This document shows, piece after piece, positions 1 through 42,975 of a stretch of 42,975 bases of DNA; the stretch's first letter is position 1, and each line of letters opens with the position of its first letter. The stretch lies in the NCBI GenBank assembly GCA_016287095.1, contig JAEEVK010000017.1, positions 1 to 42,975 of the forward strand. The letters run 5' to 3'. The position numbers were made by a program, and so were the translations under genes. Below the pieces are notes generated by a model. The model was not told the origin of the DNA and made no database searches. It worked only from the letters and a program-made list of their open reading frames with translations. Source of the DNA: Lachnospiraceae bacterium (lineage in GTDB: Bacteria; Bacillota; Clostridia; Lachnospirales; Lachnospiraceae).

Positions 1-1326
1 AATCCATTGTACTTGTCCCCTGACATCCCGGACTGGAAAAAAGAAGATGAGATCATTTCTGTCGCATCCCGCGTTTCAGATGTTGTGTTTAGCATATCCC
101 GTTCCCTCGGAAAATCAGAGTTTTATTTTACTTCGATCATATATGATCTGCTTAAGGCAACAATAACATGCCTTATGGTGACTATGCCGATTATAAAGGA
201 TAGACAGGCAACATTGGAAGATGTGCAGGCCATAGTGACTGATTTTTCGTTAATCCATGATTATGCGGCTGAGCTCGAAAGAATATGCAGAAAGAGTAAA
301 CAAAAAGGATTTCAGAAGGTAGTCAATACTATTAACAGGACATTTTTGGGAAATGAGAAGGATAAGATCTATGAGCATTCTCGGGGACTTAGATTGCTTC
401 TTGATCTTATCATCAACACAAACAAGGTAAGAGAAATTCTGTGTCCGTCTGACGACAAATCACTGGATCTCGACAAGGCACTGCGTGATGGAGAGGTGAC
501 AGTGATAAACTTTGGGCTTGAGATGGGTGATACTGACTCCAGGAGCCTCGGATTGATAATGCTTCTTTCTTTTATAGATGCGGTGCTTCGAAGACCTAGG
601 GCTGAAGGTATCAGTATTTCACCTCATTTCCTGATTGTGGACGAGTTACCGGTAATTGTCTGTAAATCGTTTGAACGCGCATTGTCTTTATTTAGAAAAT
701 ACCACGTAGGGATTGTCGGGTGTATACAGTCCCTTAGTCAGTTTGATAAGGACTCTTCAACTGCGTATCTCAAAACAGCTATCCTTAACGGCTGCGCACA
801 TCATACGATTTTCGGTAGGTGCACTGTAGAAGAAATGCGCATATACAGCGAACTTGCCGGGATTAAATGGGAAGAAGATGAGCTTGAGACTTTGACAGAG
901 ACAGACAAGGACACTGGCGAATATGTAGTCTCGTCATCAAAAAAAGAGTCATTGCAGAAGGTCAATGCGCTTGAAGGAACGGATATTCGAAACAGTATGT
1001 TTGGAGAGGTGACTCAGATAACCGTCCGTAACGGCAATCTGTATCCGCCTATCGCTGGTAAGGTAGATTTCTTATCGAAATGGAAGCGAAGAAAAATCAG
1101 ACGACCTAAATATGACTGGTCAGATTATGTAACCATTGGTTCCGGTGTTAAAAATATGCTGAATAAAAAAGAAGAACCAGAACCTGACGGTGATAACTTT
1201 AAGGATCAGGAAGATTACAGAAAGTCAATCTTTGATTATTATGCACATCATCAGGATCCGGATAATGCAGAGGATATTAAAAAAATCTATAACGAAAACC
1301 CAAATTCCGGCTCGATAACCATATAG
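1..1326 (+). CDS. TraG/VirD4-like conjugation coupling protein, C-terminal part (truncated by window edge)
   Basis: This is the C-terminal part of a type IV secretion coupling ATPase, the membrane-associated motor that passes the relaxosome to the conjugation channel. The reading frame is open to base 1 (it begins N-P-L-Y-L), so the true start and the Walker A motif lie outside the window. A hydrophobic strand ending in Asp-Glu (FLIVDELPVIV, near base 640) fits the Walker B of this family. The following segment with GIVGCIQSLSQ and HHTIFGRC fits the motor core and the TraG/TraD recognition region. The last 60 residues are charged and probably disordered. The partner genes expected in a conjugative element are not visible. 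The family call is made from motifs, without a search; another FtsK/HerA-like conjugation ATPase is possible but less likely. Confidence 0.75.
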   Translation, partial: NPLYLSPDIPDWKKEDEIISVASRVSDVVFSISRSLGKSEFYFTSIIYDLLKATITCLMVTMPIIKDRQATLEDVQAIVTDFSLIHDYAAELERICRKSKQKGFQKVVNTINRTFLGNEKDKIYEHSRGLRLLLDLIINTNKVREILCPSDDKSLDLDKALRDGEVTVINFGLEMGDTDSRSLGLIMLLSFIDAVLRRPRAEGISISPHFLIVDELPVIVCKSFERALSLFRKYHVGIVGCIQSLSQFDKDSSTAYLKTAILNGCAHHTIFGRCTVEEMRIYSELAGIKWEEDELETLTETDKDTGEYVVSSSKKESLQKVNALEGTDIRNSMFGEVTQITVRNGNLYPPIAGKVDFLSKWKRRKIRRPKYDWSDYVTIGSGVKNMLNKKEEPEPDGDNFKDQEDYRKSIFDYYAHHQDPDNAEDIKKIYNENPNSGSITI

Positions 1327-1349
1327 ACAGTTATGGAGGACATGTGTGA

Positions 1350-1946
1350 ATGAGATACTATATTGATAATAGCAGAGGGGATATAGAAGCATATGCTATC
1401 TTGTCATCTATTACCCCGATTGCGGATAGGTTTTCGGGCATAGGACACCATGTTGTTGAAAATGGTGAAATTAAACCGATGAATGTTGCTCCTGTAATTG
1501 CTCCCTCACCCAATGGCAAGCCTGCGATGTATGCAATGATGTGGGGTATTAAGACGAATGACAAGGCAGAAACAGTATATGAACTAAGTATTGATGATTT
1601 AGAGGGTACTTCAGAATTTAAGATTGATTTGGAGCGTCACAGATGCATTATACCGATATCATATTTCAGTGCTGCTTCGACAAGGGAAAATAGTTGCCGT
1701 GATTATTGTTACCCTAAACAAGACGATATTGTTTGGATGTGTGGAATATACAGAAACATAGGTAGTTTATCGTATTTTGCCGTTATTACTGCGAGATCTT
1801 GTGGTGGGGTTCGGTGTTACATCGACCGTATCCCGATGATGATCCATAAAGATATGATCGATACATGGATCTGTCCTTACGGAAATATGAATCAAGTTGT
1901 TGAAGAAAGAGTGCTTGATGTTCTGCTTGAAGGCAAACCCCGATGA
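1350..1946 (+). CDS. SRAP/HMCES-like protein lacking the catalytic residues
   Basis: The fold pattern follows the SRAP (YedK/HMCES) family, which shields abasic sites in single-stranded DNA by a covalent link to Cys2. Recognisable segments are MNVAPVIAP, MMWGI, RCIIPISYF, MCGIYRN and YIDRIPMMI, which line up with the family's NVAP, WG, RCLIPADGFYEW, AGLY and HDRMP blocks. All four residues expected in the active site appear to be gone. There is no Cys2 (the protein starts MRYYIDN where relatives start MCGRYY), the Asn of the INAR block is replaced, the Glu of FYEW falls on Ser/Ala, and the His of HDRMP is Ile. GGAGGA at 1335-1340 serves the ATG at 1350. It lies 23 bases after the coupling protein gene and is probably co-transcribed with it. 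Its function is unknown; it is unlikely to be an abasic-site crosslinker. Confidence 0.6.
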   Translation: MRYYIDNSRGDIEAYAILSSITPIADRFSGIGHHVVENGEIKPMNVAPVIAPSPNGKPAMYAMMWGIKTNDKAETVYELSIDDLEGTSEFKIDLERHRCIIPISYFSAASTRENSCRDYCYPKQDDIVWMCGIYRNIGSLSYFAVITARSCGGVRCYIDRIPMMIHKDMIDTWICPYGNMNQVVEERVLDVLLEGKPR

Positions 1947-1973
1947 TTAAACGATAGAAATATGACTTAAAAT

Positions 1974-2003
1974 CCCGGACTATGAGTATAGTCATAGTCC
2001 GGG
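1974..2003 (+). terminator. 12-bp hairpin after the SRAP-like gene
   Basis: The arms CCCGGACTATGA (1974-1985) and TCATAGTCCGGG (1992-2003) pair perfectly around a 6-base loop. The hairpin sits 28 bases after the stop codon, where a transcript end is expected. There is no T-run behind it (GGAGGGCG follows), so it may terminate weakly or only protect the 3' end. Confidence 0.5.
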
Positions 2004-2441
2004 GGAGGGCGTAGTAGATATAAATTTTATATAATAAAATATAATAGTGTATTATAAAATATAATAATAAATACAGTAAAGTGTTTATTGAGCAGTGTTT
2101 ATTGAAATATTATCGAGATGATCTTGGAATAATTTCGTTTATATGATAAAGGGATTTATGATAATCGTCTGGCAAACCAAAAGCATACAAAATGAACTAA
2201 GAAAGCCAAAACCGGTTCAAAGCGTACGCTTTTCTATAATTAAGTCGAAATTTGTTTTGTCAGAGAGATCTATGCTAAGTACGAAGACAGAGAAAAATTA
2301 TGAAGTAAATAATTATATTTCGAGATTCATGCGATGATGTTACATCAGTTAAAACCACTCCAGAAGGCACTGCTTATGACTTGTCGGATAGAAAACAGTT
2401 ACGGAAGTTAATAATACGAGGGTATGAGAAATCAATTGAAT
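2004..2441. other. AT-rich non-coding stretch
   Basis: No convincing gene was found. Bases 2020-2085 are almost pure A/T with the word TAAAATATAATA twice. The word AGTGTTTATTGA occurs twice near 2080-2108. An open frame at 2143-2337 (64 codons) has no ribosome binding site, low-complexity composition and no family features. The stretch could hold cis-acting sites of the conjugative element, but none is recognisable. Confidence 0.5.
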
Positions 2442-2489
2442 TACTCAATCACTCAATTACTCAATTACTCAATACTCAATTCCTCAATT
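2442..2489 (+). repeat. Six degenerate tandem copies of ACTCAATT
   Basis: Six consecutive 7-9 base units (ACTCAATC, ACTCAATT, ACTCAATT, ACTCAAT, ACTCAATT, CCTCAATT) lie directly upstream of the promoter of the ATPase gene. The core CTCAA is the reverse complement of the TTGAG in the 34-bp repeats that follow. This could be an upstream regulator-binding array or simple slippage DNA. Confidence 0.7.
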
Positions 2490-2501
2490 TTCAAAAAACA
2501 G

Positions 2502-2618
2502 ATTGCGCATTGAGGTGGTTTTGTGCTATAATCAAATTGCGCGTTGAGGTATTTATGGCTTGGTGGCAAATTGCGTATAGCGGTATTCAGATATATCTTG
2601 CACCTTGCGCACAATGGT
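2502..2618 (+). repeat. Four 34-bp-period iterons over promoter and leader
   Basis: Related 15-mers start at 2502 (ATTGCGCATTGAGGT), 2536 (ATTGCGCGTTGAGGT), 2570 (ATTGCGTATAGCGGT) and 2604 (CTTGCGCACAATGGT), each exactly 34 bases after the last. The first three units end in CAA or CAC. The period is not a multiple of three and the sequence lies upstream of the start codon, so coding is not the cause. Copy 1 contains the -35 box, copy 2 covers the expected transcription start, and copies 3 and 4 lie in the leader up to the ribosome binding site. Confidence 0.75.
2503..2532 (+). promoter_or_regulatory. Sigma-A promoter of the AAA ATPase gene
   Basis: TTGCGC (2503-2508), an 18-base spacer and a perfect TATAAT (2527-2532) preceded by an extended -10 TGC. 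Transcription would start near 2539, about 100 bases before the start codon, inside the second 34-bp repeat. Confidence 0.65.
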
Positions 2619-2636
2619 AATAGAGGAGATCTAGTT

Positions 2637-3998
2637 ATGGAAATAAAGAGAAAGATATACGGAAAGATAAGTGACTGGAAAAGAGAATCCAAGGGTAAGA
2701 AAGCCCTGCTTATTGAAGGCGCCCGCCGTATCGGGAAATCTACTGTCGCGGAAGAGATAGGTAGGAACGAATACAAGTCCTATATACTGATAGATTTCAA
2801 CAAAGCCGGCAAGGCTGTAAAGGCGGCCTTTGATCACATGGATTCCCTTGATGTGTTCTTCCAGACACTGATGCTGGAATATAATACCAGGCTTTATCCG
2901 AGGGAATCCCTCATCATATTTGACGAGGTGCAGAAATTCCCAAAGGCTAGGGAGTCGATAAAATACCTGGTGGCTGACGGGCGGTATGACTATATTGAGA
3001 CAGGGTCTCTTATCTCGATAAAAGAGAATGTCGAAGACATAACCATTCCCTCCGAAGAGAGGAAGATGCAGATGTACCCCGTTGATTTCGGTGAGTTCAT
3101 GACGTATATGGGGGAAGAGATCCTGCTGGAGCATATAGCGGATTGTTTACGACAGGGCAAGGCACTAGAACGGCAGATGCATGACAAGGCTATGCGCCTG
3201 TTCAAGGAATATATGCTTGTCGGGGGGATGCCGCAGGCCCTGGTGGCTTTCAAAGACAATGGAAGGGATTTTCATGCCGCTGATGTAGAGAAAAGGTACA
3301 TACTTGAGCTTTATAAGGATGACATAAGGAAATCTGCGAAAAAATACAACTCTAAGGTTTCAGCTATATTTGATAATCTACCTGGTTTTCTCTCAACTCA
3401 CGAGAAGAGAATAATTTTGAGTGACGTAGATAAGAGTAACGGCAAGTTCGATAAGTACGATGAGCCACTTTTCTGGCTCTCGGATTCGATGATATGTAAC
3501 CTGTGCTATAAATGCAATGATCCTAACGTAGGACTTGCGCTGAACAGGAACGATTCATACGTAAAGTGTTATATGGGTGATACCGGACTTCTAGTGAGCC
3601 ATGCTTTCAGCGAGAATGAGATCACGGAACAGCAGCTGTACAAGCAGATAATGGATGGAAAACTGCATCTCAACCAGGGGATGCTGTATGAGAATGTAAT
3701 CGCTCAGATGATCACAAGCGCAGGCAGAAAGCTTTATTTCTATACAAGATATAACGAGGAGAAGCACAGGAACGACATCGAGATAGATTTCCTACTGTCA
3801 AACGAGAGCAAGACAAATTATAAAGTCAATCCGATAGAAGTTAAATCGTCGAAGAATTATTCGGCAACATCACTGGGGCGTTTCAAGGAATTGTTCGGAA
3901 AAAGGATCGACAAGCAGATAATCATCCATCCGAAGGATTATTCAGAAGAAGAAGGTTTGATTAAGATCCCGCCTTATATGCTGCATTCAATGATATGA
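2637..3998 (+). CDS. AAA-family ATPase with DUF4143/nuclease-like C-terminus
   Basis: A 453-residue protein of the large AAA_14 plus DUF4143 family of mobile-element and genomic-island ATPases, whose role is not established. Walker A is GARRIGKST near residue 23 and Walker B is SLIIFDEVQ near residue 98. ETGSLIS fits sensor 1. Near the C-terminus EIDFLL followed by NPIEVKSSKN has the spacing of a PD-(D/E)XK nuclease core. The start at 2637 is set by AGAGGAG at 2622-2628, 8 bases upstream; a longer frame from 2544 has no binding site and would translate the repeat leader. It has its own promoter and is followed by a small acidic ORF. Its promoter architecture suggests tight control, for instance autoregulation, but this is inference. 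Confidence 0.8.
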   Translation: MEIKRKIYGKISDWKRESKGKKALLIEGARRIGKSTVAEEIGRNEYKSYILIDFNKAGKAVKAAFDHMDSLDVFFQTLMLEYNTRLYPRESLIIFDEVQKFPKARESIKYLVADGRYDYIETGSLISIKENVEDITIPSEERKMQMYPVDFGEFMTYMGEEILLEHIADCLRQGKALERQMHDKAMRLFKEYMLVGGMPQALVAFKDNGRDFHAADVEKRYILELYKDDIRKSAKKYNSKVSAIFDNLPGFLSTHEKRIILSDVDKSNGKFDKYDEPLFWLSDSMICNLCYKCNDPNVGLALNRNDSYVKCYMGDTGLLVSHAFSENEITEQQLYKQIMDGKLHLNQGMLYENVIAQMITSAGRKLYFYTRYNEEKHRNDIEIDFLLSNESKTNYKVNPIEVKSSKNYSATSLGRFKELFGKRIDKQIIIHPKDYSEEEGLIKIPPYMLHSMI

Positions 3999-4047
3999 TG
4001 GATCAGCATATACAAGCGGAACGGTAAAGGAGAATTTATATGGGGAA

Positions 4048-4254
4048 ATGAAGACTTGCATATTCCCTTATTATTTTGCAGAAATCGAAGCTCCCAGTTG
4101 GTTTGATGATTTATCTTATGTACCGGATAAGGATATCAATGATGCTGACTCATACTCAGAGGAAGACGCAGATGTTATATACATTACAATTGATATCATG
4201 GCTGACTGGGGCACATATACGGATGAGGGTATTTTCCCTTCTTGGTGGGATTAA
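4048..4254 (+). CDS. Small acidic protein of unknown function
   Basis: A 68-residue, strongly acidic product (about a quarter Asp/Glu), with Trp residues near both ends and no recognisable domain. It lies 49 bases after the ATPase gene, in the same orientation and before two terminators, so it is probably the second gene of that transcript. GGAG at 4029-4032 is ideally placed for an ATG at 4040, but that frame is only ATG GGG AAA TGA. Its stop overlaps the ATG at 4048, so translation of this ORF may be coupled to the minigene. It could be an antitoxin-like or regulatory partner of the ATPase; nothing in the sequence proves that. Confidence 0.45.
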   Translation: MKTCIFPYYFAEIEAPSWFDDLSYVPDKDINDADSYSEEDADVIYITIDIMADWGTYTDEGIFPSWWD

Positions 4255-4260
4255 TCGGTT

Positions 4261-4293
4261 TGACAGGCTGTGCTTATATTGTACAGCCTGTCA
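4261..4293 (+). terminator. Rho-independent terminator after the small acidic ORF
   Basis: TGACAGGCTGT (4261-4271) pairs perfectly with ACAGCCTGTCA (4283-4293) around an 11-base loop, 6 bases after the stop codon, and is followed by TCATTTTATA. Confidence 0.75.
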
Positions 4294-4405
4294 TCATTTT
4301 ATATAGGAGATGAGTAAAAAATACCAATAATATAGCTCAATATTACACGTAAACGCAACACTTTGGATGAATAATAACGTACAGAAGTAATTGCAACAAT
4401 CTTTT

Positions 4406-4437
4406 GGATCATAAGGTTTCTTATGGTCCATTTTTTT
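4406..4437 (+). terminator. Second terminator, strong U-tract
   Basis: GGATCATAAG (4406-4415) pairs with CTTATGGTCC (4420-4429) with one T-G pair and a GTTT loop, followed by a run of seven T (4431-4437). It would stop any plus-strand read-through before the IS30-family element. Confidence 0.8.
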
Positions 4438-4536
4438 ATGTTTAAGTGAGTATTTTAAATTTTTTTGCATGACAAACAGACGTCTTGCTAAAAAAATCCA
4501 ACACTAAATGCAACACGCAGACCGATATTATATAAA

Positions 4537-6005
4537 GTGTTGCGTTTCGGAATGTACGAATACTTTGGGGGAAAATTTAACTGAATTTAAAGATAATTAT
4601 TGAATTAATCATCCAAGTTTGTTACGTAGGAGAGTCGGCTTTAGAAGAACTTCATCAGGGGCTATTTCTTTTAAACCCATGATTTCATGGAGATGATTAT
4701 CAATAATTATACGTGAAAGGGCATATGGTGTCTTGCCGTGAAATTTATCTCTGGCAAGGCTGTTGATATTATTGACCATCAGGGTGATATCATCCTGGTT
4801 ACAGTGATCAAACGAGGTACTCTTGGGAATGACATAGCGGATAAACTCGTGATTCTTTTCTAAAGTTCCTTTCTGCCAGGAGCATTGGGGATCGCAGTAA
4901 AAGATTTTCGTTTTTATTTCACCGTTTTCATCGCATTCCATGGCTTCCGGGTATAGGAATTCGCTTCCTCTGTCGGTCAGAATCACCGGGAAAAGCTGCT
5001 GAAACAGTTCTATGCCAAGATCATTGCTAAGCTTGTTAAGAGCGTTTATAACGGCTTCCTGGGTCTTTTCCTCAAGCAGTATCACAAGCATAAGATTGCA
5101 GGAGCGGAAGAGAAGCGTAAGCATTGCTTTCTTTGAATAAACCGGTCCCAGAACGGTATCCATCTCTACGACATCGGTATCAGGATGCTTTTCCATATAT
5201 TCCTTGAAACGCTCGTAACTGCGAGACAGTACGGACAAGCGTTCTTCCTGCGTCAGTTTTTTATAAGATTTGTCCTTTTTCCTTGGCTTATACCTGACTT
5301 TTCTGGGAAGATCTATATTCCTTGCCGTAAGGATAGATTTGTTAATGTACTTATAAAGTGTCGTGCGGCTGCAGTTGATTTCCTTGCTGTGGTTTGCGAA
5401 CACATGAGCTATTGACTGGCCTTTTTTGATCAGCGGTGAAACCAGATTATCCATTTTCTGAAGGTCCTCAGGATCCTGGTCTATGCCTTCACGTGTTGAA
5501 ATGAGCTTGTCATGATACTCATTATGGGCATAAGTAGCATAATAGAAAAAACGTTCATGAGTACAGGACAACTGTTTTGTACAGCCGTTGCATACATAAG
5601 GCGATTTGCAGAGCGTTTCGCAGTCCTGAGGTAAATATTGGCTGCATTTTGACCTGCACGCATTACAATTCCTGCATGGAGCATAACATCGTGTATCATG
5701 GCACAATCCGGTTATCTGGCAAGTATCACGCCTTGCACACGGAGGTATTGCATCAGGATACCGTTTCCCTTTGTTGCATCTGTGCTTATTGATTTCTCTT
5801 AGGATTGTTGATGGTGCTTTATCGACCATCTTGGCAATTGTTCTTAATGTGAGTCTTTGATCTAAACCTTCCTGTATAGTGACTCTGTTGTCTAATGACA
5901 TATGGGACATATAGATTACCTGCCTTTCAAATATGTTCCCCATAGAGCATTTTAAACATTCCTAAATGCCTTTATATAATAACATAAAGGAGTAAACGCA
6001 ACACT
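4537..6005 (-). mobile_element. IS30-family insertion sequence, about 1.47 kb
   Basis: A single transposase gene is framed by inverted ends AGTGTTGCGTTT (4537-4548) and AAACGCAACACT (5994-6005). The flanking dinucleotide is AA on both sides, compatible with the short target duplications of IS30 elements. A CCTTTAT/ATAAAGG hairpin sits inside the right end. Further end-like copies lie just outside: GTAAACGCAACACTTT at 4349-4364 and TGTTGCGTTTAC at 6015-6026. Choosing the outer copies would give a 1.68-kb element. The inner boundaries were chosen because they are compact and have the matching AA flank. Confidence 0.7.
4609..5910 (-). CDS. IS30-family transposase
   Basis: A DDE transposase, numbered here from the Met at 5910. 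An N-terminal helix-turn-helix (TIQEGLDQRLTLRTIAKMVD) should bind the element ends. A cysteine-rich stretch, about residues 58-116 with 13 Cys, is probably a zinc-binding insertion. The catalytic core has Asp251 (VVEMDTVLG), Asp313 (ILTDRGSEF) and Glu351 (GTLEKNHEFIR), the IS30 version of the triad. The frame also allows a start at 5943, but the only good binding site (AAAGGCAGG, 8 bases away) belongs to 5910. The gene is intact and fills nearly the whole element, so it may be active. Confidence 0.9.
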   Translation of the reverse strand: MSHMSLDNRVTIQEGLDQRLTLRTIAKMVDKAPSTILREINKHRCNKGKRYPDAIPPCARRDTCQITGLCHDTRCYAPCRNCNACRSKCSQYLPQDCETLCKSPYVCNGCTKQLSCTHERFFYYATYAHNEYHDKLISTREGIDQDPEDLQKMDNLVSPLIKKGQSIAHVFANHSKEINCSRTTLYKYINKSILTARNIDLPRKVRYKPRKKDKSYKKLTQEERLSVLSRSYERFKEYMEKHPDTDVVEMDTVLGPVYSKKAMLTLLFRSCNLMLVILLEEKTQEAVINALNKLSNDLGIELFQQLFPVILTDRGSEFLYPEAMECDENGEIKTKIFYCDPQCSWQKGTLEKNHEFIRYVIPKSTSFDHCNQDDITLMVNNINSLARDKFHGKTPYALSRIIIDNHLHEIMGLKEIAPDEVLLKPTLLRNKLG

Positions 6006-6030
6006 AACAATTTTTGTTGCGTTTACTCCT
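5988..6030. repeat. 16-bp perfect palindrome at the IS right end
   Basis: AGGAGTAAACGCAACA (5988-6003) and TGTTGCGTTTACTCCT (6015-6030) are exact reverse complements separated by 11 bases. The left arm contains the right terminal repeat of the IS30 element; the right arm is a second, outward copy. Such back-to-back ends fit IS30-type insertion next to an end-like target. Confidence 0.8.
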
Positions 6031-6080
6031 GGAATAGTGCATTTTCAACTTTATTTTATGAAATCCTGGGTGAAATAGGC

Positions 6081-6116
6081 TATTATTTCGTTAAACCTTG
6101 ATTTAGCGAAATAATA
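6081..6116. repeat. 36-base near-perfect palindrome
   Basis: TATTATTTCGTTAAA (6081-6095) pairs with TTTAGCGAAATAATA (6102-6116) with one T-G pair and a 6-base loop. It lies inside an open minus-strand frame without a start (about 6051-6183) that may be the 3' remnant of a gene. Confidence 0.7.
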
Positions 6117-6184
6117 CATGTCGAAATCAGGGGTCTGTATAGGACCTAAATCCCTGCTCTCCCAAGTATTTTCGGGCGAATACT

Positions 6185-6880
6185 TTAATTTTGTTTAGGT
6201 GACTCTTCCTTATTTTTCTTAGAAGCTTTCATACTCCTAAGTTTTATCTTAAAGTAGATACCCTGGAATCTCTTTGTAAAGAAATTGATCAGCGGACCGC
6301 CCACAACCATAGTTATGACTGTAGGTACACCCAATGCACCGCCCAGTACAGCTCCGATGATAATTAACACTATATCAAAAGCAATCTTTACATATTTAAA
6401 CTCAAAATGGGTGATATCAGAGAGATACAGCACTATACCGGTAAACGCATCCATACCTATATCTATGGCAATATAGATGGCAAGTCCGATATACAAAAGT
6501 ATATATCCGATACATGAGAAAACAATGCTTGTAAACAGATTATTTTCAAAAACCAGAGCTCTGTATATGATGGAACCTACGGTAATAAAGCTTCCGTAAG
6601 CTATTATATAGATCAAAGTACCAAGACTCACATATTTTCTGGCTGCAAAAAACAGGAAAACCAGGATTACACCGCTTACAATAAAGCTGGTCACACCCAG
6701 CATATCAGAAGAAAAATTAAGAATATTTCTTATCCCGTCATAGAAAATACCGATAGAGTCAAGACCAAGTGCCGCACAGTTTGCAAACCCCACTCCTATA
6801 CCGCACAAAGATACCCCAATCAATGCCAGTAAAATATCATAAATATTCGGAATCGTAAACTTTTTCTTGTCCTTCCCCAT
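6185..6880 (-). CDS. YczE/YyaS-like integral membrane protein
   Basis: A 231-residue protein with about six hydrophobic helices, matching the YczE/YyaS (COG2364) family of uncharacterised membrane proteins distantly related to YitT. Family-like features are the first helix with GVGFANCAALGLDS, the segment MDAFTGIVLYL after the fourth helix, and the closing GGALGVPTVITMVVGGPLI. The N-terminus (MGKDKKK) and the C-terminal tail (KASKKNKEESPK) are basic and probably cytoplasmic. AGGGGGT six bases upstream supports the start at 6880, and a promoter with a 17-base spacer lies just ahead. It is the first clearly chromosomal gene to the right of the IS element and is divergent from the DHH phosphoesterase. 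Substrate or role is not known. Confidence 0.75.
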   Translation of the reverse strand: MGKDKKKFTIPNIYDILLALIGVSLCGIGVGFANCAALGLDSIGIFYDGIRNILNFSSDMLGVTSFIVSGVILVFLFFAARKYVSLGTLIYIIAYGSFITVGSIIYRALVFENNLFTSIVFSCIGYILLYIGLAIYIAIDIGMDAFTGIVLYLSDITHFEFKYVKIAFDIVLIIIGAVLGGALGVPTVITMVVGGPLINFFTKRFQGIYFKIKLRSMKASKKNKEESPKQN

Positions 6881-6915
6881 CTGCCGACCCCCTATTTAAC
6901 TATCTCCATAAGCAA

Positions 6916-6944
6916 ATTATAGTATATTTCTTACAATCTTGCAA
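6916..6944 (-). promoter_or_regulatory. Sigma-A promoter of the YczE-like gene
   Basis: On the minus strand TTGCAA (6944-6939), a 17-base spacer and a perfect TATAAT (6921-6916). It is oriented away from the DHH gene promoter 40 bases to the right. Confidence 0.75.
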
Positions 6945-6983
6945 GGAAAACATAGTCTATACTAAAATATTAGTAAAATATAC

Positions 6984-7012
6984 TTGACAACAGTGCCGCA
7001 AACAGGTATGAT
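6984..7012 (+). promoter_or_regulatory. Sigma-A promoter of the DHH phosphoesterase gene
   Basis: A perfect TTGACA (6984-6989), a 17-base spacer and TATGAT (7007-7012). Transcription should start near 7019, leaving a leader of only about 37 bases. Confidence 0.8.
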
Positions 7013-7055
7013 TAAAGTTGGTGCATTAGGAATTGGGTTATAATTGGCGGATAAA

Positions 7056-8111
7056 ATGGATATATTACAGTTTTACACTTTAATTGAATATTGCAGGAAT
7101 AAGAGGACTTTTATACAGACTCATAACATTCCTGACCCCGATGCCATAGGCTCAGCTTATGGCCTTAAAAAGTTACTCAAGCATTACGGATTGAACACTA
7201 CTATCTGTTATGACGGTGAACTTGACAGGATCAGTGCTGCGAAGATGCTGGATATGTTTGGTATTGAGATGTACGCTATCAGCGAGTTTGCAGACACGAT
7301 GTCCGATGACGACTGTATCATATGTATCGATACCCAGAAAAAGGCCGGTAATGTCTCCGACCTTAACGGTAATGATGTAGCGGTCATTGATCATCACCCT
7401 GAAGTTGATTATTCAATGACATATAAATATTTATATAAAGACATAAGAAAAGTGGGCTCTTGCTGTTCACTCATTGCTCAGTATTTTCAAGAGCTTGAGA
7501 TCGAGCCCAGTTCAGATACTGCTACTGTTCTGCTCCATGGTTTAAAGATGGACACGCTGCAGTTTACAAGAGGTGTTACAAGGACAGACATTGAGATGTT
7601 TGCATATCTTCATGATTATGCTGACGATGATAAATTAAAGAGTCTCGAAGTAAGCGGTATCATATTTAACGACTTAAAAACATACAGCGCAGCAATAAAT
7701 AACATTCATGTATTTGATTATCTTGGGATTTCCTATATACCTTTCCCATGTCCCGACTCTCTGGTTTCCATGGTGGCAGACTTTATCATGTCATTAAAAG
7801 AGATCGAGGTTGCAGTTGTTTACAATGTAAGACCTGACGGTCTGAAGTTTTCCGTTCGTTCCGAGCGTAGAGAGGTTGATGCCGGAGTACTCGTCTCCGC
7901 TGCTCTTTCCGGACTAGGCAGTGGCGGCGGCCACGCAGCTATGGCCGGCGGCAGGATCAAATCCCAGAGGCTTTCGGAGTTAGGACCGTTCAGAGAGCAC
8001 TTTATAAACGACAGATTTATGAAAATGCTCGGTATTTCCAACAAACGAAGCATCAGACAGTCATTGTTACCGACTACCAATACGACTTTTGATATTAAAC
8101 CTTTAACATAA
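7056..8111 (+). CDS. DHH/DHHA1 phosphoesterase, NrnA-like
   Basis: A two-domain phosphoesterase of the group that includes NrnA, which degrades very short RNAs (including pGpG, the linear product of c-di-GMP) and pAp. Metal-site motifs of the DHH domain are present: HNIPDPDAIGS (His23, Asp27, Asp29), CIDTQ (Asp92) and VIDHHP (Asp112-His-His). The C-terminal DHHA1 domain has the substrate-binding GSGGGHAAMAGG. At about 351 residues it is somewhat longer than typical NrnA (310-320). ATG 7056 is preceded by GGCGG at 5 bases; a TTG at 7044 would add four residues and cannot be excluded. It has its own promoter and terminator, so it is monocistronic. The NrnA activity is inferred from motifs; other DHH specificities are possible. 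Confidence 0.8.
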   Translation: MDILQFYTLIEYCRNKRTFIQTHNIPDPDAIGSAYGLKKLLKHYGLNTTICYDGELDRISAAKMLDMFGIEMYAISEFADTMSDDDCIICIDTQKKAGNVSDLNGNDVAVIDHHPEVDYSMTYKYLYKDIRKVGSCCSLIAQYFQELEIEPSSDTATVLLHGLKMDTLQFTRGVTRTDIEMFAYLHDYADDDKLKSLEVSGIIFNDLKTYSAAINNIHVFDYLGISYIPFPCPDSLVSMVADFIMSLKEIEVAVVYNVRPDGLKFSVRSERREVDAGVLVSAALSGLGSGGGHAAMAGGRIKSQRLSELGPFREHFINDRFMKMLGISNKRSIRQSLLPTTNTTFDIKPLT

Positions 8112-8139
8112 AAAAGATCCCAAATGAGGGATCTTTTTT
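8112..8139. terminator. Bidirectional terminator between DHH gene and polC
   Basis: AAAAAGATCCC and GGGATCTTTTTT pair around AAATGA between the two convergent genes. An A-run on one side and a T-run on the other let it work for both strands. Confidence 0.9.
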
Positions 8140-8152
8140 CTATAATATGAAG

Positions 8153-11100
8153 TTATCCAAGACTCGTACCGAAGAAGTCTTCAAATGACATCTGGTCGGT
8201 CTTTGGCAGATTATCAAGTATACCCAGATCAGCCATGATCTCAATCATCGAATCTCCAACCTTAGCCTTTGATTTAAAGTCCTGACGTGATACAAACTTG
8301 TATCTGGACGAAGCATCTTCTATCTGCTCAGCAGCCTTTTCACCGAGACCATTGATGGTTGAGAGTGAAGGCATAAGCTTTCCGTCTATTATCTGGAAAT
8401 GTCTGGCCTTGGCCTTATATATATCGATAGGCATAAACTCAAAGCCTCTCTCATAAAACTCGAGTACCAGACGCATATCATCGTACATACCCGATTCCTT
8501 AGCTGATAACTTCGAAGTCTTAGCTTTATCATTAAGCTTTTTCATCTCAGATTTTAGATGATCTCTGCCCTTACACATCAGTGCATAATCAAAGTCTGAC
8601 GCTCTGATACTAAAGAAAGCACAATAATATGCCAGAGGATAATAAACCTTGAAATGTGCTATACGGAAAGCCATGATCATGTACGCACAGGCGTGAGCCT
8701 TAGGAAACATATACTTTATCCTCTTACATGACTCTATATACCATGCAGGCACATCATTAGCTATCATTTCCTCTTCCATCTCAGGAGTAAGTCCCTTACC
8801 TTTACGTACCGACTCCATGATCTTAAATGCATGTCCGGGCTCCAGACCCTTATTTATCAGATAGATCATGATATCATCACGTGTACAAATAGCCGTGGAC
8901 AGTGTACAGTCACCGTTTTTGATGAAATACTGCGCATTGTTCAGCCATACATCGGTACCGTGTGACAGACCGGATATCTTAACCATGTCAGAGAATGACT
9001 GCGGTTTTGTATCCTTAAGCATCTGTATAACGAAATTCGTACCAAGCTCGGGAAGTCCTAAACTACCAAGTTCTACACCGTCAATCTGCTCGGGTTTAAC
9101 CCCCAGTACATCACATGAATCAAACAGAGATATTACCTTCGGATCATCCATAGGTATCTTTTTAGCATCGATACCGGTCAGATCCTCCAGCATTCTGATC
9201 ATGGTCGGATCATCGTGACCGAGGATATCGAGCTTTAACAGGTTATGATCGATACTGTGGTATTCAAAATGCGTTGTAACAGTCGGCGTAGTCATATCGT
9301 TTGCCGGATGCTGTATGGGAGTAAATGAATAAATATTTTCTCCCAAAGGAAGAACTACGATACCGCCGGGATGCTGACCTGTGGTACGTCTTACGCCTTC
9401 GCAGCCCTTAGCTATTCTTTCTTTCTCGGCATCTCTTAATACCATACCATGCTCTTCGCAGTATTTTGAAACCAAGCCGTAAGCTGTTTTTTCTGCCAAA
9501 GCACCCATGGTACCGGCTCTGTAGGTCTGACCTGCGCCAAAGATAACTTCGGTGTAGTCATGAGCCTTACTCTGGTATTCACCCGAGAAGTTAAGGTCGA
9601 TATCAGGCTCCTTATCACCGTTAAATCCCAAGAAGGTTTCAAACGGGATATTCTGGCCCTCTCTTACCAGCCTGTGACCGCATACAGGGCAGTCCTTTTC
9701 AGGCAGGTCATATCCGGACTTTGAAACATATTCCTTACATATTTCAGAATCAAACTCACTGTAATGGCACTCCGGACAATAATAATGCGGAGGCAGCGGA
9801 TTTACTTCCGTAATACCGGACATAGTAGCTACAAAGGACGAACCGACCGATCCACGGGAACCAACCAGGTATCCGTCCTCGTTAGATTTCCAAACAAGCT
9901 TCTGGGCTATGATGTACATTACTGCGAATCCGTTTTTGATAATGGAATCAAGTTCGTGCTCCAGACGGCTGCTAACCTGTACCGGCAGATCAGGACCGTA
10001 AATCTGATGAGCTCTTGTCTCACAGATATCACGTAGGGTTTTATCGGAATCAGGGATAACCGGCGGTGCCTTATCAGGTCTGACCGGAGTTATCCTTTCA
10101 CACATATCAAAAATACGGTTAGGATTGGTAACAACTACCTCAAAAGCTTTATCCTTTCCGAGATAGCTGCATTCTTCAAGCATTTCTTCTGTAGTATGTA
10201 AATAAAGAGGCGCCTGCTTATCTGCATCTTCAAAGCCCTTGGAATGCATTATGATCCTACGGTATATTTCATCCTCAGGATTTAGAAAATGCACATCGTT
10301 TGTAGCGATACACATTTTCCCGTCAGCATCGGCCAGATCAACGATCCTCTTGTTTATCCTTCTTAAGTCGTTTTCATTCTGTACCTCAGGGAATTTTTCG
10401 CTTTCGATCATGTAAGCGTTATTTCCTATCTGCTGTATCTCATAATAATCATAAAAATCAGCAATACGCCTAATCTCACTCTCAGGCTTTTCATGTACGA
10501 TAGCCCTGTAAAGCTCACCGGCCTCACAGGCAGATCCTACGATTATACCTTCGCGGTTTTCCTTAAGCAGACTCTTAGGGATTCTAGGCCATCTTCCGAA
10601 ATAAGTCAGATGGGACTCTGAAACCAGTTTATACAGATTTATTCTTCCTGTATCATTTTTGCATAGCAGAATAATATGGTTAGAAGGCATTTTTCTTAAA
10701 TCTTCTACGCTGTATTTACCGTCTTCCTGCTTATAAAATGTATGTCCTTTATCATTAGTAACACTGTCGGGTTCATCATCAACGATATATCCCTCACAGC
10801 CGTAAATGATCTTAAATTCCTTTGCACGTTTCTGCATCTCGGGATCCTTCATCTTTTTAGGCTCGAGAGCATGATTTGCTATAGGGAATGACTGTACAAC
10901 ACCATGATCGGTGATAGCGATACCTCTGTGTCCCCACTCAAATGCTTTCTTTACCAAAACATCTGCAGGTATAACACCGTCCATATCGCTCATCTGAGTA
11001 TGTGCATGCAGCTCAACACGCTTTATTTCGGCGTTATCCATCCTCTTTACACGGAAATCAGAAATAGGCTTAACACCTCTGATCCTCTGGATGGTGGTCT

Positions 11101-12145
11101 CTTTGGTTATTTCAAAATTATCGTTTTCAGCGATACCACGGATAATAAAGAACTTGCCTTCCTTTATGTTCGAAGTGATAAGCTCCTTATCTTCTTCTGT
11201 CCTTAAGAAGAATTTACAAAGAATGGTATCGGTAAAGTCAGTTAGACTGAATTTAAACAGGAAAAATCCGCCCTTTGTCGTAATTAGGTCGTATACTCTA
11301 AGTACCATACCTTTTATTACAACGTCACCCATGTTATCGATGATATCTTTGATGGCAACAACATCACCCTCTACAGTAGTACCGTAAATAACATCGGGAT
11401 CCTTAGGAGTAAGCTTTTTCTTGACAAACTTGGACTTATCAAAGCCTTCCTTGCCCTTTTTATCAGAGCTCTTGCTCTCTTTAGAATCTTCTTTTGATTC
11501 TTTACCGTCTGCTTTTTCTTTACCTGCTTCGTCATCAGTATTATCTGATGCTGCTTCTTCACTTTCAGCAGCATGAACAGATTTTGCAGAGATATAATTA
11601 TCCATCGCTATAAGATAATCATCATGTTCATTCTCTGAATCATCCGACTTTTCTTCAGCCTTATATGTAAAGCTTAAAGTAACCTTAAGTCCAAAATAAT
11701 CATCCAGGAATCTCGTGATTATCTCGCTAAGTCTTTTTTCTATTTCATGATTTATAAAATTATCATCAAGCTCGATATTTAATTCGTTTTCATTAACCGA
11801 TATTACAGAATTACGATAGATGCTTTCAAGCAATCCGGAAGTATTTGTAAATTCATCCTCAACATATATTCCGTACTTTTTCCAGATATCAGGAAAACTC
11901 ATATCTTCAAACTTATATCTGATATGAAGGTTTACATTCTTATTATCAGGCTCAAAAAACTGCTTAAAAAGATGTTCCTCCATTTTTCTTCTGTCATCGG
12001 CCTTGATAAACTTGTCAGAATCAACATAAACATCCATCCTGGCATGAGTATCACTGCTTGTGATGTTTGTAACACTTATATTTTCAAAGATCTTTTTTAA
12101 TCGATCTTCGACCTTTAAATCTTCAAAAACCTCAAAGAAAAACAT
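8153..12145 (-). CDS. polC: DNA polymerase III alpha subunit, PolC type, without the exonuclease domain
   Basis: The leading-strand replicase of Firmicutes. In order: N-terminal domain (about 1-190), a Lys/Glu/Ser-rich linker (195-245), OB fold (255-360), PHP domain (375-465 and 490-690) with His380, His382, Asp413-His414 and NDVH ending at His619, and a zinc finger (CPEC at 790-793, CPVC at 819-822). The polymerase core has Asp848, Asp850 (EPDIDLNFS) and Asp973 (LKLDILG). In PolC a DEDDh 3'-5' exonuclease of about 190 residues normally sits inside the PHP domain after the IYGxEAxLV segment. Here IYGCEGYIVDDEP (447-459) is followed after only about 25 residues by the block MPSNHIILLCKN, and no DxE or HxxxxD exonuclease motif is visible. 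Total length is 1330 instead of about 1430-1500. TGGGGA six bases upstream supports the start. It is the last gene of the isoprenoid/lipid cluster. Confidence 0.95.
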   Translation of the reverse strand: MFFFEVFEDLKVEDRLKKIFENISVTNITSSDTHARMDVYVDSDKFIKADDRRKMEEHLFKQFFEPDNKNVNLHIRYKFEDMSFPDIWKKYGIYVEDEFTNTSGLLESIYRNSVISVNENELNIELDDNFINHEIEKRLSEIITRFLDDYFGLKVTLSFTYKAEEKSDDSENEHDDYLIAMDNYISAKSVHAAESEEAASDNTDDEAGKEKADGKESKEDSKESKSSDKKGKEGFDKSKFVKKKLTPKDPDVIYGTTVEGDVVAIKDIIDNMGDVVIKGMVLRVYDLITTKGGFFLFKFSLTDFTDTILCKFFLRTEEDKELITSNIKEGKFFIIRGIAENDNFEITKETTIQRIRGVKPISDFRVKRMDNAEIKRVELHAHTQMSDMDGVIPADVLVKKAFEWGHRGIAITDHGVVQSFPIANHALEPKKMKDPEMQKRAKEFKIIYGCEGYIVDDEPDSVTNDKGHTFYKQEDGKYSVEDLRKMPSNHIILLCKNDTGRINLYKLVSESHLTYFGRWPRIPKSLLKENREGIIVGSACEAGELYRAIVHEKPESEIRRIADFYDYYEIQQIGNNAYMIESEKFPEVQNENDLRRINKRIVDLADADGKMCIATNDVHFLNPEDEIYRRIIMHSKGFEDADKQAPLYLHTTEEMLEECSYLGKDKAFEVVVTNPNRIFDMCERITPVRPDKAPPVIPDSDKTLRDICETRAHQIYGPDLPVQVSSRLEHELDSIIKNGFAVMYIIAQKLVWKSNEDGYLVGSRGSVGSSFVATMSGITEVNPLPPHYYCPECHYSEFDSEICKEYVSKSGYDLPEKDCPVCGHRLVREGQNIPFETFLGFNGDKEPDIDLNFSGEYQSKAHDYTEVIFGAGQTYRAGTMGALAEKTAYGLVSKYCEEHGMVLRDAEKERIAKGCEGVRRTTGQHPGGIVVLPLGENIYSFTPIQHPANDMTTPTVTTHFEYHSIDHNLLKLDILGHDDPTMIRMLEDLTGIDAKKIPMDDPKVISLFDSCDVLGVKPEQIDGVELGSLGLPELGTNFVIQMLKDTKPQSFSDMVKISGLSHGTDVWLNNAQYFIKNGDCTLSTAICTRDDIMIYLINKGLEPGHAFKIMESVRKGKGLTPEMEEEMIANDVPAWYIESCKRIKYMFPKAHACAYMIMAFRIAHFKVYYPLAYYCAFFSIRASDFDYALMCKGRDHLKSEMKKLNDKAKTSKLSAKESGMYDDMRLVLEFYERGFEFMPIDIYKAKARHFQIIDGKLMPSLSTINGLGEKAAEQIEDASSRYKFVSRQDFKSKAKVGDSMIEIMADLGILDNLPKTDQMSFEDFFGTSLG

Positions 12146-12176
12146 TCATATTCCCCATTTCTAATAAAACAATAAC

Positions 12177-13268
12177 TTATAACAATCTTAAAAATTCTTC
12201 CTTAAAAGAAGGTAAAAGCTCCTCTTCTTTTACTTTCTTAATAATCTCACCCTTTTTGAAAATAAGACCTTCTCCTTTGCCGCCGGCGATACCCAGATCC
12301 GCGTCTCTTGCTTCACCGGGTCCGTTAACAACACAGCCCATAACTGCAATCTTTAAATTCTTATTATGAATATTAGCATTATTTTCATACTGTATCTCAT
12401 CGATCATTTTTTGTACTTTTTCAGCGAGACCTATGAGATCTATATTGGTTCTGCCACATGTAGGACAGGATACAAGATTTATGCCGCTCTTCTTTAATCC
12501 AAGACTTGAAAGTATGGATTTACCGGCTTTAACCTCATATATCGGGTCTCCTGTAAGAGATACACGAATGGTATCTCCTATGCCCTCATAAAGTATTACT
12601 CCGATACCTACAGCTGATTTGATACTTCCGGTAGAAACAAGGCCTGTTTCGGTGATACCGACATGCAGCGGATACGGAGTCTTGTCTGCTATCAGCTCAT
12701 GCGCTTTTATAGACATCATAACATCTGAAGATTTAATACTTATAACGATATTGTTAAAATCGAACTTTTCCAGTGCATCCACTTCTTTCAAAGCACTTTC
12801 AACCAGCGCCTCAGGGGTTGTCCCGCCATATTTAGCAACGAGTTCCTTTTCCAAAGAACCACCGTTAACACCAACTCTCAAAGGGATACCGTAGGCTTTG
12901 GCAGCCTCAACTACCTCGTGTACCTTATCCTGAGAGCCGATATTGCCGGGGTTGATCCTGACTTTATCTGCACCGTTTTTAATAGCTTCTATAGCCAGCT
13001 TATAATCGAAATGAATATCAGCAACGAGCGGGATATGGATACCCTTCTTTATTTCAGAAAAAGCCTTTGCAGCCTCCATATGAGGGACAGCACAGCGGAT
13101 GATATCACAGCCCTCTCTCTCAAGGGCATTTATCTGGGCAACGGTAGCTGCCACATCCTCAGTTTTGGTATTACACATAGACTGGATGGCTATGGGATTG
13201 TTAGCGCCTATTGTGACATTACCGATTTTTACTTCTTTGCTATTTCGTCTATTTATATAGTTTTCCAT
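12177..13268 (-). CDS. ispG: 4-hydroxy-3-methylbut-2-en-1-yl diphosphate synthase (flavodoxin), IspG/GcpE
   Basis: The penultimate enzyme of the MEP pathway, converting MEcPP to HMBPP with a 4Fe-4S cluster. The N-terminal TIM barrel is recognised by NPIAIQSMCNTKTED, VPLVADIHFDYKLA-type and KVRINPGNIG segments. The C-terminal iron-sulfur domain carries SCPTCGR and the third cysteine in VMGCVVNGPGEARDADLG. Length (363) is that of the short bacterial form without the plant-type insert. GGAGAA precedes the start at 13268. It lies between rseP and polC; with dxr two genes upstream, this cluster carries two steps of the same pathway. Confidence 0.97.
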   Translation of the reverse strand: MENYINRRNSKEVKIGNVTIGANNPIAIQSMCNTKTEDVAATVAQINALEREGCDIIRCAVPHMEAAKAFSEIKKGIHIPLVADIHFDYKLAIEAIKNGADKVRINPGNIGSQDKVHEVVEAAKAYGIPLRVGVNGGSLEKELVAKYGGTTPEALVESALKEVDALEKFDFNNIVISIKSSDVMMSIKAHELIADKTPYPLHVGITETGLVSTGSIKSAVGIGVILYEGIGDTIRVSLTGDPIYEVKAGKSILSSLGLKKSGINLVSCPTCGRTNIDLIGLAEKVQKMIDEIQYENNANIHNKNLKIAVMGCVVNGPGEARDADLGIAGGKGEGLIFKKGEIIKKVKEEELLPSFKEEFLRLL

Positions 13269-13340
13269 TTTTTATTTTCTCCACTTGATTATTGAGAGCC
13301 ACGGCATTTATAGTTCGCTTCGCGAAGCCGAGGCATACGT

Positions 13341-13371
13341 AGTGTAAAGTTTTCATAGAAAACTTTACACT
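13341..13371. repeat. 14-bp perfect palindrome in the rseP-ispG gap
   Basis: AGTGTAAAGTTTTC (13341-13354) and GAAAACTTTACACT (13358-13371) pair perfectly around ATA. Next to it is a smaller palindrome, CTTCGCGAAG. There is no T-run on the minus strand, so it is more likely an intergenic repeat or mRNA-stability hairpin than a classic terminator. Confidence 0.75.
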
Positions 13372-13383
13372 ACCTTTTACACC

Positions 13384-14757
13384 TTAGAAGAATACATACC
13401 TTATATCATTAAACAGTACAAGTACCATCAGTACCAGGAAAAATACCATACCGATTGCATGTACAAGGCCTTCTTTTTCCTTGGGTACAGGCTTGCCCCT
13501 TAATAATTCGATGATAATAAATATCAGTCTTCCACCATCAAGTGCAGGTAAAGGCAGCAGGTTCATAACACCTAAGTTTGCTGATAAAAGTATTGCAAAA
13601 TTCAGAAGATTGAGGAATACATAGAGTATGCCGTCTTCCTTTGACTCCTGGATGGTATTATCAAGTTCTGATACAATACGAACAGGACCGCCAACATTAT
13701 TTGCCAGATTCAGCTGGCCTGTAACGAGCTTTCCCAATGCCTTGATAGTGATACTAATCTGGAGCTTTACTTCATATAATGAATACTTGAAAATCTGAAG
13801 AGGATTAGCTGAAACTCTTGACTCATTATGATCAAAATAAACACCTACACTGTTATCATAATATCTCGGAGATACACAGCTCTCGGTATATTCGGGTATC
13901 AGATTGTATTCCTTAGGAGTACCCTTATGCTCTATAGTCATATTTATGACAGAGCCATCCATAGGATTATCAGCCAGGAACTGTGATAATGCATTTCCTG
14001 AAGCGATAGGTGTACCATTGATGGCAGTGATAACATCATCCATCCTGACACCTGCCTTCATCATGACACCGTCCTCTGATACTTCTGTAATCTTGCAGGG
14101 ATCATCAGTTGCATTATAAGAAAAACCGAGCAGATATTTCTTAATGACAGTAGGCTCTATAGTACCCTTATATTTCTTACCGTCTCTTTCAAATACAATA
14201 TCAAAGGGCTGTGTACCCATCTTATCAAGTACGAAATGATATGTCAGTTCTCTTGATAAAGAATAAGACTTTCCTTCATATTCATCAATGATGTCACCCA
14301 CCTGCATACCGGTTACGGTATCGTTAGGATCATCTACATTGGTAAATACAGCTGTAGCGGCAGGAGTACCTTCTTTTACACCAACAACAGCCGGTGAATC
14401 ATAACCAAGTATAGCGATTATGATGGCAGCAAATACAAATGCAAGAATGAAATTGAATATCGGGCCGGCAATTATAGTTGCAAATCTTGCCCAGGGACCT
14501 TTTGTATTAAATGCTCCCTCTTCCTTCGAATCGGTATCCTCACCAAGCATCTGACATGCACCGCCGATAAGGAAAAGCCTGAAAGCGTATACGGTCTCAC
14601 CTTTTTTAAAACTGAAAATCTTAGGTCCCATACCCAGCATAAATTCAGTAACCTTTATGCCGTTTTTCTTGGCCACGATCATGTGCCCTAATTCATGGAA
14701 TATAATTATCACACTGAATAAAACAATTCCAATCAAAATACTAACTACAGTGTTCAT
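13384..14757 (-). CDS. rseP: Site-2 zinc metalloprotease RseP/RasP
   Basis: An intramembrane protease that cuts anti-sigma factors and signal-peptide remnants inside the membrane. The zinc motif HELGH is at residues 21-25 in the first transmembrane helix. A PDZ domain is in the middle (around VSEDGVMMKAGVRMDDVITAI). The second catalytic motif, LLPLPALDGGRL, is in the third helix, followed by a last helix at the C-terminus. Its position between dxr and ispG is the usual one in Clostridia. The start at 14757 places HELGH at the normal distance from the N-terminus. An additional 30-residue stretch before the PDZ (FTNVDDPNDTVTGMQVGD) may be a second, degenerate PDZ. Confidence 0.95.
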   Translation of the reverse strand: MNTVVSILIGIVLFSVIIIFHELGHMIVAKKNGIKVTEFMLGMGPKIFSFKKGETVYAFRLFLIGGACQMLGEDTDSKEEGAFNTKGPWARFATIIAGPIFNFILAFVFAAIIIAILGYDSPAVVGVKEGTPAATAVFTNVDDPNDTVTGMQVGDIIDEYEGKSYSLSRELTYHFVLDKMGTQPFDIVFERDGKKYKGTIEPTVIKKYLLGFSYNATDDPCKITEVSEDGVMMKAGVRMDDVITAINGTPIASGNALSQFLADNPMDGSVINMTIEHKGTPKEYNLIPEYTESCVSPRYYDNSVGVYFDHNESRVSANPLQIFKYSLYEVKLQISITIKALGKLVTGQLNLANNVGGPVRIVSELDNTIQESKEDGILYVFLNLLNFAILLSANLGVMNLLPLPALDGGRLIFIIIELLRGKPVPKEKEGLVHAIGMVFFLVLMVLVLFNDIRYVFF

Positions 14758-14792
14758 GTTTCTCTTTTCTTTCTATGTTTTACTTATTATAG

Positions 14793-14823
14793 TGTGTCAA
14801 TGTGGACGGTTCTTTTTGACACA
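14793..14823. repeat. REP-like element, copy A
   Basis: TGTGTCAA (14793-14800) and TTGACACA (14816-14823) frame a short element containing GGACGGTTCTTT. The 20 bases 14804-14823 recur exactly, inverted, at 22227-22246 (copy B). It occupies the gap between dxr and rseP. Confidence 0.8.
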
Positions 14824-14835
14824 TATTTCTCATAT

Positions 14836-16017
14836 TTATAACGATAAGAATTTCATGGACATTTCTACAGCTTCCTGCTCTGCCCAAAGAATCTCATCCA
14901 ATGTCGGTTCTGCAATATTTTTATGCTGAGACATACAGTACTCTATAATATCATAAATCTGAGTAAATCCTATCTCACCCTTTAAGAACCTGCCTACGGC
15001 ATATTCGTTTGCAGCATTAAATACAGTACAAATACTTCCACCCTGCTTTGCGGCATCTATACCAAATTTCAGACCCTTGAAGGTATCATAATCAGGCTTT
15101 GCAAATTCAATCTTTGCAAGTTCAAACAGGTCAACTCTGCCACAGTCAAGAGGGAGTCTCTCAGGATAATACAAAGCATACTGTATGGGCAGTCTCATAT
15201 CGGGTACACCTATCTGTGCCACTATAGAACCGTCAACAAACTGTACTGCGGAATGTATGATGCTCTTTGGCTGTATAACAACCTGTATCTTATCTACATC
15301 AACTGAAAACAGCCACTTTGCTTCCATTACCTCTAAAGCCTTGTTTACCAAAGTGGATGAATCGATAGTAATCTTAGCTCCCATATCCCAGTTGGGATGC
15401 TTTAATGCATCGGCAGCAGTTTTTCCTCTTAACTCATCATAGGAAAGTCCTCTGAAGGGCCCACCTGAGCATGTAAGCAGTATCTTTTCAACCACAGGAC
15501 TGCCGTACCAGGATGTATAATCACCGTTAGGTCCGTATTTACCCTGTAAGCATTGAAAAATAGCCGAATGCTCACTGTCTATGGGCAGCAGCTTAACCTT
15601 ATTCTCCTTTACCGCCTTCATTATGATATGTCCGGCAGTAACCAGGGTTTCTTTATTAGCCAGTGCCACATCACACCCTGCCTCTATAGCTGCCAGGGTA
15701 GGCTTTATGCCAATCATGCCAACGAGTGCGGTAACAGTCAGATCATTGTCTTTATCCCCTGCTATTTCAAGAAGTCCTTCCATTCCTGAAAGGACCTCCG
15801 TTGAGCTGTTTTTAAGTCGTCCGGCAAGTATACCGGCTTTTGTTTCATCATAAACACAAACCTTTTTTGGTTTAAACTCATCTATCTGCTGCTCCAGGTC
15901 GTCTATACGGCTTTTTGCAGAAAGAGAAGTTATTTTATATTCCCCATGTCGTTTGATAATGTCTATGGTCTGTTTTCCGATCGATCCTGTGGATCCGAGA
16001 AGGCACAAATTTTTCAT
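14836..16017 (-). CDS. dxr: 1-deoxy-D-xylulose 5-phosphate reductoisomerase
   Basis: The first committed enzyme of the MEP pathway, making MEP from DXP with NADPH and a divalent metal. The nucleotide-binding loop GSTGSIG is at residues 8-14, followed by GCDVALANKETLV, the metal site segment LLPIDSEHSAIFQ, the flexible loop CSGGPFRG and HPNWDMGAKITIDSS with NKALEVMEA. The C-terminal helical domain is complete and length (393) is typical. AAAGGAATT lies seven bases before the start. The upstream neighbour is the TPM protein, an insertion relative to the common cdsA-dxr arrangement. Confidence 0.97.
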   Translation of the reverse strand: MKNLCLLGSTGSIGKQTIDIIKRHGEYKITSLSAKSRIDDLEQQIDEFKPKKVCVYDETKAGILAGRLKNSSTEVLSGMEGLLEIAGDKDNDLTVTALVGMIGIKPTLAAIEAGCDVALANKETLVTAGHIIMKAVKENKVKLLPIDSEHSAIFQCLQGKYGPNGDYTSWYGSPVVEKILLTCSGGPFRGLSYDELRGKTAADALKHPNWDMGAKITIDSSTLVNKALEVMEAKWLFSVDVDKIQVVIQPKSIIHSAVQFVDGSIVAQIGVPDMRLPIQYALYYPERLPLDCGRVDLFELAKIEFAKPDYDTFKGLKFGIDAAKQGGSICTVFNAANEYAVGRFLKGEIGFTQIYDIIEYCMSQHKNIAEPTLDEILWAEQEAVEMSMKFLSL

Positions 16018-16031
16018 ATATAATTCCTTTT

Positions 16032-17000
16032 TTAGAATCTGTGACCGCCGCTGCTATGACTGTGTCCGCCGCCACCGCCGCCGCTTCTGCCGCCTGAACT
16101 GCCGGAACTACGAGGACAATATGTTTTGGTAGTACTTGTAATAGTATCGGTGGGATTTACAGCATTAAAGTTTACAGCTGCATATTTAAGAAGCTCGGTA
16201 TCACTTGTTTTAGAAACAGATGATTTACCTACTGCTACTAGATACATAACTACAAATCCTATAACTAAAGAAATAAATACATTACTCACAACCTTCATAG
16301 GCTGTGCGATATGCATACCTGCGAGGACTTTTCCTATCTGGCTATAAGCCTCGGATGCACAGCGATAATATTCCTTATCTGATGCATAGCTGTAAACATT
16401 ATCTGTAATGGTTGAACATTTTGATGCGGTAAGATTGTCTTCTACAACATCACCTGCAGAATATACAAGCAGATATCTGGTCTTCATATCGATAATGAAA
16501 ATTACACAGTTATCTTTCTTGCTGTACTGCTGATAAAATGCTTCACAAAACTGATCTGTTGCACTCTCAGAATTACCGTAAGGATTTTCATTGGTGGTAA
16601 GGATTACCATATCGCCGTATTCGGTATACTGATAGATTTCATCAAGCAGAGTCTTGGCCTCTGTCTGAGCAAACAATCCGGCATTATCATAAAGGAAAGC
16701 AGTATAACCGGAAACATTGTTTGTCTTTGTCTCCTGATAAGCAACACCTGTGGTAGTAGTATTACCCGGATCTAAAGTATCCTGAAACTTATAAACTTCA
16801 TCATCATAACCGTCTTCTGAATCTAAATAAGCATCTTCGTCATCATAATAATAATCATCGTCTTCATTCAGATCATCTATCAGATCCCACAGATCTAACA
16901 AATCTGCCTTAGCGGTTAATGGTGAAACGACAGCGCTAAATAAAGATACAGAAAGTAATAATGCTAATACAAAGCCAAATAATTTACGAAACTTTTGCAC
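16032..17000 (-). CDS. TPM-domain membrane protein, YdjH-like
   Basis: A secreted or membrane-anchored TPM (TLP18.3/Psb32/MOLO-1) domain protein. From the chosen start: signal peptide (residues 1-32, ending TAKA), an Asp/Tyr-rich acidic linker, the TPM domain (about 95-225, with FLYDNAGLF and VIFIIDMKTRYLLVYSAGD), a transmembrane helix (about 240-262), and a Gly/Ser/His tail ending GGHRF. A perfect AGGAGG (17014-17009) stands 8 bases before GTG 17000 but only 2 before ATG 17006, so GTG 17000 is preferred. It overlaps the zinc-ribbon gene by 17 bases, which indicates translational coupling. The pair resembles B. subtilis YdjG-YdjH, a membrane complex linked to envelope stress. The resemblance is by domain content only. 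Confidence 0.75.
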   Translation of the reverse strand: MQKFRKLFGFVLALLLSVSLFSAVVSPLTAKADLLDLWDLIDDLNEDDDYYYDDEDAYLDSEDGYDDEVYKFQDTLDPGNTTTTGVAYQETKTNNVSGYTAFLYDNAGLFAQTEAKTLLDEIYQYTEYGDMVILTTNENPYGNSESATDQFCEAFYQQYSKKDNCVIFIIDMKTRYLLVYSAGDVVEDNLTASKCSTITDNVYSYASDKEYYRCASEAYSQIGKVLAGMHIAQPMKVVSNVFISLVIGFVVMYLVAVGKSSVSKTSDTELLKYAAVNFNAVNPTDTITSTTKTYCPRSSGSSGGRSGGGGGGHSHSSGGHRF

Positions 17001-18615
17001 TGTCATCACCTCCTGTTCTGTTAAACTGTGGCAGTTTACGGGTTGTAAGTCTGTTATAGCGTGATACGATACGGATTACGCACCAAACTATATATGCCAT
17101 AATAGCTATGGAACCAAGATAGAACCAAAGGTCAGATACGATACCGACTGTAAATTCTATAAGTAGAATAATACCTGCAATGCCAAGCGGTATCCAGAAA
17201 AAGCTCTTTTCTTTCATCTTATCCATCTGAGCTTTCTTTTCTTTCTCTTTCTTAGCAATGTTATCCGATGCTTTATCACCTGCAGCTCTATCTTTCTGAC
17301 GTTTTACGGTTACAAGACCTTTATCATCTTCTCCAAACTCACGTTTAACTATCTGGTCCTCATGAGATGAGAAAATAGCTGCCATTATAAGTCCTACCAC
17401 ACCTGAGATCATAAGTGCATATTTAGGTACAATAGTAAAATTAAATACAAAATTAAGTAAGATAAATAATGCGACTGACAGAATAGAAGAAGCTAAAATG
17501 TATTTATTTACGGCTATCGGTATATCACCGGCAACCTTTCCTGTCTGACCGTTTACTACAGTATATGAAACACGTTCTTCGCCCTTTTTATCCTTGGAAC
17601 GGATACTCATAAACCATACAGGGAACATGGTTAAAAACTTTCCGTCTACATTGGGCAGTAGCTTATTTATATTATTGTCACTTGCAGTCAGTCCGTATCT
17701 TCCAAAACCCGGGATCTGCTTATACTTATCAAATGCATCCTTTGCTATCAGTTTCTGTGCATCAATCTGGTATACATTATCATCCACATCATTTGTATCT
17801 GCATAGAAACCGCTAAGGAATGAAGGAGTAAAGGGCTGCTGCTGTGATGTATCAAAAGGAGCAATACCGTTACTTAAGTTGTCAGCAAAGCTGCTTGATG
17901 CATCAAAAGGTACATTATTGTACATCATATCAACATCAGCAGATAAAGCATGATTTTCGGTATATTTATAATCACCGCGATAGTAAACCCTTGAACCGCC
18001 GCAGGTTACATTTCCGTGCTTAGAAGTATTATAATTCCAGTAAGGCATATAAATACCACGGAAGGAATCAACACACTTCTCACTCTTCATCTCGTTAGGA
18101 GCAAAGAAAGCGCTCTTCATGAACTTGCCGTAGCTGTCCATACAGTCCTTCTTAGTCTTCTTGAAAGGAATGATATACTGCGGGCGCTTTGCTCTCGATA
18201 TACGTCTGTCAAGTATGGTGGAAGCACCGCAGAAAGTACAGAATGCAGCCGCTTCGGTATCCTCTGTTATGATCTCGCCGCTGCACTGCGGACACCTGAA
18301 GGTTGATACCTCATAATAGTCTTCAAGATCCTTACCGGCTTCTTTGAGGACCTGCTCAGCAGGCTTTGCAAGACTTGTTCCGCAGAATCCGCATACAGTC
18401 TCATTTCCTTCTCTTTTACCGCCACAGCCCGGACATGTATCATAATATTCAACAGGACCTGCAGCACCTTCTTTGATATACTTATCGCCTTCTTCGGCAT
18501 CTCTTTCCTTAACCACCGAATAAGGATCCACTACATTATTACAGAATTCACAATAAAGTGCCTGTTTTTCAATGTTAAATTTCAGATTACCTGAACAATT
18601 GGGACAAGCGTACAT
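16984..18615 (-). CDS. Zinc-ribbon membrane protein, YdjG-like
   Basis: A 543-residue protein with three N-terminal zinc ribbons: Cys4/7/22/25, Cys61/64/75/78 and Cys108/111/126/129. A central soluble domain (150-365) follows, including the family block IIPFKKTKKDC and GIYMPYWNYN, then four hydrophobic helices in two pairs (about 372-416 and 472-518) separated by a Lys-rich segment. The same central domain occurs in the 360-residue protein encoded at 23934-25016 (IIPFKLDKNAA, GVYVPFWLFN, NGQTGK), so the two are paralogues. AAAGGAAAAAAG supports the start. It overlaps the TPM gene, and by analogy with B. subtilis YdjG would hold the TPM partner and recruit cytoplasmic proteins to the membrane. 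The analogy is inference. Confidence 0.7.
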   Translation of the reverse strand: MYACPNCSGNLKFNIEKQALYCEFCNNVVDPYSVVKERDAEEGDKYIKEGAAGPVEYYDTCPGCGGKREGNETVCGFCGTSLAKPAEQVLKEAGKDLEDYYEVSTFRCPQCSGEIITEDTEAAAFCTFCGASTILDRRISRAKRPQYIIPFKKTKKDCMDSYGKFMKSAFFAPNEMKSEKCVDSFRGIYMPYWNYNTSKHGNVTCGGSRVYYRGDYKYTENHALSADVDMMYNNVPFDASSSFADNLSNGIAPFDTSQQQPFTPSFLSGFYADTNDVDDNVYQIDAQKLIAKDAFDKYKQIPGFGRYGLTASDNNINKLLPNVDGKFLTMFPVWFMSIRSKDKKGEERVSYTVVNGQTGKVAGDIPIAVNKYILASSILSVALFILLNFVFNFTIVPKYALMISGVVGLIMAAIFSSHEDQIVKREFGEDDKGLVTVKRQKDRAAGDKASDNIAKKEKEKKAQMDKMKEKSFFWIPLGIAGIILLIEFTVGIVSDLWFYLGSIAIMAYIVWCVIRIVSRYNRLTTRKLPQFNRTGGDDSAKVS

Positions 18616-18666
18616 CTTTTTTCCTTTCTTAAAATATTTATGCTAATTAATCATTATATACTCAAA

Positions 18667-19563
18667 TCAGATGAAAATAAATAACAACCAGTATACAATA
18701 GGAGCTATGAATATAACACTGTCGAATCTGTCAAGGATTCCGCCATGACCGGGGATCAAAGTACCATAGTCCTTTATACCTTTATTTCTCTTGATAGCTG
18801 ACGCAGCCATATCACCGATCTGTGACACTACGGATCCGATAGCACCTGTAAGACCAAATACAAGTATGGGATTTGATATAGTACCTTCCAGCTTGCTCTT
18901 AAAGATGATAGCAAAGATAATACCGATAAGGGCGGCACCTACGATACCGCCGATAAGTCCTTCAAGAGACTTCTTTGGACTGAGCTTAGGTGCAATCTTT
19001 GTTTTACCGAGTTTCCTGCCCACTACATAAGCCATAGTGTCAGATCCCCATGAACCTATGAATATCAGCCATACGGTATATACTCCGCAGTCCATCTCGC
19101 GTACTCTTAAGATGTATGAAAGAGTTACAGCTACGTAGAAAAATCCGAAGAACACCATCGTGATCTGCTCTGAGTTAAACTTAGGAAATGTAAGTACATA
19201 AACCGCAAGTAAAACTACAATAAACAAAGCAATCAATATCGGGAAATACGATGCGATATAAACTGAAATATTTTTATCGAAAACAGTTAATGTCGAATTC
19301 GCTATATCCTCTTTAAAATATTCAGCAAAAAAGAAAATTGCAAAATAAATAACTGCAAATATATATCCGACTGCGCCGGCTTTTGATTTGTTCACTCCGA
19401 CTACTCTGTATAACTCCATGAGTCCTATCATGGAAATCAGGAGTATTACTCCAAAAAGAACATAGCCGCCCAAAACCATCGAGGCTATAGCCACAGCCAT
19501 CAGGATGACAGAGCTCCTGAATCTGATCATAAACGAATTATCGTTATTTATATCCTTACCCAT
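18667..19563 (-). CDS. cdsA: Phosphatidate cytidylyltransferase
   Basis: A polytopic membrane enzyme making CDP-diacylglycerol from phosphatidic acid and CTP, the branch point of phospholipid synthesis. About seven to eight hydrophobic helices are visible. The family signature is in the C-terminal third: GSDTMAYVVGRKLGKTK, then LSPKKSLEGLIGG, IGDMAASAIKRNKGIKD and PGHGGILDRFDS. Length 298 is usual. AAAGGAC precedes the start at seven bases. It follows uppS by 16 bases, the near-universal arrangement. Confidence 0.97.
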   Translation of the reverse strand: MGKDINNDNSFMIRFRSSVILMAVAIASMVLGGYVLFGVILLISMIGLMELYRVVGVNKSKAGAVGYIFAVIYFAIFFFAEYFKEDIANSTLTVFDKNISVYIASYFPILIALFIVVLLAVYVLTFPKFNSEQITMVFFGFFYVAVTLSYILRVREMDCGVYTVWLIFIGSWGSDTMAYVVGRKLGKTKIAPKLSPKKSLEGLIGGIVGAALIGIIFAIIFKSKLEGTISNPILVFGLTGAIGSVVSQIGDMAASAIKRNKGIKDYGTLIPGHGGILDRFDSVIFIAPIVYWLLFIFI

Positions 19564-19579
19564 TTGAAAGTCCTTTTAA

Positions 19580-20305
19580 TTATGATTTTCTTCCACCATA
19601 ACGTCTGTCACGGTTTGCATAGTATTCCAATGCCTTTTCCAACTCAGCCTTGTCAAAGTCAGGCCAGTAAACATCCGTAAAATACATCTCGGTGTATGCC
19701 AGCTGCCAGAGCATAAAGTTTGATATACGTAGTTCACCGCTGGTACGTATCAGCAGATCCGGATCCGGTATATCGGCAGTATCAAGATATCTCTTAAACA
19801 GATCTTCATTTATAGCTTTGGGATCAAGGCTGCCGTCCTTACATTCCTCTGCTATCTTTCTTGTGGCCCTGATTATCTCATCTCTGCCGCCATAATTTAA
19901 TGCTACCTGAAACTGCAGACCGTCAAACTGCTTTGAATACTCCTCAAGGTCTGTTATAGTTTCCTGAAAATCCTGGGAGAGCCTGCTGATGTCACCGATT
20001 ATACGCACACGCATATTGTTTCTGAGACATTTTTCCTTACAGCCTATAAGATACTGCTTAAGCAGCTTCATAAGCGTACTTACTTCATCATCTGACCTTG
20101 TCCAGTTTTCTGTTGAAAAAGCATAAACTGTAAGGTACTTTATACCAAGGTCCCATGCAGCCTTACAAGTCGGCTCAACATTGTTTGCTCCGGCCGAATG
20201 TCCCATAGCCCTGGGAAGCAGTCTCTTTTTAGCCCAACGGCCGTTACCGTCCATGATTATCCCTACATGAATCGGGATTTTCTTGATTTCTTCTTTTTTT
20301 GCCAA
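19580..20305 (-). CDS. uppS: Isoprenyl (undecaprenyl) diphosphate synthase
   Basis: A cis-prenyltransferase that makes the C55 carrier lipid for wall synthesis from products of the MEP pathway. Motifs are HVGIIMDGNGRWAKKR with catalytic Asp19, GHSAGANN, YAFSTENW, ALNYGGRDEI and LLIRTSGELRISNF, followed by the C-terminal DVYWPDF. The start codon is TTG at 20305, with AGGAG six bases upstream; no ATG is available near it. Length 241 is typical. A hairpin lies in the 96-base leader between frr and this gene and may lower read-through. Confidence 0.96.
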   Translation of the reverse strand: MAKKEEIKKIPIHVGIIMDGNGRWAKKRLLPRAMGHSAGANNVEPTCKAAWDLGIKYLTVYAFSTENWTRSDDEVSTLMKLLKQYLIGCKEKCLRNNMRVRIIGDISRLSQDFQETITDLEEYSKQFDGLQFQVALNYGGRDEIIRATRKIAEECKDGSLDPKAINEDLFKRYLDTADIPDPDLLIRTSGELRISNFMLWQLAYTEMYFTDVYWPDFDKAELEKALEYYANRDRRYGGRKS

Positions 20306-20330
20306 TTTTAACTCCTATATTACAATACAA

Positions 20331-20359
20331 GACACAGAAGAGACGGACTCCTCTGTGTC
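20331..20359 (-). terminator. Hairpin in the frr-uppS gap
   Basis: GACACAGAAGAG (20331-20342) pairs with CTCCTCTGTGTC (20348-20359) with one mismatch and a 5-base loop. No U-run follows on the minus strand, so it may be an attenuating or stabilising hairpin, not a full terminator. Confidence 0.5.
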
Positions 20360-20401
20360 CTAAAAATTTAATATGATATCCTTATTTTAAAGACTAAATG
20401 A

Positions 20402-20956
20402 TTATACGGTCATGATTTCCTTAGTCTTCTCATCAGAAAGCTTATCGCACTTATCGCAGTATTTCTCAGTCATCTTGTTGATCTCGTCTTCAATCTGCTT
20501 CTGAACATCCTCAGAGATCTCACCTGACTTACCGATCTTCTTGATAGCTTCGTTTGCATCACGACGAACGTTTCTTACTGCTACCTTAGCATTCTCGCCC
20601 TTCTTCTTGATATCCTTAGCGAGCTCTTTACGTCTGTCCTCTGTAAGCTCAGGGAAAACAAGACGTATAACACGGCCGTCATCTGTAGGTGTGATACCCA
20701 GATCAGATGCAAGTATAGCCTTGCTGATCTCCTTTACCATCTTAGCTTCCCATGGCTGGATCTGGATAATACGAGCCTCAGGAACTGAGATATTGGCTAC
20801 AGCATTAAGTCCTGAAGGAGTTCCATAATAATCGACCTTGATCTTATCTAAAAGATGGGGATTGGCACGACCTGCTCTTATCGAAGCATAATCTTCCTCA
20901 AGAAACTCGATAGTCTTTTGCATCTTTTCATCGAAAACTTTAATTCTTTCATCCAT
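20402..20956 (-). CDS. frr: Ribosome recycling factor
   Basis: Splits post-termination ribosomes together with EF-G. The 184-residue product has the hallmark segments SIRAGRANPHLLDKI and YYGTPSGLNAVANI, QIQPWEA, the SDLGITPTDDGRVIRL block, and the long helical bundle ending with NEAIKKIGKSGEISEDVQ. AGGAGG stands 11 bases before the ATG. A promoter with a 17-base spacer lies directly upstream, so it can be transcribed independently of pyrH, from which it is separated by a small membrane protein gene. Confidence 0.98.
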   Translation of the reverse strand: MDERIKVFDEKMQKTIEFLEEDYASIRAGRANPHLLDKIKVDYYGTPSGLNAVANISVPEARIIQIQPWEAKMVKEISKAILASDLGITPTDDGRVIRLVFPELTEDRRKELAKDIKKKGENAKVAVRNVRRDANEAIKKIGKSGEISEDVQKQIEDEINKMTEKYCDKCDKLSDEKTKEIMTV

Positions 20957-20988
20957 AATAAACCCTACCTCCTAATTATCATGTAAAT

Positions 20989-21017
20989 ATAATAACAAAT
21001 TTAAATAAGTAATTCAA
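20989..21017 (-). promoter_or_regulatory. Sigma-A promoter of frr
   Basis: Minus strand TTGAAT (21017-21012), a 17-base spacer and TATTAT (20994-20989), about 33 bases before the frr start codon. Confidence 0.6.
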
Positions 21018-21024
21018 TATATTT

Positions 21025-21402
21025 CTATTTATTTTGCGGTATAAATAATAAGATTGAACCAACAATATGTAAATAACAGAATATTGTCAGACTCCCGACA
21101 ATTATAACTCCGATAAAGTTCACAGCCAGACATATAATACAAAGGGTAATGGCAATGTTTTTTAATCTGGTCATACCTTTAGAGATTAAAACAGAATATA
21201 CAGCCAGACCCAAACAAAGTATTCCAAGAATTAACTGAGATATTTTAAGAATATCGGTAAACTCTTCAGAGTATTTTCTCAATCCCAAAGGAGAAGTTTC
21301 TACAAACATTGAAAGCTCTATAATACCATTTTCAACGAGAAAAACAAATGTAGTCAGAAGTGACATTATAAGATTAAGCACAAAGCATAATTTTTCCTTC
21401 AT
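21025..21402 (-). CDS. Small four-helix membrane protein of unknown function
   Basis: A 125-residue product with four predicted hydrophobic helices (about 5-27, 50-70, 78-98 and 100-120) and no conserved motif. AGGAG lies upstream of the ATG at a workable distance. It interrupts pyrH and frr, which are normally adjacent, and its A/T-rich codon use differs from both neighbours, which suggests a later insertion. No function can be proposed. Confidence 0.6.
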   Translation of the reverse strand: MKEKLCFVLNLIMSLLTTFVFLVENGIIELSMFVETSPLGLRKYSEEFTDILKISQLILGILCLGLAVYSVLISKGMTRLKNIAITLCIICLAVNFIGVIIVGSLTIFCYLHIVGSILLFIPQNK

Positions 21403-21439
21403 TATACATTTCTCCTGTATAACATTATAAATTCCATTT

Positions 21440-21471
21440 GTTTAATCAGATATCCGTATATCTGATTAAAC
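21440..21471 (-). repeat. 14-bp perfect hairpin over the pyrH stop codon
   Basis: GTTTAATCAGATAT (21440-21453) and ATATCTGATTAAAC (21458-21471) pair perfectly around CCGT. The right arm contains the pyrH stop codon at 21466-21468. There is no T-run on the minus strand; the hairpin may protect or delimit the upstream message. Confidence 0.7.
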
Positions 21472-22185
21472 AGTTACGATTGTTCCGGTACATTCTCCTG
21501 TTGCATTTTCATAGATGCCGTTAGGTCTGTTAAGCTTGAATATAAGCAAAGGCATCTTGTTTTCCATACATACTACTGTTGCACTGGTATCAATAACCTT
21601 TAATTTTTTCTGGAATACCTCTTCCAGAGAAATAGTATCATATTTAATTGCGGACGGGTCTTTTGCAGGATCTGCTGAGTAAACTCCTTCAATACCTTCA
21701 CCCGTAAAGTTCTTGGCCATAAGAATTATATCACAGTTAAGCTCTACGGCTCTGAGAGCTGTTGCGGTATCTGTCGAGAAATACGGATGACCTGTACCGC
21801 CTGCAAGGAAGATAACCTTTCCTGCCTCAAGATCTGAAACTGCCTTATCCTTTGTAAAGAGCTGTGAAATATCTCCAAAAGTATAAGGAGTATAAATCTC
21901 TGTTTTCATGCCGACAAATCTGAATATCTCAGACACATAAACACAGTTCATAACCGTTGCCAGCATGCCTATCTGATCAGCCTTAAATCTGTCGATGGTC
22001 TCGCTGTCTCTGCCTCTCCAGAAGTTACCGCCACCGATAACAACTGCTACCTGTACGCCGTCATCAACGATTTTCTTTACCTGCTCTGCTACAGATATGC
22101 ATGTAGCCTCATCAAAGCCCTGCTTTTTGTCACCTGCAAGAGCTTCACCACTGAATTTGAGAAGTATTCTCTTATACTTTGCCAT
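21466..22185 (-). CDS. pyrH: Uridylate kinase (UMP kinase)
   Basis: Phosphorylates UMP to UDP; a hexameric amino-acid-kinase fold enzyme. Starting at MAKYKRILLKFSGEALAG, it shows the phosphate-binding VVIGGGNFWRGRD, the Asp-containing ADQIGMLATVMN, FLAGGTGHPYFSTDTATALRA and KMPLLIFKL at the end. The start at 22185 is chosen because AGAGG stands five bases upstream; a longer frame from a TTG at 22203 has no site. Length 239 is standard. Upstream lies a REP-like repeat, then the bactofilin gene. Confidence 0.97.
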   Translation of the reverse strand: MAKYKRILLKFSGEALAGDKKQGFDEATCISVAEQVKKIVDDGVQVAVVIGGGNFWRGRDSETIDRFKADQIGMLATVMNCVYVSEIFRFVGMKTEIYTPYTFGDISQLFTKDKAVSDLEAGKVIFLAGGTGHPYFSTDTATALRAVELNCDIILMAKNFTGEGIEGVYSADPAKDPSAIKYDTISLEEVFQKKLKVIDTSATVVCMENKMPLLIFKLNRPNGIYENATGECTGTIVTV

Positions 22186-22226
22186 ATTTACCTCTTTCTG
22201 CAACTTTTATTGTAAATTCCTTTTAA

Positions 22227-22291
22227 TGTGTCAAAAAGAACCGTCCTATGTCAATACTCCGTATGAGTGTTGACCGGTAACTATTGACACG
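22227..22291. repeat. REP-like element, copy B
   Basis: The first 20 bases, 22227-22246, are the exact reverse complement of 14804-14823 in copy A. Here the outer TGTGTCAA and TTGACACG arms frame a longer core with an inner imperfect hairpin (GTCAATACTC / GAGTGTTGAC). It fills the gap between the bactofilin gene and pyrH. Confidence 0.8.
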
Positions 22292-22297
22292 TTTAAT

Positions 22298-23209
22298 CTA
22301 ATTAAAGATTGAGTCAACATCAGAATTAGCATATTCTAATGAACAGAAGCCCTCTAATACGGCTCCGTTTATTAACTGTACCGACTTAGCCTTGATATTA
22401 CCCTTGATAACTGCTGTCGAATCAAGTATTACCGGTCCTTTTACATCCAATGTACCCTTTACTGCACCGGCTATTACTGCCGCACCGGCACTTATATCAC
22501 CAATGATGACTGAGCCCTGGCCGATCTTAACCACACCGTTGCACTCTATGTTGCCCTCTACCCTGTGGGCATTGATCATAACCTCTGCAGCATGGGAATT
22601 TCCAATAACTTTACCTGATATAGAAAGCTTTCCGTCACAGAAAATGTCTCCGTTTACAGTGCCAAATACGTCCAATGAGCAGTCCGTAGTGATACTTCCG
22701 GTAATACTGGTACCTTCGGTGATCATCATGATCTGCTCGAAATCTTCGTCATCGAAGTCATCAAGGTTTTCGTCGTCTTCTATGTCATTTACATTTTCTG
22801 ATATAGTTTCATCTGATGAAGCAATTTCAGAGTTTTCATTGACCTTATTTATATCTTGAATATCATTATCACCAGTATTTGATGTTACGGATGTTGAATC
22901 ATTAGAAATCATACCATCATTAATAGTTTTATCTGCTACCGATACATCAGAAGAATCAGGAATATCCAGTTCATCTATAAGCCCGTCAATATCAGCATCC
23001 GTAACTTCTTCAGTATTTTCGTTTACGATATCACCTGCCTCATTAAGCAGATTGTCTATCTCACTGTCAGTAGCATCAGAGAAACCGTTTACGAAATCGA
23101 GACTGTTCACAAAGCTATCGTCCTGCACGAAATCGCCTTCTGAATCACTCTTATTATCTTTTTGTTCTTCTGAAGGTTCGATTATATCGAACAGATCATC
23201 GTTGTCCAT
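22298..23209 (-). CDS. Bactofilin-type polymer-forming protein with long acidic N-terminus
   Basis: The C-terminal half (about 160-290) is a right-handed beta-helix of the bactofilin (DUF583) type, with the alternating pattern of ITGSITTDCSLDVFG, VNGDIFCDGKLSISG and VEGNIECNGVVKIGQG. Such proteins form filaments without nucleotides and act as membrane or wall scaffolds. The first 160 residues are very acidic and rich in Asp, Glu, Ser and Asn, without predicted structure; typical bactofilins have short tails of 20-40 residues. AAGGAGA supports the start. It stands between RNase H and pyrH, all on the same strand. Confidence 0.8.
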   Translation of the reverse strand: MDNDDLFDIIEPSEEQKDNKSDSEGDFVQDDSFVNSLDFVNGFSDATDSEIDNLLNEAGDIVNENTEEVTDADIDGLIDELDIPDSSDVSVADKTINDGMISNDSTSVTSNTGDNDIQDINKVNENSEIASSDETISENVNDIEDDENLDDFDDEDFEQIMMITEGTSITGSITTDCSLDVFGTVNGDIFCDGKLSISGKVIGNSHAAEVMINAHRVEGNIECNGVVKIGQGSVIIGDISAGAAVIAGAVKGTLDVKGPVILDSTAVIKGNIKAKSVQLINGAVLEGFCSLEYANSDVDSIFN

Positions 23210-23236
23210 AAACTTATCTCCTTAACCACAAAATTT

Positions 23237-23683
23237 TTAAACTGATGGAAGTCCCGGCTCTTTCTCAAGCCCTCTCTTTGCCAGTTTATCAGCCTGTTCA
23301 TTATACTTTACATTACTGTGAGCCTCAACCTTGTAAAACCGTATGTCAAGCTTTTTTCTCTTATCGTTCATCCAGTCCCTGTAGCTCTTTGTCAGCTCAT
23401 TTTTAGCTTTCCAGGCACCGGTGACCCAGCACTCTATGCCGGAATAATCATAGTAAATATCCAGGCTGTTAAATCCATTCTTTAATGCATACTGTACAGA
23501 AAGCATGGATGCAATCATTTCACCCGAGACATTTCTTTGCTTCAGAGCCTCGGGATCACATCCGGAACCACACAACTCCTCTATGACTTCATCCTCATAT
23601 ATCAGTACACATCCATAAGCATATCTGTTAACCGTCGGATTGAAACTTCCGTCAACATATGCAGTCAATTTCTTTTCACTCAT
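23237..23683 (-). CDS. Ribonuclease H family protein
   Basis: An RNase HI-type fold with the full acidic active site: Asp11 (AYVDGSF), Glu55 (VSGEMIAS), Asp79 (IYYDYSGIE) and Asp132 (NEQADKLAK), plus His122 in VEAHS. It would cut the RNA strand of RNA-DNA hybrids. The 148-residue protein is a single domain without the N-terminal hybrid-binding module of some clostridial homologues. It begins 15 bases after the small membrane protein gene upstream. Confidence 0.88.
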   Translation of the reverse strand: MSEKKLTAYVDGSFNPTVNRYAYGCVLIYEDEVIEELCGSGCDPEALKQRNVSGEMIASMLSVQYALKNGFNSLDIYYDYSGIECWVTGAWKAKNELTKSYRDWMNDKRKKLDIRFYKVEAHSNVKYNEQADKLAKRGLEKEPGLPSV

Positions 23684-23698
23684 CAGGACTTATTACCT

Positions 23699-23920
23699 TT
23701 ATTGCTGTGACTGCTGTTTAGGTCTCTCAGTCTTTTCAACCTTCTTGCATACATAAATATCCTGCTCGTTAGAAAGTTTAAAACTGCCCTGCTTGATATA
23801 TACGTTAGCCTCAGTAGCAGTACTAACACTCTTGAGCTCGGATCTTAAAGCACTTGTCCCAATAAAAGCTATGATCAATGCGATAACTATCGCGATACCA
23901 ATTGCCTCTGCTATAACCAT
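23699..23920 (-). CDS. Small single-pass membrane protein
   Basis: Seventy-three residues: an N-terminal hydrophobic helix (2-24), then about 45 polar residues with a probable beta hairpin (VYIKQGSFKLSNEQDIYVCKKV) and a Lys/Gln-rich end. GAGAGGTGA provides the binding site. It starts 13 bases after the zinc-ribbon gene and is probably part of the same SPFH/zinc-ribbon membrane module. No family was recognised. Confidence 0.65.
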   Translation of the reverse strand: MVIAEAIGIAIVIALIIAFIGTSALRSELKSVSTATEANVYIKQGSFKLSNEQDIYVCKKVEKTERPKQQSQQ

Positions 23921-23933
23921 TATATATCACCTC

Positions 23934-25016
23934 TCAATCCATCAGTAACAGGTAAGCGCCGATAAATGCAATAACAAACGAAATAAAGAAGTAAATAAAG
24001 AAGTATTTCCAGTATTTACCCTTGTCCATAGGCAGATTACCTACGAACTTACCGGTCTGACCGTTCATACCGAATACAAACTTCTGTCCATTCCAGTTAG
24101 TGTTAAGTATCCACATAGGAAGCAAAACATACTTATATGAACCGTCACGGAGTCTAATGTTTGAATTCTCGGTCTGTACAGAGTCATAACCCTTTACGGT
24201 GCTTAAAAACTGTTGTGCTGTACTGTTCTTGATACGGAGATTTGCTCTCTCTACGCTCTCATCTGCCGAAACATCGTATTTATCAGCAAGATAACCCGAA
24301 AGATAAGCAGTAATAAACTCCTTCTGTTCTTCAAACTTGAAGGGCTCAAGTGAATCCATCAGATCATCATCCATTTTCTTAGAAGCATCAACCGGAATAT
24401 TCTCAAAAGTAAGAGATCCTGAACGGACTATAGTATAATACTTAGTCTCTTTGTAATTGTAATCATTGTCACTCCAGCGTCTAACCTTGGTAGCCTTGTA
24501 TCGCATATCTGCATCAGCACCTGAATTAAACAGCCAGAACGGAACATATACACCGTTTACCTCATCAATATGATTCTCCGAAGAAAATGCAGAAGGAAGA
24601 AGCTTCTTGCCCTGGAAATGCTTGGATAGTGCTTCTTTAGCGGCATTCTTATCGAGTTTGAACGGTATGATAAAGTCAGGCTTTAACTGACCGGCAAAAT
24701 TCTGCATCATAACGATCGGATTACCGCAGAAAGGACATGAAGAAGCACCTGTAGTCTCAGCTGTAACGATCTCAGCACCACATGACTTACAATGGTAGCT
24801 GGCCATGCCGTTCATATCTTCTCCGCCCCAGCTCTGGCCTTCATAGCCTTCCCATTTCATGGACTCAGGCTCTTCGTTCTCCAAAGCCTGGTCTAACTCT
24901 TTTAAGGCATCCATCTCAAACTCAGTATCGCAGAAAGGACACTTCATCTTTCCGACAGTACTGTTAAACTCTATAGAACCGCCGCAACACGGGCATCTGT
25001 ACTCTTGTAATGCCAT
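23934..25016 (-). CDS. Zinc-ribbon protein with C-terminal membrane anchor, YdjG-like paralogue
   Basis: Two zinc ribbons in the first 100 residues (Cys8/11/26/29 and Cys76/79/94/97), an acidic linker between them, the shared central domain (IIPFKLDKNAA, GVYVPFWLFN, NGQTGKFVG) and one hydrophobic helix at the end (about 337-358). It shares architecture with the 543-residue protein at 16984-18615 but has two ribbons and a single anchor. AAAGGAGAAG precedes the ATG. The SPFH gene lies upstream, separated by a terminator and a long hairpin, so expression may be only partly linked. Confidence 0.75.
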   Translation of the reverse strand: MALQEYRCPCCGGSIEFNSTVGKMKCPFCDTEFEMDALKELDQALENEEPESMKWEGYEGQSWGGEDMNGMASYHCKSCGAEIVTAETTGASSCPFCGNPIVMMQNFAGQLKPDFIIPFKLDKNAAKEALSKHFQGKKLLPSAFSSENHIDEVNGVYVPFWLFNSGADADMRYKATKVRRWSDNDYNYKETKYYTIVRSGSLTFENIPVDASKKMDDDLMDSLEPFKFEEQKEFITAYLSGYLADKYDVSADESVERANLRIKNSTAQQFLSTVKGYDSVQTENSNIRLRDGSYKYVLLPMWILNTNWNGQKFVFGMNGQTGKFVGNLPMDKGKYWKYFFIYFFISFVIAFIGAYLLLMD

Positions 25017-25047
25017 TTTCCTTCTCCTTTATGACAAATTTACCACA

Positions 25048-25086
25048 TTTAGGCACTATAAACATTTTACATTTATAGTGCCTAAA
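25048..25086. repeat. 15-bp perfect palindrome before the zinc-ribbon gene
   Basis: TTTAGGCACTATAAA (25048-25062) and TTTATAGTGCCTAAA (25072-25086) are exact reverse complements with a 9-base spacer, about 30 bases upstream of the start codon. It could be an operator or a leader hairpin. Confidence 0.75.
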
Positions 25087-25115
25087 AGTCAATAATTCTC
25101 AAAGATTTTTCTCTT

Positions 25116-25146
25116 AAAAATAGCCTCAAGAATTATCCTGAGGCTA
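25116..25146 (-). terminator. Terminator after the SPFH gene
   Basis: On the minus strand TAGCCTCA ... TGAGGCTA (25146-25121) is followed by five T. It ends 18 bases after the SPFH stop codon. Confidence 0.8.
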
Positions 25147-25164
25147 TATAATTATTTTACTTAA

Positions 25165-26529
25165 TTAGGGACGGGGCTTTCCACACTTTGTACAGAAGTT
25201 TCCGTCATTCTCAGCGCCACAAGCGCAAACCCAAGTGGTTGAAGCAGGTACTTCAGGCTTCGGCTTTCCACACTTAGGACAGAAGTTACCGGTGTTTTCA
25301 GCACCGCATTCGCACTTCCAAACACCTGCGGGAGCGGGCTTCGGCTTTCCACATGCTGTACAGAAGTTTCCGTCATTGTCCTTACCGCACTCACACTTCC
25401 ACATATTAGCTGCTGCAGCGGCTGCCTGCTGCTGAGCTGCTACCTGCTGTGCTGCAGCCTGCTCCTGACCTGCCTGAGCATAAAGAGCATTGATAGTGTT
25501 GCCGATGCCGCCGTTCATACCGCCGCCGATCATGCCTACACCGAACATAGCGTTAGCTGCGCCGTTAGGATTCTTAGCTGCATCCTTAAGAGCCTGAGCC
25601 TGAGCTGCTGTAAGAGCTGCTGCACCAAGACCTGCATGCTGATATCTAGCCTCAGCCTGAGCGTCACGGATGAGCTTCTCGTTCTCTTCGGTAGTATTAG
25701 CTGAGTTAACATCAAAGCTTACAAGCTCGATACCTTTCTCAACAACCCACTTCTGATGGAGCTGCTCCTTAAGAGCCTCGCTCATTTCCTCTGTATGAAG
25801 AGGAAGCTCGTTATATCTGATCTCCATAGCTGAAAGCTTACCGAGAGCGGTATTGAGCTTTCCGCTGATTTCTGACTTAAGCTGCTGCTCGATATCTGCA
25901 GCCTTGAATGTATCGTTTACGTTACCTGCGATCTTTGTATAGAAAAGAAGCGGATCAACCAGACGATATGAGTAAATAGCGTTAAGTCTGATAGTAATAT
26001 CAAGATCAAGGAAGATCTTGCTGTCTACAAGTCTGAAAGGTACAGGTGCGGGTGTGCCGTACTTGTTGCCCATGATAACTTTAGTATTGAAGTAGTAAAC
26101 TCTCTGGTCATTACCAGCCTGTCCACCGTAAGTGAACTGCTGTCCTAACATCTTGAAAGAATCAATAAGGCTCTGACCGAAGCTGCCGGCAAAAATACTG
26201 GGAGCAAGAGAAGTATCGTATGTGAACTTACCGGGCTCTGCACAAACCTCAACTACCTTTCCGTTTTCTACGATGATCATGCACTGACCATCATTAACTA
26301 CGATACCGCTACCGTTAGTGATGACATTGTCCTCACCCTTGGTGTTAGATGACTTGCCTGAAACCTGCTTTCTACCCTTAACCATAAGAGTGTCATCCGG
26401 AATAGAATCACAGTAAATAAATTCCTTCCACTGATTTGCCAGCACATTTCCTGCTGCACCAAGTCCTGCGTTAAGTGCACCACCTGCAATACTGCCAACT
26501 GCACCAACGACTGTTGAAATAAGTCCCAT
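25165..26529 (-). CDS. SPFH-domain protein with three C-terminal zinc ribbons, YdjI-like
   Basis: A 454-residue SPFH/Band-7 protein of the 'virion core protein' group, of which B. subtilis YdjI is a member. It has a Gly/Ala-rich N-terminus that may associate with membrane, the SPFH domain (about 35-310), an Ala/Gln-rich hinge (335-370), and three tandem copies of WKCECGxxNxGNFCxxCGKPKP (372-454), each a four-cysteine ribbon. SPFH proteins form large ring assemblies at membranes. AAAGGAG supports the start, and a promoter with a 17-base spacer lies upstream. Together with the two zinc-ribbon and TPM proteins it forms the envelope module discussed in the findings. Confidence 0.85.
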   Translation of the reverse strand: MGLISTVVGAVGSIAGGALNAGLGAAGNVLANQWKEFIYCDSIPDDTLMVKGRKQVSGKSSNTKGEDNVITNGSGIVVNDGQCMIIVENGKVVEVCAEPGKFTYDTSLAPSIFAGSFGQSLIDSFKMLGQQFTYGGQAGNDQRVYYFNTKVIMGNKYGTPAPVPFRLVDSKIFLDLDITIRLNAIYSYRLVDPLLFYTKIAGNVNDTFKAADIEQQLKSEISGKLNTALGKLSAMEIRYNELPLHTEEMSEALKEQLHQKWVVEKGIELVSFDVNSANTTEENEKLIRDAQAEARYQHAGLGAAALTAAQAQALKDAAKNPNGAANAMFGVGMIGGGMNGGIGNTINALYAQAGQEQAAAQQVAAQQQAAAAAANMWKCECGKDNDGNFCTACGKPKPAPAGVWKCECGAENTGNFCPKCGKPKPEVPASTTWVCACGAENDGNFCTKCGKPRP

Positions 26530-26553
26530 ATACTTTGTTCTCCTTTCAATTTT

Positions 26554-26570
26554 GAAATCCTCTGGATTTC
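26554..26570. promoter_or_regulatory. Palindrome in the SPFH leader, possible operator
   Basis: GAAATCC and GGATTTC pair around TCT, and the word GGATTTC occurs again on the coding strand inside the promoter spacer (26594-26600 region). Repetition on both sides of the start point suggests a regulator site or leader hairpin. Confidence 0.35.
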
Positions 26571-26582
26571 CATCCGAGGAAC

Positions 26583-26611
26583 ATTATAACACAATGAAAT
26601 CCTTTGCACAA
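26583..26611 (-). promoter_or_regulatory. Sigma-A promoter of the SPFH gene
   Basis: Minus strand TTGTGC (26611-26606), a 17-base spacer and a perfect TATAAT (26588-26583). The start point should be near 26576, about 47 bases before the start codon. Confidence 0.7.
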
Positions 26612-26681
26612 TATTAAAATTAATAAATATTTTGCTCTAAAACCATATTAATTGGAAAATATAGCCGTTCAAATCGCAAAA

Positions 26682-28754
26682 TCAACACTTTGTAACAAGG
26701 ATGTCATCAACATAATAATCCGAGTTACCGTCTGTCTCGATAAAGAACTCGGCCGACTGAAGATCCTCAGGCAGCTGTGTGGTAGCAGAAACAAATGTCC
26801 ATCCGCCCTTATTTGAAGGAGTCTCTGATATCCTGCCCTCTTTACTGCCGTCTATACCCATATAGATAAAGTTATCATCAGTCTTTACATAAGCTGTGAT
26901 CGTAACCTTCTGTCCGATATAAGCAGAAATATTAAACTTAACTGTAGCCTCTTTCTCAGCACGTGTAACCTGAAGTGAATGACCTGCTCCGTCCCTGGAC
27001 TCCTTATCGGTAACCTGAAGCATGGGTAGATGTCCGACACCTCTGACTCCGGCGATATTCTTCTTGCCTTCAAAGCCTTCAACCAGACCTATGAGTTTGA
27101 TGCTCACATCATCTACATAAAGAGCGCTGAACTTACCGTCTTCCTCCTCAAGAGTTCCAAAATAGAGGAACATTGAATGAGTATCACCGGGTACAGTATA
27201 GATGCCTTTAACTTCAACAAACTCTTCTTTTCCGCACTCAGCCTCAGCAATCACAGGGAATCCCTCAATATCTGCCCTTATGCAGGCTTTCTTTGCAGGA
27301 GTCCTAACCCATGCGCTAACCTCTATCGTCTGGCCGATAAAGTCAGATACATCAAAGCTTATGCTGCTCCACTCATCAAATCTGATCTCCTGAGCAATGG
27401 CTGTTGTACCGCTGTGTACATATTTATTCTGGAATGATATATGAGCAAATCCTCTGGTCTTAAATCCGTAATCTTCAAGCTTCTGAGGTTCATTGCCCTT
27501 AGGCTCAAAGTCGGCAAACCTGTCCGAAAGATTGATATGTATAACCTCAGGCTCACCGAGTGATTCACCTGTAAGAGCACATTTAAGAGCCAGATATGAT
27601 TTCTTGGGTGAAAGGTCACCGTTAAACAGCAACGGATCGGCTCCTCCCCTGATCCAGGAGTTATCATCGGTAAGGCCCCAGAAGGTAACGCACTTAAGCC
27701 TTGCACCCTCAGAATTTGCCTTAACCAGAGCTTCAAACAGATTCTTATAGAACATAGCCTGGTAATAATACTTATTAATATTTAAACAGGTACATTTAAC
27801 ATCCAGCTCGGTAATGTGTACAACATCTACCAGTTTACTGTAATCCTTGAGTGCCTTTACATACTCTTCAATATTGTTATTATCACTAAGATGTCCCTGC
27901 ATACCGATACCATCGATAAGATTCTCTCCAAGGATGCTGCCGTGTTCATCGGTACGTCTCTCGAGAGCTGCTATGATAGCCTCCTTCTTATCGGGATGGA
28001 ACTCGTTATAATCATTATAGAAAAGCAAGGGCTTGATCTTCTTTAATTCACTGTGAGAATCAGTTGTAATGCCATAATCCGGAGCATATTTTAAAGCGTA
28101 TTCGTCAATAGCCTCTTTTGCAAACTTAAAAGCCCAGTAAATAAAGTCTTCGCCAATGATCTGATACCAATAGCTGTTACGGAGGCCTGTAGGTGTCTTA
28201 TCCATAAGCTCTATGGCCTCGTTTACAACATCCCATGCATAAATGGTGGACGCATAGCCGTTTTTATACATATACTCCATACAGGAACCGATATAGCTCT
28301 TAAGACGCTTGAGCATGGTATCTCTGTCAACAAAACAAACAGGATCAAGCTTCTCAAAGCGCTTCATAAATGGTCTGACCTTTAAGATCTCGGGATCCGT
28401 AGGCACTGTAACTGGCTTATAACCCTTGCAGAAGGCCTCATTAGCACACTGGCTGTGCCAAACAAGAACATGACCTCTTACCTTCATACCGTTATCACGG
28501 GCAAAATCAAGCATACGCTTGGCATTATCATTGATAACGAAAGGAAGATAATCCTCGGTAGCCTCGGCACTGTTCCAGCCCATATTATAAGCAGGCTTAA
28601 GCTCGTTGGCGAAAGTCATGCTGTTAAACTCCTGAAGAATAAGCTTTTCCTTTTCAGGATTACCTATCTCATTGTTGGTAAAGTTATCATGTATGCTTTC
28701 ACAAGCTACACCTATGGTAAAATAATTACTATAGAGCTCTTTTAAGCTGTTCAT
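26682..28754 (-). CDS. GH10 endo-1,4-beta-xylanase with two C-terminal carbohydrate-binding-like modules, no signal peptide
   Basis: A retaining xylanase. The GH10 barrel covers about residues 5-395, with acid/base Glu179 (WDVVNEAI) and nucleophile Glu316 (HITELDVK), plus HVLVWHSQ and the closing FWGLTDDNSW. Two beta-sandwich modules follow (about 405-555 and 560-690), each with the ISAYIGQKVTITAYVKT-type pattern of CBM4/9-like domains. The N-terminus (MNSLKELYSNYF) has no hydrophobic signal, and AGAGGAG with a correct spacer fixes this start, so the enzyme is probably cytoplasmic and acts on imported xylo-oligosaccharides. It has its own promoter; the HD-GYP gene lies upstream and the CE1-like esterase 4.5 kb away could work on the same substrate. 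Confidence 0.9.
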   Translation of the reverse strand: MNSLKELYSNYFTIGVACESIHDNFTNNEIGNPEKEKLILQEFNSMTFANELKPAYNMGWNSAEATEDYLPFVINDNAKRMLDFARDNGMKVRGHVLVWHSQCANEAFCKGYKPVTVPTDPEILKVRPFMKRFEKLDPVCFVDRDTMLKRLKSYIGSCMEYMYKNGYASTIYAWDVVNEAIELMDKTPTGLRNSYWYQIIGEDFIYWAFKFAKEAIDEYALKYAPDYGITTDSHSELKKIKPLLFYNDYNEFHPDKKEAIIAALERRTDEHGSILGENLIDGIGMQGHLSDNNNIEEYVKALKDYSKLVDVVHITELDVKCTCLNINKYYYQAMFYKNLFEALVKANSEGARLKCVTFWGLTDDNSWIRGGADPLLFNGDLSPKKSYLALKCALTGESLGEPEVIHINLSDRFADFEPKGNEPQKLEDYGFKTRGFAHISFQNKYVHSGTTAIAQEIRFDEWSSISFDVSDFIGQTIEVSAWVRTPAKKACIRADIEGFPVIAEAECGKEEFVEVKGIYTVPGDTHSMFLYFGTLEEEDGKFSALYVDDVSIKLIGLVEGFEGKKNIAGVRGVGHLPMLQVTDKESRDGAGHSLQVTRAEKEATVKFNISAYIGQKVTITAYVKTDDNFIYMGIDGSKEGRISETPSNKGGWTFVSATTQLPEDLQSAEFFIETDGNSDYYVDDILVTKC

Positions 28755-28801
28755 TCGTTCTCTCCTCTGTAAAAGACATAAATAACCAATACATCTATTC
28801 T

Positions 28802-28830
28802 ATTTTACACATTTCTATACTAAATGTCTA
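28802..28830 (-). promoter_or_regulatory. Probable promoter of the xylanase gene
   Basis: Minus strand TAGACA (28830-28825), a 17-base spacer and TAAAAT (28807-28802), about 48 bases before the start codon. Confidence 0.55.
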
Positions 28831-28849
28831 TATTTTTTTTCTAATATTT

Positions 28850-30562
28850 TTATCCCTCATATGAAGAAATCTTCAAATAATACTCCTCAAGCCTGGGTCT
28901 AGCACTCACATAACAGGGCTCAAGTCTCTTATCAAAGTGTTTACCGAAGCTCTCCATGATGATCTCATCGGCCTTTTCAAAGCTCATGCTTTCCTTATAT
29001 ACACGTTTGCTTACCAGAGCATCATATACATCGGCTATAGCCATGATCCTGGCCTCGAGAGGTATCTTTTCTCCCTTTAAACCACTGGGATAGCCTGAAC
29101 CGTCCCATCTTTCATGATGATAATGAGCCACATTTTCTGCAATGATCTTAAAATCGGCATCATCTGTGCTTTTAAGTATCTCATGAACGATCCTGGCACC
29201 TTCGGCAGCGTGCTTCTTCATCTCTTCAAACTCTTCGGGAGTAAACTTACCCGGTTTTCTGAGCACCTGGTCATCTACGGCTATTTTCCCAAGGTCATGC
29301 ATGGGTGCGGCCTTTATCAGATTCTTACAGAACGCTTCACTTAAGTTGAATACCTTCTGCTTCGTGATCTCATCCACCAGAATACGTATACAGTCACTTG
29401 TCCTCTTGATATGCCCACCGGTAGAATTGTCTCGGCTTTCAACCATGGTCGCCATACCCATTATCAGGTTGTTGTGCATTTCTATGATATGTGCAGTTTT
29501 ACGGTTAACCTGATCCTTAAGTGAGGTATTAAACTTGCTGAGCAGTGAAATATACTTCTGATCCTTTGTATCATCAGTTATAACGAGCTGATAACCTCTC
29601 TTTGTCTTACCGTCAAACAGATAGTTAACATCTATATTATAAACCTTATCCCTGGTCTTATACAGGTGTTTATCCTTGTTCTCATCCTTTTTAAACTCAT
29701 CAAGCCAAGGAATAACATACTTTTTCATGGACTCCTTGCTGTTTATCGGACTGTCTACGACTATATCCTCCAGTTCACCGAAAATCTTCCTGGCTGTATA
29801 GTTACTTCCGAGATAATTGTACTTAAAATCAATAGAAACAAATCCGGTAGTGCCTTTTTCAAGTATAGAATCTATACCCGACTCTGTAATATCATACAGA
29901 CATATCCTATGTATGATCATCAGGAATATGGTCTCAGCCAAAACATAGGTTAAAGGCAGAAAATCCAACCTGTCAGTGATCATCCTGCCGCCAAAAAACC
30001 CTATAACCGATAAGCTTTCTGCTAGTACAAGAAGTTTGACTATCTTCCTTGATACAACCTTTTTCTTCTTGATGCAGTAAATAAGAGCTGCAAAATCAAG
30101 TATAAAATAAGCTATGATCATGATGTAGAACAAGGTATGTCCCCATCCATAATCCTTATTGGTGAGATATCCTGTACCATCCTTTATGACAAAGTCCACG
30201 GATTTATAGAAAATTGAATATTTGCCCACAGTCAGGGAAAGTGCATAAATACCTACCGAAACGCCAAACATTATGAGTCTCAACCAATTAGGTATTGTAA
30301 TATGACAAAGCACGAATATTGCCAGGGTAATAAACAGCATATTAAAGCATCCGCCGATATACGCTATCTTATTAGCCAATAAAGCCTCTCTCAAGCTGTG
30401 TGAATTTGCCATCCATACATATGCAAGATTGTTTAAGGGGACTATAAAGAAAATAAGATTAAAATAAACGCTGAAGTGTTTATGCCATTTAAAAACATAG
30501 ACTCCGGACAGGATAAGAGAAGCTACAAAATAAAAGATATAAAAAATTCTTGCATCAAGCAT
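28850..30562 (-). CDS. Membrane HD-GYP domain protein, probable c-di-GMP phosphodiesterase
   Basis: The N-terminal 220 residues form about seven hydrophobic helices of the 7TM sensor type found ahead of histidine kinases. A PAS-like segment follows (about 230-335), then the HD-GYP domain (about 365-545). The domain carries MHDLGKIA near residue 422, the HAAEGARIVHE helix, HYHHERWDGSGYPSGLKGEKIP and MAIADVYDALVS, so the metal-binding His/Asp set and the GYP loop are intact. It should hydrolyse c-di-GMP to pGpG or GMP in response to a membrane or ligand signal. AAAGGAGAG supports the start. The xylanase gene follows 95 bases later but has its own promoter. Confidence 0.88.
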   Translation of the reverse strand: MLDARIFYIFYFVASLILSGVYVFKWHKHFSVYFNLIFFIVPLNNLAYVWMANSHSLREALLANKIAYIGGCFNMLFITLAIFVLCHITIPNWLRLIMFGVSVGIYALSLTVGKYSIFYKSVDFVIKDGTGYLTNKDYGWGHTLFYIMIIAYFILDFAALIYCIKKKKVVSRKIVKLLVLAESLSVIGFFGGRMITDRLDFLPLTYVLAETIFLMIIHRICLYDITESGIDSILEKGTTGFVSIDFKYNYLGSNYTARKIFGELEDIVVDSPINSKESMKKYVIPWLDEFKKDENKDKHLYKTRDKVYNIDVNYLFDGKTKRGYQLVITDDTKDQKYISLLSKFNTSLKDQVNRKTAHIIEMHNNLIMGMATMVESRDNSTGGHIKRTSDCIRILVDEITKQKVFNLSEAFCKNLIKAAPMHDLGKIAVDDQVLRKPGKFTPEEFEEMKKHAAEGARIVHEILKSTDDADFKIIAENVAHYHHERWDGSGYPSGLKGEKIPLEARIMAIADVYDALVSKRVYKESMSFEKADEIIMESFGKHFDKRLEPCYVSARPRLEEYYLKISSYEG

Positions 30563-30674
30563 TACACTTCTCTCCTTTCCATCGTCATATTTTAAATTTT
30601 AACACAGTTTATGCAATAATTCCATAATTTTATACTTATTATATTTGAAAATTTATAAAAATTTAATAATCGAC

Positions 30675-30703
30675 TTGACATATAACGATTTATCTGTTTT
30701 AAT
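30675..30703 (+). promoter_or_regulatory. Sigma-A promoter for the plus-strand membrane protein pair
   Basis: A perfect TTGACA (30675-30680), a 17-base spacer and TTTAAT (30698-30703), 30 bases before the start codon at 30734. Confidence 0.7.
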
Positions 30704-30733
30704 TAAAGATAATTTGACTTAAGGAGTATTCCT

Positions 30734-31363
30734 ATGGGTAGAGATGAAATCCTTAACAAAATATCCAAAGGTGCCAGAGCATCGGTAATACTTGGCTTTA
30801 TATTTGCTATCGGAGGACTGATAGTCAGTATACTCATGTTTATCATGGGTACAAACAGCGATAATGTTGTATTTCTTATCATCATGCTTGCACTGTTCGC
30901 TGTGGGTGTAGTCATCTTGATCTTCAATATACCACAGATGCTGGATCCAATGAAATCAAGATTTATCAAGAAAAACCCTGATATCTTAAAAATGGCTGAT
31001 GAGTTATACAGTAATATCGTATATCAGGACAAAACTTTAATGTTCTCTCCTCGTATCATAGCAAATGCTTGCGATATAAGGCAGATGGCATATACCGATG
31101 AAGTCTTTCTTATTTATGTATATATACACAAAACTAACGGTGTTACAGACTTAAAGCAGCTTCGCCTTGAAACAGCCAGAGAAACCATCAATCTTCCAAT
31201 CATCTACAAAAAAGATGATGAAATTAACGGCCTTATCGGTCAGATACTTCAGCATTGCCGGTATGCACGTGTCGGCTATAATGATGACGGTATGGCTTAT
31301 CTTCGCCAGATGCGTGAGCTCTGGAAACAGGATCAGGAAAGAAAGCACATGAGGCTGAACTAA
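30734..31363 (+). CDS. Two-helix membrane protein of unknown function
   Basis: A 209-residue product with two adjacent transmembrane helices (about 16-40 and 45-66) and a soluble, probably cytoplasmic, C-terminal domain of 140 residues ending in a Lys/Arg-rich helix. AAGGAG stands eight bases before the ATG. No family motif was recognised. It is divergent from the HD-GYP gene and followed in the same direction by another membrane protein gene. Confidence 0.75.
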   Translation: MGRDEILNKISKGARASVILGFIFAIGGLIVSILMFIMGTNSDNVVFLIIMLALFAVGVVILIFNIPQMLDPMKSRFIKKNPDILKMADELYSNIVYQDKTLMFSPRIIANACDIRQMAYTDEVFLIYVYIHKTNGVTDLKQLRLETARETINLPIIYKKDDEINGLIGQILQHCRYARVGYNDDGMAYLRQMRELWKQDQERKHMRLN

Positions 31364-31435
31364 TTTGATATCATTTTATTCCAATTAGGATAAAATTAGA
31401 TATAATAAAACCTATAATTTTTAAGGAGAATGAAA

Positions 31436-32374
31436 ATGAACTTTAACTGGAAACTAAAATTCGCATTAATTGCTCTTGTTATCGCAGTAATGTTAGTAGT
31501 AACTGGTGGTAAAGATGCATTCAATTTTATGAAAGATCCCATTCAATTAAAAACTTCTGATCAGGTTAAAAATCTTAAAAATGGAGATCATGTTACTTTT
31601 GATATAACAATGGTATATGATTGCATAATTAGCCAAACAACAACTACTACCAAAAATGGAGTTACACAAAGTTCTAAAGAAAGCGCTCGATACTATGTTA
31701 TTCCTTTTTTAGATATTAACGAAGCTGGATATGAGACAGTTGGTGCATTATTAACAATCAAAGTAAATTCTGAATATTTTTCTAAATTTCAAAAAGCTGG
31801 TGAAGATTTCTGGAATTATTGGGAAGATTATACACTTCCAACACCTAGTACTGTTATTTATTCTGTTGATGGAATTATCAAAGACATGTCTTCAGAAGAA
31901 CAAAAATATGCTTCTGATTATGTAAAAACCGGCAATATGAAAAATATATATGTTAATACACCTAGCAAGTCAGCTTCATACATTATGTTAGGTTGCAGTG
32001 GCGTTGCTCTTCTGTTAGGCGCATTGTTCATTGTTCTTTTCGTCTTAGGAAAGAAGAAGGAACAGGCAAGACTTGAAGAAATGAGAGCTAACAACCCTAC
32101 TTACTACCAGGCTCCTGCAGGCGTTACATTCAACAACAATGTAAACGATCCTACCGCTCAGAATCCTTACGCATTCGATCCCAGTACCGATCCCAGATTC
32201 AACGGTATGGCCCAGGGCAATCCTGTAGCACCCAATAACCAGTATAGCGCACAGCCTATGAATGGCAACTTCAACGAAGTAGCTCCCACAAACGGTCAGT
32301 ATGGTGCATCTGCTGATAATTCAGGTAATTTCAATGAGATACCTAATAACGATCCGTTCAATAATCAGCAGTAA
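31436..32374 (+). CDS. Membrane protein with external domain and Asn/Gln/Pro-rich tail
   Basis: Numbered from 31436: a first hydrophobic helix (6-24), a presumed external domain of about 150 residues, a second helix (about 183-206), and a cytoplasmic low-complexity tail rich in Asn, Gln, Pro and Gly. AAGGAG (31423-31428) is 7 bases before ATG 31436 and only 1 before ATG 31430, so 31436 is chosen. The external domain is encoded by clearly more A/T-rich DNA than the tail. No family recognised with certainty. A terminator follows. Confidence 0.7.
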   Translation: MNFNWKLKFALIALVIAVMLVVTGGKDAFNFMKDPIQLKTSDQVKNLKNGDHVTFDITMVYDCIISQTTTTTKNGVTQSSKESARYYVIPFLDINEAGYETVGALLTIKVNSEYFSKFQKAGEDFWNYWEDYTLPTPSTVIYSVDGIIKDMSSEEQKYASDYVKTGNMKNIYVNTPSKSASYIMLGCSGVALLLGALFIVLFVLGKKKEQARLEEMRANNPTYYQAPAGVTFNNNVNDPTAQNPYAFDPSTDPRFNGMAQGNPVAPNNQYSAQPMNGNFNEVAPTNGQYGASADNSGNFNEIPNNDPFNNQQ

Positions 32375-32412
32375 GTTCAACTAATGTATATGATAATATT
32401 TTAATAAAATTC

Positions 32413-32440
32413 AAGCAGGAGCCACAAATGACTCCTGCTT
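32413..32440. terminator. Terminator between convergent genes
   Basis: AAGCAGGAG (32413-32421) pairs with CTCCTGCTT (32432-32440) around a 10-base loop, followed by ATTTTTTAT on the plus strand. On the minus strand GAATTTTATT follows, so it may also serve the PAP2 gene. Confidence 0.88.
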
Positions 32441-32488
32441 ATTTTTTATGTATTTTCTTGATATTCAAAAAAACTAACACACAATATG

Positions 32489-33157
32489 TTATGCATCCGC
32501 TTTCTCATTAAATACCGAGAACAGTGAAAGCAACGCAAGACTGATAAGCATGCCTCCTATGATATCAGAGAACCAGTGAACACCGCAGATAACTCTGCCC
32601 AAAATAGCTGCGATAATGATTAACAGTAAAGCAAACTGTATACAAAGTCTGGCTGATGATTTTTTAATATAGGTTTTAGCCATAAGCATTGCGCTTCCGA
32701 GAACTATGATGATCAGCATAGTATGTGATGAAGGGAAGGATGCTTCAAGATGTTGATAACCCGGCATTATTATCGGCCTGTAATTAATGACAACCTTTTC
32801 AAACAAAAGATACAGACCACCGGTGACGATATACAGTACACCTACAGCCAATATGCACTTATCAACTTTCCATAGGCTTTTTCTTGTAATAAGCTGGAAT
32901 AGTCCTAATAGACCGTGTATACCGACAACTGCCAATGAAAACAAACCAATATACCATGATAAGTCATACCAGAACTCGTTATAGCCGCATTCATCATAAT
33001 GCCATAGATCATGGAACGAACTGTTTATAAGCGAAAGACCTACTTCAGAACCTCTGGGACCAACTTTTCCGACATCCACAGTCTTTACAATCACGATCCA
33101 GGCAATTGAAAGGATCAAGGCTACAATAAAAATGATTATTTTTGTTCTTTTTTTCAT
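32489..33157 (-). CDS. PAP2-family membrane phosphatase
   Basis: A 222-residue polytopic protein with about six helices. The phosphatase motifs are NYRP, FPSSHTM (catalytic His, with Ser where PSGH is usual) and GRVICGVHWFSDIIGG (second His and Asp). Members dephosphorylate lipid phosphates such as phosphatidate or undecaprenyl diphosphate at the outer membrane face. A helper Lys ahead of the first motif is not obvious. It lies 77 bases after the esterase gene, on the same strand. The substrate cannot be told from sequence. Confidence 0.85.
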   Translation of the reverse strand: MKKRTKIIIFIVALILSIAWIVIVKTVDVGKVGPRGSEVGLSLINSSFHDLWHYDECGYNEFWYDLSWYIGLFSLAVVGIHGLLGLFQLITRKSLWKVDKCILAVGVLYIVTGGLYLLFEKVVINYRPIIMPGYQHLEASFPSSHTMLIIIVLGSAMLMAKTYIKKSSARLCIQFALLLIIIAAILGRVICGVHWFSDIIGGMLISLALLSLFSVFNEKADA

Positions 33158-33234
33158 TAAAAATTTCCCTCTTTACATCTTTATAAATATTATGATATCT
33201 CATTAACAATCAGGATAAAATATCTCTATATAGA

Positions 33235-34314
33235 TTATATAAATAGTCTCGGGAAGAAGCTGTGAATACATCTTCTCCATACGCTCCAGTCATGATGTCC
33301 GGGGAAAAGTTCTCTTATGATATTAAGTCCTTTACCCTCCAGCATCTTGTCATCATGCTCAAAGCTGTTAAAGTAGTTGTCCTCTGTACCCATAGCTCTG
33401 TAGAATACCTTAAAGCTGCTGTTAAACTTCTCCTTATCCTCTAAGAGATCAAGATGAGGCTCTTTTGCTCCGTCAGGTCTGGGGAAGCTCATGAAACCGC
33501 TGAACACTCCTACATAACTGAACATATCCGGATGTGTCATGGTAACGATACTAGTCTGGTAGCTGCCCATGGACAGACCTGCCATAGCACGATGCCACTT
33601 ATCCGTGAGAACATTATACTTACCCTCGATATAAGGGATAAGATCCTGAAGCAAAACATCAACAAATGCATGGAATACCATCTTGGGCTCTTTAAACTGA
33701 GTCATGCCGCAAGCCATAACGATAAGACACTCTTCCATCTTGCCTTCATACATCAGCTTATCAGCTATACGTGCAGCATGTCCTTGATAAACCCAGCCAC
33801 TCTCATTCTCTCCGTATCCATGTTGTAAGTAAAGTACAGGATATTTCTTATTGGGATCATAATTTGCAGGAGTATAGACCATGCAGATCTCAAGTTTACC
33901 GGTAACTGAAGAAGGGAAATACTGACGTGTAACACCGCCGTGAGGTATACCCTCCAAAGTATCCCAGTCCTCTTCACCCGGTACGGGTATATCAAGGAAA
34001 TTCATTGGACGGCAGCAGCCGTAACCTATAGGCAGGTAAGGATTAAGCACCTCATTGCCGTCAATCTTTATAAAGAAATACTTGAAACCTCTGCCCAGGT
34101 CAACCGTAGCTTCCCATATCTCGTCATTTATCTTGTCAAACTTAAAAATAGTGCCAAACTGATCGATCACTACCTCTTTGGCATTAGGCGCTTTAATATG
34201 TATAAGCACTCTGCCGTCATCAAGTAACTCATATCCCTGATCTCCATCCCTGCCGGGCTCCCCAAAATAAGGATCAAAAGATAATGCTGTGTCAAGTGGC
34301 CATTGTTTCTTCAT
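33235..34314 (-). CDS. CE1-like esterase with N-terminal beta-sandwich
   Basis: An alpha/beta-hydrolase of the esterase D / feruloyl esterase type. Residues 1-100 form an immunoglobulin-like (CBM48/E-set) domain, and the catalytic domain follows with the nucleophile Ser248 in GLSMGSYQ, an acid near Asp312 and His341 in PGHHDW. HGYGENESGW contributes the oxyanion region. There is no signal peptide, and GGAGG nine bases upstream supports the start, so it is probably cytoplasmic. Removal of feruloyl or acetyl groups from imported xylo-oligosaccharides, together with the GH10 enzyme, is a reasonable but unproven role. Confidence 0.82.
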   Translation of the reverse strand: MKKQWPLDTALSFDPYFGEPGRDGDQGYELLDDGRVLIHIKAPNAKEVVIDQFGTIFKFDKINDEIWEATVDLGRGFKYFFIKIDGNEVLNPYLPIGYGCCRPMNFLDIPVPGEEDWDTLEGIPHGGVTRQYFPSSVTGKLEICMVYTPANYDPNKKYPVLYLQHGYGENESGWVYQGHAARIADKLMYEGKMEECLIVMACGMTQFKEPKMVFHAFVDVLLQDLIPYIEGKYNVLTDKWHRAMAGLSMGSYQTSIVTMTHPDMFSYVGVFSGFMSFPRPDGAKEPHLDLLEDKEKFNSSFKVFYRAMGTEDNYFNSFEHDDKMLEGKGLNIIRELFPGHHDWSVWRRCIHSFFPRLFI

Positions 34315-34372
34315 CTTTGTAAACCTCCATTTTCAAAGTAAAAATATTTACCAAACATGAATATTATAGCAC

Positions 34373-34378
34373 ATTTGA
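34373..34378 (-). promoter_or_regulatory. Extended -10 promoter of the esterase gene
   Basis: On the minus strand TGTGC is followed directly by a perfect TATAAT (34378-34373). No good -35 box is visible, so the TGn extension would carry recognition. Confidence 0.5.
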
Positions 34379-34417
34379 ACCTAAAATAATAGTATAAATT
34401 TGCTTTAAAACAGTCAT

Positions 34418-34642
34418 TTAAGTAGCAATTTTGTTTTTTCCGTATTTTTTACGCCAGTCTTTATATGCTCCTGTCTTAACTCTTCTGTCTAATGTGGGCT
34501 TTTCAGCATCTGCAGGTATGGCATAAGCACCTGCAAACATAGTTACTCCCGGGATCCTTTCGTCCTGACAAAGTTTATTCACCCATCTTGAGCTAAGTCC
34601 CCACTTAGCGCTTGCATCCTTTACAGTCATATAGCCTTGCAT
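34418..34642 (-). CDS. Small helix-turn-helix DNA-binding protein
   Basis: A 74-residue protein beginning MTVKDASAKWGLSSRWVNKLC, a MerR/excisionase-like winged helix-turn-helix, followed by a short basic tail (WRKKYGKNK). Such stand-alone domains act as small regulators or accessory DNA-binding proteins. It is the last gene of the presumed GNAT-kinase-phosphatase operon, 28 bases after the phosphatase. It might regulate that operon; no target site is visible. Confidence 0.75.
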   Translation of the reverse strand: MQGYMTVKDASAKWGLSSRWVNKLCQDERIPGVTMFAGAYAIPADAEKPTLDRRVKTGAYKDWRKKYGKNKIAT

Positions 34643-34670
34643 AAAACACCCCCATGTTACAATTTATTAC

Positions 34671-35495
34671 TTACTCTAAATATCTTGCCTTCAGAGTTTT
34701 TATCTCCATGTCACCGACTCCGAGCTCCTCAAACAGATATTCCTTAACGCTTCCATAGTTATTTTCCAAAGTTTCAATAGCATTGGTCAAATATCTTTCA
34801 ATTACGCCACCGGAACAGAACAGCAAAGCATCCATTTTTCTCTGCGGCATATTGGCAGCCAATGCTTTTGATTTAACAAATTCGAGAGTTTTGGCATTAT
34901 ACTCATTTGTAAGCATATAATCATCTATAATGGTCTTCTTGTCAGCACCGAGAGCATAAAGCAAAAGCATTGCTGCGAGACCAGTACGGTCCTTTCCGTC
35001 AGTACAGTGCCAAAGGACTGCACAATTATCGTCTTTAAGCTCAAGTAATATCTTAAAAAATTCTTTATATGCCTTTTTACCTCTTTCATCAAGTACAAAA
35101 CCTATATAAGTATCAGGACCTAACATACCATACTCATATGCCTGTTCAAATATAGCCGTTCTGTCTGTGGTTTTCCACATAAGCTGCTTGTCAACTTCCC
35201 TGATATCCTTTACCTTCGAGAAATAGTCCTCCATCTCCACTACAGAAAGACCAACAATCTTAATGCCGGATATTTCAGGATCGGGCACATGCTTTCTCTC
35301 TTCGTTCATACGGAAGTCAATGATAGTATTAATTTTATATTTGTCCTTTATCAAAGACTTTGCTTCATCCGTAGCGTTATTAAGACTGCCGGCCCTTATG
35401 AGTTTTCCTTTAACTATAGTCTTATCACCTATTTTGTATCCACCAAGTTCCCTGGCATTATTAACCCCGGGTAATACTATTTCATTTTTAAACAT
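34671..35495 (-). CDS. Tyrosine/dual-specificity phosphatase (Y_phosphatase3 type)
   Basis: A 274-residue phosphatase with the CX5R loop in LWHCTDGKDRTGLAA (catalytic Cys and Arg, with Lys typical of the lipid- or atypical-phosphatase branch). The N-terminal NARELGGYKIGDK and IDFRMNEE segments are characteristic of the Y_phosphatase3 family. Length fits. It starts 54 bases after the APH-like kinase gene. The combination with a kinase suggests opposing activities on one substrate, but the substrate may be protein, phosphoinositide-like or small-molecule. Confidence 0.85.
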   Translation of the reverse strand: MFKNEIVLPGVNNARELGGYKIGDKTIVKGKLIRAGSLNNATDEAKSLIKDKYKINTIIDFRMNEERKHVPDPEISGIKIVGLSVVEMEDYFSKVKDIREVDKQLMWKTTDRTAIFEQAYEYGMLGPDTYIGFVLDERGKKAYKEFFKILLELKDDNCAVLWHCTDGKDRTGLAAMLLLYALGADKKTIIDDYMLTNEYNAKTLEFVKSKALAANMPQRKMDALLFCSGGVIERYLTNAIETLENNYGSVKEYLFEELGVGDMEIKTLKARYLE

Positions 35496-35549
35496 AACCT
35501 ATACCTCTTTTTCATAAACTTTTTTAGGAGCAAATAGTATTGTCTATAA

Positions 35550-36461
35550 CTATGGGATCGGATGAAGTGTATCTATCATCTTAAAAAACTTCTTCTTTGT
35601 GAAGAAAACAACCGGTTTTCTCAGATAATTCGGTACATTTGGAGAAGTTGCAACACCCTTTATAAAACTGATCATCGAGTAGCCTTTAATTATTCGGTCA
35701 ATCTCTGCTATCTCTTTATCATCATTTGTATTAAAATATCTCTTTAATATAGTTTTCCAAACAAAAGCATATTGATCCTTTGTTAATCCGTTTTGAGTTA
35801 CTTTATAATTTGATTTGGCAGCAGATACATATACCAGATACATCGCCGCCAGATCGATGATCGGATGACCTACACCGGAATCATCAACATCTATCAGCAT
35901 TATCTCACCATTCTGATACATAAGATTGCCCGGATGGAAGTCCTGATGTATAAAGGTATTCCTTTTAGGTATTGTATCTATAAGTTTAAGGACTCTTTCA
36001 GCCTCATTGGGCTTATAAAAACCCGCATCCAATGTCATTTTCACTTCATTCTTAAGCCTGTCTCTTGAATCCGGTAATATACCGTCCTCAAACTCAGTCT
36101 GATGCAGCTTCTTTAAAGTATCCGCAATCATATTTGAAAAGAATTCCAATTTATCAGGATTCTCATACATCTCCTGACCGAAAGACTTTGCATTGATCAT
36201 CTCATATATAACGCCGTAATCATTACCTACTTTGACCATTTCAAATGCAATCATAGAAGGAATCCCATGAACAAATGCTGTTTTGGTTATTTCTCTGTTA
36301 CGCTTTATCTTTTCAAAATCTGCTCTGTTACTGAAGTAAATCTTGACAATTCTTTCATCATCCAGCTTATAAACAGCACCGTTTCCACCTTTACCAAGCA
36401 GCTCACAGCCATCTATAGATATTTCTTTTAAGGTTTTACCGTTAAAATTATCATTACCCAT
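35550..36461 (-). CDS. APH/choline-kinase-fold phosphotransferase
   Basis: A 303-residue kinase with a glycine-rich loop (LGKGGNGAVYKL), an invariant Lys in IVKIYF, the catalytic HQDFHPGNLMY and metal-binding LIDVDDSGVGHP. These are the marks of the aminoglycoside/choline phosphotransferase fold, close to TIGR02172-type uncharacterised kinases. AGGAG at nine bases supports the start. It is second in the riboswitch operon, 32 bases after the GNAT gene. Antibiotic resistance is possible for the fold but nothing specific points to it. Confidence 0.82.
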   Translation of the reverse strand: MGNDNFNGKTLKEISIDGCELLGKGGNGAVYKLDDERIVKIYFSNRADFEKIKRNREITKTAFVHGIPSMIAFEMVKVGNDYGVIYEMINAKSFGQEMYENPDKLEFFSNMIADTLKKLHQTEFEDGILPDSRDRLKNEVKMTLDAGFYKPNEAERVLKLIDTIPKRNTFIHQDFHPGNLMYQNGEIMLIDVDDSGVGHPIIDLAAMYLVYVSAAKSNYKVTQNGLTKDQYAFVWKTILKRYFNTNDDKEIAEIDRIIKGYSMISFIKGVATSPNVPNYLRKPVVFFTKKKFFKMIDTLHPIP

Positions 36462-36493
36462 TTACAACACTCCTGATTATAAATATATGTTAT

Positions 36494-37126
36494 TTATTCT
36501 ATAACTTTCTTAAAAGCCCAGTTTCCAAGCCAGAAACCCATGCTTTTCACTCTTCCCCTGTGAAAGCATGTAAATCCGCATTTATTATAAAATCCTGCAT
36601 TTTCTTTAGAATTAGTTATCAGGGCAAGCGTTCCTCCGCCCTTTTCTTTTATATAACCGGATAAATATTCCATTAAAGCATTTGATCCATATCCTTTTCT
36701 TTGATAATCCTTCCTTACGGAAAAATTATGAAGATAGTAAAAATCAGGTGTTTTCTCTCTGAGTTTTCTTATTGGTTCCTCACATGCATTGTCCATCATA
36801 GAAAAAGCCAGAACCTTAAAAAAATTACATCCTCTGAATACAGATTTAAAACCTAATAAAGTATATTCCAGATCACCTGCCTGTTTACTTCCGGGTTCAT
36901 GCAGTGCAATCACTATAACTATTTTATTATTTTCTTCTCCGACAATCAGCTGATTTCTTCTAAAATTAACTAATAGACATATTTTTTCCATTTCATAAAC
37001 AAACTGCCATCGTCTATTATAATTTTTTTCATAATTACCGAAAAAATCATAATCAAAGAAGGCTTCCCCAGCCACCTGAAATACTTCTTCCAAATCTTCT
37101 TTTCTTGCTCTTCTAAAATTGATCAT
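36494..37126 (-). CDS. GNAT-family N-acetyltransferase
   Basis: A 210-residue single-domain acetyltransferase. The acetyl-CoA pyrophosphate loop is VRKDYQRKGYGSNALM (Q/RxxGxG/A), followed by NAGFYNKCGF near the C-terminus. The N-terminal half is variable and presumably binds the acceptor, which is unknown. AGGAG eight bases before the ATG. It is the first gene after a promoter and c-di-GMP-I riboswitch with a terminator, so its expression should depend on c-di-GMP. Confidence 0.85.
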   Translation of the reverse strand: MINFRRARKEDLEEVFQVAGEAFFDYDFFGNYEKNYNRRWQFVYEMEKICLLVNFRRNQLIVGEENNKIVIVIALHEPGSKQAGDLEYTLLGFKSVFRGCNFFKVLAFSMMDNACEEPIRKLREKTPDFYYLHNFSVRKDYQRKGYGSNALMEYLSGYIKEKGGGTLALITNSKENAGFYNKCGFTCFHRGRVKSMGFWLGNWAFKKVIE

Positions 37127-37210
37127 TTCTTGATCTCCTGATTTAACTTTTTTAAATTTTCTTAATTATCATCTCGTATACGTTTTAATCCCGGTTGCTG
37201 ATATGTTCTA

Positions 37211-37247
37211 AATAAAAAGCACCGTAACCAAAGAGCTACGATGCTTT
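37211..37247 (-). terminator. Riboswitch terminator (expression platform)
   Basis: On the minus strand AAAGCATCGTA (37247-37237) pairs with TACGGTGCTTT (37226-37216) with one G-U pair, followed by a U-rich run (TTATTT). It begins four bases after the 3' strand of riboswitch helix P1, so the two structures could compete. Confidence 0.8.
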
Positions 37248-37251
37248 ATAT

Positions 37252-37363
37252 CACACAATTTTAAGTTGCAACTGGCTGACATATGAAAACATCCTTGTAA
37301 TCCTTTAGTCCCTTTAGCTTTGCAGTCCCATCCTTTCGAGTGGTTTGCCGAATCAATTACATG
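37252..37363 (-). promoter_or_regulatory. Cyclic di-GMP-I (GEMM) riboswitch aptamer
   Basis: The minus-strand transcript contains the conserved core in order: CGGCAAACC, a GAAA tetraloop (CTCGAAAGGA), GGGACTGCAAAGCTA, GGGACTAA and GTCAGCCAGTTGC. P1 can form from CAUGUAAUU (37363-37355) and AAUUGUGUG (37260-37252), nine pairs with three G-U. The base corresponding to G20 of the well-studied Vc2 RNA is G, which favours c-di-GMP over cGAMP. Differences from the consensus are an extra U in GGGACUGCAAAG and a C for the first G of AGGGCAAACC. A strong promoter lies directly upstream and a terminator directly downstream. Confidence 0.85.
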
Positions 37364-37367
37364 TTCT

Positions 37368-37396
37368 ATTTTAATCATTATTGTGCACAATGTCAA
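37368..37396 (-). promoter_or_regulatory. Sigma-A promoter of the riboswitch operon
   Basis: Minus strand perfect TTGACA (37396-37391), a 17-base spacer and TAAAAT (37373-37368). The predicted start near 37362 coincides with the first base of riboswitch helix P1. Confidence 0.85.
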
Positions 37397-37448
37397 GCCT
37401 AAATATTTATTTAATTATTTTTTTATATTTTGGTATATTCCGGAATAT

Positions 37449-38630
37449 TCAAACGATAATACCTCCACCGATAACATAACCGTTTTCATCATAAAAGACA
37501 GCAGACTGTCCCGGTGTAGCAGACTTAACAGGCTTATCAAATGTTAATAAGAGCCTGTCATCAGACACTTTTTTTATTTCAGCATACTCTCCGGCATGGT
37601 GATAACGTATCTTTACTATACCATTAATACTCTCGCCGACTTCAAGATCAGGAATACTTAGGAAGTTATAATCTCGGATATCTGCCTTTTCTGACATCAG
37701 GTCCTCCTCTTCTCCTATAACCACCTGGTTTAGATCAGGATTAAGTTTACAAACATAAACCGGATGGCCCAAAGCTATGCCTAAACCCTTACGCTGTCCT
37801 ATGGTATAGTGTATCAGGCCATTATGTTTACCCAAAGATTTACCGTCTTTATCAACGAAATCACCGGCTTTAAACGGGTCTATTGAATCATCCGCTGTCT
37901 CCGTTAACATTTTGTAATTTTTTTGTATGAATCCGGCATAGTCGTCGTCAGGTATGAAGCATATCTCCTGAGAGTCCTTTTTCTCAGCCACAGGTATGCC
38001 TGCTTCCTTTGCTATCTCTCTTATCTGAGACTTATCATACTCTCCCAGTGGGAATAAAACTCTCTCAAGCTGTTCCTGGGTCAGCTTATACAGCATATAT
38101 GTTTGATCCTTTTTTGCAGCATCTGACTTTTGTACGGTATACCTTCCATTTGGTAACTTTACCTTTTTGGCATAATGCCCGGTGGCTATATAATCAGCTC
38201 CCAAGACATTAGCAAAGTATAAAAGCTTCTCAAATTTAACATACCTATTGCATTCCACACATGGATTCGGAGTCCTGGCACACATATATTCGCAAACAAA
38301 AGGCTTAACCACCTTGTTTTTGAATTCACTTACTCCGTTAAACGCATGAAACTCTATACCCAGCATATCTGCAGTATCTTTTGCATCATCTATCTCACAG
38401 CATTTGTTTTGGACAACTTCATAAACATTCTTGTAATCCTGATTTGATTCTTCACTGTTTATCAATATAGGCTGTACTGATGTATTAGTCATGCCTTCAA
38501 AGTAATTAAATCCAACATGTTCCCATGTACGTATCATAACACCTATTACTTCATAACCGGCCTTTTTTAATAAATATGCTGCTACAGCGCTGTCAACACC
38601 ACCTGACATACCAACAATAACTTTCGCCAT
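37449..38630 (-). CDS. mnmA: tRNA-specific 2-thiouridylase
   Basis: Adds sulfur to U34 of tRNA-Lys, -Glu and -Gln. The ATP-binding PP-loop SGGVDS is at 9-14; the catalytic cysteines are Cys124 in RTPNPCVECN and Cys224 in SQEICFIPDDDYAGF. RYHHAGEYAEI and TPGQSAVFYDENGYVIGGG mark the C-terminal domains. Between the first strands there is an insertion of about 25 residues (around 36-75) compared with typical MnmA, and the usual GGCCGLSAVDDA becomes KCCEIDDA. It is the last gene of the cNMP-GGDEF-HD operon, 21 bases after the HD gene. Confidence 0.95.
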   Translation of the reverse strand: MAKVIVGMSGGVDSAVAAYLLKKAGYEVIGVMIRTWEHVGFNYFEGMTNTSVQPILINSEESNQDYKNVYEVVQNKCCEIDDAKDTADMLGIEFHAFNGVSEFKNKVVKPFVCEYMCARTPNPCVECNRYVKFEKLLYFANVLGADYIATGHYAKKVKLPNGRYTVQKSDAAKKDQTYMLYKLTQEQLERVLFPLGEYDKSQIREIAKEAGIPVAEKKDSQEICFIPDDDYAGFIQKNYKMLTETADDSIDPFKAGDFVDKDGKSLGKHNGLIHYTIGQRKGLGIALGHPVYVCKLNPDLNQVVIGEEEDLMSEKADIRDYNFLSIPDLEVGESINGIVKIRYHHAGEYAEIKKVSDDRLLLTFDKPVKSATPGQSAVFYDENGYVIGGGIIV

Positions 38631-38651
38631 ATTATAAATCCTTATTTATTT

Positions 38652-39584
38652 TCAGACTTTAAACCAGCTAAAACCTTCTTGATTATTGTTACTGCTTTCC
38701 CTTTCAGGTTTTATAACTACTTTATTCTGAAATATCCTTAAATCCGATCTTTCTAATGCAACTTCACGACAATAGTCAAGATTATCCTGTATCTTTTGAC
38801 TAAGATTCCATATCATCTGTATATATTCCGATGATTTAGGCCTGCTGTATAAAACTATCATATCCCCATATATTTCAACTTTTTGAATTGATTCATGGAT
38901 GCCAAAAATCTTATCCTGGTTTTCATTACCTGAAACTTCAGATTTAAAAAGCAGTTCAGGATTTCTTGAAGATGCGACATCGATTTCATCAGCAAGTCTA
39001 AGAACAGCAGAAAGATATGCAGTCCTGATAGTCCCATTTGGAACATTTATATCTCCATATTCTGCCTTATCGAATAAATCCGTTTTCCTATGTCCTCTTG
39101 ATATCTGTATGATAGCTTTTTTATAAGATTCATCCGGGATATCGTAAAGATCAAAATACTTCTCAATAAAAAGCGCACTGTACTCATGATGAAAGATTCG
39201 TACTTTATCGGCCTCATCATGACTATCTTCGATAAATCCGTTAACTGTTTTTTCAAGGATCTTTGAAAAATTAATGTAATCCTCATTATTGATCCCCATA
39301 CCGATGTCATGCATATAACTTGCCATCATCAAAACGTAGCATTCATCAGGAGATAATTTAGCTACCTGATCAATACCTATGATATCATTACAGTATTCAA
39401 TTATATCCAGGCTATGAAACATTGAATGATCTGTATATCCAGGAAATCTCACAGTATATTTCTTTAGCATGTTATTAAAAACTAAGATACTGTCTTTCAT
39501 TCTCCTATGGAGCTCTGGATTACCATCTCTAAGTCTTTTTTCTAAACAAAATCCACTTACATCATTTTCTTGAATTATATTCAT
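38652..39584 (-). CDS. HD-domain phosphohydrolase-like protein
   Basis: A 310-residue soluble protein with an HD metal site: His57 in DHSMFHSLDI, His92-Asp93 in YMHDIGMG, a His pair in FHHEYSA and Asp in LRLADEIDV. The C-terminal 90 residues form an alpha/beta domain with a low-complexity end. This arrangement is like HD-CE-type regulatory phosphohydrolases that act on nucleotides. The binding site is weak (AGGAG 15 bases upstream). It lies 18 bases after the GGDEF gene, which suggests a link to nucleotide signalling; it is not an HD-GYP protein. Confidence 0.75.
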   Translation of the reverse strand: MNIIQENDVSGFCLEKRLRDGNPELHRRMKDSILVFNNMLKKYTVRFPGYTDHSMFHSLDIIEYCNDIIGIDQVAKLSPDECYVLMMASYMHDIGMGINNEDYINFSKILEKTVNGFIEDSHDEADKVRIFHHEYSALFIEKYFDLYDIPDESYKKAIIQISRGHRKTDLFDKAEYGDINVPNGTIRTAYLSAVLRLADEIDVASSRNPELLFKSEVSGNENQDKIFGIHESIQKVEIYGDMIVLYSRPKSSEYIQMIWNLSQKIQDNLDYCREVALERSDLRIFQNKVVIKPERESSNNNQEGFSWFKV

Positions 39585-39602
39585 AGATTAATTCAATTTC
39601 TC

Positions 39603-40706
39603 CTATTTTATATCAAGCAAATCTCTTCTTCTTTCGCCCTTCATCTGGCGCTTATTCTTGTACATCTCTCTATCAGCTCTTCTGTATGCATCGTCAAACT
39701 TTTCACCCTCGTTCATCTTTGCATATCCTATGGCAAACTTATAAGCGGATCCCATAATATCAAATTCTATGTCTTTCTTCATCTTTAGCAAACGCTCATA
39801 GTCAGCACCAATGCATACGATTACAAACTCATCTCCACCAATCCTGTACAAATGACATCCCTTAAAAAGATGTCTTTTTATAAGCTTAGTTACAGACCTT
39901 ATTGCATTATCTCCTGCCAGATGTCCCTGGGTATCATTGATTATCTTAAGATCATTTAAGTCAATAGAAAATATGACCACATTATCAGAGCTGTCAAGGT
40001 TTCTTGTATCCGCATAAAAGCTTATACGATTATTAGCTCCTGTAAGAGTATCAAGCTTAAAGTGCTCTACATGCATATACATATAGAAAAAAGCAACATC
40101 AAGTGAAACAACTCCGATCAATATACCTCTCAATTGGAATATTGTCTCAACAGCAGTACCTGCTAAAGAAAGAAATGTAGCCAGACATACAACTATACAT
40201 TCTCTCCATCTGTCATACCTTAATATATAAACAGCATAATAAAACAGTACAATTGAAAGTCCTAATGATATAACATGAGGTGTGTATGCCAAAGGCCCTC
40301 TCATTATCTCACCATCTTCACCGTACCAGAAAACAAGATGAGTAAAGAATGCCAAAGAAGTAATCACCAGATTTACCATCAAAGGTATAGCAAGAATCTT
40401 TTTATAGATATTTCTCTCATCCCTGATCTCAATCAGTATAAGGGATACCATAAGCAGTAATCTTACATTATACCCAAGAAAAGCCGATAATGTATGTATA
40501 TAGCCGGTATTCCTGCCTTCCAGCAGATAATAATCTATGTTATCTATGATAATCAGAACTATAAGTAAAAACATCGGTCTCACAAACATCTGTGTTACTT
40601 CATGTTCATATACATCATTGAAAGTTATAAATATTATAAGAAATATTATTAAACATAACGGTAAAAAATTTATCTGTACAAGTTCCTGTAAAAATGAATC
40701 GTACAT
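39603..40706 (-). CDS. Membrane-bound diguanylate cyclase (GGDEF)
   Basis: The N-terminal 205 residues hold about six to seven transmembrane helices, probably a membrane sensor. The GGDEF domain follows (about 210-360) with FSIDLNDLKIINDTQGHLAGD and an intact RIGGDEF, so it should make c-di-GMP. No RxxD inhibitory site precedes the motif (KGCHLYRIGGDEF), so product feedback may be absent. ATG 40706 is chosen since AGAGG lies 7 bases upstream; a TTG at 40712 is too close to it. It is second in the operon, after the cNMP-binding gene. Confidence 0.9.
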   Translation of the reverse strand: MYDSFLQELVQINFLPLCLIIFLIIFITFNDVYEHEVTQMFVRPMFLLIVLIIIDNIDYYLLEGRNTGYIHTLSAFLGYNVRLLLMVSLILIEIRDERNIYKKILAIPLMVNLVITSLAFFTHLVFWYGEDGEIMRGPLAYTPHVISLGLSIVLFYYAVYILRYDRWRECIVVCLATFLSLAGTAVETIFQLRGILIGVVSLDVAFFYMYMHVEHFKLDTLTGANNRISFYADTRNLDSSDNVVIFSIDLNDLKIINDTQGHLAGDNAIRSVTKLIKRHLFKGCHLYRIGGDEFVIVCIGADYERLLKMKKDIEFDIMGSAYKFAIGYAKMNEGEKFDDAYRRADREMYKNKRQMKGERRRDLLDIK

Positions 40707-40723
40707 TGCCAAACCTCTTTGAA

Positions 40724-41218
40724 TCAGTTATTATATTCTTTCTTATTTAAGTCATACACAGCCTGATCGATGGATTTATAGATACCATAACCTTTGATCA
40801 GTTTTTTTACATTATTTAAAGTGGTTTCATTAGGTTTATTTCCGTTTTCTATTTCCTGAAGCAAAAGATCGATATGCACTTTAAATGTCAGCATGGTTTC
40901 TGTAGTGTTCCTAAGCATATTGAGTACCACCTGATGATTTGTCTTAACAAACTCTCCAAAGGATTCCTCAGGTATCTTCATTACCAGCACATCAGAAAAA
41001 GCAACGACAGTATATATGGATGGTTTGTGAAGCAGCATGCCAAGTTCTCCAAAACATGACTGTTCACCCAGAATCTTTATCAAGGCCTCGTGATCGGTCC
41101 GATATCCGATATACACTTCAGCATGACCATTTATGATCTTAAACAAATATTCATTTATCTCGTCTTCCTTTAGGATTATGTCACCTTCAGAATACTTTAC
41201 CATTTGTATACCGGCCAT
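40724..41218 (-). CDS. Cyclic-nucleotide-binding (CAP_ED) domain protein without DNA-binding domain
   Basis: A 164-residue protein with one cNMP-binding beta-roll (about 6-120): YSEGDIILKEDEINEYLFKIINGHAEV and the phosphate-binding-cassette-like CFGELGMLLHKPSIYTVVA. The Arg of a classical cAMP cassette is not evident, since KPS stands where RxA is expected, so ligand identity is open. A helical C-terminus replaces the usual HTH. It leads the operon with GGDEF, HD and mnmA and may sense a nucleotide for the cyclase. GGGAG at eight bases supports the start. Confidence 0.82.
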   Translation of the reverse strand: MAGIQMVKYSEGDIILKEDEINEYLFKIINGHAEVYIGYRTDHEALIKILGEQSCFGELGMLLHKPSIYTVVAFSDVLVMKIPEESFGEFVKTNHQVVLNMLRNTTETMLTFKVHIDLLLQEIENGNKPNETTLNNVKKLIKGYGIYKSIDQAVYDLNKKEYNN

Positions 41219-41290
41219 ACATTTATCTCCCAGATCAAAAATATACCATTTGAAACAAAATTCAATGCATATTGTTCTTTTAATCTATAT

Positions 41291-41319
41291 ATTTTACCAT
41301 ATTTCAGACAATTCTTCAA
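41291..41319 (-). promoter_or_regulatory. Promoter of the cNMP-GGDEF-HD-mnmA operon
   Basis: Minus strand TTGAAG (41319-41314), a 17-base spacer and TAAAAT (41296-41291), about 70 bases upstream of the first gene. Confidence 0.6.
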
Positions 41320-41336
41320 TATTTTTTTGAACAATG

Positions 41337-41378
41337 AAAAAACGAAGACAAAACTCACATGATATGAGATTGTCTTCG
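41337..41378 (-). terminator. Terminator after the ABC permease gene
   Basis: On the minus strand CGAAGACAA (41378-41370) pairs with TTGTCTTCG (41351-41343), followed by six T (41342-41337). The loop contains a further imperfect stem. Confidence 0.9.
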
Positions 41379-41435
41379 AATAAAAACTGTAATATTTATA
41401 TGTAATTTTTGTTTTTCCAGTATATTACATATTGT

Positions 41436-42975
41436 TTATTGTATAGTATTCATATAGCCATAATAGTAATTTGGCTCCGAATCTCCCTTACGGAATGTAT
41501 CAGGATGAGCCTTAAGATATGCCTTTACCTGTTCAAATAGTTTACCTTCGGGTTTTATATAGTACTCTCTGTACATAGATTCATTTTTAATATAGTATGT
41601 AAAATATACTACACAGGATCTGACAGGCTTTACATTCCTTGAATATTCCTCAAAGTCATAGTCACCATATATGCTGTTATAATATGATTCGTCAATGTTT
41701 TTATAACTTTCTATTACTTCGTCCATATTATCGATTATCATCTGATGAAGACCAATAATAACTTCCTTATTTTCATCAGACATGCTGGTCGGGTAGATAT
41801 AATCATCGTTATAATAATCATATTGTACATATGAATAAACCGACTCAGACATAAACTGGCCACTGGTTACACCGACAGTATCCACCTCATTTTCTTCAGG
41901 TACATACTTCTCTATGCCGAATGCATCATGCATATAGAGTATCATGAATACAACCATTATAGCAGTAAATATTGATGCCTTAAGGATATTCTTCTTGAAT
42001 ACCCTGAACTTCTTTTCGATGATCATGCTCGCAATCATATATCCAAGTATACCCAGCACAATCACTAAAGCTATGATTAATATCCTATATGATGCATAAT
42101 GAGCTAACCCTTCCTGTTCATATACGGTGATACCAATTATGAAGAAAGTACCTTCAATAGTAAACATCAGAGTGAAAACACATGCACATATAGTTTTCAT
42201 CAGAGGGAATACAATATTGTCACCTGTTCTCTCAGTCAGACGCTTTTTATACAGATGCGCCGAGAATACTAATAATATTACAAATGCTACAAATACAATT
42301 AAAAGCTTAATAATATCGAAATACTGATTAAACCAGCTCCCGCTTCCATGCAAAACACCTTCATCATATATAAACTCAAGCGGTGAAAATATACCGATGT
42401 TTATAAGATCTATATTTGATACTCTGCCAAGGCTGGAGAATCCAATATACATAAAGGAATTGAATAAAGCCAATGTATATACCAGTATCACACCTACAAA
42501 TGTAAATGCCACATAACATATACCAGCCATGATCTTACTGCCGCACAGCACCATAAACAACGTTGCAAAGGCAAGCCAGAACAGATTTGAGATACAGTTT
42601 ATGAGCAGCCAGGCTGACAGATCTGCGATAAGGAAATAACCTGTCTGAATAGTAGCCTGTAACAGTTCAACCAGATATATGACTAAGCTAGGTATCATCA
42701 TAATGATGAAGCCCAACATAAACCGGGTAGCAAACATACTCATTCTGCTCATGGGCAGAAAATCATAGAAATGATGCTTTTTCTTACTGCTTAGATAACT
42801 AAACACGTATACACCGACAATCAGGCCAAGTATAGGTGATATATATCCGGATACAGGGAGCATAAAACGTCGTACCAGATCACCGGCAATCCTGTCTTTG
42901 TCAGCATCCATATAGGACATTAAACTAAACACTCCGGTAACTAAAAGCAGATAAAAGCATGAAGTAATTACCCAT
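41436..42975 (-). CDS. ABC-2-type transporter permease, N-terminus cut by window edge
   Basis: A polytopic protein of more than 510 residues. The frame runs on past the GTG at 42932 to the window edge with a further hydrophobic stretch (SCFYLLLVTGVFSLMSYM), so the true start lies outside. At least nine more hydrophobic helices follow in the first 350 residues, including the KKKHHFYDFLPMSR loop typical of bacitracin/lantibiotic-type ABC-2 permeases. The last 150 residues are soluble, Tyr/Asp-rich and probably external. The ATPase partner is presumably beyond the right edge. Substrate unknown. Confidence 0.75.
   Translation of the reverse strand, partial: WVITSCFYLLLVTGVFSLMSYMDADKDRIAGDLVRRFMLPVSGYISPILGLIVGVYVFSYLSSKKKHHFYDFLPMSRMSMFATRFMLGFIIMMIPSLVIYLVELLQATIQTGYFLIADLSAWLLINCISNLFWLAFATLFMVLCGSKIMAGICYVAFTFVGVILVYTLALFNSFMYIGFSSLGRVSNIDLINIGIFSPLEFIYDEGVLHGSGSWFNQYFDIIKLLIVFVAFVILLVFSAHLYKKRLTERTGDNIVFPLMKTICACVFTLMFTIEGTFFIIGITVYEQEGLAHYASYRILIIALVIVLGILGYMIASMIIEKKFRVFKKNILKASIFTAIMVVFMILYMHDAFGIEKYVPEENEVDTVGVTSGQFMSESVYSYVQYDYYNDDYIYPTSMSDENKEVIIGLHQMIIDNMDEVIESYKNIDESYYNSIYGDYDFEEYSRNVKPVRSCVVYFTYYIKNESMYREYYIKPEGKLFEQVKAYLKAHPDTFRKGDSEPNYYYGYMNTIQ

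Follow-up and report, generated by a model that had tools for sequence, protein, structure and literature searches.

DEDDh-type proofreading is widely taken as the default when bacteria replicate their DNA; PolC is also a drug target. The main text of the survey by Timinskas et al. (PMC3919608, 2013) gives a PHP domain interrupted by a DEDDh exonuclease as the common PolC architecture, found in 86% of PolC; the exonuclease was absent from 6% of PolC and from 16% of the set that pairs PolC with DnaE1, a system the survey called experimentally uncharacterised. These proteins without the exonuclease (hereafter exo-less; those with it, exo+) all came, with one exception, from Clostridia and Negativicutes. 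In two dN-dExo constructs the exonuclease has been cut out of the same loop of the PHP domain, and the polymerase still works. As given in the available text of PMC3656037, 3f2b is a Geobacillus kaustophilus PolC construct without the N-terminal and exonuclease domains, and Staphylococcus aureus PolC lacking the same two domains is a fast polymerase (330 per second); because that construct polymerises, loss of the exonuclease alone need not stop synthesis. In the available text of PMC5636811, PolC of G. kaustophilus departs from the set of nine PHP metal ligands at one position and its site is without exonuclease activity, and DnaE1 of Mycobacterium tuberculosis proofreads via its PHP domain, with nine ligands, no DEDDh domain in the chain and a loop replacing the exonuclease insertion.

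We analysed a window of 42,975 nucleotides of Lachnospiraceae DNA, the whole stretch available to us, which encodes a PolC of the exo-less kind. Like the proteins in the main text of PMC3919608, it has no exonuclease insertion in its PHP domain, and its own genome also carries DnaE1 (a type assigned here from a single DnaE with an intact PHP site, not from a DnaE1/DnaE3 tree). The dN-dExo constructs are man-made, and the G. kaustophilus site has its changed ligand (PMC5636811, available text), whereas the window PolC has all nine. The mycobacterial enzyme differs in being of DnaE1 type rather than PolC, in its long loop and in its demonstrated activity, the window PolC being known from sequence; mycobacteria are also described there as lacking mismatch repair, whereas the exo-less genus has MutS-family matches.

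The original prediction implied that such a protein was new, but the deletion type has been in print since 2013, in the main text of PMC3919608. The string ‘lachnospir’ is absent from that main text, and within the main texts of the open-licence literature we found no publication describing a PolC of this kind from Lachnospiraceae. What the present analysis adds to the main text of PMC3919608 is a tree of separate losses, dead exonucleases still in place, a tally of the PHP site and a survey showing the scarcity of RNase_T domains.

The polC gene and its missing exonuclease

The features of the locus are as follows.

12177..13268, minus strand: ispG, the neighbour upstream of polC
8153..12145, minus strand: polC, PolC-type DNA polymerase III alpha without the DEDDh exonuclease domain (open reading frame, 1330 residues)
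10289..11008, minus strand: PHP metal site, residues 380–619, ligands H380 H382 D389 H414 E451 H490 C540 D617 H619 (HHDHEHCDH; Pfam PF02811, 2.2e-26)
10682..10792, minus strand: short linker replacing the exonuclease, residues 452–488 (37 residues; beta hairpin and short helix predicted)
9218..10039, minus strand: polymerase core with aspartates 848, 850 and 973 (DNA_pol3_alpha match, residues 703–976)
8171..8194, minus strand: C-terminal motif QMSFEDFF, residues 1318–1325, read directly from the sequence

The polC frame contains no internal stops, and its product exceeded the cut-offs of both NCBIfam PolC models (NF001688, 1434.8 bits against 873; TIGR01405, 1332.5 bits against 1043.45). Pfam matches were to NI, NII, PHP, DNA_pol3_alpha, finger and HHH_6. 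The N-terminal NI/NII (PF14480, 1.8e-09) and OB regions before PHP and the C-terminal HhH (PF14579, 5.6e-09) are thus all present; the NII model, PF11490, matched only below its gathering score. Residues 264–1321 aligned with 3f2b in phmmer as one continuous alignment, which took in the OB region and placed NDVH of the window PolC opposite GNVH of G. kaustophilus. The DEDDh insertion of the usual PolC architecture was not found, so membership rests on these other features, as for the exo-less subset already described. The C-terminal motif, which we take to be clamp-binding-like, reads QMSLEDFF in the consensus of 23 exo-less rows.

At the insertion site there are 37 residues in the window PolC and 36–41 in rows from the same genus, compared with 211–215 in 113 exo+ rows, as expected for the clean, in-frame deletion in a working gene that the original prediction had put forward. 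That prediction had also placed His380, His382, Asp413, His414, Asp848, Asp850 and Asp973 at exactly the positions where direct checking finds them, and had estimated at about 25 the residues that separate IYGCEGYIVDDEP from MPSNH, where we count 26. It further held that no exonuclease motif lies elsewhere in the protein. A Pfam scan of the whole protein gave no RNase_T match, and a profile built from 113 PolC exonuclease domains, run with filters off, scored 0.5 bits over the whole protein, inside the range of 50 shuffled control sequences (up to 1.6 bits). Relocation of the exonuclease within the PolC chain was rejected on this score. The 36-residue linker alone scored 7.2 bits (E 0.0096), which we attribute to flanking sequence covered by the profile.

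For the structural reading we used a model of the OB–PHP part (mean pLDDT 89.2, pTM 0.82), whose best PDB match was 3f2b, and not a 1091-residue model, whose polymerase part was of low quality (mean pLDDT 67.2) and whose best PDB match had a TM-score of 0.37. Blocks containing the linker had mean pLDDT 92–96, and the linker was modelled as an ordered hairpin and helix. The PHP domain would therefore, in this model, close across the former insertion site through an ordered 37-residue linker. In the available text of PMC5636811, the loop that receives the PolC exonuclease measures 18 residues in Taq and 9 in E. coli alpha, so exo-less PolC is DnaE-like at this loop.

Distribution and number of losses

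All 24 genus genomes examined carry exo-less PolC, so the deletion is not an assembly error, a possibility that the original prediction had named as fatal to it; named contigs from other projects agree, and an assembly or frame artefact was ruled out. One genome (G003) has, besides its exo-less PolC, the pieces of a second, broken PolC with an intervening RNase_T stretch on another contig (G003:C82:9460-13001), which is probably a contaminant. Among 80 named contigs, ispG lay upstream of polC in 24 of the 27 that are exo-less and in 46 of the 53 that are exo+, and because this synteny is common to both, the two kinds of polC are orthologues. The genome of the window has a single PolC, the exo-less one, and together with the ispG–polC synteny this leaves a second or foreign polC copy without support. 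Many of the exo-less named contigs come from rumen or omasum MAGs of Lachnospiraceae, and the host is a gut bacterium, probably of rumen origin. Two genus genomes encode a second, divergent PolC-like protein (L028, G017:C225:909-3473; L029, G016:C9:16684-18849), in frames of 861 and 739 residues that start at PHP and have neither NTD nor OB nor exonuclease; L028 has degenerate PHP ligands.

Beyond the genus, uninterrupted PHP matches in short frames pointed to exo-less PolC in at least 9 genomes of the order, in families f2, f5 and f19. A sample of the class gave PHP matches at E 1e-30 or better in 345 of 391 genomes; at least 51 of the 345, as well as the window’s own genome, matched the query uninterrupted, and these span at least 12 families besides f1. 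This share fits the 16% reported for the PolC+DnaE1 set in the main text of PMC3919608.

On a polymerase-core tree of 113 rows the exo-less label takes 11 or 12 changes, with a minimum of 6 when only well-supported branches are counted; an order-level tree of 131 rows, built earlier, takes 8, with a minimum of 4. The trees are unrooted; the homology of the inserted domain and its single insertion site lead us to treat the changes as losses. One origin for the 50 exo-less rows in the class tree was rejected (AU p 3.26e-103). A single clade for the 17 exo-less rows of the Lachnospiraceae group was not rejected (p 0.34), so separate losses within the family are unsupported. On these trees, exo-less PolC arose more than once in the class; the mapping that the original prediction proposed places the deletion throughout the genus, with several origins across Clostridia.

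Two family members retain a recognisable exonuclease insert in which the catalytic residues are replaced. In one (G062, L155) the exonuclease profile scores 82.5 bits and the DEDHD positions read SVDGE, four of five changed; in the other (G120, L158) it scores 131.9 bits and they read HMNSC, all five changed. In G120 an ambiguous base divides polC into two frames, and the PHP motifs up to the glutamate lie in the upstream one. These cases suggest that decay of the exonuclease in place can come before its deletion. They are exceptions to a remark in the available text of a 2026 survey (PMC12926913) that inactivation in Pol III alpha spares the DnaQ proofreader.

The PHP metal site as candidate proofreader

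Every one of the 77 exo-less rows has all nine PHP ligands, as do dead-exonuclease row L155 and 127 of the 131 exo-intact rows whose PHP domain could be read; in L092 (exo+) and L158 (dead exonuclease) the site is incomplete because the frame used does not cover all of it. The four exo-intact rows with a broken site are three from one genus of family f22 and L098, which has one ligand changed. Among the 211 rows of the tally we saw no joint loss of exonuclease and PHP site, a pattern expected if one proofreader must be kept. At the exo-intact breakage rate (4/131), 77 rows would contain no broken site with a probability of about 0.09, even before relatedness is taken into account, and PHP conservation in the exo-less rows of this tally is not significantly above that in exo+ relatives. 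Since the ligands are complete in 127 of 131 exo-intact rows too, their conservation may be structural; a metal site kept for structural reasons would give the same tally.

Our reading is that this is an ordinary, orthologous polC that would have lost its DEDDh domain before the genus diversified, in one of several such losses in Clostridia; the zinc PHP exonucleases of PolC and of its partner DnaE1 would most likely proofread, with mismatch repair as backup. Taken whole, we consider this reading probable. The PHP exonuclease itself is, by analogy with mycobacterial DnaE1, the likeliest proofreader, and we lean towards it with moderate confidence; the PolC site may accordingly be catalytically active and serve in this way. 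Of the rescues that the original prediction offered, PHP-domain proofreading is the best supported, by the complete sites of the exo-less PolCs and the intact PHP site in the DnaE1 of the window’s own genome, and it falls short of proof.

A broader proposal, which we put forward tentatively and would not quite favour over its contrary, is that Clostridia repeatedly discard the DEDDh domain of PolC, by decay in place and then deletion, since the zinc PHP exonuclease works; in whole genera, replication would then depend on two polymerases that proofread by PHP, with no exonuclease of DnaQ type, and a converse lineage would keep DEDDh and lose PHP. If true, such a natural either/or set would mean that a single one of the two proofreaders is enough. 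Exo-less lineages in which PolC stays constrained are a natural setting in which to ask whether the PHP domain is a working proofreader, and also what the PolC+DnaE1 system does.

The state with an intact exonuclease and a broken PHP site is seen in genus g210 of f22 (L214, L215 and L217), where the DEDDh residues are intact and the PHP ligands read HHDTTQGNK or HHDTTQGAK. The PolC/DnaE1 distance ratio in this genus is raised relative to exo+ rows (median 1.18 over 15 pairs).

DnaE1, stand-alone exonucleases and selection on PolC

Of 29 genomes searched, 28 gave a DnaE1-type match (the exception being G067). The PHP ligands of DnaE1 were complete in 28 of 30 rows; the remaining two rows are fragments. 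PolC itself was absent from 20 of 40 chosen genomes of the order, 15 of which were also without RNase_T. DnaE1 taken from seven of these 20 had complete PHP ligands in every case, and because five of the seven genomes lacked RNase_T, related bacteria appear to replicate by a PHP-bearing DnaE1 without an RNase_T enzyme. Fourteen of the 20 genomes without a PolC match belong to family f5 (G198, G211, G243, G252, G262, G271, G279, G286, G294, G316, G332, G346, G353 and G359), and 12 of these had no RNase_T match.

PolC might then have been demoted to an accessory polymerase while DnaE1 replicates the chromosome, with PolC loss in related families as the end point. The main text of PMC3919608 raises this possibility, and the intact DnaE1 and the PolC-less genomes of f5, a family that also has exo-less PolC, favour it. 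Selection on PolC speaks against it. Ka/Ks in the polymerase part was 0.02–0.03 in five comparisons, a rough figure with synonymous sites near saturation and several values not computable; by this measure the polymerase is under strong purifying selection. The PolC/DnaE1 distance ratio had a median of 0.72 in exo-less pairs (45 pairs) and 0.78 in exo+ pairs (10 pairs), and ranged from 0.42 to 0.89 in genus pairs, a rough comparison, the genus pairs being closer; it counts weakly against demotion. The clamp-type motif at the C-terminus is retained, as is PolC itself throughout the genus. On balance we regard demotion as unlikely. Decay of PolC was rejected, given the low Ka/Ks and a distance ratio no greater than in exo+ pairs, and the earlier statement that the gene is not decaying, with its frame free of stops, holds.

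A separate DEDDh exonuclease, such as a stand-alone RNase_T protein with a zinc finger, could instead proofread in trans for PolC or DnaE1. Our survey covered PF00929 alone, and DEDDy and unrelated 3′–5′ exonucleases lie outside it. Nine of the 24 genus genomes had PF00929 matches (12 in all), none within the genus-type PolC; eight of the loci (L142, L144–L148, L151 and L153) are mutually close relatives, patchy in the genus, and a C-terminal zinc finger, presumably of topoisomerase type, occurs in at least six of the eight. The main stand-alone type is about 40% identical to PolC exonuclease domains, and the epsilon-binding surface of DnaE1 is said in the main text of PMC3919608 to be conserved in Firmicutes; both would suit activity in trans. 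Against this, PF00929 had no match in the window’s own genome (a MAG, 85% complete) or in 15 of the 24 genus genomes, among them one 100% complete (G006) and one 99% complete and 6% contaminated (G004). RNase_T matches occurred in 146 of 150 family genomes, many in PolC-length frames among the matches listed, and frames of the same size as the stand-alone gene are present in exo+ family members too, which is not what a replacement gene would look like. Excision of the exonuclease into a separate gene is unlikely on the same grounds, the stand-alone gene being patchy and same-size frames occurring in exo+ genomes. A conserved stand-alone DnaQ is thus unlikely as a general rescue, contrary to the second suggestion of the original prediction, and proofreading in trans by a DEDDh enzyme we judge improbable.

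Least probable, and in our view quite improbable, is that replicative proofreading was lost and the lineage relies on base selection and mismatch repair at a raised mutation rate: MutS_V was matched in all 24 genus genomes (its strongest type in 22), which would suit mismatch repair, but the state is old and has arisen more than once, and the PHP site is complete in every exo-less row and broken in four exo+ rows.

Elsewhere in the window, a DHH/DHHA1 protein (7044-8111, plus strand), presumably oligoribonuclease-like, is convergent to polC and was matched in one of 80 relatives’ loci (L065), and a glycosyl hydrolase family 10 protein of 690 residues is encoded at 26682-28754 on the minus strand.
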